DNA of 64,000 nucleotides from Macrocystis pyrifera (lineage: Eukaryota > Sar > Phaeophyceae > Laminariales > Laminariaceae), in NCBI GenBank assembly GCA_031763025.1, contig JASSKH010000001.1:6567024-6631023 (forward strand), in the 5' to 3' direction. The first letter of the stretch is position 1. Each line of letters opens with the position of its first letter. The position numbers and the translations under genes are program-made. Of this stretch, positions 1 through 64,000 are shown in pieces. Under the pieces are notes generated by a model that saw only the letters and a list, made by a program, of their open reading frames with translations, was not told the DNA's origin and did not search any database.

Positions 1-301
1 CTAAACGCAGATAGGACTACGAAGTGAGAAGTTCTTATATCAGCAGAGGAACGATCGGTAGCCGTAGGAAAGTTCTGTAGGCGTACATCAGATAAGAGGA
101 ATTGAGAGCTTGTGGCGTGGGGTGGGACGAGTATATCTGGGCGTCGAGTCCCGCCCCCCTACCTCTCACTTCTCTACCAGAGCACCTCCTCAGCTCTCGC
201 CATCAATAAGAAGATCTAAATCAGAAGAAGCGAAGCACTGCTTTCCAGCTGCCAGAACAACCTGTGTCCCTTACCACTACCCTAGAGCGGCCTCCGCTTC
301 A
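1..301 (+). repeat. Left LTR of LTR-A (3' part only)
   Basis: Bases 6-301 align almost base for base with 1116-1425 and with about 18355-18651. The end GCTTCA is the last position common to all three copies; the sequences after it differ, which fixes the LTR edge at 301. The 5' part lies outside the window. Confidence 0.65.
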
Positions 302-305
302 TATC

Positions 306-358
306 TGGCGTCGTCGGCAGGACTCGAACCTGCGCGTGAAATCACAATGGGTTTCCAA
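306..358 (+). other. Extended primer-binding site complementary to a tRNA-Ser 3' half
   Basis: The site starts TGGCGTCGTCGGC four bases after the LTR end. Read on the minus strand (358 to 306) it is the 3' half of a class II tRNA: anticodon-loop sequence TTGGAAA, anticodon-stem 3' side CCCAT, a variable arm that can fold as GTG-ATTT-CAC, a T arm GCAGG-TTCGAGT-CCTGC, acceptor strand CGACGAC, discriminator G and CCA. The long variable arm and overall similarity point to tRNA-Ser, apparent anticodon GGA. The match stops at the anticodon loop: the 5' anticodon-stem strand and the D arm are absent. A usual primer-binding site is about 18 nt, so 53 nt is unusual. Confidence 0.7.
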
Positions 359-701
359 GCAGGCGAGGAGGAGGCCAAGACGCCGAGCCCCACCGGGATG
401 CTCCACTCGACGTCTTCTGGCGGTGAGCAACGCTGCTTGCCGACTATTGCCGAGACCCCAGACATTGCTACCCTGGGAACATCTCGACGATTACGGCTAC
501 CAGCGGTTCCGGTTCACACGAAACTACTGTTTCGTCTACCGGGCCATCGCCCCCTGAGCCTGCCTCAAATTGGCGGCTCCATACGCGCTTGTTTCAGCAT
601 GCGCGCATTTCTTGTGACAGCGTTGAACCCGCGAACGACGGGCTTCCTCCAGCTGCCACGGTGTTGACACCACCGCTGTCCCTGAGCTCGAGGGACAGCC
701 C

Positions 702-1425
702 CGTCTCTCTTCTTTAGTCTCCCTTTCAGTGGTTGTTGTCAGCGAACACCCCCTCTTCGTAGTGTTTGGGTCTTATGACGAGGTGTGGGGGGATCTATAG
801 CCTCATTTCTTTTGTTTCGAATAGCCGCATCTTCGACCACCTTTTTCCTGGCCGTTTGGGATGAACTTTGTCATTACCCTCCGACAATCTTGTGGTCTAC
901 ATATACGACTATTCAGGGTGGTCTAATGTGATATGAGTAGAGTATTCATGGGCTATATATATAGATAATACGTTGCAGTCTTGTAGTCTCACGAGTACAA
1001 GAATAATCCAAAGAATGGATTAGCCCGGCGGATATTCCGTTAGTTGAGAGTGACGTCCTCTTAGTAATGTTCCATAGGGCGGAGAGCCCGTTAGATGAGA
1101 GTAATGTTCCTTAGCGCAGATAGGACCACGAAGTGAGAAGTTCTAATATTAGCAGAGGAACGATCGGTAGCCATAGGAAAGTTCTGTAGGCGTACATCAG
1201 TTAAGAGGAATTTAGGAGAGCTTGTGGCGTGGGGTGGGACGAGTATATCTGGGCGTCGAGTCCCGCCCCCCCACCTTTCACTTCTCTACCAGAGCACCTC
1301 CTCAGCTCTCGCCATCAATAAGAAGATCTAAATCAGAAGAAACGAAACACTGCTTTCCAGCTGCCAGAACAACCTGTGTCCCTTACCACTACCCTTACCA
1401 CTACCCTAGAGCGGCCTCCGCTTCA
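702..1425 (+). repeat. Right LTR of LTR-A
   Basis: About 724 bp, matching 17944-18651 along its length and the left LTR over its last 310 bp. The start is uncertain: similarity to the solo LTR begins at GTCTCTCT, where the solo copy has the expected TG and this copy has CG. Inside is a short internal duplication (about 1029-1118) around the words CCGTTAG and GAGAGTAATGTTCC. The end at 1425 is sharp. Confidence 0.6.
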
Positions 1426-2379
1426 CACTGTGGTGTGCCCCGGCTATGCGGCTGCTGCAGTGCCCACCCCTGCTGCTGCTGCGGCCGCGGCGGGCCTCCC
1501 GGGCCCCAGGGTGCCTGTGAGGGCCCGTTAAAGGTCGTGAGCTGGCGACTAGCCCGCCTCCCCCCCGCCTCCTGCTGATACGAACTCCCTCCACCCGACG
1601 CGCCCGGAAACTCGTTTCCGGGAAAAAAAATGGTCGTTGCGCTGCGATGGGGCATGTTGCATGGAGTTGGCTGCTCGCGGTTCCCATACGAGCCGTTCCC
1701 ACGCCCCCTACCCTGCGAAGTGTAACCCCCTCTACCCCCCCAACCGTGTGAGCTCCTTGGTGTACTATCTGCCGACCCTCAAAGTGCACGTTCCTACTCG
1801 TACCCCGGCTGCCCAGGGTATTTGCTCGCCAAACGAGTCAAATATTTCCCGTCCCGTCCCGTCACGATTCTCAGTCACTGTGATAAGCCTTGGGTTTAAC
1901 GCTGCTGTTGAAGTAGGAATATACTGCTGTAAGTAAGAGCTTGCACGCTGATTCGAGTAGGCAGGAAGGACAACAGCAATAATACTGTGTATAGGATAGT
2001 AATAGTTTACATCCTACTGCTGCTGTGCCGTGATGCCCTGATGTACTCGAAAATCAACAGAGATCTTGCCATTTTTGTACTGGACCATCAATAACGATGC
2101 AAGGTGCTTCCACGTGTCCCTACGGGTTCTGCGCCATGCTTCCGTTGAGTTCAATCCCTCAGGAGCGACAGTGCTATCACCGAGGCGGACAAGATGATGA
2201 CCTGAGTCGCGGCCGGAGATCTGATTGGAGAACGAAGGTCGCGCCTAAGGTATCCGTCTCAGATTCGTAGCAAGCGGGGACAGACGATGCAAGCGTACGT
2301 ACGTGCTTGGAGTCGAGACCCATGAATTGTTTTAAAACCGCTACGTACGTATTATCGTACAGTAGCTGGACTGTATATC
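1426..2379. other. No gene recognised; GC-rich then mixed sequence
   Basis: Bases 1430-1640 are GC-rich with short CTG runs. A perfect 9-bp stem with a 2-nt loop lies at 1603-1622, followed by eight A. It resembles a bacterial terminator, but in this setting I read it only as a palindrome. Bases 1640-2379 show no coding signal, known repeat or RNA gene that I can support. Confidence 0.4.
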
Positions 2380-2715
2380 AAGAACAGGAACGGAAACGGA
2401 AAGAACGCTCGAAGACGAAATAACAGAAATTCTCGCAGCGACAACGGAGAAGGAACAACAGGTAAGACTAGAGCGGATAGTGAAACGAAAAGGAGGCTGA
2501 GAATAGGATCATGGAACGTATGTGGCTTCGCCACGGAAGAACGAAAAAAAATAGGAACTGCCGAACAAGTAAGTAAGCGCGGCCTAGACATAGTTGGAAT
2601 TCAAGAGTCGTGGGAGAAAGAAGGAGGGGAGCTAGGATGCAAAGTCGGAGAGTACGCATGGATATGGAAAAAGAAGAAGAGACAGAATAGCAAGAATCGG
2701 AAGGCGGGGGGAAAA
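2380..2715 (+). pseudogene. LINE-A fragment: linker and start of endonuclease domain
   Basis: Matches the plus-strand LINE-A copy at about 60286-60610 and the minus-strand copy near 6000-6310. It encodes the basic linker and the first endonuclease motif (SWNVCGFATEE), followed by a GIQESWEKEG-like motif that would carry the catalytic Glu. Base changes and short indels break the frame. It stops abruptly near 2715, where a LINE-B 3' region begins. It cannot make a working enzyme. Confidence 0.75.
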
Positions 2716-3284
2716 AGAACCAAAGTAAAATAAAAGGTAAGCCGAAGCACACAGCACCCACCAGGTAGCGGCAGCAGGTTGTGGCACCGGTAGCATAGCC
2801 AGGTTCTCCCTGCTAGTCCGCCTGGTACCTTGCTACCCTGTCTGCCGTCTCCGTCCTGCGTTCGTCAACTCTGTCCGACCCCTTGGCGTCAGAGAGTTCG
2901 AGACAAGCAGAGCAGGCTCATCATCCACCCACCCCACACCACTCCTTCAATACAAAGGCTTATCAATCGAAGAAAGCGAAAGAAAGAAATTAAATGAAAA
3001 TCATAAAGAATCAGCACTAGAAAAAAACAACAAAGAACACAAGGGAACACCACGATCGAACCAGTTGCACCAGTTGGTGGCACGAGTAGCATAGGCATGT
3101 TCTACTTCCTAGTCGGCCTGGTGCCTTGCTACCCTGTCTGCCATCTCCTTCCTACTTTCGTTTATCGCAGTTTTTCTGCTACTCCTCCTGTTCGCCCCCC
3201 CCTCTCCGCATTCCTTTGGCCGGATTTTCCGCCGCTTACCTCTCACCAGAACTTACACTGCTTTAAAGTACTGCTTGTACTCGT
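2716..3284 (-). repeat. LINE-B 3' UTR fragment
   Basis: Carries the ordered blocks seen in LINE-B 3' regions at 24900-25400, 40920-41800 and 54900-55330: CCAGGTAGCGGCAGCAG, CTGCTAGTCCGCCTGGTACC, GTTCGTCAAC, a second TAGCATAGGCATGTTCTACT block, and CTTGCTACCCTGTCTGCC. On this strand the element reads right to left. The terminal tail with the ACATTAAACCG core is missing, so the 3' end is truncated where it joins the LINE-A fragment. Confidence 0.7.
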
Positions 3285-3873
3285 TCATGTCACGCAGGGG
3301 CTGCGGCAAGGCTGCGTGCTCTCACCGTTACTGTCCAACGTATTCTTCGCTGCTGCGTTACACGTCGTACCAGAACGCCTGGGCCAAGACGAAGCCGTCG
3401 TAAGGGGTTTGGTCCGACTGAGTGATGCTGGAGTAGTTGGAACGGAGGAGCAGGAGTCGTTGGCGTGCGTGTGCAGGGCTGTATGGGGCATGTTGTACGC
3501 CGAGGACGCAGGACTTGTCTCGAACTCGGCTGAGGAGCTCGCAAAAATAATGACAGTGATCGTGACTGTCTTCAAAGCATCAAGCCTCACGGTGTTGGAA
3601 ACGAAGACAAAGACAATGACTCTACGAACACCAGACCAGAAAACCCTCGCACCACCGCTCGTCATCGAAGCAGCAGGCCAGAGGTATAGGCAGACGGCCC
3701 AGTTATCATACCTAGGCGGCATTATCCACGAAAACGCTGACCTCTCGCTCGGAATCGACCGATGGATCCGTCTCATCCGAGCATGCCTCAAACGGTTCGG
3801 CCCGGAGCTCTATGATAGGACGACCGACCCTGCCAGCTTGAAAGTCCGAATGCTGAAGGCCGAAATGATACTC
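3285..3873 (+). pseudogene. LINE-B reverse transcriptase fragment
   Basis: Plus-strand reading frame that starts inside the RT domain at [15 protein letters not shown] (motif B region), passes the catalytic box, and continues through the thumb ([14 protein letters not shown]) to VRMLKAEM. The catalytic box reads YAED instead of YADD, a change expected to abolish polymerisation. The fragment is in inverted orientation relative to the LINE-B 3' UTR beside it. At 3873 it meets the truncated end of the minus-strand LINE-A copy, so two LINE families are fused tail to tail. Confidence 0.8.
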
Positions 3874-5283
3874 GTTGCAAACAACTACTGCGCGTTTCTT
3901 GACGTTCGCCGTCACCCTCCATTTCCTGGTGTATTCTAGCGCCTTCTCTATTTGTTTCTGCAATCCTTCGGGTGTTTCTGATATCCCCACGAAGTCATCC
4001 GCAAACATCAATCCCGATACCGTATCTTCCCCTACCGTGACTCCCTGCCTTGCTCCCTCGACTGCTACTATCAGGTCGTTAATATATATCTTGAATAAGT
4101 TAGGTGACAACGTACATCCTTGTGCAACACCTTGTAAAATATCAACATACTTCGATATTTCCCCGTCCAGCATCACAGCACTTCTCGCACATTCCGTCAT
4201 ATTTTTCATCGTTCTCCACATATCTAGAAAGAAACAGGACGTTGTTAGTCCCGCGTCTTTCCTACCTTGAATAATCTTACCTAAGGTGTACACATGGTCT
4301 ACGCAGCTACGGTTTGGCCTAAACCCTGCTTGTCCTTCGCTTATTTTGTCTTCCTTCTCCATCATCGTTCCCATTCTTTCGTTCAAAATCTTACAAAATG
4401 TTTTGCCTACTGTGCTTAGTAGCGTTATCCCTCTATAGTTCCCCGGGTCAGCCTTATCTCCTTTCTTGAATACATTTACTACTACTCCTTCTCTCTCTCT
4501 CCACCTCTTAGGTGCGTACTCGTTTTTCCATATCCAGTCATACAACATAACCGTCATGGTAAGCATTCCTTCTCCCCCGTACTTCATAAATTCATTCACT
4601 TTTTGGTCTGCCCCTGCTGCCTTTCTATGCTTAAGTTTAGCTACACACTTCTTTACTGCTTCCCTTGTGAACTCTCTCTGTAACCCTCCCGAACCACTGT
4701 CTTCCCTTTCTGATGTATCTACGTTCGCCTCTGCCCACGTGTTGATTTCCTTCTCGAATTCTGCATCGAGCGTTTCCTTGGCTGTGGGTGTTCCTAGCTT
4801 TCGGTAATGCCCTACTAGTACCTCCCTTTTCCCCTTCGAACTACTAACCATTTTACCGTTCTGTGCTCTTAGAGTAGCTATTCCCGTGTCTGCCTCTCCT
4901 GCTTGTTTGCTAAGTATCCCTTTTATCCCTGCCCACATCTGCTTCATCCCGCCCTCAAAGTCTTCATTCGTTTTATTTACTACGTCTTTCCATATCCCTT
5001 TCTTCTTCTTCTCTACCATCTCTTCTACCTTCTTTCTAGCTATAGCATATTCCTCCCACCCTGTCGAAGTTTTACTCGATGTATACCTTGCGTGTGCCTT
5101 TCTCCTTACTCTTATAGCCTATTTCGCTTCTTCATCCCACCATGTTACCGCTCTGTTGCACACTATCAACTTCTTCCCTATTACTTTACTTGCTGTGGTC
5201 TTGACCAACTGCTCCCATCCTTCCATTATCCTAGCTCCTGCATCATCCCTTGCTATATCGTTCCTTGTTGTACCTATTCTGTC
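3874..5283 (-). pseudogene. LINE-A reverse transcriptase domain, truncated
   Basis: RT of the non-LTR type. A second in-frame TAG lies at 5119-5121 (Glu in copy 2). From 5019 the frame is open. Landmarks counted from a Met at 5019: NYRGITLLSTVGK near residue 194, GFRPNRSCVDH near 232, FFLD near 263, GVAQGCTLSP near 297 and the catalytic FADD near 339. About 25 codons just after FFLD are deleted, removing the rest of motif A. Soon after VVCNE the frame leaves LINE-A and reads antisense LINE-B sequence, an artefact of the junction at 3873/3874. Confidence 0.8.
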
Positions 5284-5286
5284 CTA

Positions 5287-6171
5287 CAGCTCGGAAAATT
5301 TCTCTGCATGTTTGTCCATCTCTTCTTGGAACTCTTCCCGTTTCTCTTTTACTTCTTGTTTATCTATTCTCCATCGATACAATTTCCTACCTCTTCTATG
5401 TTTGATAACTCTCGTCTGTTGACTGTCTGTCCATATTAGACAGTGATCCGTAGTTCCTATGTCCGCTGCGCATACATGTAGTTCCGTTTCCTTACCACTT
5501 CCATTTTCTACTACTATAAAGTCAAGGATAGAGCTTTCTCCCTTTTGTATGTACTGTCTAGTCCATTCCGTTTCTGCCTTTTTTACTCTGTCGTTCAACG
5601 TTTTCATCTCGTTGTGCTTGAGGAACTTCAACATCTCTTCCCCATTTCTATTCTTTGTTACTTCTCCATATTGTCCAGTGTTCTCATTCAGTTTGCTTGC
5701 CCTCCCAATTCTTGAGTTAAAATCTCTCTCTAGTACTACTTCTCCTTGCCTCTTATACTTCTGTACATCTACTGCTACTTCTCCGAACTTCCTCTGTATA
5801 TCGTTTATCGTATTCTTCGACTCTGGGGGCATATATATGTTTCCGGAGAAGTAAAATTTCGCTCCCCGCTCCCCTGGAATCTTAATCCATATGCTTTCGT
5901 CGAATTTAGTGTCTTTGATCACATCTATTATGTCACACAGGTATTCTTTGACTAGGAACCCCACGCCCCCCGCCCCCCTACTCTTGCTATTCTGTCCCTT
6001 CCTCTTTTTCCCTATCCATGCGTACTCTCCAATTTTGCATCCTATCTCCCCTCCTTCTAACTCCCACGACTCTTGAATTCCCACTATATCTAGGTCGCGC
6101 TTACTTACTTGTTCGGCAATTTCGATTATTTTGCGCTCTTCCGTGGCGAAGCCACATACGTTCCATGATCC
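5287..6171 (-). pseudogene. LINE-A endonuclease domain
   Basis: Apurinic/apyrimidinic-type endonuclease that would nick target DNA to start target-primed reverse transcription. Visible motifs: GIQESW (catalytic Glu), DFNSRIG (metal and catalytic Asp/Asn; the preceding Gly is changed to Arg), SSILDFIVVENG, and TTDHCLIW (the terminal Asp-His pair). The first motif, around WNVCGFATEE, is out of frame because one base is missing near 6172 compared with copy 2. A TAG at 5284-5286 replaces a Leu codon and ends the open frame after FSEL. It is broken at both ends. Confidence 0.8.
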
Positions 6172-6335
6172 TTTCTCAGCCTCCTCTTCGTTTCACTATC
6201 CGCTCTAGTCTTACCTGTTCTTTCTCCGTTGTCGCCACGAGGATTTCTGTTATCTCTTCTTTGAGCATTATTTTCGTTTCCGTTCCTGTTCTTATCTGCT
6301 TGTTCTGCGCCCCTATGTTTCTCCCCCATTCCCTT

Positions 6336-6731
6336 TCAGCCACTTGCTGTTTCCTGCCCCTCCCTACCTTCGTTCACCCTAGGGCTACGTCTTAGTTTCG
6401 TTATTCCATTAGCTATACATACTCTCCATCCTAGTCTTCTAACCCATGCCGACACTTTTTCTGTCTCTATCCTCTGCCACTCCATGCTCGCTTTCAGCTT
6501 CAGAGTGACTCGAAAGTGTTCTCCCTCTCGTTCTACGTTTCCTATTGCAAAGCAATACAGTCCTACTTCGTCGCACTTCCTCTTGAACTCAATCCTTGTC
6601 ATGTCGCTAGAAACTCCAAATATCAGCACTACTAGTACTTTACCCTGCCAATCTGTCTTTCTCCACCCACCCTTCCTCACCGTCTTTCTCCTAATCTCTT
6701 CCGAGAATATCTCCAGATTGTTTGTGTTCAT
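6336..6731 (-). pseudogene. LINE-A N-terminal region (131 aa)
   Basis: Starts MNTNNLEIFSEE, has a basic stretch, and ends ETASG followed by TGA. In the other copy the same codon is TCA (60239-60241 region), and the frame there runs on into the endonuclease. I therefore infer that the intact element has one long ORF in which this region is the N-terminal part, not a separate ORF1. The segment with EFKRKCDEVG and VERE-GEHFRVTLKLK looks like a small alpha/beta RNA-binding fold, but I recognise no named domain. The ATG matches the start in copy 2 at 59848. Confidence 0.65.
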
Positions 6732-6908
6732 AGTGGTAGTGGGAGGTGTTCAAGTTACTGGGACTTCCCAATCCTAGTAGTCGTTGAGGGTCTGGTGTCT
6801 TTCAGTTCTTTTGCCGGCGCACCACACTAAATAGTGTCTCCAACACGGGCTCGTAGCCTGGAGCCAAGTTCAACACCCTTCACACAAGTACCCCACGTTT
6901 GTGTCAGG

Positions 6909-8073
6909 GGGGGGGGGTGTATAAACAGTGCGCGGAACCGATCTTCGTCCCTTACGTTAAGCGCGATGACCCTCCCAATCGGGTGCCCGCTTCGCACTAC
7001 CACGCCCGCGCTTCCCGTGTTGGCCACCTTACAGGACAATATCGTGCCCGGCTCGCACCATTGTATCCCCCTCGCCATCCCCACCACCGCTCCGCTGTCC
7101 GTGTCATACTTCGCCACCGGCTCGACTAAGACCAGCTGTCGTTCGCTGGGCTGGGGATCCTTTACATATCCCTCGACCGCCATTCCCACAAATCCCCCAA
7201 CTTCCACCCGACGCGACAGTCGCAACTCCCATTGCAACGTCCCGTCATCCTCCCATGCTGCCTGGCCTACGGAATGCACCGGCAGCGATGGGGCTAACGG
7301 AGGGGAAGAGGCGGGTGTGAGTAGACCAACGGCGGGTTGCATTGCACAGTAGCGGTCCCAGGAATGCTTCGTGGCCGAGCTCCGCGGCTGGAGCGGCACC
7401 CACGGGGCCCCGGGCGACGGCTGGAACCCCTTGCCCTCCCCGAGCGAAATGGCGTTGTTGTGCGACCGAAACAAATGGCCCCCAAAAATAGCGTACGGCA
7501 AGTCCCGCACTATCCTTACCGAGATGTTCCGGGCTTTATTCTACGGGGGCAGCACAATCGGCAACACCGTCGATCCCACGATCTCCATGCTGGGGACCTT
7601 GCTACCTGCCGGGTTCGCAGCCTGCAGGGAACCCCTACCGCGACGGCTAAGCTTACGCCGTCCTGCGCTGACCCCCCATGACTGGACACTGCTCCAGTAC
7701 GCCAGCGAAATGTAGTTGCCCCCCTCGGCGCTTCTATCGAAGAGTGTTTCTTCCGGAATACGCCCCGCCACTCTCCGAGGGTCCCAGAGCCTGCCGTGGA
7801 CCCACAACTGCTGTCCGGTCCGCGTCGCTGCCAACCTATCATCGACCCCCGTGTCCGCGTCCGGCGGGGGAAATGACGCACCCCCCTTGTTCCTCGGAGG
7901 CGAGTGCTTCCCCGGGGCGCGCCTTCAGGCGTCCTGCGCGTCGTCGCCCTCGCCGCCTGCCGATTCTATGTCCTCGTCGAAGAATGCGGCTACAAGGTCG
8001 ACCTGTTCGTCGGACAGGGCGTACAACCTGCGCTTAGGGCGCGAGACCTCGCGTCCCCCCTCGCTCTGGTTCG
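6909..8073 (-). pseudogene. Gypsy-1 retropepsin-like protease region
   Basis: After the gag stop the next frame reads RRLYALSDEQVDLVAAFFDE, then shifts. From about 7834 it encodes LWVHGRLW, then LFDRSAEGGNYIS, where retropepsins have a D-S/T-G-A active site; here the triad is changed to DRS with an extra codon. Downstream are PIVLPP, a TAG at 7541-7543, DLPYAIFGGHLFRSHNNAIS (the ILG-type second motif, altered) and EGKGFQP, all typical of gypsy proteases. The last part, NTGSAGVVVRSGHPIGRVIA, resembles the spacer between protease and RT. The frame runs 27 residues into LINE-A before stopping, an artefact of the junction. Confidence 0.65.
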
Positions 8074-9968
8074 TTACACGCTTCTTGCTGGCATGAGCTT
8101 GAAGTAGCCCGCGGGGATCAGGGAGTCATCATGGTTAAACGGACAGTCGTGGCGGGGGCAGGATCCCTGGAATGCAAATGCGAAGCAAATCGTATGCCGC
8201 GACAAGAGCGCGGCACGCTCCTGGCGTGGGGCGTCTGCCCGTGGCAACCCCGATGGCCCCGCGGAACAGGTGCTCCACTCCTTTCCCGTACCTTGATCGC
8301 TCCCCCGGGGCGACCCCTGCACGCGGGGGGGCCGCGCAGAGGGACCCTCCTTCCCAAAGGGCACCCCGTGCTGACCCGGCGTGGAGGGTGTCTGGTTGGT
8401 GATCACCGCGACGGCTCCGTGGCTCCACTCTTCGAAGCCGTTCTCGTACCGGCCCATCGCGGCCAACCCGTCCTTGCTGTTGCCCTTGGAAGCTGCCTCC
8501 CCTAGGAGCGCGGCTATACCGGCGCGCGACTAGCGGAAACGGTGCCGCGTACTTGCTATTGATTCGGTACCTACGGATGCGAGGGGCTGTGACGTCCCGA
8601 AGCTTCCCCTTAGTGAATCGTGGGGGGCCTGCTGGTACACCGAGCGGCGAGTGGACACGAGGGCGACCATTCCCACATAAAATGCCTTGGTCTTCTCGCC
8701 TCTAGACACCATGGGAGCACCCAAGGGGTTCAAGAAATCTACCTGCAGCGGCCGGATCTCTTCATGTATACGCAGGAATCGCTCGTGCACCACCCCCTGC
8801 AAGCCGGACTGGTCGAACGCGCTCGGTAATAATGGTTGGATCAGGCGCTCCAGGAGGTCCGTCAGCTGCTCCTCAGTGATATATCTCCAAACAAATGTCG
8901 CTTCTGACATGTGAGGACGGACCGGGTCGGCCGTGAAAGCCCGGTATAGCACCACTAGCCGGCGCGCGGCGGCCTTCCACGCCTCCGTGCCATCTACCGT
9001 CACGGCGTTCAGCGCCGCTTCGGCTGCTTCCTTGGATCCCGACTGCTATAACACCTCGCGTACTAACTTTCTCAGCCATTCAGTCGCGGATACCTTGCGG
9101 GCCTCGATTTGAATAAAAGAGCCGTCTATGGTCGGCACCTCGACCAGTTCGGTGGACAAGAGTTTATCATACGTGCCCAAATGGTCGCCTAGGACGTCCT
9201 GCAATAACTCCCTGCGCAGCGGCGTCATGTGGTCCAATGAGGGGCGGTGATGCGACAAGCCCGAGATAAAAGGGAGGTCTGGCGTGAACGCCCAGACCCC
9301 ACCGTCCGTCGTGCTGAGCACCTTCGCTAGCTTGTCTTGAAACAGTACCGCGTTATTGGCAATCGACAGCACCTCCTGGCACGCCCCCGTGTAGATGGGC
9401 CCCGTGACTTTGCTGTGCATCTTGCCCCAAATTTGCTTGATCGCCTTGTTGGGATCTTGCAACCCCCTTGGCACGCGCATCTCACCTGCCCCCATCGGCG
9501 CGGCGTGGGCCGCTGGTGCCGCTGGTGCCGCTGGCGCTGCTGGCGCTGGTACGCCGTGGTGGGCCAGGAGTTGCTGCGCCTCTAGAGGGACTTGTTGAGG
9601 AAGCGTTTGTGCTGTGAGGAGGGGCCAAGGCGGCGTGCCCTGCGGTATGGGAGGCTGCCACTGCTGTGGCGGGGCCTGCGATAGAGGAGGCTGCCCCTGC
9701 TGCGGCGGGTCCTGTGATAGGGGAAGCTGCCACTGCTCCGGCGGGTCCTGCGGTAGAGGAGGCTGCCACTGCTGCGGTGAAGTCCCTGGTGCAGCGGGGG
9801 TGTCACCTGGCCGGGAGGTGGTCCGTAGTAGGGCCCATGCGGCAGTGGTCTCGGATCTAGAGGGGACTGCACGGGGCCCCCTGTCGTCAAATTGATCGGG
9901 GCAAGGAACGCAGACGTGGTCAGTAGCGGGTGGCTCAGCAGTGTACCCCTGGACTACGGCAAATATCT
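8074..9968 (-). pseudogene. Gypsy-1 gag-like protein with a CCCH zinc-finger motif
   Basis: One frame runs from about 9968 to 8074, interrupted only by TAG at 9046-9048 and 8530-8532. Order: Pro/Gln-rich repeats (about residues 60-110), an Ala/Pro linker, a helical region likely to be the capsid (GKMHSKVTGPIYTGACQEVL through FVWRYITEEQLTDLLERLI), a Gly/Ser/Arg-rich stretch, and near the C-end a motif C-x8-C-x4-C-x3-H (CFAFAFQGSCPRHDCPFNH). A CCCH finger instead of the usual CCHC knuckle is uncommon for gag. The role, RNA packaging in a virus-like particle, is inferred from position. No start codon is assigned. Confidence 0.6.
9630..9790 (-). repeat. 36-bp in-frame tandem repeat in gag
   Basis: About four imperfect 36-bp units. 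In the gag frame each encodes twelve residues of the type PLSQDPPQQWQP, with small variations such as PPEQWQLP and PPQQGQPP. The repeat preserves the reading frame, as expected of a flexible, low-complexity gag spacer. Confidence 0.7.
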
Positions 9969-9970
9969 AT

Positions 9971-10500
9971 GAGAAATGAAAGACTAGACCGCGCACGCGG
10001 CTGACTAGTTGTCACCACGAAAGTTGACAAAATACGCCGAGCCCTATTAATACTACTGCTGTACCGTCAATGCGTACCCGGGTGAACCCCGAGCATGACT
10101 ACCTGCGTATCTACATTCCTTAAGCATCGAATCACTAAAACGAGCAAGCGACATCGACCCGTCCCTGCAGCAGTAGGATACCTAAGTACCGCGACAAGGT
10201 ATCTCGCATGCCACGGGTTCCTGTACGACCGCAAGCGCTTCCATATACGAGTGGGCTATCGACGTTCATGCGGTAGGTGGTGGCCTCAGCAGCGTAGCCT
10301 ATATACGAACTACTAAAACAAGCGAGCGACAGCGAGTATCCTATCTACTTACTGAGATCAGGTATCTCGCATACTGCAGGTTCCTGTACGACTACACACG
10401 CTTCTGGATACGAGTGGGCATCGAGCATGGATACGAAATTTGCAGCTTGTGGACGGGGTTAGCGATATTCATGCGGTAGGTGGTGCCGTCAGCAGCGAAT
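9971..10500. repeat. Diverged tandem duplication, unit about 180 bp
   Basis: Bases 10137-10300 and 10314-10497 share the ordered words AAAACGAGCAAGCGACA / AAAACAAGCGAGCGACA, GGTATCTCGCAT, GGTTCCTGTACGAC, ATACGAGTGGGC and TTCATGCGGTAGGTGGTG. No coding function is seen in either unit. Bases 9971-10136 show nothing recognisable. Confidence 0.55.
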
Positions 10501-11017
10501 CTTCTGCGTCTCTTCTCATCCCCCTGCTTTTCTTTGCGGGCCCTCTGGCGAGCAAACCGGCGGTACGGCCTTTCACCGACTCTTCTCACCTCCCTGCCCT
10601 GTCCCCTCTGTCCCCCGCTGGCGTACGGAGGGGGCTGCTCTCATGGCCCGTGTGCGAAGATTGTCTCGCGTAGTTGCTGGTTAGCGTAATATTATAGGTA
10701 TTTTGTTGTATGAATTGCTGCTGTATTTAATATGGTGCCTGTATTATTAATGTGCGTGTGGTTCACAGCTCGGGTGCTGTCTTCTCCTTATGTTTTATCC
10801 CCGGTATATATTATTTAGTATGATCCGTATGGGGGACATTATTTCATCGAGCAGGGCGTCGCAACTAGCCCCCCCTCCCTCGCCTGAGTTTGCAAAGCTC
10901 ACATGTGACGAGGGGTGGGCGCTGCACACTAAAAAGAGACTATGTGTCGCGGCAGACTGCAGGATACTTCCATCCACTAAGCAGACCTGCGTTGAATACA
11001 TGAAAGGAGTGTGTGGG
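10501..11017. other. No feature recognised
   Basis: Pyrimidine-rich at 10500-10640, then AT-rich. Short open frames here do not resemble any protein and overlap on both strands. Confidence 0.4.
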
Positions 11018-11713
11018 GCTACTACACTCACACATGCCGAAGCTTAGCAGAGGATGGACTCTGCTAAACGAGGCGTAAGCCACCCCCCCCTCGCGGGGGG
11101 ACGGATTCAGCTCTAGTTCACCCACACTAAACCTCCCACGGCGTGCAGCCGCAGGACCCACACGGTGTCCGCCCGCGGTCCCGCTTGGGGACCGTGGTGA
11201 TAACCGATCGTGACCTACCGAAGGGTCCTCTGAACGACGGACTCAGTCACGACCTCCCCGCTGCACGTGCTGTCGAACTCTTTGCTCAAAGCTAGGGTTC
11301 ACTACTGCTGTTTACGCTGTAGATACTCTCCGCGTCTATGAGCACGTTAGTCTAGGGTTCGGCATAGGGAACCAAAAGTAACCTCGCCTCCGTCTGAATC
11401 AATCATAGAGGGCTTGGTGCCGAAACACAGGGCAGAAATATGATGCGATACACGGGATGCCGGAAACACCCATCGAACAAAATCCCATCGGACGCGTGTT
11501 AGATGTGCGTGAGACTACTACACTCGTGCATACCGAAGCTCGGCAGAGGACGGACTCTGCAGAACAATTCCTACCACACGACCCTATCGCGAGGGGTGTG
11601 GACTCAGCCCTCGTTCACTCGTGCTACACCTCGCACAGCACAGCCTACGGATTCGCGGCTAGTCATCGCCTCTGCGGTGGGTACCCTCCGTGGGTACTGT
11701 GCTATCATATCTT
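11018..11713. repeat. Imperfect direct repeat, about 200 bp, two copies
   Basis: Copy one (about 11018-11213) and copy two (about 11511-11713) share CTACTACACTC, GCATACCGAAGC, GGCAGAGGA-GGACTCTGC and GGACTCAGC/TTCACTC blocks in the same order. The 300 bp between them and the sequence up to 12213 show no gene that I can support. Confidence 0.45.
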
Positions 11714-12213
11714 CTGTGAAAACTCGGGAGCCACGGCGCCGAGCGGCACACGGCCGGGGAACAAACTCGCTGCACGCCGGAGGCCTCCGTGGCCGATTGC
11801 CCGCTCTACCATGTCTTGTTCGTGAGTGTAGTGTTTCGCTAGTGGCATCGCTGCTTATCGGCTGTAGTGTATAGAGAGATACCCGGTACGAGTCTACACA
11901 GTATGGTGATCAAGGTGAGAAGGAAAGTCCCCAAGAACCCCCTCACACCTCAGGAGAAACCCCGACCAGCAGGAGCATCATCAACCAGCAGGAGCAACAT
12001 CAACCGGGAGGATCAACTTATGGTAGAAAGCCTGCAAAGAGGATTCTCCTTTAGGCGCTCACGGTCGTTTGCAGGCACAGACTATGCTACCGGATTGGCC
12101 ACCATATCATTGCCTACATGCCATGTCCACTTCCGGAAACCCCTCAGGTCCTTGGAATACCACTGTAACAGGCCGCACTTTCATTGTCTTACCTCCTATG
12201 GGCATTTAAATTC
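11714..12213. other. No gene recognised
   Basis: Mixed composition. An open frame at 11867-12238 has a Pro/Ser-rich start and no recognisable domain; I treat it as chance. Confidence 0.35.
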
Positions 12214-12450
12214 ATTTTGCGCGAAGCGCCAAAAATAAGCGACCAAACAAAGCGCGGTGTGTACAGGCTCCCAATATGTTACGAGTGTCTGTAATAGTCG
12301 TGTTTTTGCATTTACCGATTGCGAGAGCTGTACGTTACCGATTTCCACAACCCCGGTATCTGTAGAAGCGGGCCATCCTGGGTTAACGCGTGGGACTAGT
12401 CTCGTTGCAAGCCATCTCGAGTTGCGCTCGCATTTGCCGTGGTACTGGTG
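12214..12450 (+). repeat. Dispersed repeat, second copy at 30531-30790
   Basis: Both copies begin with a hairpin GCGCGAAGCGC, then have CGTGTTTTTG or TGTGTTTTTG, GATTGCGAGAGCTGTAC, CCGATTTCCACA, TAACGCGTGG, TCTCGAGTTG and a GGTACTG end. They are about 240-260 bp long and lack coding sequence. The family is unknown. Confidence 0.6.
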
Positions 12451-12914
12451 TGTTTTGAGTGCAGCAGAATAGTAGTGTAGTACATAGTTCCTGCTACTAC
12501 TAAAAAATAACTACTCTTTCCTTCGAGCAACACACTAACCCATGGCTCCCGTTTCCGCCAAGAACTGCTGTACGGGTGTCACCTGCGACTCCCTTTTCGC
12601 CTTGCGACGCCCCCGGGATTTCACGTTACCCACATCGCGAAGGGGAACCTTGATTCATATACCAAATATCATATCACCTTTTTTTAGTCACATCGTGCTG
12701 AAAGCCCCTATATACTGCTGTATAGCGATGTAATACGATATAATTTATATCGCACGTTCCGGCGAAAAAAAAACGTGACTAAGTACTATGGAAATATCAT
12801 ATCGTGTAGATAACATTGCACAGCAAGGTATAGGCGGCGTGTGTGGTGTAGAGGCAAAGGACGACCGCAGGAACCATACTGCTACTCTCAACAGAAGATA
12901 AGCAACAACATTGG
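12451..12914. other. No feature recognised
   Basis: AT-rich, with a short imperfect inverted repeat near 12650-12770. No gene. Confidence 0.35.
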
Positions 12915-13830
12915 GTCTCTATAGATATTTAGATACATGTTCACGGGCCATGACGTCACATTGTTTCTGTAGTTATTCAATTTTCTACACGAGCTACTTG
13001 TATCGAAGCGTAAATCGTCTTCTTCGTTTTTCTCGATTATACTGACTTTAGTATTCTATTGATCATTTTCGAACACAGTTTTCCAGATGGGAGTTCACGC
13101 GTAATCGAGGCGTTTTTTATGGCTGAAACTGCGATGAATATATTGGGTGCCTTAGAACAAATGATGGCCAACAATATTATATATCTATAGATATGATCAT
13201 GTACACTTAACCCATATTTCTGATGTAGTTATGCCGTTATCCGCAGGAGCTATAGCGGCCTCCTTGTTTCCCCTAATATACTGCCTGTAGGTATACCATT
13301 GATGCCTTTTGAACAGTGTTTCCCAGTTGGTCGTTCACTTGTAATCGAGGCGTGTTTTTACTGTTGAAAACACGACGAATATATTGGCCACCTTAGAATG
13401 AAAGGTAGCCAGAAATATGATATTTCTATGGATATGACTTGCATGAGATAGCTCAAATTACTGCTGTAATTAGTTGTGACTTTTTCCGCACGAGCTATTG
13501 AAGCATATAGTGACCTCCTTACTTTTATTCAATATTCCGAGTTTAGTGTGCTATTGATTATTGATGCCTTTCGAACACCGCTTCCCAGATGGGAACTTAC
13601 TCCTATCAGAGGCGTGTTTAGTGGTGCCAAATGCGATAAACAGACCGGCTTCCTGAGAATAAACGATAGCCGATGATGTTAGCTCTGCACATAAAATTAC
13701 CGCAACAGATTCATCCCATTATTTCAATAGTTATGCCTGTTTCCGCACTCTTTTTTTGACCCAACGCAGGTATATTCATTTTCCACGTATTATACTGCGC
13801 ATAGTACACTGTTGATGCTGTTGAACGAGA
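12915..13830. repeat. Diverged tandem array, unit about 250 bp, about four copies
   Basis: Anchor words recur in order: CCAGATGGGAGTTCAC (13083), CCAGTTGGTCGTTCAC (13323) and CCAGATGGGAACTTAC (13585), each after TTTTCGAACAC or similar and before AATCGAGGCGT. A second anchor, CACGAGCTA or CAGGAGCTA, and a third, TCTATAGATAT or TCTATGGATAT, repeat with the same spacing. The spacing is 240-262 bp. Units are strongly diverged, so the array is old. It is AT-rich with no coding signal. Confidence 0.6.
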
Positions 13831-14894
13831 GTGCAAAGTATAAACCAGGTAAAGGCTCTTCGTAAGAGTACGACGGTGGTTTTGGTGCTGCTATACAGCC
13901 GAAACGTTGTACTTGGGGTCTGTAGCTGTAATACGACACATGCACGCCGACGATGATAGTATTTCGTTGCGTGTTGTCACCGTTCACACATACTGCTACA
14001 CGTGGGGTATGTAAAATCGACCGAGGATTCGCGGGCTGTAGTAGCAAGCCTGGGGCACCGTCAAAGGGATTCGCGCTGCAATCGACCTATGATTTCCCTA
14101 TGTGATTACAGTTTTTTTTTCCATCGTCGGAACTGATGCAAATCGACGACCATCAGGAACGCTGATCCTTCGACGCGGTCACTATTTACACTAGGTACAG
14201 GGACAGAAGAGAGGCGTTCGCCAACAAATAAAAGCACGAGTCAAGCCATATGAATCGATAGAACCACAATGTCGCGCTGATTAAGGGGAGGCAGAGTCTA
14301 GTTGGCCTTGATACAACCCGTAGGAGCCGATAAAACATTTCTAACTTCTAAGCTCCTTTGCGTATGCTCGTAATTACAATGAGGCGCGCGAAGCGCGCAG
14401 CGCGAAGCGCCCAGCGCGAGCCTTTTTTTTCTCGGATTTTTCCAAGAAAAAAAGCCTCTTCATAGCGGCTCGGATACGAGGGTAGGGTGCCTTGCTTTGA
14501 GTTTCTCTGTATGTGTGTGTGATTCAACATTTTATGGGCCACGTTTGACCACCGCGCTCAACGCACACAGCACCAATTCGAGTCCCGGCGGGCTCTGTGC
14601 ACGCACACATACAAACGAAACCTTCTCGTGCTGGTGCGGTAGTAAGTCGTTCACAGTTGGTCGAGCTAGGTGCGGCAACGTGTGTAGGCACATGTTTGTG
14701 CTGGGCCATGTTGAAAATACACCCAACCAACAACACCAATATTTTGCTTTTTGAGTTTTACCTAACTAACGAAACCCAGTTCTACGAGTACTCGTAGGCA
14801 GACTGTGCCTGTCCACGGTAACGAGCGTTGGGGCCATGTCCCCGAGACATGTTGCAAGTGGTATTATCAGGCCCACCCTCCTACTGGTGAGGGG
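13831..14894. other. No gene; contains a GC hairpin cluster at 14381-14458
   Basis: Bases 14381-14424 consist of overlapping GGCGCG/GCGCGC words around GAAGCGC. Directly after is a foldable pair: GAGCC followed by T8 and CTCGG at 14418-14435, against CCAAGAAAAAAAGCCTC at 14441-14457. The same GCGCGAAGCGC word occurs at 12217, 29499 and 30533. The rest shows nothing I can name. Confidence 0.45.
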
Positions 14895-15960
14895 ACGGAG
14901 AAGCAGGAGAAGATCTGCTGTAGTTGTAGTACAGCAGTAGTAGTGGTGGCACTGCTAGAAGCTCTGTTGGACACACATCAGGTTGTAGATTTTTCGTCTT
15001 CAAATAATGAGTTTAGAACCAGGAAACACATGTACGAAGGGTTCACACACAAGCCGAACGTACTGCGACGCTGACCCTGGCCTCGTGTGTCCTACTGCTA
15101 CTGCTGCTGCTGTTTTGCTGCTGGAGAAACACTGCTGCTGTAGATGTCGTACATCAGTATAGTAGCGGTGGCACCTGCTACCTGCTACGAGAAATTCTCT
15201 CTCTTGGACAGAGCATGTGGGGTGCAGATTTTTCGTCTTCTGATTATTTTGCCGAATTTCGAGTTCAAGACCAACACCTGACAAACTCGAGTACGTGTAC
15301 AAAGGGTTCAAGGGTTAGATTAACAAGCCGAGCGAACAGCGACGCTGATCCTGGCCTCGTGTGTCCTACTGCTACTGCTGCTGTTGTTTTGTTGCTGGAG
15401 AAACACTGCTGCTGTAGATGCCGTACATCAGTACAAGCAAGTAGTGCTGGCACCTTCTACGAGAAAGAAGTTCGTTCTGTTGGACAAAGCATTTCAGACG
15501 CAGATTTTTCGTCTTCAAATTGTGCCGAGAATTTCAACCACAAACTACTGCTGATGGAAAAAAGAAAATAAACATGTCAGGTGTGTGATTGTTGGTCTTG
15601 TTCTTTCTAACCGTCGACATCCAGCACAACCAGTGTCCGTGCTGATTCTTGAATACCCGAGAGATACGATACGAATACAAGTTATATGGTCACAGCAGCA
15701 GTGCATATTTTTCGTCTTCGAATTATTATGCCAGATTTCGAGGTGGAAACCGGGATACACACGACAAAATCAAGTACTTGTGCGTACTGTACTGCTGTGT
15801 TCCCATATATCAAGAGCAGAAGAGGCCAAGAACATTTACGATATTGAGATTTACCAACGGCGGCGTATATTGGTATTAATAGTAAGTAGTAGATGTTCGT
15901 TTGTGTTGGTTCAGCACAAAACAGAATAATCCGTATTCGCCCAGCATGATGCATCGCAGA
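14895..15960. repeat. Diverged tandem array, unit about 200-276 bp, four copies
   Basis: The word AGATTTTTCGTCTTC (or CATATTTTTCGTCTTC) occurs at about 14987, 15226, 15502 and 15704. Between the first three, the blocks GCGACGCTGA-CCTGGCCTCGTGTG, TCCTACTGCTACTGCTGCTG, GGAGAAACACTGCTGC and CGTACATCAGTA repeat in order. The units are CTG-rich but do not keep a reading frame. Confidence 0.6.
15600..15694 (-). repeat. LINE-B tail fragment
   Basis: Contains CGTCGACATCCAGCACAACC, AGTGTCCGTGCTGATTCTT, GAGAGATAC and GGTCACA in the order found at the 3' ends of LINE-B copies (for example 24215-24300 and 25825-25900). It lies inside the 14895-15960 array and spaces its last two units. Confidence 0.6.
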
Positions 15961-17943
15961 TATGACTACTGCAGGTATTACTGAGGTCGCGCCCCATTGC
16001 CACCAATTACTAGTACATGTCGACCACAATGTTCCGCAATATCCTGTCAGCTATGCAGCCCTAACCCAGTTATCCCATCTTGTTCAAAACTCTGTAGTAG
16101 GAAGTACAAGACTAAAATTCCCCATCCTTCACAAACATCCAAAGTGGCGCCGCTTCGAGGAAATATCCGATATTATTTGGCAAAAACACGTGCTGGTCAC
16201 ACCCACAACCGACGCCAATAGCAACCCTCTACAACCGACGTCGGAGAAGGTGACCAGACACTCCTACGCTGCATAAAGAACGCATAGTCTTCTCGAAATT
16301 GTTCATGCCTCAGTCCCACACCCCAGTACAGTTACAGACGCGGTGGCCAGATCCTGTGCAAAAAGCTTAGAAGTCGCAAGGTGCTTCTCCTGCATCCTTT
16401 GGAAAGCCGTCCTTTCGCGTTTAACAAATATCATCAACCTCTCTTTGCAAGCCCTGCTCCGGCACTGGTTGCCTTTACTATCTGCACCGAGATCGTCCGA
16501 TGCATTGTACTACGTACTGGATACAAGACTGGAACATGCAGGGCAGGAAATGTCCGACGTTGTCTCCGTAGCACTTCTTCTGTCGTGTTAGAACATCCTG
16601 TTCGGACAGCGTCAAGAAGGAAAGCACACGCAGGAGGGTAGTGGCAGACACGCTTATATATATCCTGGGCAGCTTGATCGAGGAATCAAAGTTGTGCTAC
16701 ACAGTTCTTCGGGGGAGTCTATTTGTAGTAATTTGCTACGGTGCTATCTCTGCGAACCTTCGGACAATCACACAATTAGTGATATGGCGTTTCCTGTGTC
16801 TTATCTTGGGAGCTTTGAGCATTATTCGTCTATAAGGCGACCTCCACAAAGCACCTCCAAAACCGTCATTTTCGTTGTGTGCTCCCCGTGTCTGGGAGGA
16901 GATAGGCCACGATAATCCCCTACAAGGGGGTGACTTTTTGTGAGAGTGCTATCGTACACGGCACCTGTCGAGGCCGTAATATACCGCCTATCTTTTACGT
17001 AAACATCAACATTCTCAAGGCAATATAGCTGGTGCAAGTTGCAGGTGCCGTGGGTGAACTACAGCACGAACAGCAGTGCCATAGTATGCTGGATGTAACA
17101 CGTACCCCTAGGACAAATTATCCAAAAGTTTTTTTCGACGGCGGGGACAGTGCAAATGCCGAAATATTCTTCCATGATCAGGGCTGGGCACTGGCAGAGA
17201 ACGTATTTACCCTAATAGTGCGCTGGCAGTAGTTATCTACTGGCGGTAGTAGTCTACTTATTGACCCGGCTAGCATATATGCCAGTAGTTTTTCTTGTCC
17301 TGCATACGTCCCAGAAACACGCCTTATCATTGTAGACCCCATAAATACGTCCCGAGAAGAACGAGGAGAGACTAGAAAAGAAATGAAAGAGGGAGTTCAT
17401 ATTTTCCTTCAGTTTTTCATAAAATCGCCACATCATCGCCACACGGTGCATGCATTTTTTCGACACTCTTCGTGATATCTTCCGCGGATGAACGCGACCA
17501 CCCCCGGCGAGTATACTGCTGCAACCATGTATACTGTTCAATTTTGACGACAGTACTATTGCTACTGACTGCGTCAGCCACTGCCCAGCCCGATCGATGA
17601 TAGCTTTTACCTGTCTGTCGAGATTTTTCTACCGAGTGTGTTAGGACTTTCGCCACAAGACAAGGCATGGGGCCTAGCGGATATATATATGTTTTTGAGT
17701 TTTGATCACTGTCTACGTTTTAGAGTTTCCTCGTTCGCCAACCCGGTTCAGCGAACAACCCTTTTCGTATCTCCTTGGGCCCCAGACAATGGCTCCAGTG
17801 ATACGTTTGTACGTCCTTCTTTTGCCTTCACTTCGGTCTTCGTTTTCTTGTTCAGCCCTCGCTTCGGCTTCTGTCTCCTTCTGCGTTCGTCTTTCTTTGT
17901 TTTCACTTTGGGTGATTTCTCCTTGCGCCTTCGCTTTGAGTTA
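15961..17943. other. No gene recognised
   Basis: About 2 kb without a repeat shared elsewhere in the window. Short overlapping frames on both strands have no recognisable domain. The end (17700-17943) is strongly pyrimidine-rich and gives low-complexity Phe/Leu/Ser frames. Confidence 0.4.
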
Positions 17944-18651
17944 TGTCTCTCTCTCCTTGAGTCTCCCTTTTATTGGTTGTTTTCAACGACCACCCCCTCT
18001 TCGTAGTGTTTGGGTCTTCTTACGAGGTGTGGGGGGATCTACAGCCTCGTTTCTTTTGTTTCGAATAGCCGCATCTTCGACCACCCTTTTCCTGGCCGTT
18101 TGGGACGAAATTTGTCATCACCCTCCGACCACCTGGTGGTCTGCATATACGACTATTCAGGGTGGGCTAATGTGATATGAGTGGAGTAATCATGGGCTAT
18201 AGATATAGATAATATGTTGCAGTCTTGTAGTCTCACGAATGCGAGAATAATCCGAAGAATGGATTAACCCGGCGGATATTCCGTTAGTCGAGAGTAACGT
18301 TCTTTTAGAAATGTTCCCTAGGGCGGATAACCCGTTAGACGAGAGCAATGTTCCTTAAAGGACCACGAAGTGAGAAGTTTTCATATTAGAAGAAGAACGA
18401 TCGGTAGCCATAAGAAAGTTCTGTAGGCGTACATCAGATAAGAGGAATTTAGGAGAGCTTGTGGCGTGGGGTGGGACGAGTATATCTGGGCGTCGAGTCC
18501 CTCCCCCCTACCTCTCACTTCTCTACCAGACCACCTCCTCAGCTCTCGCCATCAATAGGAAGATCTAAATCAGAAAAAGCGAAGCACTGCTTCCCAGCTG
18601 CCAGAACCACCTGCGTCCCTTACCCTTGCCATACCCGCGGGCACCGCTTCA
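17944..18651 (+). repeat. Solo LTR of the LTR-A family
   Basis: Matches 702-1425 along its length (708 bp) and ends at the same GCTTCA. It starts TGTCTCTCTC. No primer-binding site follows the end and no second LTR is nearby, so a solo LTR left by recombination is the simplest reading. The five bases on each side do not match as a target-site duplication, which leaves the start coordinate uncertain. Confidence 0.6.
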
Positions 18652-20289
18652 CAAGAGTGTATTATTGATGTGTTTTGCTCGCCTTGTTATCGAGAAAATC
18701 GTAAAAGTTCATTCTCTGATGTGTGTGTTTTTTTTGCGTCGTATACGGGTGTGTCAATGGGTAGTACATGTAACCTTCTCGTACTGGTACGTCTTAGAGT
18801 CTACACCTTTGTTTTATACCCGACACGGCGGTAGTCTTGTCATACTCGTACTGCTCTTCATAGACTAGTTGCTACTGTTTATTGAGTAGTCGTAGAGCAG
18901 TAGTAGTCTACGGATTATACCGGTATGTTATGGTATCCTGGTGTCTTGTACCAGGTACGTATGCATACATACACCTGGTAAAAATACCAGGTACATACTA
19001 CAGCAATAGTACAAGAAGCAGTAGTAGCATGCCGATCCACAGCAGTGCTGTTGCTACTCGTACTACACTGCTGTGGTTTCACATCGCCTTTCACTTATCA
19101 TACATAAAACAAGTCTTCAAGTCTTGTTCTACGTTCAGTACGACAACCTCGTGCACCACCCACCCTGTCCGGATATATAATGATCGTTTGGGCATAAACA
19201 TGAATATTGCAGCGGTCGTTTTTGTATCACCCATAAGAAACAAACCGTGAGGACATTTGTACATGGGATCGGATTTCTGGACGTTTAGGCTGAAGCAGCC
19301 AGCCTGTACCCACCCGCCTCCTCTACGTGTGACAAAGGAGCTGTGCGTCGCTGAATTAAAGAGATGCAGGATACCATAGCCAGGCAGTCGAGATACCGCA
19401 TGTAGTGACATGTCGCTGAAAGTGCCAAGGCATTTTACTTTGGGTTAATTAGTTGAGAGCTGACCAGCAGTGGTGGGAATAAATGAATAGTGCACCGTAT
19501 GCGCGAGAAAAATAGAGAGGCGCTATATGACGGGGGGGGGAAAGGGAAGGCACCTGTGACAACGATTTTTGTCCAGAATGCCGCGGGGGGCAAACATCTT
19601 CCACGCGTTAAGCTAGAAAGTAGAAATTGTTGTAGACCATCCTTGCCGGCAGTGCTTTTCCCACGAGTCCCAGCTTTACTGTTACTGGGAAGGCATCTGA
19701 AACAAGGCAGGTAATACACATATCACCCATGTTAGACTTGTCGAAATGCACTACATCAATCTCCATTACGTCTGCTGGATAATCTACCTTCAACTTTTAT
19801 TTGCTGCACTTTCCGGAGCGACCAAACACCACCTACATCGTATTGCACTTCTCTATTGTACGCTTGAAGGAATTACGCCCTCTACTAAAACACGGAAACA
19901 CCTGTCCGCGATTAGAAGTTGACGAGCACCCCCGCTCTCTTATATACCCCCTACACCCCATAACCATACACCCCCAGCTCGGGTCGTCCAACTACACTCC
20001 TGGGTGGGGGTCATAGCTATATTTGCCGCTTCGCGTACTGCACCACATGACTCTGGTATATAGCTCCGAGCAGACTAGGTTATCTTGTTACCGCGTATGT
20101 GCTGCCAAAATCATCCTACACTAAAATCTACCAGTTCACACTCAGAAAACATAGTGTGCTGACAGCGTTGTAAACGAGTTGATCCTCTTGGGTCTTCAGA
20201 TGAGACAGTTGACCGTGAATAGTGACGGTTACAGCATCGGTCAGTAACGTCCTTACCGCATGATGTTTGATGAACTTAACTTACATATT
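18652..20289. other. No gene recognised
   Basis: Contains palindromic runs around TACCAGGTA/TACCTGGTA at 18950-19000 but no coding sequence, RNA gene or dispersed repeat I can support. Confidence 0.4.
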
Positions 20290-20402
20290 TTTCGTTCGCA
20301 ATCGGGGTCCCGAAGGGGTCAAGACACGCTTATGCAGGGGAAAGATTTCGTTCGCAATCGGGGTCCCGAAGGGGTTAAGACACGCCTACGGAGGGGAAGG
20401 AC
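20290..20402. repeat. 56-bp tandem duplication
   Basis: Two units starting at 20291 and 20347, each TTCGTTCGCAATCGGGGTCC followed by CGAAGGGGT-AAGACACGC and ending AGGGGAA. They differ at only a few bases, so the duplication is recent compared with the other arrays here. Confidence 0.8.
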
Positions 20403-21829
20403 AACGCACGAAACAAGATTGGCCTATGGTTTCCGACGCGCCCATTAACGTTTTCAGCACCGTTGGTGGTGGTGTTCCCCAGACGCACTACTGTACTCAC
20501 CACGAGCTTTCAAGATTGGTTTCATGGGGGATTTCACGAGCTTCTCGATTCACACACGACACGTGGTCCAACGTACGTCATGCACCCATCATGAACCACG
20601 ATGGAACGCGTAGAAAGAAGGCTATGACGACCACAGCCCCGTGCATGCATCACACTACAACCGGCAGCAACCGGTCTGCAAACACACGTAAAAAGTGGTC
20701 CACTGTTTTTTTCAAACAAAAACCCTTGCAGCCAAACCACATATCGTGGACCGAGAGAGCAAGCATGGACACCGCAGCCGGGGAAGTCTCCGTGAGGTAG
20801 GCCAGGGACAATGAGTCGTTGTATAGGTTGCTCGCGTTGTGATAAAGACTTACCTGGGTGCGCACACCCTGCGAAATTATAGACGTTGCGGTCGCACGGC
20901 AAGGACAACCATAGGTCACGCGGAAGAACACCGAAATAGGATAATATGACGAACCGGGAAAAAACAAGGGTCAAATATGGTTCGAAAGGGAAATATCAAT
21001 GGGCAGAGCCGTCCAATGCGAAGGATGGGCGCGCAGTACAGAGTGCCGGCCCCTTCACACATAATATGCCGGGATAGTACGTGCCTAGTAACCCTAAATG
21101 TGTCGTGTTTCTGGTAAATAAATGGCTGGTTTCACTCTACCTTCAGTGTAACCACTGCCGAAACAAATTAGAGTTTCCTAGGACGTGTTAAGGCTTGCCA
21201 TATGGCTTCCTTATCGAATTTTGTTTTGCGAGAAGGCTTGCAGTAGACCTGTACTGCACGAGGCTGGTATAAACGCCCACAATGGACGGAAAGACAACGA
21301 TCGCTTTAACAAGTATTAACAATACCAACAGGCCCTTGTGTTTTCGTTCAGAGTGGTATACAGCAGGCTCTCTTCGTTGAGTTCCACCGGTTGCCTGTTT
21401 GCGTCCGGTGTTCATGAATTCATCCACAACTCGCAAAAATCACGATCGAGATCTCTTAAATCCTCAACCTATCGTGTTAGAGATGCTGAGCGGGGTCTGA
21501 ACAGTTCCGGCGACTTAGCAAACGTACCCCAGACCACGCAGGCACCACGGCTCCAACCTTTTTGAAATACCTACGGTAGATCGTGAAAAGGGAAACCGAT
21601 GATCTGTCCGAGGTGTTCATTCGGGTGTCGCACTTCTTCGGAGATCTCTGGCTGAGTTTCGTCTGGGGATCTTTCATATGATACAGCCCCTGGTAGTGTC
21701 TCGGCGCGCCACCATTCTGATCGAGGGTGAGTTGATTGGTACACTATCATGCAGACATGATACTGCAAAGATCGCTGATCAGTGGAAAAATGAACGCATC
21801 TCCGTAACGTTCGCTGTAAAACAAAGAAG
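20403..21829. other. No gene recognised
   Basis: Open frames of up to 177 codons occur on both strands over 20267-20974, but they overlap antisense, one begins inside the 56-bp duplication, and none shows a known motif. No repeat was recognised from 20975 to 21829. Confidence 0.35.
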
Positions 21830-22400
21830 GAAGTGAACTCGTAAATAATCGAAATGGTAGATAAAAAAATGTTCGCATTATTGTGAAGGTGTTACCTACT
21901 GAGCTACAGGGGTAAAAGACCAATCAATTACCCAGCCCAGGGTGCTTTTAGTCCTGGAAACACTCTCCCCCCCCCCTGAACGGTTGGACATTTCGAGCGT
22001 CGGTACTGTATACTGCCGTACGCTTTCCTACTCGCTTCAAGTAACAAAAGACGAATACCTGGGGAACCAAGGAGATACATTTATTGGGACGCACGCCAGA
22101 GCCTTTCTATAAAAGAATCGTTCAAAGTAAGATTCGAGCCCGTGAACTCGACGATGTTAAATGTGAAGGTGTTGCCTACTGAGCTGTAGGAGTAAAGAAC
22201 CTATCAATTGCCCAGCCCGGCCAGGATAACCCTTACAACATTATTCAAACGAATATAATTGTCGAAAAACAGAAAAAAAAATGTAAAAGAAGGATGTTGG
22301 TGGGACTCGAACTCGATAAACACAGGTAAAAATTGTGCATTTTTGCAAGTTGCACAACTGAGGCGCGGGAGAAAAAAATGTTTTGCGGTGTCTTTACAAG
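21830..22400 (-). repeat. Cluster of tRNA-like units (possible tRNA-derived SINE pieces)
   Basis: On the minus strand, two units contain a box-A-like stretch: TAGCTCAGTAGGTAACACC near 21895 and CAGCTCAGTAGGCAACACC near 22165-22185. The second is followed downstream (22130-22145) by a box-B-like GGGCTCGAATC. A third unit has GAGTTCGAGTCCCACC at about 22300-22318. None folds into a complete cloverleaf: the D stem does not close. They look like decayed tRNA pseudogenes or SINE heads, not functional tRNAs. Both box-A units are followed by the same ACACCTTCACA word, which argues for a shared repeat. Confidence 0.4.
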
Positions 22401-22650
22401 TAGTGCATGTACATGTATCCACATACGAGCACTTTGCTTCTCGAAGCTTGTTTCTCAAAAATAAAGTAACCCGTTTTCAGCAAACATGCCTCATTAGCTT
22501 GATTATTTTATCGTTTGAAGCGGGCCAAAAAACACTCTTGTGTTTTGGTTTGTTTCGGCATATATATACCATACATGTCTACGACAGGGGATTGGAATTA
22601 ATTCGGGTTCCCTAAACAAGCTGTGATACAGCAGTACATATAGACTATAT

Positions 22651-23320
22651 ACAGGAGGAGTAGAAGGGAAACCGCGGTAGAAGAGAGTAGCAGAGAGACC
22701 GCAGATAGGGTAGCAAGGTACCAGGCCGACTAATAGGTTGGACTTTTCTTTGCTACTCGTACCGCCAACTGCTGCGGCCGTTCGGTATGCATTTTGATTT
22801 TTTCCCTTCTTATCCTTATGAAAGAAGTATTACATAGTGGGTGGGTGACGAGCGTATTTTGGCCCACTCACTATTGCTCTTTTTACTTAGTTAAGTGTTC
22901 ACCGGGATGCATAGTCCCCTTTTTCCTTCTCGTATCTTTCCCCTTGCACGTCCCTTTTGGCTCATTCTCGGGGTAAGTATGTATGTGTCTGAGCTTTGGC
23001 TTCCCATTTTATTTATTTATTTGGGATTCTTCTCCTTTTCTTTTTCTTTTTCTTGTTCTTTTTCGGTTTGGTTTTTTCGTTGCTTCTCTTTCTTTATGGT
23101 GTATTTTGGTTGCTGGCGTATGTATGTATGTTGTGTCGGCCGCACCTAGTGCGAAGGCATGGTATTACGTAGGCTATTAATGCATTACGGTGTGTTATCT
23201 CTGTGTCGTAGTCTGTGACCACAGAGCTCGTATCTTTCTAGGGTGAAGAATCAGCACGGACACTGGGCTTGCTGGATGTCGACGAGTAGAAGAACGGTTT
23301 AATGTGAAGAACACACACAC
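22651..23320 (+). repeat. LINE-B 3' end, severely 5'-truncated, plus orientation
   Basis: Nearly identical, as an inverted copy, to 25784-26463. It starts inside the last 25 codons of the LINE-B ORF (RETAVEESSRETADRVARYQ), then has the stop, the whole 3' UTR of this subfamily, the tail core GTTTAATGTGAAGAA and a short AC repeat. The open frames inside (for example 22794-23180) are UTR sequence. With the minus-strand copy it forms a large inverted repeat around a 2.46-kb spacer. Confidence 0.85.
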
Positions 23321-24042
23321 GCACTTGTTTGTGCAGCAGTGTGACAGCTTTCCAATTCTTCTGCCTTTCCTTGTCTCTGGTGAGAGACGATCGTACGTAG
23401 TTGTTGATATATTACTATATATATGCGATGCTAGGCCTCCTGCGATGGTGGTCAACACGCCGGTGTATGAGCTTCACTGCGTGCTCTTGAGACTTCTGGC
23501 TCATTCGAAAGCTCTCGGCAAGAGCTTTCCGAGCTTTGTTCCAGATATTTAGGCTCAATTCCTGTAGATCCTGACGAACAGAAGCAAAACGCGCCTCAAA
23601 AATTGCTTTTAGATGCTTCCACCATACCAGGTACTCGAAAAAAACGAAAAGAAAACAGTGAGTCCGTCAGGGTTGTTGTTGTGTTCATCTAGAAAAACTG
23701 TATGTATTTCCTTCAAACCACACAAAAAAAAAACGTCAGGTTTACTGACAGGGACTGCTGTGTGTACGTTGTAATTCCGTGAGCAAGACTAGACAATGCA
23801 ATGCCATGTCATCGTACAGACTACAAATACACGACATACTAATTCTACTTACAACTGTAGAATAGGTTTGAAGTGCAGTGCACCATTGGTGGCGCGCCTC
23901 TTACGCATTACGGGCCTACCTGGCAAGAGTCGTGGTGTGCGTGCTGAGAGCTGAAGCTTCACCACAAACAGTTCAGGATGGTTTGAAGGCGCTGCTCAGC
24001 AATGCAGAAACTTGAACTGCGCCTGGTCAGATCTTGCACGGG
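23321..24042. other. No gene recognised
   Basis: Spacer inside the inverted repeat. Short frames only; no repeat that recurs in the window. Confidence 0.4.
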
Positions 24043-24172
24043 TAGTGGTGGGTGATGCTTTCTTGACAAGTTGGGGTTTTTTCTTAAATCAAGTGAAAGG
24101 TGGCCGAGGTTGGGGGGGGGGGGGGGGTCTAACAGGCACCCACTTCGTAGTTATATTTACCGGTGGTATATG

Positions 24173-25607
24173 TTGTTGTTGTTGTTGTTGTTGTTTTCTT
24201 TCACATTAAACCGTTCTTTCTACGCGTCGACATCCAGCACAACCAGTGTCCATGCCGATTCTTCAAACCTAGAGAGATACAAGTTCTGTGGTCACAAAGC
24301 TACGCCACAGATACTACGTTGCCACGTATGTAATGCAATGCCATGTCATCATACTGCGTACGACAGGCACGACATGGGCATTCCATGACCTAGAGAAACA
24401 AAAACGAAACAAAGAGAAAAAACAAAAACAAAAACAACGACAATTCGAAAGAGAAAAGAAACACAAAAAAGAAACAAAAATATACCTGGTTTTCACACAT
24501 TTTGTTTTCTTCACATTAAACCGTTCTTTCTACGCGTCGACATCCAGCACAACCAGTGTCCGTGCCGATTCTTCAAACCTAGAGAGATACAAGTTCTGTG
24601 GTCACAAAGCTACGCCACAGAGATACTACGTTGCCACGTATGTAATGCAATGCCATGTCATCATACTGCGTACGACAGGCACGACATACACATTCCATGA
24701 CCTAGAGAAACAAAAACGAAACAAAGAGAAAAAACAAAAACAAAAACAAAGACAATTCGAAAGAGAAAAGAAACAAAAAAGAAACTAAAATATACCTGGT
24801 ATATGTATATACTTCAGTATAGCAGCAAACTATCGTACACCCACGTAGGGGACGTGGCAGACACTTGAAAAGAACGAGCTGGAAAAAAAAAGAAAAAGAA
24901 GAAAACACCACTAGTCGCCAACAGAGTAAGACTAAGAACCAAGGTAAAAATAACAGTCAAACCAAACAGAGCACAAGGCATGCTCCAGGTAGCGGCAGCA
25001 TTTTATGGTACGAGTAGCACAGCCAGGGTCTCCCTGCTGGCCCGCCTGGTACGTCCAGCGTTCGTCAACTATGCCCGGCCCTTCGGCGTCAGACAGTACG
25101 AAACAAGCAGAGCAGGCTCGTCATCCACCCACGCCACACGACTCCTTCAATAAGGCTTATCAATCGAAGAAAGGAAGAGAAATGAAAATCACATAGGGTC
25201 ACCGCAAAGAAGACAATAAAATGAAATAAAAATAAACAAAAACAACAGGAAGACAAAGGAAGACCACGTTCGAACCAGCTGCACCAGTTGGTGGTACGAG
25301 TAGTATAGGCATGTTCTACTTCTTAGTCTGCCCGGTACCTGGCTACCCTATCTGCCATCTCCTTCCTACTTTCGTCCACTGCAGTTTCCCTGCTACTCCT
25401 CTTCCCCCCCCTCTCCGCATTCCCTTGGTCGGGTTTTCTGCTACTCCTCTTGTTGCCCCTCCTCCCCCCATTCCCTTGGACACCACCCACGGCGGATGCG
25501 CGGCGCTGCCTGCTCAGCTCAGCCTCAGCCTCGTGCCACCTCACCATGAACCGTTCGGCTGCTTCCAGGATCCCCCGGTACCACTTCCCCGCCCTTTTGG
25601 CAGCAGT
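24173..25607 (-). mobile_element. LINE-B insertion 1, 5'-truncated, with duplicated tail
   Basis: Reads right to left. The 5' end at 25607 lies in the C-terminal coding part (GKWYRGILEAAERFMVRWHE through DRVARYRAD, stop near 25323). It is followed by the pyrimidine-rich 3' UTR and the tail core with ACATTAAACCG on the plus strand. The 3' end at 24173 is an (ACA)n run (TGT on plus). The final 300 bp is present twice in tandem (about 24196-24504 and 24505-24805). It can make no protein. Filled versus empty site fixes both ends. Confidence 0.85.
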
Positions 25608-25783
25608 AGCATCCTCTCGCTGCTGTAAATATCGACGAAAGATATACATATATTATACCTGGTACCACGGATTATCTATTATTAAAGAACCTAATATATT
25701 ATGATAGATAGAACTTCTGGATATGCTGATCAGAGAACACGATGTGCGTGTGATATTCATAACTTCTTGGTCGGCCGATTACA

Positions 25784-28700
25784 GTGTGTGTGTGTGTGTG
25801 TTCTTCACATTAAACCGTTCTTCTACTCGTCGACATCCAGCAAGCCCAGTGTCCGTGCTGATTCTTCACCCCCTAGAAAGATACGAGCTCTGTGGTCACA
25901 GACTACGACACAGAGATAACACACCGTAATGCATTAATAGCCTACGTAATACCATGCCTTCGCACTAGGTGCGGCCGACACAACATACATACATACGCCA
26001 GCAACCAAAATACACCATAAAGAAAGAGAAGCAACGAAAAAACCAAACCGAAAAAGAACAAGAAAAAGAAAAAGAAAAGGAGAAGAATCCCAAATAAATA
26101 AATAGAATGGGAAGCCAAAGCTCAGACACATACATACTTACCCCGAGCATGAGCCAAAAGGGACGTGCAAGGGGAAAGATACGAGAAGGAAAAAGGGGAC
26201 TATGCATCCCGGTGAACACTTAACTAAGTAAAAAGAGCAATAGTGAGTGGGCCAAAATACGCTCGTCACCCACCCACTATGTAGTACTTCTTTCATAAGG
26301 ATAAGAAGGGAAAAAATCAAAATGCATACCGAACGGCCGCAGCAGTTGGCGGTACGAGTAGCAAAGAAACGTCCAACCTATTAGTCGGCCTGGTACCTTG
26401 CTACCCTATCTGCGGTCTCTCTGCTACTCTCTTCTACCGCGGTTTCCCTTCTACTCCTCCTGTTCCCCCCCCTGCCCCTATACACTTGTACGGTGTTCCC
26501 TCTACCCCTCCTGCTGTTACCCCTCCCCCCATTCCCTCTAACACTACCTGCAGCGGATGCACGGCGCTGTCTACTCAGCTTTGCCTCAGCCTCGTGCCAC
26601 CTGCCCATGAACTGTTCAGCTGCTTCGAGGATTCCCCGGTACCACTTTCCCGTCTGTTTTGCTGCAGTGGGCCACAGTGCGGTCCCAACTCCAAAGACTA
26701 AGGGGGAGTCTTCCGTTGATCCCTCTGAGGCTTTGAACACTCTAAGGTCCTCAGCAATTGCCCTAGGCCAAGTCTTAGGCTGCCCGCCTGGTTTCGGGCT
26801 CCCCCCACCAGCGATCGTCCCGAACATCAACCGACTGGGCAATCGCCCCTCGTGTTGCCGCACCACAGCCCCCGCAAAGAAGAGTCACCGTTTACGGATG
26901 GTCGTTTCGATACTTTCGCATCGTGTTATCCTGAGCGCCTTCGCATACGAGAGGGTGGTGTGGTCGGTGCGTAATCGGCGCTGGAAACCAATGACTCGCA
27001 GAAGGACTTCGTGGTGGGCTGATCGAAGCTTGGCGAAGTGGTCCGCATTGAGGGTCCACGTCACGCAACCGTACAGCAAGGTCTCAATCACCTCGGCCTT
27101 CAGCATCCGGACTTTCAGACTAAGCGGTGCGTTCGTCCTATCGTACAGTTCCGGACCATACCGTTTGAGGCATGCCCGCATCAGACGGATTCGTCGCTCG
27201 ATTTCGAAGGAGAGGTCAGCGTTCTCGTGGATAATGCCTCCTAGGTACAAAAACTGGGTCGTCTGTTTATACTTTTGGCCTGCAGCTTCGATCGCGAGCG
27301 GTGAGGTGGTAAACGTCTGATCCGGTGTTCGTAGGAGCATCGTCTCTGTCTTCTTCTCGGATACCGTGAGACCTACTGCTTCGAAGACAGTCACGATGAC
27401 TGTCATCATTCTCGCAAGGCCTTCCGCCGACTTCGAGACTATTCCTGCATCGTCTGCATACAACATGCCCCACACAGCCCTTTGCACGCATGCCAACGGT
27501 TCCTCTTTTCCGACAACCCTGTCCTCTTCGAGATGAACCAAATCCCTTACGATGCATTCGTCTTTGCTGAAGCGTACCAGCACGATGTGTATCGCAGCGG
27601 CGAAGAACACGTTGAACAGTAACGGCGATAGTACGCAGCCTTGCCGCAGTCCCTGGGTTACATTGAACCAGTCCGAGTGTTCACCGTCATCCACACGCAC
27701 GCGAGCCCGCATGCCTTCGTGAAAATTGCGAATGATTGTGAGCATCTTGGTTGGTACACCAAGGCGTGTGAGTACCTCCCACAACAGTTCTCGGTCGACA
27801 GAGTCGTACGCTTTCTGCAAGTCGATAAAGCACATGTACAGGGGGATTTTCTTCTGCCGCCCGAGCTGCTGCAACCGGCGCACGACAAACAGCATATCGA
27901 CTGTTGACCGTGCGGGGCGGAAGCCACACTGTTCTTCAGGGAGTATATGCTCGGTCTCGCAGTAGCTGCTAAGACGGGACGCAACGATTTTCAGCAACAC
28001 CTTGCCTGCGTGAGCAACAAGCGAAATACCTCTGTAGTTGTTGCAATCAGTTCTATCCTTCTTTTTATGAAGGGTTTTTATGATCGCATCTTTCCATTGC
28101 TGGGGGACTTCTCCCGTTACCCAAACGTTAACAAGGATACTGTGAAAATACTGCACGAAAGCGGGGTGGTCAAGTTTCAGTACTTCGACCGGGAGACCAT
28201 CTGGTCCAACGGCTTTCCAGTTTGACATACCCTTCACTGCTTCCATCATCTCGTCAATGGATGGTTCATTTCCAAGGGATAGTTTCAGCGGTCGTGGTGG
28301 CACTAGGTCGATGATCGTGGGGTCAAGTTTCAGCGATTTCGTGTTCAATAGTTTGTGGTAGTGCCCCGCCCATCTTTCACGAATTCGCGCTTGATCTCGC
28401 AACAGCGTGCCATCCTCGTCCATGATAAACTGTTCACTCCTCGCTTTCGTACCTTGCAACCCTACCGTACTCTTCAGGTGCTTGTAGAACCCTCGTTGAT
28501 CGGAACTCGCGAGGAATTTCTCGGTTTCAGCGAGGTACTCTTCAAAATACGCATTGACTCCTGCGGCGACCACTTCCTGCAGATTCGCACAGGCGGATCT
28601 CAACTTCTTCCACGCTGTACTATCTCGGGGGTAGACACGCAGGAGCTGTCTCGCATCCTCCCTCGCTGTCCATGCTACTTTGAAAGCGGCCACCGTTTCG

Positions 28701-28834
28701 GGGGTCTCACACCAACCGTTTCGGTGGTGGCGACGTGGTGGAGGTGGCACCTCTTTCTCAACAGCATTCATGACAGTTGTGGTGAAAAACTCAACCATGC
28801 CAGACGTGTTACGAGGCTGGGTAGGTTGGTTAAG
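25784..28834 (-). mobile_element. LINE-B insertion 2 (longest copy), lacking the endonuclease
   Basis: 3,051 bp, ends fixed by comparison with the empty unit. The 3' end at 25784 is an AC repeat following the tail core. The 3' UTR (25784-26380) differs from that of insertion 1 and matches 22651-23320, so at least two LINE-B subfamilies exist. The 5' end is cut inside the protein, upstream of the RT domain, so no endonuclease is encoded. Confidence 0.85.
26381..28834 (-). pseudogene. LINE-B reverse transcriptase polyprotein with one nonsense codon
   Basis: Would copy the element RNA onto nicked target DNA. A long frame begins with ATG at 28891, but its first 19 codons belong to the duplicated unit; LINE sequence starts at [12 protein letters not shown]. 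Counting from that [15 protein letters not shown] near 228, [17 protein letters not shown] near 285, [10 protein letters not shown] near 321, [12 protein letters not shown] near 355 (motif A Asp 357), [11 protein letters not shown] near 413, YADD at 478-481, [13 protein letters not shown] near 555. The catalytic residues are intact. TGA at 26885-26887 replaces an Arg codon seen in other copies (IRKRRLFFAG). The same frame then continues to TADRVARYQAD and the stop at 26381. Confidence 0.85.
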
Positions 28835-29573
28835 TACGCGTCGTGCGTGCGTATGCACACAAACCCGTTGAAATTGCACTGGGTAGAGCATACGCGCATC
28901 ATGGTGCTGCCCTGGCGCCCTGACAGTTAGTAGTGGGGGCGGGGCACGACGCGCACGCCAAGTACGTGTGTATATTTTTCTAATAGACCAAACGTCAGGC
29001 CGTTGCGTACGCGGTTCGATTCCGAGTTCCGAGCTTCCATTTTTTCGTTTTTCGATCCCTTCACATGTTCAAAGAAAACGTCCGCTTATTATGCAGTCCG
29101 AATATGCAAAAATCTTACCAGAGTTTTTTCGATTTGAAAAACTGATGGCCCAAGTAAGGCCCTAGCCTTTAAGCCATGCCAGAAAAAGGGTCTAATCTAG
29201 TGTTTCTCAAACAGTCGTGCCTGAACTACCGTTTTCGTGCCTGGTTTGCCTCTTTTTTGCCCGGCACGGGTCAGGCACGCTCACAGACATTTAAGGCATA
29301 ATCAAAGAACACCGTTCGTTATACATAGCCTGGAACGCCCGAATTCTATATTTGTAGGGTCCCCGTAGCCCGTAGCAGCCACACAGCCCACAGCCCATAG
29401 CCCACAGCTTTGACCACGGAAACTCTCCTATTATGATGTAAAATAACAGGCCGGACGAAATTAAATTAAACTGGCGCGACACGCAATTAAATTAAATTGG
29501 CGCGAAGCGCCAACAACGAGGGAGCAAAGCGACCAAAGATTTTCTTGCCGACAGGAGATTTGTTTTTGTCGTA

Positions 29574-30610
29574 TAGTGGTGGGTGATGCTTTCTTGACAA
29601 GTTGGGGTTTTTTCTTAAATCAAGTGAAGGGTGGCCGAGGTTGGGGGGGGGTTCTAACAGGCACCCACTTCGTAGTTATATTTACCGGTGGTATATGTAG
29701 CATCCTCTCTCTGCTATATATATCGACGAAAGATACACATATATTATACCTGGTACCACGGATTATCTATTATTAAAGAACCTAATATATTATGATAGAT
29801 AGAACTTCTGGATATGCTGATCAGAGAACACGATGTGCGTGTGATATTCGTAACTTCTTGGTCGGCCGATTACATTACGCGTCGTGCGTGCGTATGCACA
29901 CAAACCCGTTGAAATTGCACTGGGTAGAGCATACGCGCATCATGGTGCTGCCCTGGCGCCCTGACAGTTAGTAGTGGGGGCGGGGCACGACGCGCACGCC
30001 ATGTACGTGTGTATATTTTTCTAATAGACCAAACGTCAGGCCGTTGCGTACGCGGTTCGATTCCGAGTTCCGAGCTTCCATTTTTTCGTTTTTTCGATCC
30101 CTTCAAAGAAAACGTCCGCTTATTATGCAGTCCGAATATGCAAAAATCTTACCAGAGTTTTTTCGATTTGAAAAAGTGATGGCCCAAGTAAGGCCCTAGC
30201 CTTTAAGCCATGCCTGAAAAAGGGTCTAATCTAGTGTTTCTCTAACAGTCGTGCCTGAACTACTGTTTTCGTGCCTGCTTTGCCTCTTTTTTGCCCGGCA
30301 CGGGTCAGGCACGCTCACAGACATTTAAGGCATAATCAAAGAACACCGTTCGTTATACATAGCCTGGAACGCCCGAATTCTATATTTGTAGGGTCCCCGT
30401 AGCCCGTAGCAGCCACACAGCCCACAGCCCATAGCCCACAGCTTTGACCACGGAAACTCTCCTATTATGATGTAAAATAACAGGCCGGACGCAATTAAAT
30501 TAAATTGGCGCGACACGCAACTAAATGAAATTGGCGCGAAGCGCCAACAACGAGGGAGCAAAGCGACCAAAGATTTTCTTGCCGACAGGAGATTTGTTTT
30601 TGTCGTATAG
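29574..30610. repeat. Tandem unit copy 2, empty of insertions
   Basis: 1,037 bp continuous sequence. The positions that correspond to the LINE-B insertions are 29698/29699 and about 29875. Its right 735 bp is a near-identical copy of 28835-29576, with small indels and substitutions. It contains a promoter-like box-B word GGTTCGATTCC (also in copy 1) and the hairpin at 30531-30547. Confidence 0.9.
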
Positions 30611-30790
30611 CAGTGGGTGCAGGCTTCCTCTGTCTGTAACTAAAGTTGTGTTTTTGTAATACTGATTGCGAGAGCTGTACCTGACCGATTTCCACACACT
30701 CGACCTTTACAGAAGCGGTCGATCGTGGGCTAACGCGTGGAACTTGTTTCGCTGCTCAAGTCGTCTCGAGTTGGTCCTTGTCGGGGTACT
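30531..30790 (+). repeat. Dispersed repeat, second copy at 12214-12450
   Basis: Shares the ordered blocks described for 12214-12450. It crosses the right edge of the tandem unit at 30610: its first 80 bp also occur in copy 1, where the repeat is cut at 29576. So the tandem duplication broke an existing repeat. Confidence 0.6.
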
Positions 30791-31428
30791 GCTATGGTCT
30801 TGGTGATGTTTTGGGGGCGGGACTATTTCGTTTGTTATTTGACTTCCTTTACTGTGAACGCAGACGGCCTACGGCATGTAACAGACAAAGTCGCTTTCTC
30901 TATCGATCTACTGGTATTGTTATTGCCCTCGATGAAATGCATTCGAGCGCTGTTCTCAGTTTTCTTGTCTCTTTTTTTGTGAAGTCGCAGGTGAAGTTGT
31001 TGAGAGTAACGGGAAAGGCCAGTCGGGACCACAGACGGAACCCCAGAGTGGTGTGTTTGGCTCAGGCAGAGCGTCTACTTGTTGACTATCGGTACCACTT
31101 GTTATAGTACTCGGCGGGGACATATATCCAGCAGCAGCACACGAAGACAGCACGAGCACCCGCACCAGTACCACAGCAATGGGATCGATATATAGATACA
31201 ACTATAATTACGATTTTTGAGGTCGTTGTCACTTGCTAGCTCTTGGCAGACAGACCGACTGACAGACAGCTCTTTGCAAACAGCCCTTCTTCTTTGAAAC
31301 AGCCGAACAGCCAAACAGCCAAACAACCTTTCTTCTTTCTTCGCAAACTGCAACCAATAGACAGCTCTTCGCACAACGCCTAGGAGAGGCGTCTCGCCTT
31401 CGACGAACGGCATCTAGATGCAGCTGTA
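30791..31428. other. No gene recognised
   Basis: Contains short direct repeats of CAGACAG and CAAACAGCC at 31240-31330. No coding sequence or known repeat. Confidence 0.4.
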
Positions 31429-31801
31429 GGCGGCCAAGCTGCTTGCTGCTGTCGGTGGCGAACCTGCTGGTGCTGCAACCCCCGCATCTCCCTTCTCCAC
31501 GCCCCCTAAGCTCACCTCCCCCTCGTCGAGAGGCGCGAGGTCCTCGCCCTCTGGCAAGAGAGCGGCAACGACAAAGACCGACCTGGTGCCGACTGTTGTT
31601 TGCGACCGGTGCACGGATCTGCACTTACTTACTTGCCCAAGAACTCCGCGCCTGGTGGCAAAAACGTGGCCTTCGCCACCTGCGAGGGTCTCATGTGCGA
31701 TGGTGGCGGGATCATCCTGTATTGGGCAACCAACTGCGAGTTATGTGCTCGCCCGATCAAGGAAGGGACTGTCTCGTACTCCCTCGAGACTGCTGACAGT
31801 G
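31429..31801 (+). pseudogene. Candidate exon with Cys-pair motifs, frame uncertain
   Basis: A possible acceptor (GCAGCTGTAG) ends at 31428 and a strong donor-like GTGAGT begins at 31802. The first frame encodes a Ser/Pro-rich stretch (FSTPPKLTSPSSRGARSS), then a Lys/Thr segment and VVCDRCTDLHLLTC. The better continuation, NVAFATCEGLMCDGGG and NCELCARPIKEG, lies in another frame, so an indel near 31630 seems to break it. Repeated C-x2-C pairs suggest a zinc-binding domain, but I recognise no family. It may be chance or a decayed gene. A partner exon was not found; 34430-34560 has a weak basic frame (KDGDVIIKRKKTPFHF). Confidence 0.25.
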
Positions 31802-32039
31802 GTGAGTGTCTTGGGTCTATTGTTGAATGCTGTCTGTTGCCAGTACGTTTTTTTTTGGGGTTTTCAATTGCCTTTTTGCATACAAACCTACCTCAAAGCG
31901 TTTATTATTTTTTGGACTCATCCATGCTCGTTCTTTCCCCTTCGTGCGTTGCGTCGGCTCCTCTTACACAGTGCACGCGAACGCGCACATGCACAACTGT
32001 TTGCCGGACGTGAACGAAGGAACGAAGGATTCAGCTGTC

Positions 32040-32154
32040 GCCGTCACCGCTGCACCGAACGATGTGAGTGCTGCTGCTACTGTGGTGCATTTTCGGTGCG
32101 CACGATTTCCATGTGTACATGTTTTGGTGACCCTACGTACCCCCTTTTCGTTTC

Positions 32155-32247
<93 letters not shown>

Positions 32248-32478
32248 CTGCGCTGTCACGCCACGCCATGAGTGCTGCTGCTGTGCACCTGCTGCTCCTG
32301 TGCACTTGCTGCTGCTGTGCACTTACTGCTGCTGTAGTGCTGCTGCGTTGTTGCCGTGCGTCATGCTGGAAGTGTACATATTTTCGGATCGTCAATAAAA
32401 TTCCGTAGGTTTCGCGATGGCGGCATACTATTAATAGGGTACATGATGCTTTTTTTCTTCCATATTTTCATATCGTTG

Positions 32479-32528
<50 letters not shown>

Positions 32529-34320
32529 ACGCTGCTGCTGCCAACGCTGCGGCGATTCATTGCAGCTTCTGCTGCTGCTAATGCTGTAGCTGCTTCTGCT
32601 GCTAATACTGCCGCAATATCCACTGAATGTTCGTATTTACTCGGATTACTGTTTTGATTGGTCGTTTTTGTACCCAAATGGTTCTTTTGATACGTGAAAA
32701 ATATTTTTGTCGTTTTGCTCCTGCATTTTGCGTACGTACTGCTTTTTCTCGTTTTAGGCTTGATTTTTTTCCTATCGTTGCTTTGCTGCTGCTTGCTGCT
32801 GCTGTGGTGCTGCTGCGTTGTTGCTGTACATCATGCTGCACTTGTGTGTGTACATATTTCTGTATCGTCACTGAATTTCCGTAGGTTTTGCGATCGCGGC
32901 ATACCAAGGTACATAGTTTTCTTGTTCCTTATTTTCATATCGTTGCTATGTTGCTGCTGCCAACGCGGATTATTGTTTTTGTTGGCCGTTTTTGTACCCA
33001 AACGTTTTTTTTTTTATACGTAAAAAAAATATTTTGGTCGTTTTGCTCCTGCATTTTGCGTACGAACTACTTTTTCTCGTATTTTAGCTTGGTTCTTTTC
33101 GTATTGTTGCTATGCTGCTGCTGCTGCGTTGTTGCCGTACAGCATGCGGGGGTGGGTCTATCTATAGTGAGGTACCAAAAATACTTTTCGGACGGACTCG
33201 GGGTACATACTTTTTTTCTTCCTTCTATTCATATCGTTGCTATGCTGCTGCTGCTGCTGCTGCTGCTAGTGGTGCCGCAATATTCACTGAATGTTCGTAC
33301 GTACTCGGATAATTGTGTTTATTGGTCGTTTTGTCGTTTTGTGGCGCTGCTGCGTTGTTCCCGTACACATCATGCTGGACATGATTTGTGTGCACTTGTG
33401 CGTGTGTACATATTTCTGTATCGTCAACGATTTTTTTTGTGGTGTTGCTGCGTTGTTGCCGTACATCATGCTGGACGTGATTCGTGTGTGTATTACACTC
33501 GTGTGTGTGTACATATTTCTGTATCGTCAATAATTACCGTACGTTTTGCGATTGCGGCCGACCAGGGTACGTAGTTTTTTTCTTCCTCCTTTTCATATCG
33601 TTGCTATGCTGCTGCTGCTGCAGCCAACGTTGCGGCGATCCGTTGCTGCTGCTGCTGCTAATGCTAATGCTAATAATAATGCTGCCGCAATATTCACTGG
33701 ATGTTCGCATGTACTCGGATTATTGTTTTTCTTGATCGTTTTTGTACCTAAATGGTCGTTTGGGTACCTGGAAAAAATATTTTTTGGTCATTTTGCTGCT
33801 GCATTTTGCGTACGTACTGCTTTTTCTCGTTTTGGGCTTCGTTCTTTCCATATAGCTGCTACGCTGTTGTGGTGCTGCTGCTGCGTTGTACATCATGCTG
33901 GCCATTTGTGTGCACATTTTTTTGTTTCGCCAATGAAATTCCGTAGTTTTTTTGCGGTCGCGGCATACCAGGGTACATACTTTGTTTCTTCTTTTTTATC
34001 ATATCTTTGCTATGCCGCTACTGCTGCCAACGCTGCGGCGATCCTGCTGCTTCTGCTGCTGCTAATGTTTCTAATGCTGCCGCAACCACTGCTCGAAGCC
34101 GTTGCGGCTGCTGCTGCTGCTGCTGCTGATACTGCTAATGCTGGCTCAATATCCACTGATTGTTCTTATGTATTCGGATTACTGTTTTTCTTGGTCGTTT
34201 TTGCACCCAAATGGTCGTTTTGGTACGTTAAAAAAATGTTTTGGCCGTTTTCCTGCTGCGTTTTACGCAAGTACTTGCTGCTTCTGCTGCTGCTGCTGCC
34301 GTCGTATAGCAAGCGATTAC
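32040..34320. repeat. Complex satellite, about four units, with embedded CTG microsatellites
   Basis: Two anchors repeat in alternation. Anchor 1 (ATATTTCTGTATCGTCAATG, then TTCCGTAGGTTTTGCGATCG) occurs near 32378, 32850, 33506 and 33912. Anchor 2 (ACCCAAATGGTCGTTTTGG, then GAAAAATATTTT) occurs near 32670, 32993, 33745 and 34203. Each unit also has CATTTTGCGTACGTACTGC, ATCGTTGCTATGCTGCTGCTG and CCAACGCTGCGGCGAT. Unit length varies (about 320-750 bp), partly through CTG copy number. Long Leu, Ala or Ser frames here come from the CTG runs and are not genes. Confidence 0.75.
32156..32246. repeat. (CTG)n microsatellite, about 30 units
   Basis: About 90 bp of uninterrupted CTG. Shorter runs of the same triplet lie at about 32481-32525, 33241-33268, 33607-33622 and 34109-34130, always at the same place in the satellite unit. 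It can read as poly-Leu, poly-Cys or poly-Ala on plus and poly-Ser, poly-Gln or poly-Ala on minus; no flanking frame supports translation. Confidence 0.95.
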
Positions 34321-34363
34321 GTACTGATGTTGTGCCGCTGTAGAACAGTACAAATAATGAACT

Positions 34364-34366
<3 letters not shown>

Positions 34367-34417
<51 letters not shown>
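34367..34417. repeat. Homopolymer of 51 C
   Basis: An unbroken C run directly right of the satellite. The minus strand is G51 and could form stacked quadruplexes. Shorter C or G runs lie at 6907-6917, 24112-24127, 44064-44082 and 52504-52520. The length in the true genome may differ, because such runs are hard to sequence. Confidence 0.9.
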
Positions 34418-34418
<1 letters not shown>

Positions 34419-35079
34419 CCATTTCCTGCACGCCACTCCCGCCCCGCGCACCCTGTTTACTTCGACCAGGTCGGTGGCAAGTGCTACAACTGCCCGCCTG
34501 ACGGACTCCACCATCAAAGACGGAGACGTCATCATCAAGCGCAAGAAGACTCCCTTCCATTTCGCCTGCTCCAGGGCTTCGCGGAATTCCGAAGCAGGAC
34601 GCCAAGCAGATTGTCTCCATCCAGGACGAATGAGAGGCAACAAATTGTTCCCACATTTCCAAAAATCACGACTATTTCTCCCTACACATACCCAACGGGT
34701 TCAACAGCGGACAGATCCACATTCTGGGCCTCCCGCCTCGTTACTACAGCAGCCTGGAAGACTATTTACATACCATGTCTCATCCAAACTCCTATGCTGG
34801 CTAAATCGAAATCGCGGCCCGCCCAGCAACTATACAACATTTCCATAACCGTTGTCGTTGCCGGCACTACTGCTTTCCCCTCTGTCCCGAAGCTTCCTTG
34901 AAACAACAGCCTGTATGTTGTATATCATCCACATGCCATGCACTACTCCACTCTCTCCCCGCACTGATGAAATATGTTATCCTTATTATTAGACGAATGT
35001 CATTCTTCTTACTCTTGCGTCACCCGATCTTACGTTTCACATTGCATTCACAAATAAACGCGATTATTACATCCTTCAC
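34418..35079. other. No gene confirmed
   Basis: A basic frame after the C run (34430-34620) has no recognised domain and begins as poly-Pro from the C run. Nothing else supportable. Confidence 0.35.
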
Positions 35080-35308
35080 CGTTTCTTACACAAATACATT
35101 TAGTTTGGTTGGTTTTGGGTATCGCCCCAATTGCAATATAACTGGCAATATAACTGCAATTGGCGTCATAACATTTAGTTTGGTTGGCTTTGGGCTATTA
35201 CCCCAATTGCAATATAACTGCAATTGGCGTCAAAGCCCAAAGCCAACCAAAACAAATTGGCGTCATAGCCCAAAGCCAACCAAACTAAATGTATTTGTAC
35301 AAGAAACG
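35080..35308. mobile_element. Foldback element with nested inverted repeats
   Basis: Outer arms: CGTTTCTTACACAAATACAT at the left (35080) and its near-complement ending AAGAAACG at 35308, continuing inward through TAGTTTGGTTGG-TTTGGG. Inside is a second copy of the arm (CATTTAGTTTGGTTGGCTTT near 35170) and repeated blocks CCCCAATTGCAATATAACTG and CAATTGGCGTCA. The whole 229 bp can fold into a long branched hairpin. It has no coding capacity. A MITE or foldback transposon is likely; no second copy was seen in the window. Confidence 0.65.
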
Positions 35309-37683
35309 ACGGAATACCCACTCCGAAGGAAAGCCTTGTATATATATATATATATATTTGTGTGTAATTGATGTTGCAGCGCTAAATACAATACTGTTGG
35401 CCAATGAAAAACGAAACATGTGAACGCGGAGGGATCTCCAGCAATCAGTCAGAAAGCTGACGACGCTCTCTTGGCCAAAGCAAAACATATCTGTTTTTCA
35501 TTACAACAAGTAAACGACAAATGGACAAGAGATCTCTGTACCGCGAAATAGCTGTTGTTGGCGAAATGAGAACTGAGGTGAATGCATGCTCTAGGGGGCA
35601 AGAGCTTGCCGCCGGCGTCCTACGGTATCCTCCCAGACCTGAAAAAAAAAACATTTTTTGTTGTGTGTTGTTACACATTCGACAGATTGACATATTTTCA
35701 ACTGCCGGTTTGTTATTTTTGCGAGTACCGAAACATACGATGAGGATCGCAAAATACAAATAAAGGCGAAAAGTAGAAAGTAATCAATTAACTGCTGCTG
35801 GGAAGACCTACGATAGTATGCAATTTTGGGTCATTCGTTTTGCGAGTACCGAAACATAAGCCCCACTCTCATGGTCTTACCTGATCGCCCATAAGGTTCT
35901 GGTCGTAAATATAATGACCGCTTGGTATTCATTTTAGTGTATATACGGTGCTTATGTTTACGCTCAGAGTAGTAATTTTTTGTCAAGTATCAAAGCATCC
36001 TGATTGGGTGCTCCCGTAAGGCTCCCATAACAGGTAAGGTTTGGTTGATCAGCAGCACCATACGCGCGGCGAGATCAGTATACGCGGCGCGATTTGACTG
36101 GCATGCTGCATGCTGCCGCCATCCTCTGCCGGTGAGCCTGAAGCAAGGCGCGGGTACGATACAACCTCGTATGCTTGCAGCAACTCAAAGGCGAATTGGC
36201 GCTGGGCAAGCTGCTGGTGGTGGAGGTACTTCTTCGCGTTGTGAGTATTCAGCTGTGGTGCTGGTGGGGATACAAAACCCGGGCGTGGCGGGATTAAAAC
36301 CCTGTTGTCAGCAGGGAGCGCTTCCAGATTCCGTGTGCAAAAGGGCCTGCACGGCAGAGGGGGAGGCTTCTATGTAGCAGGTGCGCGTGTATGTTATCAT
36401 GTTGTGTAACATGCTGCTTGTGTGCTCCCTGGCGATACGAATAATCTACCACCTACGAGTGTCGCCTGCTGGTACAGCAATTTTATACCTGGTACCTAAA
36501 AGAGTACTGCACCACAACTAAACTGTACCGTACGTACTATTAATACTGCTGTTGTATACTCGTACCTACCTACTGCTTGTCCGAGTACCACCGGAGTCCC
36601 TCCAGCAGATCTCTAAGACTGCTTGTGCCGTACGGGCTTCACGAGGGCATCTGCGCTCGTACCGTCTACCACAACAACAGCAGTTGCCTGAATTTTTTAC
36701 GCCTCCCGTACTGACTGCACGTATATGCTTGTACCAGTGTGCGCAGGAGAGGTACTGCACTGCTGTTTGACCAGGTACTGACTGTTGTAAGACAATGTTG
36801 CCTACGAGGGAGGCACCTGTTTGGTGCGTCACAACCCGCACGGCTGCCGTGTGCCGGTCGCAACCTGCGCAAGGATCCCTCCAGTAGGTGGCTGTCGCCT
36901 GCACCCCACGAGCTCTCTCTACACTTTACCTGCCATTACACAAGGCAGCAGCCGTGGTCTGCATTGTTTTTCTATGGTTGGGAGATGCGTTTTTATGGAG
37001 AAAGCGCAGAGGAATTCGAGGCGGTGGAGCAGGCCCTCCGCCACAAGGTCAGGATTCAAGACCATGTAGACATGAAAAACGAGTGGGGGTGTCATCGCTT
37101 CATTCACACGTACCGAAGGTTAGCTTCAACGGTATACGTGAAATTCACGTCGGGTGCGAGACTTGATCCCATTTAAGTTCGTCGAGTGCAGTGTTGCCGA
37201 GTGAATATACGGGCGTAACGTCGCAAGGAATTCGACTGGGTTTCCCGCCAAGTAAGTTGTCACTGTTCCGCACAACGTATGACTTTGTCATTGCTGTTTT
37301 GTCCTATTCTTGTTCGTTGCCACCTCGATCAGGATGATCCCGTCATCATGAGCACGATGAGATCTTCTTCTGAGCCATAATAGCATCGGCGGCCCATTTG
37401 GTGAGTCAATCTGGTTAAAGACCCAGCAATCTTTGCTGAGGGACGAAGCGAGGGAGGCTGCACGTCAAGACTGACTGACAGACTGACTGATTTCGATGAC
37501 CTGCCAATATAGTGTCCAGGCAAGGAAGTATTCTGCGGCTGACTTTCTAATGTATCAGCGTGCTTGCAGTACAAACGGTGTAGAAGAGTGTATATGCATC
37601 TGCTCATGCAGCAGGGAGGTTATATGGCCACTCTTGATCACCACGATCTTGATATTGCTGACGTAGGGAGTGGGGGGGTACTA
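35309..37683. other. No gene recognised
   Basis: A short word GCGAGTACCGAAACATA occurs twice (about 35719 and 35838). A frame at about 36985-37170 (EEFEAVEQALRHKVRIQDHV region) has protein-like composition but no known domain and no clear splice sites. Otherwise nothing recognisable. Confidence 0.35.
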
Positions 37684-37787
37684 TTACGGGGGACCATAGT
37701 AAATAGGACCAAATAGTGTGAGTAAAAACAGCGAAGTATATAGGTTTTGTGTGTACGGTAGGTCTTATTTAATATGTTCCCTCCTAA
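37684..37787. mobile_element. MITE copy 1, TIRs and TA target duplication
   Basis: 104 bp flanked by TA on both sides (37682-37683 and 37788-37789). The left end TTACGGGGGACCATAGTAAA pairs with the right end, which reads TTAGGAGGGAACATATTAAA on the other strand. The inner sequence is similar to copy 2 (40131-40235). No coding capacity. The TA duplication and size fit a Tc1/mariner-related MITE; the autonomous partner is not in the window. Confidence 0.75.
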
Positions 37788-37789
37788 TA

Positions 37790-40128
37790 AAGATCATGAA
37801 TGGTCGTAGTCGTACGACCATAGACCCTCGCATCCCTATCATGCATGGACGGAGCATAACTTTCAAGGGGGGGGGTATGAGCAGCTGGTACACAGGGCCA
37901 TGCAGGAATAGTTTGATCGAGTGCTGGAAAAGGTGCCACAGACTTAATCAGTGTTTTTGTTCCGACATCACACGCAATATTTGCTATCGCCTTCATAGGT
38001 TGTACTCGCCCGTGTGAAATAATCGTCTTCGTACTGTTGGGCATCGCGAAGTATCCGAACTGGATTTCATTAATATCTTACTGTGACCTTGGGGCCCAAT
38101 CCAGTTATCGTAGCAGGATGCCAAACGCGCGGGAGGTATTGGATGGCAAACGTGCGGGAGGCATTGAGGAATTACGTCACGATAGAATCAGCGCTACTAC
38201 GCAGTGCTGAAGCTTGATGCATACCCCTCGAGCAGGGCTCTTTCGCTTCCGATTTGTTCCAGTCGCCTGCCGCCTAGTAAAACATACCGGCCGCCCCTCC
38301 AAGCCCAGCACCACTGTAATGACGCTCGTCGTACCGACGGAGCTCTGTACAGTTTCCTAATCAGTCATTGAAGTGTACGATGTCGTCACCGATATGGAAG
38401 CGGAAAAATATTGCGGTCGTCTCGATAGTGAGCAACAAGGCCGGCCACCTTGAGGCGTACTGTTGAAATATCGAATTAAACCTATCTCGTGTTCTTCAGT
38501 TATGGGTGCTCGAGCGAGGCCATATACCGTTCTGGTAATGTATTTACAGTTTTTAGGCTAGCATGACACGTTCTACCCACATCCCGCGCCCCACGGGTGG
38601 TGACGCAGGCATCAGCAGGGAAGCGCTAAGGCCCGTTCGAGAGAAACATGAGCCCATCAGGACAAGCTGCGCGCTCCCGTGGATAGTGGAGGTCCTGCAG
38701 GCGCCACGCGTGGCAGAGTGAATCGACGACAACCTTCAGTTTAAACGGATAATATGCAGAACATCAAGCTGTTCGAGAGTCAGGGACACCAGAGTATTGC
38801 TATGAAGTCATCAATGACATCGGTGTTTTGGCACGTTTGCCCGCACGTCGTATCAACTGGGTATTATATAACAGTGGGGGCATAAAAATAACACCAGAAT
38901 CAGTTGTTTGGATCACAATGTGGCAGGGCACATTCACTGCTGTGCACCAGACGAGCGTTGCCGCGACTTGAGACAGTCGTCGGAGAAGAACGCCATTTGT
39001 AAATTCAGTCGCCGGTGCGAGTTGGATGCGCCCGAGACGAAATACATCAGGCGGGCTTCAATTCTGCCCGGTCGCACAAGCAATAGTAGTGTGTGTCAAG
39101 TGCAGGCAATTTGGACAGTACTACTCAGATCAAACTATATGATGTACGTCGCGTGCAGCGTGTGCATTGACTCCTTACGTTTCAAGCAGATATCATAGGT
39201 TTTAGATGACCTTAGTACCCCTTTGAGAACAAAATGATGATGGTGCTTTCTTGTGTTGCGCATTCTTCCAATCAACGTTTTCACGTGCCTTGGTTGTTTC
39301 GCACGAATTGTGGGTATACTCTCACGCAATTACACCCGACACTTTCGGTCGGTGCACAGCGTCCAAGAGCGGGGTGCGCCTGAGCTATATTACGTAAAAA
39401 AAATGTTTTTTGTTTGTATGCTACGGGGGGCTGTGGGAGCAGTGATCAACACAGACTGCTTCTGCGCGGTTCAACCAAACAGAATTCACGACTGCTACTG
39501 CTGTCGAGGGGCAAACCATTAGTTATGCGAAAACATTATACCACATTATGGGAAAAAGAAATCACTCGATGTTGTCAATATGTACCACGTACAAGAGAAG
39601 ATGCGCATCTTTGTGTTTCCATCTTACATAACCTTCCACCTGCACGTACCTGGTACTCGTTTATACTTGTTCATTCCACTCAGTCGGCATAACTAGGTAC
39701 GCTTAGGTTTGTAATACAGCAGCATAGATTGTGGTGCGAATCGAACCTGGGTTGTTTTTTTTCTTCTTTGGAGTGTGTTCGCTGCACACGCACGAAATTT
39801 TAAGAGCAGTGGCCAAAATAGGGTATACCCGACGCGTTTGTGACCAAAATCGGGCACCTTTCTATTTCAGTGACCGCGACGGCCTCAGGACGCCATTTCA
39901 TTGGCCATCGCCGGCCTCCACCATAGTATGCTGGCCACATTCGCGCCGGGTATGCTCGATTTTGGCTACTTGACCCCAAAGAGGTACCCGAGTATTGTAC
40001 CCTTCTACCCAAAAATTGCCAGACTAGTTGACCACAACGACTAATCACCTACATCGGGGTTCATGCCTCTATGCCTCTCGTCTCGGCGAAGACTGCATGG
40101 CAATAGCCATCTGCGTGATGTCCATAAT
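37790..40128. other. No gene recognised
   Basis: 2.3 kb with short overlapping frames only. At 39735-39752 the minus strand holds a box-B-like CAGGTTCGATTCG but no matching box A. Confidence 0.35.
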
Positions 40129-40130
40129 TA

Positions 40131-40235
40131 TTACAGGGGACCATAGTTAACGGGACCAAATATTGTTAGTAAAAATATTTAAACATATAGGTTTTTATGT
40201 ATGCCATAGGTCCTATTAACTATGGACCCCCGTAA
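40131..40235. mobile_element. MITE copy 2, TIRs and TA target duplication
   Basis: 105 bp between TA dinucleotides (40129-40130 and 40236-40237). The left arm TTACAGGGGACCATAGTTAA and right arm TTACGGGGGTCCATAGTTAA (other strand) pair over 27 bp with about four mismatches, extending to GGGACC/AGGACC. The middle shares AAATA-TGT-AGTAAAAA and TATAGGTTTT with copy 1. Confidence 0.8.
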
Positions 40236-40989
40236 TAGGTTTATTCTAGACTATTAGTTATTTCGCTCTCTCTCTGCTGCAGAGTGCTGTTTGTTGTACC
40301 GACCACACACAAACCACCGCTCTCCCTCCCTCCCTCTCATCTCTTCTCTCAGACCAAAGTTAGCACAGCGCTCTCTCTCCCCTTCCCCCGAACCAAAAGC
40401 AATCTTAGCACAGCAGTTAGTACGAGTAGGGGTAGTGACAGATCATGGACGATGCTTCCAACTTGGTGACATATACAGTGTTGATATCCAGACACAAAAA
40501 GTGGGCATTGTTGTTGTTTTCTTCACATTAAACCGTTCCTTCTACCCGCCGACACCCAGCACAACCACGTGGCGATTCTTCAATCTTAGAGGGATACAAA
40601 TTCTGTGGTTACAAAGCTACGCCACAGAAATACTACGTTGCCACGTATGCAATGCAATGCCATGTCATCATACTGCGTACGACAGGCACGACATATCCAT
40701 ACCATGACCTCGAGAAACGAAACGAAAAAAAGAGAAAAAACAAAACAAAAAAACAAAGAAGACAATTCGAAAGAGAAAAAGAAACATGAAGGAATATACA
40801 TATATATATATACATATGAAACCAACTATCGTGTCCCCTCCCGCAGGGGATCTGGCAGACACTTGAGAAAAACTAACTGGAAAAACAAATAAAAAGAAGA
40901 AAAACACCACTATTAATAGTCGTCGTCAACAGAGCAAGACTGAGAACCAAGGGAAAATAACAGGCAAACCAAACAAAGCACAAAGCATC

Positions 40990-41273
40990 TTTAGGTTGGT
41001 AGGCTGTTCAGGTATTTTGGTTCCCGCTCTGATCAAGGTACGGGCGAAGACTCAACCCAACCCCTGACTCTAACCCTAACCCTAACCCTGACCCCAAACC
41101 GCAGCCAAAACGGGCCAAAACTGGCCATAAACGCGGCTGCGCCGCGTTTGCATCGAACCAGGAAGTTTCTCAAATGCAGAGGACGATTCCGAAGTGCAGA
41201 CCGCGCTAAACAATTTTCAAGTCAAAAACACCCCTAAAGATCCCTTCTCCCAGATTGCTAAACCTACTCCCAC
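40990..41273. other. 284-bp insert with telomere-like repeats, flanked by 75-bp duplications
   Basis: The LINE-B UTR segment TAGTCGTCGTCAACAGAG...CACAAAGCATC occurs on both sides (40916-40989 and 41274-41350). The insert carries CTAACCCTAACCCTAACCCT at 41069-41088 (TTAGGG-type, about three and a half units) and an 8-bp palindrome AAACGCGG-CTGCG-CCGCGTTT (41129-41149). No coding sequence. The flanking duplications are too long for a usual transposon and suggest break repair or local duplication. Confidence 0.65.
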
Positions 41274-41724
41274 TAGTCGTCGTCAACAGAGTGAGGCGAC
41301 TGAGAACCAAGGGAAAATAACAGGCAAACCAAACGAAACACAAAGCATCCTCCAGGTAGCGGCAGCAGTTTATGGTACGAGTAGCACAGCCAGGGTCTCC
41401 CTGCTGGTCCGCCTGTTACCTTGCTACCCTGTCTGCCGCCTCCATCCAGTGTTCGTCAACTATGCCCGGCCTCTCGGCGTCATACAATACGAAACAAGCA
41501 AAGCAGGCTCGTCATCCACCGATGCCACACGACTCCTTCAGGAAGGCTTATCAAAGGGAGAAAGGAAGAGAAAGAAATGAAATGAAAATCACATAGGGTC
41601 AGCGCGAAAAAAAGAAAATAAAAATAAACAAAATAAACAAAAACAGAAGGAAAGACAAAGGAAGACCACGGTCGAACCAGCTGCACCAGTTGGTGGTACG
41701 AGTGGTACAGGCATGTTCTAGTTC

Positions 41725-42322
41725 CTAGTCTGCCCGGTACCTTGCTACCCTGTCTGTCATCTCCTTCCTACTTTCGTCCACTGCAGTTTCTCTTCTACTC
41801 CTGGTGCCCCCCCTCTCCGCATCCCCTTGGTCGGGTTTTCTGCTACTCTTGTTGCCCCCCCTCCCCCCATTCCCTTGGACACCACCCACGGCGGATGCGC
41901 GGCGCTGCCTACTCAGCTCAGCCTCAGCCTCGTGCCACCTCACCATGAACCGTTCGGCCGCTTCGAGGATCCCCCGGTACCACTTCCACCAGGTCTCGGG
42001 TTCTTTCCACCAGCCATCGTCCCGAACATTACCCGACTGGGTAATCGATCCTTGCTTTGCCGTGCCACCCCCCCCCCCCGCGAAGAAGAGACGCCGTTTA
42101 CGGATGGTCGTTTCGATGCTCTCGCAACGTGTCATCATGAGGGCCTTCGCGTACGAGAGGGTGATATGGTCAATACGAAGTCGGCGCTGGAAGCCACTGA
42201 CTCGCAACAGGACTTGGTGGTGAGCCGTTCGAAGCTTGACAAAGTGTTCGCTCTGAGGGTCCACGTTACACACCCCGTACAGAGGGGTCTTAATCACCTC
42301 GGCCTTCAGCATTCGGACTTCC
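41725..42322 (-). pseudogene. LINE-B C-terminal coding fragment
   Basis: Encodes from [11 protein letters not shown] through [64 protein letters not shown] to DRVARYRAD and stop. This is the region after the RT thumb, of unknown function. Here the Arg codon that is TGA at 26885 in the longest copy is intact. RT motifs are absent. Upstream codons of the open frame, to 42633, are G/C-run flank and not LINE. Confidence 0.75.
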
Positions 42323-42644
42323 GGCGGGGGGGGGCACGATGGTTTGTTTCTAATGTCTTTGTCTGGTTTTTTTGTTGTCCACTTCCACGAAAAAATGCTT
42401 GATATTAATTGAAGAAGCCGAAATGGTTGGGGGGGGGGCTGCCCTGGCCCGTCCCCCCCCAGCATGCGTACGCCTTCCTTACCCCTATATAAAATAGCTG
42501 GAGGGAAGAGAGAAACAGCGGGGGGGGGTCGCCTCGTCCCTTTTCGCTTGCTTACGCCTCCCCCCCCTCTACACAAACGAAACGCGGTCGACCTCCTTAC
42601 CGGTCGCGCTCCGCTAGTGGAACGCCTCCCCACACGCCTCTTCG

Positions 42645-43080
42645 CCGGGGACCCACCCCGGCTGCCAAACGATTATGAGTGTAGTGATTCCGTTTCAAAC
42701 GGCCCTTGCGATCGGGATTAAACCACTACTAATCGACCACTATGTGCCTGTGCTTTCGGGTGGTTCCGTTTCTAACGGCCCGTTCGTACCGGGAACCCAA
42801 CACGATGGCTAAGCGATTATGTGATGATTCCGTTTCTAACGGCCCGTTCGTACCGGCAACCCACCACGATTGCTAAACGATTATGTGATGATTCCGTTTC
42901 TAACGGCCCGTGCGATCGGGATTATGCCGCCACTCATTCGACTACCACTTACGCGTGCTTTCTGGTGGTTCCGTTTCTGACGGCCCGTGCGATCGGGAAC
43001 CCACCACGAAAACTAAACGATTAATATGTAATGATTCCCGTTTCAAACGGCCCGTGCCATCGGGATTAAGCCACTACTAA
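42645..43080. repeat. Array of six hairpin-forming repeats with two spacer types
   Basis: The core TTCCGTTTCTAACGGCCCGT starts at 42688, 42764, 42828, 42892, 42969 and 43035. CCGTT and AACGG pair within it, and CCCGTGCGATCGGG or CCCGTTCGTACCGGG forms a second small hairpin just after. Two spacers alternate: A (GAACCCACCACGATNGCTAA then ACGATTATGTGATGA) and B (ATTAAACCACTACTAATCGA then CCACTATGTG). The spacer before copy 1 is a diverged A; those after copies 1 to 6 are B, A, A, B, A, B. Period 64 with A, 76-77 with B. No open frame is kept. Confidence 0.85.
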
Positions 43081-43787
43081 TCAACCACTGTGTCTCCTTC
43101 CCCTCCGTTTGCCCATCCGCCGTGGAAATTTGTTGCGGGAGGGTGGGCGGGAAAAAAACAACTAGACGACTCCCTGACGTCCCTTGCCCGGTTCTATTCA
43201 GCTCGTGCAGGGCCTTGCCCGTCAGCTATCTATCCTGGATACTCGCTACACCGACGACCCCTCTTCACACCGCTCTACCGCTGCTTGCTCGTATCTGAAC
43301 TGCGTTGGTCTTCCTTCATCAATCATCCGGAACTTCTATTATTTTTCATTCTTACCCCCGTACTAAACATCCCTTGTTATTATATGGGAAACCCTCCGAA
43401 ACCGTCTCATTCCTTCACCGGTTTATCTTTTCTACCCGTTTCCCCCCAAACACCAGGTTGCCCCTACGACAACCTTCTTCATTTTTCTTTTTCGAAATGT
43501 CTTCTTTCTTAACACGGAATAATCCAAGAACTACCTAACCCCAGCCCACAACTCCGGAAACGTGTCTTGTGCCACATGAGTGGCCCGATTGCCCAGACCA
43601 GCCCCGACACTGAGCAGGGGGGGTAGGCAGGACAAAATCGCAAAACCCGTCCCCAACCCAGCCCAAGAAAAACAAGCCAGAGATATACCAAGCAGAAACA
43701 CCCCCACCCGAAGACTCGGAAAACATCAAGAAGTCGGAAACCACCCCCCTAAATCCAATGAAGTGACAACAAAAAGAAAAGGCAAAT
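43081..43787. other. No gene recognised
   Basis: Pyrimidine-rich to 43540, then mixed. No repeat shared with the rest of the window, no convincing frame. Confidence 0.4.
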
Positions 43788-44646
43788 GCCAAAATCAGGT
43801 ATACCTGATCCGTTTGAGCCAAAATCAGGTACATGCTAAAACCCAGTAAAAAACGCGCACCACGAGCGGTGTGATGTCCATGACAATCCGGTAAAAAAAG
43901 AATGCGCCTAAAGCATTAAGCGTGCCACGTTGCCTCCAAAAGCTGAATTGTTTTATTTCTTCAGGGTGTAGGTACCACGGGCTCCACTTGGACCTGGAAA
44001 GAGTCACTATTGATATGCTTCGTTTGTTTCGCCACGGCGGGAACGCCAAGAGTATTTACTCTGCCCCCCCCCCCCCCCCCCCGTGACAGCTTTAAAGCTT
44101 CCAGACCGTCCTCGCGGAACCGCCTGCTCGGAACGAAATTATCTTGCCATACCAAACCTGAGACCACCTCGACGCGGGGTGGTGCAGACGAAACGCCGAG
44201 TGTCGTGCTGTGAAGACTGCTGTGAACATAGAAAACAACAGAGAACACACAACAACTATTCAATGACTGAAGCACATCGCACTCCCCAAAGGAGAAAAAG
44301 TGAAACCAGCATACGCATCTATGCATGTATATACGTACTTTTGCGTACGACGTACGAGTACAGAGTTTATACGTCAATACAGAAGAATTTCAACCGAGGG
44401 AGGGCAGACGCATACGGAGAGAAAACACAGTGTACGTATGGCCTCTCTGATTGGTTCAAAGTTGGCCAAAATAAGTTGAAAGCTAGACAGAGTAGAAAAA
44501 ATCAGGTGGACCTTGGCCTTTTCGTGCCAAAATCAGTTACAATGTCAGCTTGGCTAATAGCAGGGCTCCTGGTGTGTGTGTTTGTACTTGATTTCAGTAT
44601 GTAACTGTTTTTGGCACGAAAGCGGCCAGATATACCTGATTTTGGC
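43788..44646. mobile_element. Non-autonomous DNA transposon-like element, 59-bp imperfect TIRs
   Basis: Left end GCCAAAATCAGGTATACCTG; right end, read from the other strand, GCCAAAATCAGGTATATCTG. The similarity continues about 59 bp on each side through a second GCCAAAATCAGGTACATGCT / GCCAAAAACAGTTACATACT block. So each end carries two related motifs. A further GTGCCAAAATCAGTTACA lies subterminally at 44524-44541. The 859-bp interior has a C19 run and no transposase. No clear target duplication: both flanks are A-rich. Confidence 0.6.
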
Positions 44647-44696
44647 AAAAAAAAACCATTTACATATATATATTGAGTGCAGCCGATAAGCGAAAA

Positions 44697-45545
44697 TCAA
44701 TTGTCCACGACGGCGCCTCGAGATTCACCTACGTTACGTTGGACCCTCCGTGCAAACGCGCTAGCCATGTGAATTTTAAACACCAAGAACTTCATACGGC
44801 TATCGTCGATATCGTGTAGTGTGCCGGAGAAAAATGAAGCTTGATCGGTCCCGGGTCGTCCAAACAGCGAACCTATTATACCCCATCCGTTCGAGTAGTC
44901 GCGCTGATTTTCCCGAGCCACCACAGACCGTCGTCGCCCTTGTACCCAACGTGGGCCCCGCTGGGAAGCACAGTGTTTCAGTATCGGCGTAGCTAATCGT
45001 CCTGCGATACGCAGCCACAGCCGGGTGCCAGAAACCGCGCGCCGTTACTCCGAGAAAGCTCCCCTTGTGGCGTGCCGATTCCCATCCGGCGGTACAGGCG
45101 CTTGGTTGGCGGTGCTGGTTCAGGGTGCCGGCCCAGTAGCGCAAAGGTTCGTGGCGAGAAAGCTGCAGGTCCGTTTTCCATTTGCAGGATGCTCGCAATA
45201 GTATTGTCCAGTGCATCTCGTACATTACTGCGACGACGCCACCTCGATCTCGACCCGATTGGTGCCCTGTAATATTTTCCACTTCCAGTCGTTGGTGACG
45301 TGGTACGGGGGGGACTCCTTGGAGAAGTTGTTGGGCACGTATTGCGTCAGCCCCGCCGGAAAATACCTCGGCATGTCGCCACGGTCGTGAGGGTTGACAC
45401 AGGGCTTGCAGCGTTGGATTGATACGCGCCGGGGAGCATCAGCGCCGGGCATATCGGAAAGAAGATCCAAATACAGGAGCTTGGCCCTGAGAGGAGATCC
45501 GTCCGGAGTGTCCGCAGAGGAGCAGGGATCAACTGCGAGGACTTT
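44697..45545 (-). pseudogene. Gypsy-2 integrase C-terminal extension with Tudor-like motif
   Basis: Downstream of the integrase in several frames: YLDLLSDMPGADAPRRVSIQ, QRCKPCVNPHDRGDMPRYFP, LTQYVPNNFSKESPPYHVT, then RYWAGTLNQHRQ, and last GYKGDDGLWWLGKISA, a pattern of aromatic and hydrophobic residues as in Tudor, chromo or SH3-like folds. In some Ty3/gypsy elements such a tail steers integration to marked chromatin; here that role is inference. At least two frame changes and stops break it. It ends with GAPSWTI-like codons at 44697. Confidence 0.55.
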
Positions 45546-46457
45546 GTAAGAGCCCGTTCAATTCAAAGAGAATTTGGCCTTGAGGACCTTGGCGTCCGCG
45601 TCAGGCTTCGCGCCCTGGCGGATGGTGGCCGCCCTATTGTACACCCACGTCCAGACGCCAACGGCGAACTTGGGGACCGGATGTAGTGCGTCGGAAAGGG
45701 CAGAGTTGCAGCGGTTTACGCGAGCAACAGTCAGGGCGTAGTATTCGCGAAGTATATCATACGTGCGCTGCTGACTGTCCGTCGCCAAATTGCAGGGAGC
45801 TAGGGAGGCGCGGGCCAACGTCTGGTGGCCGGCGACTACCGCACGCCCGAAAATCGCGAGGGGGAGGCGTGGCGGCCTATCGATATGGACTTCTTTGGGC
45901 GCTAAACCCCTGGCAGCGCTGACGGAATTGTTGTGCGCATATTCAACATGTGGGAGCTGCTCATCTCAGTTGTTTTGAGCTCGTTGACGACCATTGAAAG
46001 CATCTGGGATACCGTGCGGTTTAAACGTTGCTGTTTGGGTGGTAAGAGCTGGTGTCATCTTTCCGAACCTCGAGAAACTCATAAAAGGCGCAAATCTTGG
46101 AGCAGAACTGGAGGTTGTTGTTCGATAGGATGCTGCGCGGGGGGAATATACCGATTGATGGGGATGTTAGCCGTGCCCGCAGCGGTAGAATGGCCGGCTG
46201 TGACGGCGAACATGTCAGCTCGGCGGCTGAAACGATCTGTAGAAAGCAAGATGTCAGTATTACATCGAGGCGTAACCGGGAGAGAGCCGGTAGTCGATGC
46301 CGACGGCGATGCCGGGCCCTTCTGGCCAACGCAACGTGATGGTGGGCCACTTGATCGTCTGCCGCGACGTTTGCAGTACTTCACACTTTAAGCAGTTTCG
46401 TAACCACCACCGGGTGCAGATGCTCGTACAAATCCACCAATAAAAACATTCGAGCAT
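45546..46457 (-). pseudogene. Gypsy-2 integrase, zinc-binding and core regions
   Basis: In successive frames: HPVVVTK-CLKCEVLQTSRQTIKW (second half of the HHCC zinc site), GPGIAVGIDY (first catalytic Asp), STDRFSRRADMFAVTA, RSILSNNNLQFCSKI (second catalytic motif, normally S-D-N-G, with the Asp changed to Asn), SSYHPNSN, DEQLPHVEYAHNNSVSAARG and FAVGVWTWVYNRAATIRQGA near 45660, the start of the C-terminal domain. Loss of the second Asp and several frameshifts rule out activity. It would have joined element DNA to the host chromosome. Confidence 0.7.
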
Positions 46458-47639
46458 ACGTAGGGTGCGCGCGATTCCCAGGGGGCAGAAAGCTGCGGGA
46501 TGACATACCTACAAGACCTAGGGGCGCATGAGCAGAGGCACATAAATGCTAATGAGCTAGTCGATCAACAACCAAACCGTACGGCCCACCGGGCGTTGAG
46601 TTCTCGGCGGAAAGGTGGGGAACGGCTGTTGGGCGAGTAGGACGATGCCCTCATCGATGGTGTGTAATCGGCCTTTGCTAGCTACAGTAGCTCCTGTACC
46701 TCCGAAACTGGGGGGCGCTGGTGAGAAAGGAAGCACGACAAAAGTCGACGGGCAAAGCTTCCGACTGGCCAGGGACGATGTAGCGCATGATGGCATTGCT
46801 CGCGGGTTCGGCTTGTTGTTTCCGAGCCCAGTCGGCGTGCAAATAGCGCGCTGCAGAATCACCGAACTGGCATTCGGCTGCTGCACCGAAGGCATCCAAG
46901 TCGGTCGTGGTGACGGGCGGTGTGTTGGCGACGGAAGCCGGAAAAGAGGAGTTTCCACGGGCTCCGCACGATCTAGGTCGGACGGGATGGGTATCGTCAG
47001 GACCAGTGAGATGGCAGGAGCTGCGACCATAGCGACGGGTGCAGGCAGTCGCGGCCGTGGGACTCGCTGCGGGGTGATATCACGCTGGACGGAAGATCAG
47101 GGTCCCCGCCGGGCCCGAAGCCAATATCAACAGCAGGCGGCACGGTGTCAGCGGCAGCGACACCGTGCCAGCGGCAGCGGCTATTCGTCGGCGCGTCCGA
47201 GTGGAGATACGGCTGAAGATGGCAAGACCTTCAGAGGCGCCGGGTTGCCAGGTGGCGAAGGGACAAACGCGGCCGGATCAGTGATCACGGCGGAATCTTC
47301 TCCCTCTAAAACGCTCGTCGAGGGAAGAGCGTGCTGGGCGACAATCGTCGCTTCAGCGAAGCCTTTTGCAGAGCCCTGGTCGCCCCCTAAGAATATGACG
47401 AATACCGAAGCAAAAGGGGGGTTGGCGGGGGGCCACAAATACCTCAAGCAAGGACGGCAATCGATGGTGACTCCGGAAGCAGATACACCAGCGACGAATC
47501 TCCTCAAGCGAGCAGAAAAGTCGTCAATCATTATACTTGGCCCGTGCGCGGAAATCCGAGAAGGTGAAAGGCAGCCCACCGAAGACGACGCTTTCGGAGT
47601 AGGGCACCAGCCCACTCGAGGCGACACCGGGAGTAGAGG
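46458..47639 (-). pseudogene. Gypsy-2 remnant between RT start and integrase
   Basis: Expected place of the RT palm, RNase H and linker. Only weak traces can be read: ARYLHADWARKQQAEPASNA and IMRYIVPGQSEALPVDF (46730-46880), a usual sequence just before the zinc site in this type of element, and MIDDFSARLRRF near 47550. I could not identify the YLDD box or RNase H residues. Long antisense frames here (for example plus strand 46615-47697) are shadows. Confidence 0.45.
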
Positions 47640-47960
47640 ACTTGGTCCACCCGTCCCTTCCCCAGAGAGTCGAGGACTTGGTCCACGCGAGAAATAGGCA
47701 GCTGGCTGAGGCTGCTGATCTGGTTGAATTTCTTACAAATTCAAGGTGATCCGAACGCCCCCAGACTCCTTCGGGATGACTACCAGCGGGCTCAAGTACG
47801 GAGAGATCGAGTGCTGGATCAAAACTACCGCCAGGTACCGGTCCCAGGTAGCCTGCACTTCTTTGGCCACGATGAGATCGATGCGGTGTGGCCTGGACGT
47901 GGCAGAAGCGGTTCGTTCCCGGACCAAAATCACCAAAGGCATCAGGGAGCCGGAACCATA
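47640..47960 (-). pseudogene. Gypsy-2 reverse transcriptase, N-terminal motifs
   Basis: Encodes HRIDLIVAKEVQATWDRYLA, SISPYLSPLVVIPKESGGVR and ITLNL, matching the gypsy RT start (SP-x-x-SP-VV-x-V-x-K-x-x-GG-x-R). Across a stop and a short frame change it continues SRVDQVLDSLGKGRV. The next expected motif A (x-F-x-x-x-D) is missing; instead GTGGACCAAGTCCT is repeated, which suggests a deletion between two short direct repeats. Confidence 0.7.
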
Positions 47961-50900
47961 GTCCGACTTGGACTTCGAGAAAATGTCAGGAAATTCGCAG
48001 GGACCATCCCCCAGTTATTTGACGGCCTCCGGAATCCAGTCCGCGCCGTGAAGGCCAATGCCACCACTCGCAGATATTACGGCAAACTTGCCGAGACGCG
48101 CAGGAACGAAGCGTGCTGTTCTTGACTAAAAACCAGCTCTAGCAGGGCAGGCGAAGGCGAGGCTGGAGCTGCGCGGGGTGAAGCCGTGACTGTTGAGACT
48201 AGAAATACCTCAGATAGTCCAGAGGGAGGATTGGGGACTCGGTGGTCGTGCTGCAAAACATCCAGCACGACGCTCATCAGTGGGGCGCGGGCAACGCCGA
48301 GGTTGTCCCCCGGGCCGAGATCCGCCACATCAACGAGGGGAAGAACCTGTCGCCCAGAGGCGACGAAATGCTCTGGCTTGAGCATCATGTCCATTAAGTA
48401 TTGTCCAGTGAATGCCGGCGACCCATCGCCCTGAACCAAATTAACTGCACTTAGTTGAGGATCGTACGACAGGGTGACGCGTGAGGCGACCTAGTAGCGT
48501 AGATGAAAGCCTGCAGTCGGAGCGGCGGGGTCAATGGAGTAAACGAGCATGCCTGTCGGAGTGTGGTGAGCGAACTCCATCTTGCCAAATAACGCGTTGG
48601 TCAGACTGTCGAAGTGGTAAATAGCGGTAGGAGCGACTATTGGCACGCATCCAGCTGTCACGTCCCGGCAGCACTGCATGCTGCATCACTGAGGGGGAAC
48701 CACACAGGCCCAAACTGCCAAGGAGCATATAGGCTCCTCTTCTCCAAAACAAAAAAGTAGCCGCTGAGGCGTACACTCGTCGAAGGTTTCAGAGGGGTTT
48801 GTTCGCCAAAGCCTCCTCAAAAACAAGAGGTGTCTTTCTGCTCTCACGCGACGGATGCCGCACCAACCGAGAGCATACAATCTAAAACTCTTCGAATGAA
48901 AGTCGGTGAGGAGCCAGAGGCAAGACGCTTCACACAGCTGAAAGGTGCTAGAGCGCCAGATCGGCTGTGAATCTCTTTTTGTGTTGCAAAAGAGGCGTCG
49001 GCAAGGGTATGGTGCCTCCGACGAGGCAGGGGCCGTGTCGGGGAGGGGGTCGATTCTAGGTGCGACAGCCAAACGTCGGGGCTGTGAATGGCAGGAACGT
49101 CAGAAAAACAGGCCGAAACTTCCAAGGGAGTATCTACCAGGGGCATGCGCGGGCCACGGCCAAAGGGCGGGGCGGCGCTGGTAAAATAGCATGATTTTTG
49201 TCCGGCGTGGTCGAAGTGCAAAGTTGATGAGAGGAGGTGAGATGGGCCACCCCGGCCTAACTTGCGCGAAGGGTGCGGAAAGAGCTTTTCCGACCTTTTG
49301 TTTTCCTCGCGACCGAGAGTGATCTTGGGCCTCGGGGTCGTCTGCCCGGAGACCGATGACCCACACGGGGTCAAACGGGCTTGCTTCAGTCAAAACATTA
49401 TTGTCAGTGCCCAAACGATGCTTCATGGCTGGTTTCTGCGTGAACTTGGCAAACGTGTCTCGGGCGGCTGGCAGGCTCACCGCAGGCGCAGCCAGAACGA
49501 GGCTTATACTTCCAGCTGGGGCTCCAGCCTCTGGAACTTGTCGGTTTGTCGCTGCGAAGCCTGTTCGGACAACGCGCAGAGCTTCGCTGGCGCGGGAGGT
49601 GGCTTCCCTGGCCCGTGAGGTCGTCGTCTAGAGCACGGCTTCCTCTGAGGCGCGGGTGGTAGCCTTCGAAGCGCTGGCGGCAGCGTCCGAGATGCTGACG
49701 GCAGCTGAAGCTGCTTGTTTGGCCGCAATCTCCCGCTTTCGCATGGCCTTCTCAGAAGCGGCCCCGAATGCTTCGGCCGCAGCGAGTTCAGCCTGGTTTT
49801 GCGCCGCTTGTTCGAGCGCCGCCACCGTGTTCGCTTCGACGTGGTCCGAATGTCCGACCATTGCTTGAAGATTACCGTCCTGGTCGGCGTGGAGAAGAGG
49901 GTCCATGATCCAGAGGGCATACGGGCCGAGCCTTGAACACTGTCGCTCGAGACCTGGAGGGTGGTGGGCTGTAAGTCCTGATCCGCGACTGCCAGCCTAG
50001 AGTCCGCCGAGTTGGGGTCTCGAGATCCGCAGAGCTCTCCGGGGTCCCGGGGGTTGGCTATGGGAACGTCAGCGCGCCCGACGAGGAGCATATCTGTGCG
50101 GAAAAGAACGTGACGCCCTGCTCTACGGAAAGGAGCCGTATGTCCTCGGCCTGCTGGCCGTCCTGGCGGGGCCGGGAATTTCCTCCCTTGACATGCTGGG
50201 GCGGTGACCGGCGAAAAACATCAGGGCAGGGGAGGATACCGGAGCAGCGGGGGGCGGGATCTGGTGGTCCTCAGGGTCATTGGACGCAGGAGCAGCAGGG
50301 GTAGCAGCAGAGGCAGCAGCAACAACTTGTACTTCACCAACTTGTACGGCAGTGGTCAAAGTGTGGCGTGCCATGGGGTGAGCGCTGCGAGCGCTGAAAG
50401 CGCGAGCATCGATCACAGAAAGTGGCACGATGGAAGGGCGGTCGCCTGGCCGGTCTCCACTGCCCGCGCGTGCACCAACAGCAAGTCTGGTTGATCCTTT
50501 CACGTCCCCGGTACTGAACGGCCCAATGAAAGCACCGGTTCCTCTAACAGCAGTATTAAAACTTGCATCAACACTGAAATTCCCGGCAGAACCTTCGTTG
50601 GTGGCTAAAGCAGCGAGGAAAGCAGGCTTAACACTTGAACCCAGTGTGTCATCGTGTGGACGAGGCGCGGGAAAAATCACGACCAGCAATTTGGGTTGTG
50701 GCCATCATGCGAGTACGAGCAGGGTCGGACAGCAGTGGAATACGAAGTAAAAAATCCGTCGCAAACAGGCCCTCGTCTTGCCCAAAACCAGGTGGATCCG
50801 ATGGCGAAGAGCGAAGCTGGGTGGCGGGGAGAGCGTTGCTTCCAGGTTTGTCCGGCGTGCTCGGGTCCAGATCAAAAGCTGCTGTAACCACGGCCTGGCT

Positions 50901-51372
50901 GGCTACGCACTCGGTAGACCGGGGGCGCCCAGATGTCTTGGACGGGAAAGGGCCCGAGTAGGGAAACCTGCAATACCCAAGGCCTGGCTGGTCACGCTCT
51001 CCACGGAGCGGGGATGCCTAGTCGTCTTGGACGACAGTAACTCGCTCAGCCGAGCGAGAAGGCACGGAAAGTGCCTTGAACGAGGTCAGTCTTCTTGGAT
51101 CCGCTCGGGCTTTGCCTTGGGGTTCCTGCAGAGACTCTTGCTCATTTTGTTGGTCTGCTGTACAAAGCGCTCGATCCGCATCGACGAGCCTTGGGCGGTG
51201 GGGCGCTAAGAGGCCCTGGGTCTCAGTGGCTCGGCTATCGTGAGGAGAAGCAAACCCTCCCACCTTTTGAGTCTTCATTGTGCAGTGTCCGGAGAAACTT
51301 ACTCCAGAAAAAAACAAACGCTCGGAAATGAGTGAAAACAACTCGTACCAACAAAAAGGCGAGAAGTCCTAA
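47961..51372 (-). pseudogene. Gypsy-2 gag and linker region
   Basis: Diffuse coding signal in several frames: MKTQKVGGFASPHDSRATET near 51280; Ala/Pro-rich segments at 50123-50689; an Ala/Glu/Lys-rich coiled-coil-like stretch (AAAEAFGAASEKAMRKREIA) at 49628-49906; a Pro/Trp-rich region at 49100-49480; and LVQGDGSPAFTGQYLMDMML near 48400. I found no CCHC knuckle and no clear protease triad. The sequence GCCTGGCTGG...GTCTTGGACG occurs twice, 98 bp apart (about 50892 and 50980), a small internal duplication. Confidence 0.5.
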
Positions 51373-51385
51373 GCCGAAGACGCCA
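51373..51385 (-). other. Gypsy-2 primer-binding site
   Basis: On the minus strand TGGCGTCTTCGGC starts two bases after an LTR-like end CCTAACA. It differs at one base from the first 13 nt of the LTR-A site at 306 (TGGCGTCGTCGGC). So both elements would prime from a tRNA with acceptor end near CGACGACGCCA, a tRNA-Ser by the LTR-A evidence. Confidence 0.6.
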
Positions 51386-51387
51386 CT

Positions 51388-51652
51388 TGTTAGGATCAAG
51401 GTCGGGACACTTTGCATCCATGGACAGGTTTTCCTATCAAGCCGGTACTCACGTGTGTTGTTTGCTTATAGATAGTGGAGAGCAGCTATGTTCCTTTCGT
51501 GCACGGGGAGGCTGAGACCAACGCTCGTGCCTTTTTTCGAAAACCCCTGGTTTTCTATCTAAGATACGCCTCCCAAGTGCTACAAATTCGATCCCAATAC
51601 CTGAACCCTAGTAATTACCGGGCTTTCAGCCTCATTCCAAGCAGTACCACAA
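51388..51652 (-). repeat. Probable 5' LTR of Gypsy-2
   Basis: Minus-strand reading would start TGTTGTGGTACTGCTTGG at about 51652 and end GATCCTAACA at 51388, giving TGTT/AACA ends. About 265 bp. The inner end is supported by the primer-binding site; the outer end is a guess because no second LTR exists for comparison. Confidence 0.4.
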
Positions 51653-51767
51653 CATCACGGATGATGTGTGATGTGTCATGTGTGATGTGTTCCTGTCCAC
51701 GGAGTCATGTAGATAAGTCCAGTGTCAAAACCTTCGACGCCCGAAGGTGAAATGTTAAGTGTGTTGT

Positions 51768-53985
51768 CTTCACATTAATTAAAGTGTCCTTTCAACCCAG
51801 CTTCATCAGTACACCCAGTGTCCGTCCTGATTATTTGTCCTAGAAAGAGAAATTCCGTGGTCACAGGCTGCAAGGTACATAGGAAGACAACAAAAATCGC
51901 GGATTCATAGGGAAAGCAAGTGAAATGCCAGCGTACCGGGTACGAGAACACAACAACACAAGCAAGGCAAGAAAATAAGAACAAGAAAACAAAACAAATC
52001 ATGAAATAAAGAGAATAAAAAAGCGCAAGGAGACAAGAAAGGCTGCAGGAAGGAAAGCAATCGTACTCAAGGAAGACAGGAAACTGCTGCACGGACGAAA
52101 CAACACGAAGGAGAGGAATATAACGGCATAAGAACGGTGCGGAGGACAGCTTCGACGATATACGTAACGCTATTCCGCTAAAATGTTTTCTGAATAACGG
52201 GGCTCGTTAGCCCAAAATTGTCAGAAGGTCAATCTTGTTTCAAAAATGACTTTGTCGTATACTTGGGTAATGGGATTATTCATCGGGATGCAATTTGATT
52301 TTAGCTTAAATCAGTTTTCGGGGGAGGTATGAAGCTCCAAAGGTCAAGTGAGGAGCCTCAGAAAAATTACGGTGAACCTCTATCGTAGAACACCTCGGAG
52401 GTTAAAGGAAACAAAGAGAGATACAAAGCATAAAACAAGGAAAAGAGAAAAGGGGGAAAGCTCTTCAAACGCGGTGCCGAGTGTCTGTACTTCCGCTGTC
52501 GCGCCCCCCCCCCCCCCCCCATTGAACAACTCATCAAGAAAAAAGAACCAGTCGAACCGATACCTAGCCACCGAATCTATCGTATCGATCCTGCATTCGT
52601 CGGCAGCTGTATAAGTACGGCTGCCCCCCCCCGCTCCCCCTTCACCCCTCGTCGGCGCTCTTGACGTCCCCAGCTGCGTGACGCAGCCGAATTCTCTGTG
52701 CCTCGTCCCTGTGACACCTCGCCCTGAAATAGTCTGTCATTTCGACGACCCCCCGGTACCACTTGCCGCTTTTCTTGGCCGCCCTCAACCATAACACCGT
52801 TTCTACTCCGAACAGCAAAGGGGAGCTTTTCGTAGACCCCGCTCGGTGGCTTAAACAATCCTGAGGTCGACTGTTAGACATTGGGCTCAATTATTTTTCT
52901 ATCGGCCTGGTCCTGGGTTCTCTCCACCAGCCATCGTTTCAAACATCACCCGACGGTTCAGTCGCTCATTAGTCGTCCGCTGCGCGGCCCCCGCAAAGAG
53001 GAGGCGTCGTTTGCGGATGGTAGCCTTAGCGCTCTCGGATTGCATCTTTTTGAGAGCCTTGGCGTACGACATGAAGAGGTCGGTGCGCGTTGTCGGCGCT
53101 GAAAGGCAACCATCCGTACGAGGAGTTTTTGTGGTGTGCCGTTCGGAGCTCAGCGACGTGCACCTGGCCAAGAGTCCACGTCACACACACGTACAACAGG
53201 GTATCCATCACCTCGGCCTTTAGCATGCGCGCTTTTAGATTGAACAGAGCATTTTCCATATCATACAGCTCCCTTTGGAACCCATTGTAGCATGACCATG
53301 CGACTTGGATCCGTCGTGTGATTTCTGGCATAATGTCAGCACTTGCGACGAGAACACCGCCCAGCCACTCGGACTTTGTCGTCTGTCCATGCCTCTGTCC
53401 CGCTACTTCGAAAACCCTCATCGCAGAAGTACGACGCTGATGATTGAGCCAAGCTGAGACGTTTTGGTGGTCAGGAAGGTACCGAAAACCTTACCCACCG
53501 TTCAAGAATGCGCACCTTGTCCCTCAGTAGCGTGACATCCTCGTCTCTGATGAACTGCTTGCTTCCAACCCCATCGTGTCCGTCAAGGTTTAGTAGAAAC
53601 ACAATGGTCGTTAACACGAGTCTATCTGTTTCAGTGACGTACTCCACGATGTAGGAATGCAACGCCGCGCCAATCGCCGTTCGCAGATTCGCGCACGCTC
53701 TTCTCAGCGTCTTCCGCGCGGTTTTGTTTATCTTGGTGCGCAGGATTCGTTGGCCATCTTCCTTCGCATCCCATGTTATTTTCATGGCGGCTGAGGTTTC
53801 CGCGGTCTCGCACCACCCGGGTCTTTGTGAGTGGCCCTGATGAGAGGGTACTTCTTTTGCTACTGCATCAAGAATACCATCGGCAAATGATTTGGCCATC
53901 TCGGAGATACTTCTCGGATACGAGGAAAGGACAAGAAGCTTGGAAAGCATCCGCGCCACTACTCGCTGGGCCCACACTCTCCCTC
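51768..53985 (-). mobile_element. LINE-B2: diverged LINE-B relative lacking the RT core
   Basis: The 3' tail at 51768-51870 has CTTCACATTA, ACCCAGTGTCCGTCCTGATT and GGTCACAGG blocks of the LINE-B tail in diverged form. UTR 51870-52640 includes a C17 run. Coding parts: 53471-53977 (SISEMAKSFADGILDAVAKE, RPGWCETAETSAAMK, QFIRDEDVTLLRDK; the region before RT) and then directly 53026-53421 (TTKSEWLGGVLVASADIM, KARMLKAEVMDTLLYVCVTW). Roughly 300 codons with all RT motifs are missing between them. 52642-53171 gives the C-terminal part (SYAKALKKM, TIRKRRLLFAGAA, KSGKWYRGVV) with frameshifts. Confidence 0.75.
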
Positions 53986-54057
53986 GGACCGAAACGTCTG
54001 CCGGTCAAAAGACCGAGTTTGTTTTTCGTTGTGTCTGTTGGGTGCGCACCGAATATT

Positions 54058-54390
54058 CTTCATTTGAAACCGTTCTCCCTACCCGCCGAAATCCAGCGTA
54101 ACCAGTGCCCGTGCCGACTCTTCAAGTCTATAGAGATGCAAGTTATGTGGTCAAAACCTACGCCACGGAGATACTACATTATTACGCGATCAGCAGGGTA
54201 CACAATGCGACGCCATGTCATTCTGCTGAGTACTTCCCTCTGTATAATGCACTGGTATTGTTTCTTTAGCTCGTTCTGCACTGATTGTGTGCCTCATTCC
54301 CCACGGGAAGGCACAAACCCATTTTATGTTTGTTTTTTTGTTTCGACTTTTTTTTCGTTTCTTTAGTTTTCTCTCTTTTATATAATATAT
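54058..54390 (-). repeat. Extra LINE-B tail copy beside LINE-B3
   Basis: Tail core in diverged form (CATTTGAAACCGTTCT, CCGCCGAAATCCAGCGTAAC, AGTGCCCGTGCCGACTCTTC) followed by a UTR piece in the opposite sense (54250-54310, whose reverse complement matches 57250-57300). Together with the tail at 54401 it gives two tails in tandem. Confidence 0.6.
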
Positions 54391-54400
54391 ATGCGTGTTC

Positions 54401-57024
54401 TTGATATTAAACCGTTCTTTCTACCCGTCGACATCCAGCACAACCAGTGCCTGTGCCGACTCTTCAAGTCTAGGGAGATATACGGTATTTTTGTCACAAA
54501 AGGCCACAGAGATACTACATTGTTACACAGTAAACAGAGTAGACAATGCAATGCCATGTCATCGTACTGGATACGACAGACACGACATACCTGCCGCATC
54601 CCCCCCGGGGGGGCACGAAAGTTTTTTCGTTAATACTTTTTGTGTTTTCTTTGGGTTGTTTTTCTTTGTTGTTTTCTCTTTTTCAAAAGAATGTCACGAC
54701 ATACATATCTTACGAAAGAACAAAACGAAAGAAAGCCAAGAAAAAAACAAAGAGAAAACAAAGAAAACAAATCGAAAGAGAAAAAGGAAAAAAGACAAGA
54801 AAAAAAAAAAACTGTCGTGCCTCCCCGCAGGGGATGTGGCAGACACTTGAAAAGAACGTGCTAAAGAAAAAAACACCAATTTACTTAAAAACAGAGTAAG
54901 ACTAAGAACCAAGGGAAAATAGCAGGCAACCCGAAGCACCAAGTACTCTCCAGGTAGCAGCAGCAGTTTGTGGTGCGAGTAGTATACCCAGGTTCTCCCT
55001 ACTAGTCCGTCTGGGACCTTGCTACCCTGTCTGACGTCCTGCGTTCGTCAACTATGCCCCGCCCCTCGGCGTCAGACAATACGAAACAAGCAAAGCAGGC
55101 TCGCCATCCACCCACGCCACACAACTCGTTTCTTAAGGTTGATTGATAGAATAAACGAGGAGATAAAATACAAATCACAGAGGACAAAACGCAAAAAAAC
55201 AAAATAATACAAAGGAGGAACGTGTCGAACCAGCTGCACCAGTTGGCGGCACGAGTAGCATAGACGAGTAGCATAGACATGTTCCGTTTACCAGTCGGCT
55301 TGGTCCTTTGCTACCCTGTCTGCCATCTTCTTGCTAATTTCGTCCGCAGTTTCCCTTATATTCCTCCTGTTCCCCCCCCTCCCCGCATTCCTTTCGTCGG
55401 GTCTCGTTCTGCTCCTCCTGCTATCCCCCCTCCCCCCATTCCCTTGGACACCACCTACGGCGGATGCGTGGTGTTGCCTACTCGGCTGTGCCTCATCCCC
55501 GTGCCACCTCACCATGAACCGTTCGACTACTTCGAAGACCCCCGGTACTATTAATACTTGCCCGCCTTTTTGCTGCAGTGGACCACAGTGCGGTCTCAAC
55601 TCCAAATACTAAGGGGGCACGTTCCTTCGACCCTTCAGTGGCTCGGAATTCCCCATGGTCTTCGACTATGCATCTATGTCAAGTCTTGATGTCCGCCAAG
55701 TCTCGCGTTCTCCCCACCAGCCATCGTTCCGAACATTACCCGACTGGAAATCGCTCCTTGATTTGCCGCGCCACGGTCCCCGCAAGAAAGAGCCGCCGTT
55801 TACGGATGGTCATTTCAATGCTCTCGCAATGTGTCATCTTGAGACCATCGCGTACGAGGGGGTGGTGTGGTCAGTACGCAGTCGACGCTGGAAGCCAATG
55901 ACTCGCACAAGGACTTGGTGGTGAGCCGTTCGAAGCTTGGCGAAGTGTTCCGCTCTGAGGGTCCACGTCACACACCCGTACAGCAGGGTCTCAATCACCT
56001 CGGCCTTAGTCATTCGGACTTTTAGGCTACGGGGGACGGTCGTTCTATCGTACAACTCCGGGCCGAACCGTTTGAGGCATGCCCGCATGAGACGGACCCG
56101 CCTGTCGATTTCGAGCGAGGGGTCAGCGTTTCGTGGATAATGCCGTCGATGTGTAATAACTGGGCCGTTTGTTTATACCTCTGGCCTGCTGCGTTGATGA
56201 CGAGCGGTGAGGCGAGGGTTGTCTGGTCTAGTGTTCGTAGAAGCATTGTCTCTGACTTATTTTCCGATACCGTGAAGCCTGCTGCTTCGAAGACAGTCTC
56301 GATGACTGTCACCATTTTCGCGAGCCCTTCAGCTGACTTCCGAGATAATTCCTGCGTCATCGGCGTACGTGCCCCATACAGCCCTTCGCACGCACGCCAA
56401 CGGCCCCTGCTCCTCTGTTCCGACTACTCCAGCATGACCGAGTTGAACCACATCCCTTACGACGGGATCGTCTTGGCTGAAGAGTACTAGTACGACGTGT
56501 AGCGCAGCAACGGAGAACACGTCGAACAGTAACGGTGATAGCACGCAGCCTTGCCGCATGCGTGACATCAAACCATTCCGAGTCATCGTCATCCGTACGC
56601 ACGCGAGCCCGCACGCCGTCGTGGAAATTACAGAAAACTGTCAGCATCTTGGTTGGTACACCAAAGCCTGTGAGTACCTCTCATAGCAACGCTCATTCGA
56701 CAAAGTCGTACGCTTTCTGCAGATCGATGAAGTACACGTACAGGGGGTTGCCTCTGTCGTCCGAGCTCTTGCAACCGGCGCACGACGAACAACATGTTAG
56801 TCGTTGATCGTGCGGGGCGGAAGCCGCACTGTTCCTCCAAGAGGGACTCCTCGGTCTCGCAAGAGTTGCTGAGGCGGGGCGCGACAATTTTCAACAAACC
56901 TTTGCCTGCGTGGGCGACAAGCGAGATCCCTCCGTAGTTGCTGCAATCAGTTCGGTCTTTCTTTTTGTAAAGGACCTTGATGATTGCATCTTTCCATTGC
57001 TGGGGGACTTCTCCTGTTAGGGTT
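54401..57024 (-). mobile_element. LINE-B3: 5'-truncated LINE-B copy
   Basis: Tail core at 54401-54530, purine-rich stretch, UTR blocks to 55287, then coding sequence to a break at about 57024 inside the RT domain ([20 protein letters not shown]). The same UTR order as at 24173 and 40507. A LINE-B tail in opposite orientation begins directly at 57025. Confidence 0.8.
55288..57024 (-). pseudogene. LINE-B3 reverse transcriptase, frameshifted
   Basis: Pieces in order: [40 protein letters not shown] (56628-57024); a frame change at the motif A region ([15 protein letters not shown] in another frame); [20 protein letters not shown] (56329-56592); [32 protein letters not shown] and QTAQLLHIDGIIHE (56022-56360); [20 protein letters not shown] and [11 protein letters not shown] (55834-56088); then DEAQPSRQHHASAVGGVQ to DRVAKDQADW (55288-55605). 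Catalytic residues survive, but at least five frame changes inactivate it. Confidence 0.8.
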
Positions 57025-58769
57025 ACTACTTGGCATTGCAGTATCACTGTGGCGTAGTTTTGTAACCACAGAAGTTGCATCTCTCTAGAATTGCAGAATT
57101 GGCAGGGACACTGCTTATGCTAGATGTCGACGGGTAGAAATAACGGTTTACAGTGAAGAACACACACATACGTATTATACGAAAGAGAGAAAACGAATGA
57201 AACAAAAAAAACAAGTCGAAACAAAAAAAAGAAACACGAAAAGTGTTGTGCCCTCTCGTTTGAGATGACACACAATCAATGCAGAACGAGCAAAAGAAAC
57301 AACAATACCACTGCTTATATAGAGAGTGAAACCGAGAACGACGAGAAAAAACGGGCAAACCGAAGCACAACAAAAAAATCGAAAAGCACCCTCCAGGCAG
57401 CCACAGCAGTTTGTGATACGAGTAGCACAGGCAGGTTCTACCTGCTACTCGCGCCGCCAAATCACTCATGTGGTTGGGACGTGGTCTGCCTTCATTTTCC
57501 CTTCCCTTTCGCGCTTTGATTCTCCGTAACTTTCTCATTGTTATTTAGGCATATTTTTTCGTTTTTATGTTTTTGATAGGAGTCTTGCGGCGTGCTGGAT
57601 GGATGACGAGCCTTTTGCTCGTTTCGGTTTGTCTGACGTATTCTCTCCGGGAGTGGGGCGTAGTTGATGAACGCAGGACGGAGACGGCAGACAGGATAGC
57701 AAGGTACCAGACCGCTTAGTAGGTAGAACAAGGTTCTGGTTATGCTACGTGAAACACAAACCCCTGCGTCTAGGTACAGGGTGTTTTGTTTTTGTGTGTC
57801 GGTTTGCTCCTTGGTTCTTAGGCTTACTCTGTTTATATGTAGTGGTGTTCTTTCCATATTAACAGCTCGTTCTACCACATTCTCCTTGGGGGGGGGCACG
57901 ATATATTTTGTTTTCTCTCTTTCATGGATGTGTATGTCGTGCCTGTCGTATCGAGTATACTGACATGTGTATCTGTGTTCTTTACATTATCAAACCGTTC
58001 TTTCTACCCGTCGACATCCAGCACAATCAGTGTCCGTGCCGATCCTTCCATCCTAGATATATATAAATTGTGTGGTCACAAACCGACGCCACAGCAGAGA
58101 TACTACATTGTTGTGCAGTAAGCAGAGTAGGCAATGCAAGGCCATGTCATTATATTGGATACGACAGGCACGACATACACGTTCTATGGAAGAGAGAAAA
58201 CAAAATATAGATAAAAAAGAAAAAAAAAAGAAGAACGAAAAAGAAAAAAATGTCATGCCTTCCCGCAGGGGATGTGGCGAACACTTGTAAACAATAAACT
58301 GAAAGAAGCAACTCCACTGCATAAGACAGAGGAAGGCTAAGAACAGAGGGAAATAACAGGCAGACCGAAGCATAACGAAAAAAAAGCAGGAAGCACCCTC
58401 CAAGTAGCCGCAGCACTTTGTGGTACGAATCGTAGCATAACCAAGGTCTACCTACTAGTCGGTCTGGTACCATGCTACCCGGTCTCCCACCCCCGTCCTG
58501 CGTTTTGTCAACAATGCCCCAACACCCCGGGAGGATGCGTCAGACAGTAGGTAACAACCAAAGCAGGCTCGTCCTCCGCCCACGCCACAAGACTCTTTTC
58601 ATAGAGACAAGAAAAAAGGAAGATAAGAAGTAACAGTAAGAAAATCAAGGAAGATCGAAGCGCAAAAAGAAAACAACAAAAAAAGGAAGACCATACAGTA
58701 CCCGAACCAAGGGCAGCAGTTAGCGGCACCAGCAGCATAGACATTCCGTTTACCAGTCGGCCTCCGTAC
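57025..58769. repeat. Mosaic of LINE-B 3' regions in both orientations
   Basis: 57025-57170: tail core in plus sense, ending GTGAAGAACACACACATACG. 57171-57500: UTR in minus sense. 57530-57960: UTR in plus sense, including GATGACGAGCC, GTTGATGAACGCAGGAC and AGCAAGGTACCAGACCGC. 57975-58110: tail core in minus sense. 58190-58769: UTR in minus sense. No coding sequence of the element remains. Repeated inversions inside such a short distance indicate nested insertions or rearrangement. Confidence 0.7.
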
Positions 58770-59020
58770 CAAAAACGCCAAAAACAGACTTAGACGTGAA
58801 ACAATTGAACTAACCAGTTTTTTTTTTCCAATATCATAACACGACCCGAATTCAGACATGAAATTACTCAACTAATCATTTTTTTTCCGATGCCGAAACC
58901 CAAACCAGATTTAGAAATGAAACAACTGATCAAACCAGTTTTTTTTTTTCCCCGTATCAGAACACAAACCACGCATAGACTTGAAAAAGTATAATAGTTT
59001 CTCCCATATCATAATACTGG
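58770..59020. repeat. 60-bp minisatellite, about four units
   Basis: Anchors fall at 58815 (CAGTTTTTTTTTTCC), 58877 (CATTTTTTTTCC), 58936 (CAGTTTTTTTTTTTCC) and 58995 (TAGTTTCTCCC). Each unit has GACATGAAA or similar, AACTAACCA or similar, a T run, TCATAACAC or similar and AAACC. T-run length varies. It directly follows the LINE-B mosaic. Confidence 0.8.
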
Positions 59021-59669
59021 TAGTAATGGCATAAAACATAGACCAAAAACCGAGCATGAAGGTGGACCGCCTCACATGCGCACACATAGATACAGCATGG
59101 TCACCCCAACATGTTCAGTTCACATGAAGGTTGGGTCTTGTGGTAAGATACCCGTAAACTATACCGATTTCCATTGGGCGGTGGAAATCTGGTCTGGCAT
59201 TACCCTTAAAATCCCCGACATTTGGTGCACATACCAAGCGCTAATGGAGGGGAGGGGTGGATGATGCATGACATTAAGTCAAGACCTATTATACTCATGA
59301 AACAAACACCTTGCATTTGATCGACCACGGTACCTAAGAGAAGTAGCACCAAGCGGTACGTAGATAGCTTGATATCTTGAAGGATAAAAGCCGGTACAAA
59401 ATGTGGGGGAATTGTTGGCCAAGCTTTCGGCAGTGAAGGTCTACTCGGGAGCATTAGTGGGGTAGTTACCCATGGTGAAACGTACATATGACGGAGAAAG
59501 CGACGTACGGGGCGTCCCGATGTGTGAGTAAGACTTTGTGTTATGCAAGCCGTCCTTGAACCTTGCACGGTAAAAATGACCTCCCTGGAGGGAAGTAACC
59601 AGTACAGCAGCGGGGCAATAAGATAGAAGATACGATCGTGGGACGCCAGGATGGTTACCATGCAGATCG
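59021..59669. other. No gene recognised
   Basis: A 157-codon antisense frame (59206-59679) is Leu/Pro/Ser-rich, runs into LINE-A 5' sequence and has no known domain. It is taken as chance. Confidence 0.4.
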
Positions 59670-59847
59670 CCTGACACAAACGTGGGGTACTTGTGTTGAG
59701 GGTGTTTAACTTGGCTCCAGGCTACGAGCCCGTGTTGGAGACACTATTTAGTGTGGTGCGCAAGCCAACGAACTGAAAGACACCAGACTCTCAACGAGTA
59801 CTAGGATTGGGAAATCCCAGTAACTTGAACACTTCCCACTACCACTA

Positions 59848-61205
59848 TGAACACAAACAAGCTGGAGATATTATCGGAAGAGATTACGAGAAAGACGGTG
59901 AGGAAGGGTGGGTAGAGAAAGAAAGATTGGCAGGGTAAAGTACTAGTAGTGCTGATATTGGAGTTCCTAGCGACACGACAAGGATTGAGTTCAAGAGGAA
60001 GTGCGACGAATTAGGACTGTATTTCTTTGCAATAGGAAACGTAGAACGAGAGGGAGAACACTTTCGAGTCACTCTGAAGCTGAAAGCGAGCATGGAGTGG
60101 CAGAGGATAGAGACATAAAAAGTGTCGGCATGGGTTGGAAGACTAGGATGGAGAGTATGTATAGCTAATGGAATAACGAAACTAAGACGTAGTCCTAGGG
60201 TGAACGAAGGTAAGGGGAGGCAGGAAACAGCAAGTGGCTCAAAGGGAATGGGGGAGAAACATAGGGGCGCGGAACAAGCAGACAAGAACAGGAACGGAAA
60301 CGAAAATAATGCTCAAATAAGAGATAACAGAAATCCTCGTGGCGACAACGGAGAAAGAACAGGTAAGACTAGAGCGGATAGTGAAACGAAAATAAGACTG
60401 AGAATAGGATCATGGAACGTATGTGGCTTCGCCACGGAAGAGCTCAAAATAATCGAAATTGCCGAACAAGTAAGTAAGCGCGAACTAGACATAGTGGGAA
60501 TTCAAGAGTCGTGGGAGAAAGAAGGAGGGGAGATAGGATGCAAAGTTGGAGAGTACGCATGGATAGGGAAAAAGAGGAAGGGACAGAATAGCAAGAATAT
60601 AGGGGGGCGGGGGGTGTGAGGTTCCTAGTCAAAGAATACCTGTGTGACATAATAGAGGTAATCAAAGACACTAAATTCGACGAAAGCATATGGATTGAGA
60701 TTCCAGGGGAGCGAGGAGCGGGGAGCGAAAGATTACTTCTCAGGAAACATATATATGTCCCCAGAGTCGAAGAATACGATAAAAGATATACAGAGGAAGT
60801 TCGGAGAAGTAACAGTAGATGTACAGAAGCATAAGAGGCAAGGAGAAGTAGTACTAGTGGGAGATTTCAACTCAAGAATTGGGAAGGCATGCAAACGGAA
60901 TGAGAACATTGGACAATATGGGGAAGTAACAAAGAATAAGAATGGGGAAGAGATGCTGAAGTTCCTCAAGCGCAACGAGATGAAAACGTTGATCGACAGA
61001 GTAAAAAAGGCAGAACCGGAATAGACTAGACAGTGCATACAAAAGGGAGAAAGCTCTATCCTTGACTTTATAGTAGTAGAAAAATGGAAATGGTAAGGAA
61101 ACGGAACTACATGTATGCGCACCGGATATAGGAACTACGGATCACTGTCTAATATGGACAGACAGTCAACAGACGAGAGTTATCAAAAATAGAAGAGGTA
61201 GGAAG
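59848..61205 (+). pseudogene. LINE-A copy 2 N-terminal region and endonuclease
   Basis: Start MNTNKLEILSEE at 59848; TAG near 59912 and a TAA near 60117 interrupt the first 130 codons. From 60122 the frame is open into RLRIGSWNVCGFATEE, which joins N-terminal region and endonuclease in one ORF. Then GIQESWEKEGG, a frame change near 60605, FLVKEYLCDII, another near 60720, GDFNSRIGKA (VLVGDFN intact here), a TAG at 61022-61024 replacing a Trp codon, a one-base shift near 61080 and TTDHCLIW near 61140. All endonuclease motifs can be seen, but in different frames. Confidence 0.8.
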
Positions 61206-63835
61206 TTGTATCGATGGAGAATAGATAAACTAGAAGTAAAAGAGAAACGGGAAGAGTTCCAGGAAGAGATGGCAAAATATGCAGAGAAATTTTCCGAGCT
61301 GCTGGAAAGAATAGGTACAACAAGGAACGATATAGAAAGGGATGGTGCAGGAGCCAGGATAATAAAAGGATGGGAGCAGTTGGTCAAGACCACAGCAAGT
61401 AAAGTAATAGGGAAGAAGTTGATAATATGCAACAGAGCAGTAAAATGGTGGGATGAAGAAGTGAAAGAGGCTGCAAGAGCAAGGAGAAAGGCACACGCAA
61501 GGTATACATCGAGTAAAACTTCGACAGGGTGGGAGGAATATGTTATAGCTAGGAAGAAAGTAAAAGAGATGGTAGAGAAGAAGAAAAAAGGGATATGGAA
61601 AGACGTAGTAAATAAAACGAACGAAGATTTTGAGGGCGGGATGAAGCAGATGCGGGTAGGGATAAAAGGGATACTTGGCGAACAAGCAGGAGAAGCAGAC
61701 ACGGGAATAGCTACTCTAAGACACAAACGGTAAAATGGTTCGTAGTTCGAAGGGGAAAAGGGAAGTACTAGTAGAGCATTACCGAAAGCTAAGAACACCC
61801 ACAGCCAACGAAACGTTCGATGCAGAATTCGAGAAGGAAATCAACGCGTGGGCAGAGGCGAACGTAGATACATCAGAAAGGGAAGACAGTGGTTCGGGAC
61901 GGTTGCAGAGAGAGTTCACAAGGGAAGAAGTAAAGAAGTGTGTAGCTAAACTTAAGAATAGAAAGGCAGCAGGGGCAGACCGAATGGTGAATGAATTTAT
62001 GAAGTACGGGGGAGAAAGAATGCTTACCATGATCGTTATGTTGTGTAACTGGATATTGAAAAACGAGTACGCACCTAGGAGGTGGAGAGAAGGAGGAGTA
62101 GTAGTAAATTTATTCAAGAAAGGAGAAAAGGCTGACCCGGAGAACCATAGAGGAATAACGCTACTAAGCACAGTAGGCAAAACATTTTGTAAGATTTTGA
62201 ACGATAGAATTGGAACGATGATGGAGAAGGAAGACAAAATAAGCGAAGGGCAAGCAGGGTTTAGGCCAAACCGTAGCTGCGTAGACCATGTGTACACCTT
62301 AGGTAAGATTATTCAACGTAGGAAAGACGCGGGACTGACAACGTACCGTTTCTTTCTAGATGTGCAGAAAGCCTACGACACAGTATGTAGAAATTGATTG
62401 TGGAAAAAAAACTGTGGGAAATAGGAAATCAGACGAAAGATGTGGAGAATGATGAAAAAGATGACGGAATGTGCGAGAAGTGCTGTGATGCTGGACGGGG
62501 AAATATCGAATTATGTTGATATTTTACAAGGGGTTGCACAGGGATGTACGTTGTCACCTAACTTTTTCAAGATTAACTATATATTAACGACCTGATAGTA
62601 GCAGTCGAGAGAGCAAGGCAGGGAGTCACGGTAGGGGAAGATACGGTGTCGGGATTGATGTTTGCGGATGACTTCGTGGGGGTATCAGAAACACCCGAAG
62701 GATTGCAGAAACAAATAGAGAAGGCGCTAGAATACACCAGGAAATGAAGGGTGACGGCGAACGTCAAGAAATGCGCAGTAGTTGTTTGCAACGAAGATAA
62801 GGTAAACCCGGTAAATTTCAGTTGGAAGTAAGGAGAAGATGAATTGCCGATCGTAGACCAGTATACATACCTTGGCGTAGAGATCTCAAAAGACTGCTCT
62901 TGGGATACACATATAGCAAACGTAATAGGAAAGGGTAAGGCACAAGTAGGCAAGATGGATGCGATCCTAACAGACGCGAACCTTGACACTAGGATTAATA
63001 GATGTGTCTTGATGAATGTGATAGTACCAAAGCTAGAAAATGCAGGAGAAGTATGGGAAGGGAACGCGAAACTCGTAAAACAGTTGGAAACAGCACAAAT
63101 GACAGCAGCTAAAAGGTCCTAAGATGCTCAGGTACGACTAGTAATACAGTATTAAGAGCAGAACTAGGAATGCGCCCACTCAAGACAAATAGAGACATGA
63201 GAAAGTTGAACTGGCAATATAAAGTGAGGAACATGCCAAAAAAGAGGTTGCCAGCCATAGTTGACAGAGCTGTATGGGCGAAAGTAGCAAAAGGGCGAGC
63301 TGGAATAAGGTGGGATGGCGTAGTTGAGAAAGTATGGAAGGATATAGGGGGAAACCAAGAAAAGATGATGTCCGCCGGGAAGTTTGGGAGGTACAAGGCA
63401 GAAGTAGAAGAAAGGATAGAAAGAAGGGAAAGGCTAGCGCTAACAAACAAGGTGGAATCGGAAAAACACTTTGAGATATACGGGGGATTGAGGGAAGGAA
63501 TAGGAATGAAAACGTATCTGCATGGCCCGATGGACTTCGCGAAAACGCTGAAACTGCGCTTTCGTGTAGGGGACCTGGACCTGCCAGAAAGAAGAAAGAG
63601 GTACACCAGTAGCCGGGAGCAGGAGGAAGTAGACGCACAGATGTGCCCGTGTGGCAAAGCAATAGAGAGTAGAACTAACATAGTAGGAGAATGTGAAATA
63701 TACAAGGAGAAACGGGATGTGTTAGAAAAGGAGATGAGGAAAATAGACGAATGTGACATGGAGGAGTTTTATACAATGGATAGCAGCGAGAAAAACGATC
63801 GCTATCCTAGGGGATAGATGGTGGCCACAGGAGGC
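61206..63835 (+). pseudogene. LINE-A copy 2 reverse transcriptase and C-terminal Cys/His motif
   Basis: Open at 61206-61733 and 61735-62397 with a one-base shift between. RT landmarks: ENHRGITLLSTVGKTFCKIL, AGFRPNRSCVDHVYTLGKII, FFLDVQKAYDTV (complete motif A, unlike copy 1), GVAQGCTLSPNFF, LMFADDFVG. TGA and TAG follow motif A (62394 and 62436 region), there is a two-base insertion near 62574 and a frameshift near 63118. The C-terminal part 63170-63817 ends with MCPCGKAIESRTNIVGECEI, a C-x-C...H...C motif in which the His is Asn here. The intact motif would bind nucleic acid. Confidence 0.8.
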
Positions 63836-64000
63836 TAAGCAGGAAGGGGATAAGATTAGCAAAACGTTTCTGTGTAATATATGGAAACAACGTAATGAGC
63901 GCCCAATTGTTGGAGGTGTCTCTATTAGGAGTAGGAACGGTGCTCCGTCTCGAAAAGGATGCGTGGTCAACGGTCAAATGACTAAGGCAAGCAATAATTG

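Follow-up and report, generated by a model that had tools for sequence, protein, structure and literature searches.

Matched empty and filled sites in a tandem duplication of Macrocystis pyrifera suggest near-blunt insertion by an APE-type LINE

In the brown alga Macrocystis pyrifera, a stretch of 64,000 nucleotides (assembly GCA_031763025.1, contig JASSKH010000001.1, positions 6,567,024 to 6,631,023 of the forward strand; hereafter the window) contains a tandem duplication in which one unit is interrupted by two copies of a retroelement family, LINE-B, and the other is intact. A first-pass annotation of this locus had reported joins that lose at most one base and carry no target-site duplication (TSD), and had proposed that staggered cutting is absent or that the elements entered by another route. 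How does LINE-B open its target, and do its other insertions resemble these two?

We joined 24043-24172, 25608-25783 and 28835-29576 and aligned them with 29574-30610, which gave 1,017 identical columns of 1,051. Trimmed to the exact unit, the alignment holds 17 substitutions across 1,031 aligned bases, bearing out the earlier reading that the three pieces join to equal the uninterrupted copy; the indels comprise a G-run longer by six G, an additional 8 bp and three one-base differences, two of these at the joins. The segment 25608..25783 has an insertion on each side and was indeed hit twice, as first described. At the tandem junction there is a 3-bp microhomology, TAG. A genome search with the 1,037-bp unit produced 45 matches (40 of 1,218 candidates scored); among the matches listed, only the window's two copies, unit 1 piecewise, covered the whole unit, and those outside the locus were partial, mainly at unit positions 618-909 and 944-1037. 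These comparisons confirmed that the tandem duplication holds matched empty and filled states of both sites (Table 1), which are thus seen directly.

Table 1. Coordinates of the features discussed, numbered from the first base of the window. A slash within a sequence marks the insertion point.
Feature	Positions	Strand	Evidence
Unit 1, first piece	24043..24172	+	aligned to 29574-29697
Unit 1, second piece, 176 bp, insertion on either side	25608..25783	+	alignment to unit 2
Unit 1, third piece	28835..29573	+	aligned to 29876-30607
Unit 2, uninterrupted, empty state of both sites; TAG at tandem junction	29574..30610	+	alignment and genome search
LINE-B element 1, 1,435 bp, 5'-truncated, (AAC)n tail, (AAC) subfamily	24173..25607	-	alignment, relatives compared
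LINE-B element 2, 3,051 bp, 5'-truncated, (AC)n tail, young subfamily	25784..28834	-	alignment, relatives compared
Third young LINE-B copy, 5'-truncated	22651..23324	+	99% identity to 3' part of element 2
Second recurrent site, empty form (TGA) in element-1-type sequence, used in L011 and L026	24698..24700	+	empty-site and pattern searches
Palindromic MITE-like repeat, empty form of hot site GGGGGTCCA/TAGTTAATAGGACC, empty site for L043	40129..40238	-	fold -44 kcal/mol

Both inserts proved to be LINE-B copies with the lengths, minus orientation, 5' truncation and short simple-repeat ends first ascribed to them. The (AAC)n tail of element 1 is shared with five relatives, and its 3' end of about 312 bp is doubled; a cluster of four substitutions near its 5' end was not significant (P = 0.20). 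In element 2, the reverse transcriptase (RT) frame is interrupted by a stop. We looked for a TSD around the third copy in the window, 22651-23324, and saw none. Join 2 is a single base short of the empty site, in keeping with the claim of at most one lost base and no TSD, but at join 1 the dinucleotide GT is common to both filled sides, leaving an ambiguous overlap of 0-2 bp, and there the claim is certain only to about 2 bp. The joins had also been taken to fix the true ends of the element. This holds for the 3' end but not for the 5' end: because both inserts are 5'-truncated, the joins define only the former, and the latter was taken from other copies.

LINE-B is abundant. In the 537,376,219-bp assembly (223 contigs), an exact 22-base query spanning the 3' end and the first part of the AC tail has 3,546 occurrences, and its reversed control has none. 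Searching with the RT of element 2 gave 61 scored matches at 98-100% protein identity, the window's own included (61 scored of 11,442 first-look candidates). A longer copy contains a single open frame of 1,248 amino acids with endonuclease and RT domains, matching Pfam profiles PF03372 (Exo_endo_phos; residues 126-381, E = 2.8e-7) and PF00078 (RVT_1; residues 688-963, E = 1.6e-34); for a C-terminal restriction-like endonuclease, no Pfam match was found past residue 963 at E up to 0.1. Since APE and RT domains lie in one frame, LINE-B is, as judged from its sequence, an APE-type non-LTR retrotransposon (LINE), with the endonuclease identified by profile only. The matches listed in PDB searches were only L1 ORF2p, R2 and other RTs; the endonuclease part alone returned one irrelevant match (E = 0.88), and its alignment with the window's other endonuclease ORFs was too poor for use. 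A search for RT relatives in viral contigs yielded six stretches that fitted the pattern, none of them confirmed, and neither Rfam at the gathering threshold nor a tRNA search gave a match. We parsed 38 of 40 fetched copies at both ends; their 5' starts range from 1 to 1388 of the reference stretch and their 3' ends lie at the tail, so that LINE-B copies are often 5'-truncated but keep a constant 3' end. All 38 parsed copies have an (AC)n tail, and an AC tail is present in 39 of 39 copies with a readable 3' end, the 40th, L048, reading N.

Of the 61 scored places, our TSD survey sampled 40, fetching 20 as 10-kb stretches and the other 20 as end pieces, all of them copies long enough to include the RT. 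Leaving out L040 (variant 3' end, AC tail visible) and L048 (3' piece reads N), the 38 parsed copies and the three in the window made 41 insertions read at both ends. For each, we took the longest stretch shared by the beginning of the 3' flank and the final 80 bases of the 5' flank and compared its length with those in shuffled flank pairs. Examining other LINE-B ends for target duplications, as the first-pass annotation had proposed, we found a TSD of at least 8 bp in 0 of 41 insertions when the tail was left out of the match, so longer TSDs are directly seen to be missing. Match lengths were near chance throughout, 3-5 bp included (observed versus shuffled: 5 bp, 7 versus 6.8; 6 bp, 3 versus 2.2; 7 bp, 1 versus 0.8). 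A looser first test that counted tail and element bases had returned matches of 7-10 bp in 4 of 41 insertions (L010, L017, L026 and L037) against about 0.5 expected; these were extended by the tail CA or by element bases and disappeared without the tail. LINE-A was considered as a positive control, but its ends in the window are unclean, and we instead planted repeats of 5, 6, 8 and 10 bp, which were recovered in 41 of 41 cases. Because the tail and 5' microhomology blur each TSD by a few bp, a fixed stagger of 2-5 bp could still be accommodated.

Paralogous empty sites provided a finer measure. We searched the joined flanks of 39 insertions against the window and the fetched loci, found a spanning empty site for 16 of the 39 queries, and recorded the offset between flank ends, negative values denoting duplicated bases. 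Six empty sites with at least 94% identity gave offsets of 0 (L020), -2 (L025), +1 (L027), -1 (L029), -5 (L037) and -1 bp (L044), the value for L037 being ambiguous as it lies inside an ATAC run. The empty sites of L020, L027 and L029, at 98-99.5% identity, show no 8-bp repeat. Offsets at lower-identity sites were -3 (L026), 0 (L043), +2 (L035), +4 (L034) and +6 bp (L015), and about 7 bp are missing at that of L009; the positive offsets are partly tail-like sequence. L011 and L023 yielded no offset, L024 has an irregular tail and L033 lacked an anchor. Extra bases occur at the 5' junctions of L011 (41) and L025 (four), and several empty sites show 5' microhomology. Target cleavage by LINE-B therefore looks near-blunt, with scatter. 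The proposed absence of staggered cutting survives in part: the cut looks near-blunt, but 2-3 bp are duplicated at some sites (L025, L026).

The bases at the target are related to the tail. For 12 independent empty sites with (AC)n tails (of the 16, we dropped the same-site repeats L011 and L023 as well as L024 and L033), we observed a mean tail-target match of 2.17 bases, compared with 0.74 at random positions, a mean reached in 5 of 20,000 draws. Adding elements 1 and 2 of the window (values of 3 and 0, entered by hand) gave a mean of 2.07, reached in 3 of 20,000 draws; at element 2's own site the tail match is absent. With the same-site partners L011, L023 and L043 dropped, the base following tails that end in A was T in 14 of 18 cases, where a fraction of 0.328 was expected (p = 1.2e-4); no such preference was seen for tails ending in C (7 of 18).

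Some targets had been used more than once. Among the sampled copies, L011/L026, L015/L023 and L019/L043 share a site, and since the 5' starts differ within each pair, these are separate insertions. A pattern search for the L011/L026 site returned four places, three at the exact base and one six bases upstream. L019 and L043 lie in a palindromic MITE-like repeat of about 110 bp, for which two pattern searches found five and six places, nine in union; eight of the nine are at one exact base, on eight contigs, and the ninth is offset by four bases. Six of these eight (all but L019 and L043) are known from matched letters, so that their independence rests on contigs and flank letters, and for most of the six the tail length or flank differs. 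Chance would predict about 0.14 insertions at one MITE position and orientation, a rough figure extrapolated from 21 cores in 263 kb of LINE-rich loci. This directly observed recurrence suggests that LINE-B prefers certain exact sites.

We consider it probable that LINE-B inserts by target-primed reverse transcription with near-blunt cleavage at a preferred CA/TR-like target, and that at this locus the duplication preceded elements 1 and 2. Under this model, the APE endonuclease would nick a preferred target reading approximately CA/TR on the sense strand, and YCCA/TR at the two recurrent sites. The (AC)n or (AAC)n tail would then pair with a few target bases and prime reverse transcription, and the second strand would be cut nearly opposite the first nick, so that about 0-3 bp are duplicated or a few are lost; the 5' junction would often show microhomology and sometimes extra bases. 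We infer which strand is nicked first and, likewise by inference, attribute both cuts to LINE-B's own endonuclease. An insertion is described as blunt when the second nick lines up with the first (PMC2881922), and APE LINEs as tending to a stagger of 10-20 bp (PMC6895275). We put forward more tentatively, as a possibility that we would not yet favor, that blunt or near-blunt cleavage is the normal mode and is combined with semi-specific YCCA/TR-like targeting, that a match between the tail and the cleaved primer strand couples tail and site choice, and that dispersed MITE arms act as exact-nucleotide landing pads.

A more ordinary explanation would be that LINE-B is a short-stagger LINE whose TSDs of 3-5 bp, as in L2 and CR1, are hidden by the tail and by 5' microhomology, in which case little would be new. 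L2 and CR1 have TSD peaks of 3-5 bp, and extra 5' nucleotides are reported in about half of ZfL2-2 copies (PMC4245944), which resembles the two and three bases duplicated in L025 and L026 and the 41 extra bases of L011. However, L020, L027 and element 2 need no duplication, element 2 having lost a base, the flank matches stay near chance at the very lengths this explanation predicts, and a tail of di- or trinucleotide repeats differs from the octamer described for avian CR1 (PMC8665684); we regard it as rather unlikely. Capture of LINE-B cDNA at existing double-strand breaks, followed by end joining and independent of the endonuclease, would likewise account for the lack of longer TSDs, the 5' microhomology at several sites and the occasional extra bases (L011, L025). 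Random breaks do not predict recurrence at single nucleotides (eight of nine places in the MITE, three of four in element-1-type sequence), and this disfavors such capture, as do the AC tail ending 39 of 39 copies with a readable 3' end, the small offsets at the six cleanest empty sites and the retained endonuclease domain. We find this route very unlikely. The first-pass suggestion of another route is thus not favored, given copies on different contigs at one exact nucleotide and an APE endonuclease domain.

Two further explanations concern the integrity of the evidence. The second unit could be an assembly artefact or the product of precise excision; the locus is known from assembled sequence, and two alleles placed in tandem could give differences of the kind seen here. 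Against this, a single sequence falsely doubled would not show the 17 substitutions and the indels that separate the units over 1,031 aligned bases, and LINEs are not known to excise precisely; we find either origin extremely unlikely. Finally, normal TSDs might have formed and later decayed, as some copies do lie inside old, diverged repeats. With 61 scored RT matches at 98-100% identity and five private changes in 3,045 positions of element 2, most 8-bp repeats should have survived, and the empty sites of L020, L027 and L029 have none at 98-99.5% identity; we give decay next to no credence. Near-blunt, target-primed insertion is the reading we carry forward.

Where does such an element belong? 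RTE and RTE-X elements resemble LINE-B in their single APE and RT frame, simple-repeat tail and 5' truncation, and (AC)n and (AAC)n are di- and trinucleotide tails of the RTE type. RTE-2 and RTEX-1 have been recently active in Saccharina (PMC4421812), and RTE-X is the LINE group with the highest copy number in Ectocarpus (PMC12477816). TSD lengths, which peak at 13-15 bp for L1, 10-12 bp for RTE and 3-5 bp for L2 and CR1 (PMC4245944), with 10-12 bp given for SR3 (PMC1291365) and 6-12 bp, in one case 20 bp, for RTE in Lepidoptera (PMC2887409), set LINE-B apart: duplications are about 0-3 bp, and at least 8 bp in 0 of 41 insertions, against 10-12 bp for RTE. The Tn-TA signature (PMC13295347) was not evident among 39 LINE-B insertions, with T at 0.46 at -12, 0.26 at -11 and 0.18 at -10. 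With LINE-B, L2 and CR1 share extra 5'-junction nucleotides and, apparently, very short TSDs (PMC4245944), and CR1 a microsatellite 3' end (PMC8665684), but the LINE-B tail, (AC)n or (AAC)n, contains no octamer as in avian CR1, and at several sites nothing is duplicated or bases are lost. Compared with the 3-5 bp peak of L2 and CR1, the six cleanest LINE-B sites have offsets between -5 (ambiguous) and +1 bp, and flank matches are near chance. R2 has a restriction-like endonuclease and a single rDNA site, whereas LINE-B carries an APE domain and enters many sites. Blunt target cleavage, akin to the near-blunt mode proposed here, is described for R2 of Drosophila melanogaster (PMC6895275). With a TSD unlike that of RTE and RTE-X and a tail unlike that of L2 and CR1, we file LINE-B only as an APE-type LINE with apparently near-blunt insertion, its tail and frame RTE-like and its junctions L2/CR1-like. 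It is a variant of an already known kind of element.

It is described as unclear how LINEs choose where to cut the second strand (PMC2881922, PMC6895275). A search largely of titles and abstract openings found no published algal APE LINE with near-blunt insertion, and we claim no priority. With its thousands of 3' ends, its near-blunt insertions and its recurrent exact sites in dispersed repeats, a young family of this kind offers many ready empty controls within one genome. Annotation that relies on TSDs would miss such a family.

At the locus itself, the tandem duplication, with its 3-bp microhomology, would have arisen first, followed by element 1 and then element 2, both into the upstream copy, with the downstream copy keeping the empty state. 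Private differences fit this order, with element 1 entering soon after the duplication and element 2 recently, although gene conversion between units, reverse-transcription errors and unequal rates may blur it. Divergence between the units is 1.65%, or about 0.82% for each branch; compared with five relatives, element 1 shows 8 private differences over 1,081 positions (0.74%), and element 2, compared with 15-20 relatives, shows 5 over 3,045 (0.16%).

The 3' end of element 1, the minus-strand LINE-B copy with an (AAC)n tail that interrupts the first tandem unit, is present twice within the element, each copy being ~312 bp long. When element 1 was searched against the genome, the doubled 3' end was covered whole or nearly whole at three further places, and a LINE-B element may thus have been mobilised in this doubled form. 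Elsewhere in the window, the 3' part of a LINE-B lies on one strand with the adjoining RT segment inverted, a layout that resembles 5' inversion by twin priming. The window also holds two copies of a second LINE family, which are ~94–95% identical to each other.

Aligning the two tandem units revealed an extra 8 bp in unit 1, the interrupted copy, where the arrangement TTCA-CATG-TTCA stands against a single TTCA in the uninterrupted unit 2 (counterpart point 30101/30102). The extra bases resemble the footprint of a transposon, or else a short insertion of templated sequence. The unit ends in a dispersed repeat: in a search of the unit against the genome, with 40 of 1,218 candidates scored, at least 12 matches outside the locus begin at unit position 944. 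The query ended at the duplication breakpoint (unit position 1037); the repeat may end there too or run on past it.

Features of the window (window coordinates)
Feature	Positions	Strand or orientation	Remark
LINE-B 3' part with inverted RT segment	2715-3869		
Second LINE family, endonuclease + RT	3872-6908	opposite to other copy	
Second LINE family, endonuclease + RT	59670-62794	opposite to other copy	
Doubled 3' end of element 1	24191-24800		
Extra 8 bp	29060-29067		
Dispersed repeat	30517-30610		final ~94 bp, unit positions 944-1037
Degenerate GCT/TGC repeats	32156-34300		extended; open frames overlap
C run	34367-34417		51 C
ORF with NADAR domain	49103-49627	(-)	domain match E 2.9e-9

Transposons with NADAR domains are noted in PMC12477816. 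A long C run also lies directly at the 5' junction of L016, a genomic LINE-B copy outside the window, just upstream of its 5' end; this run and the one in the window could be either biology or assembly noise.
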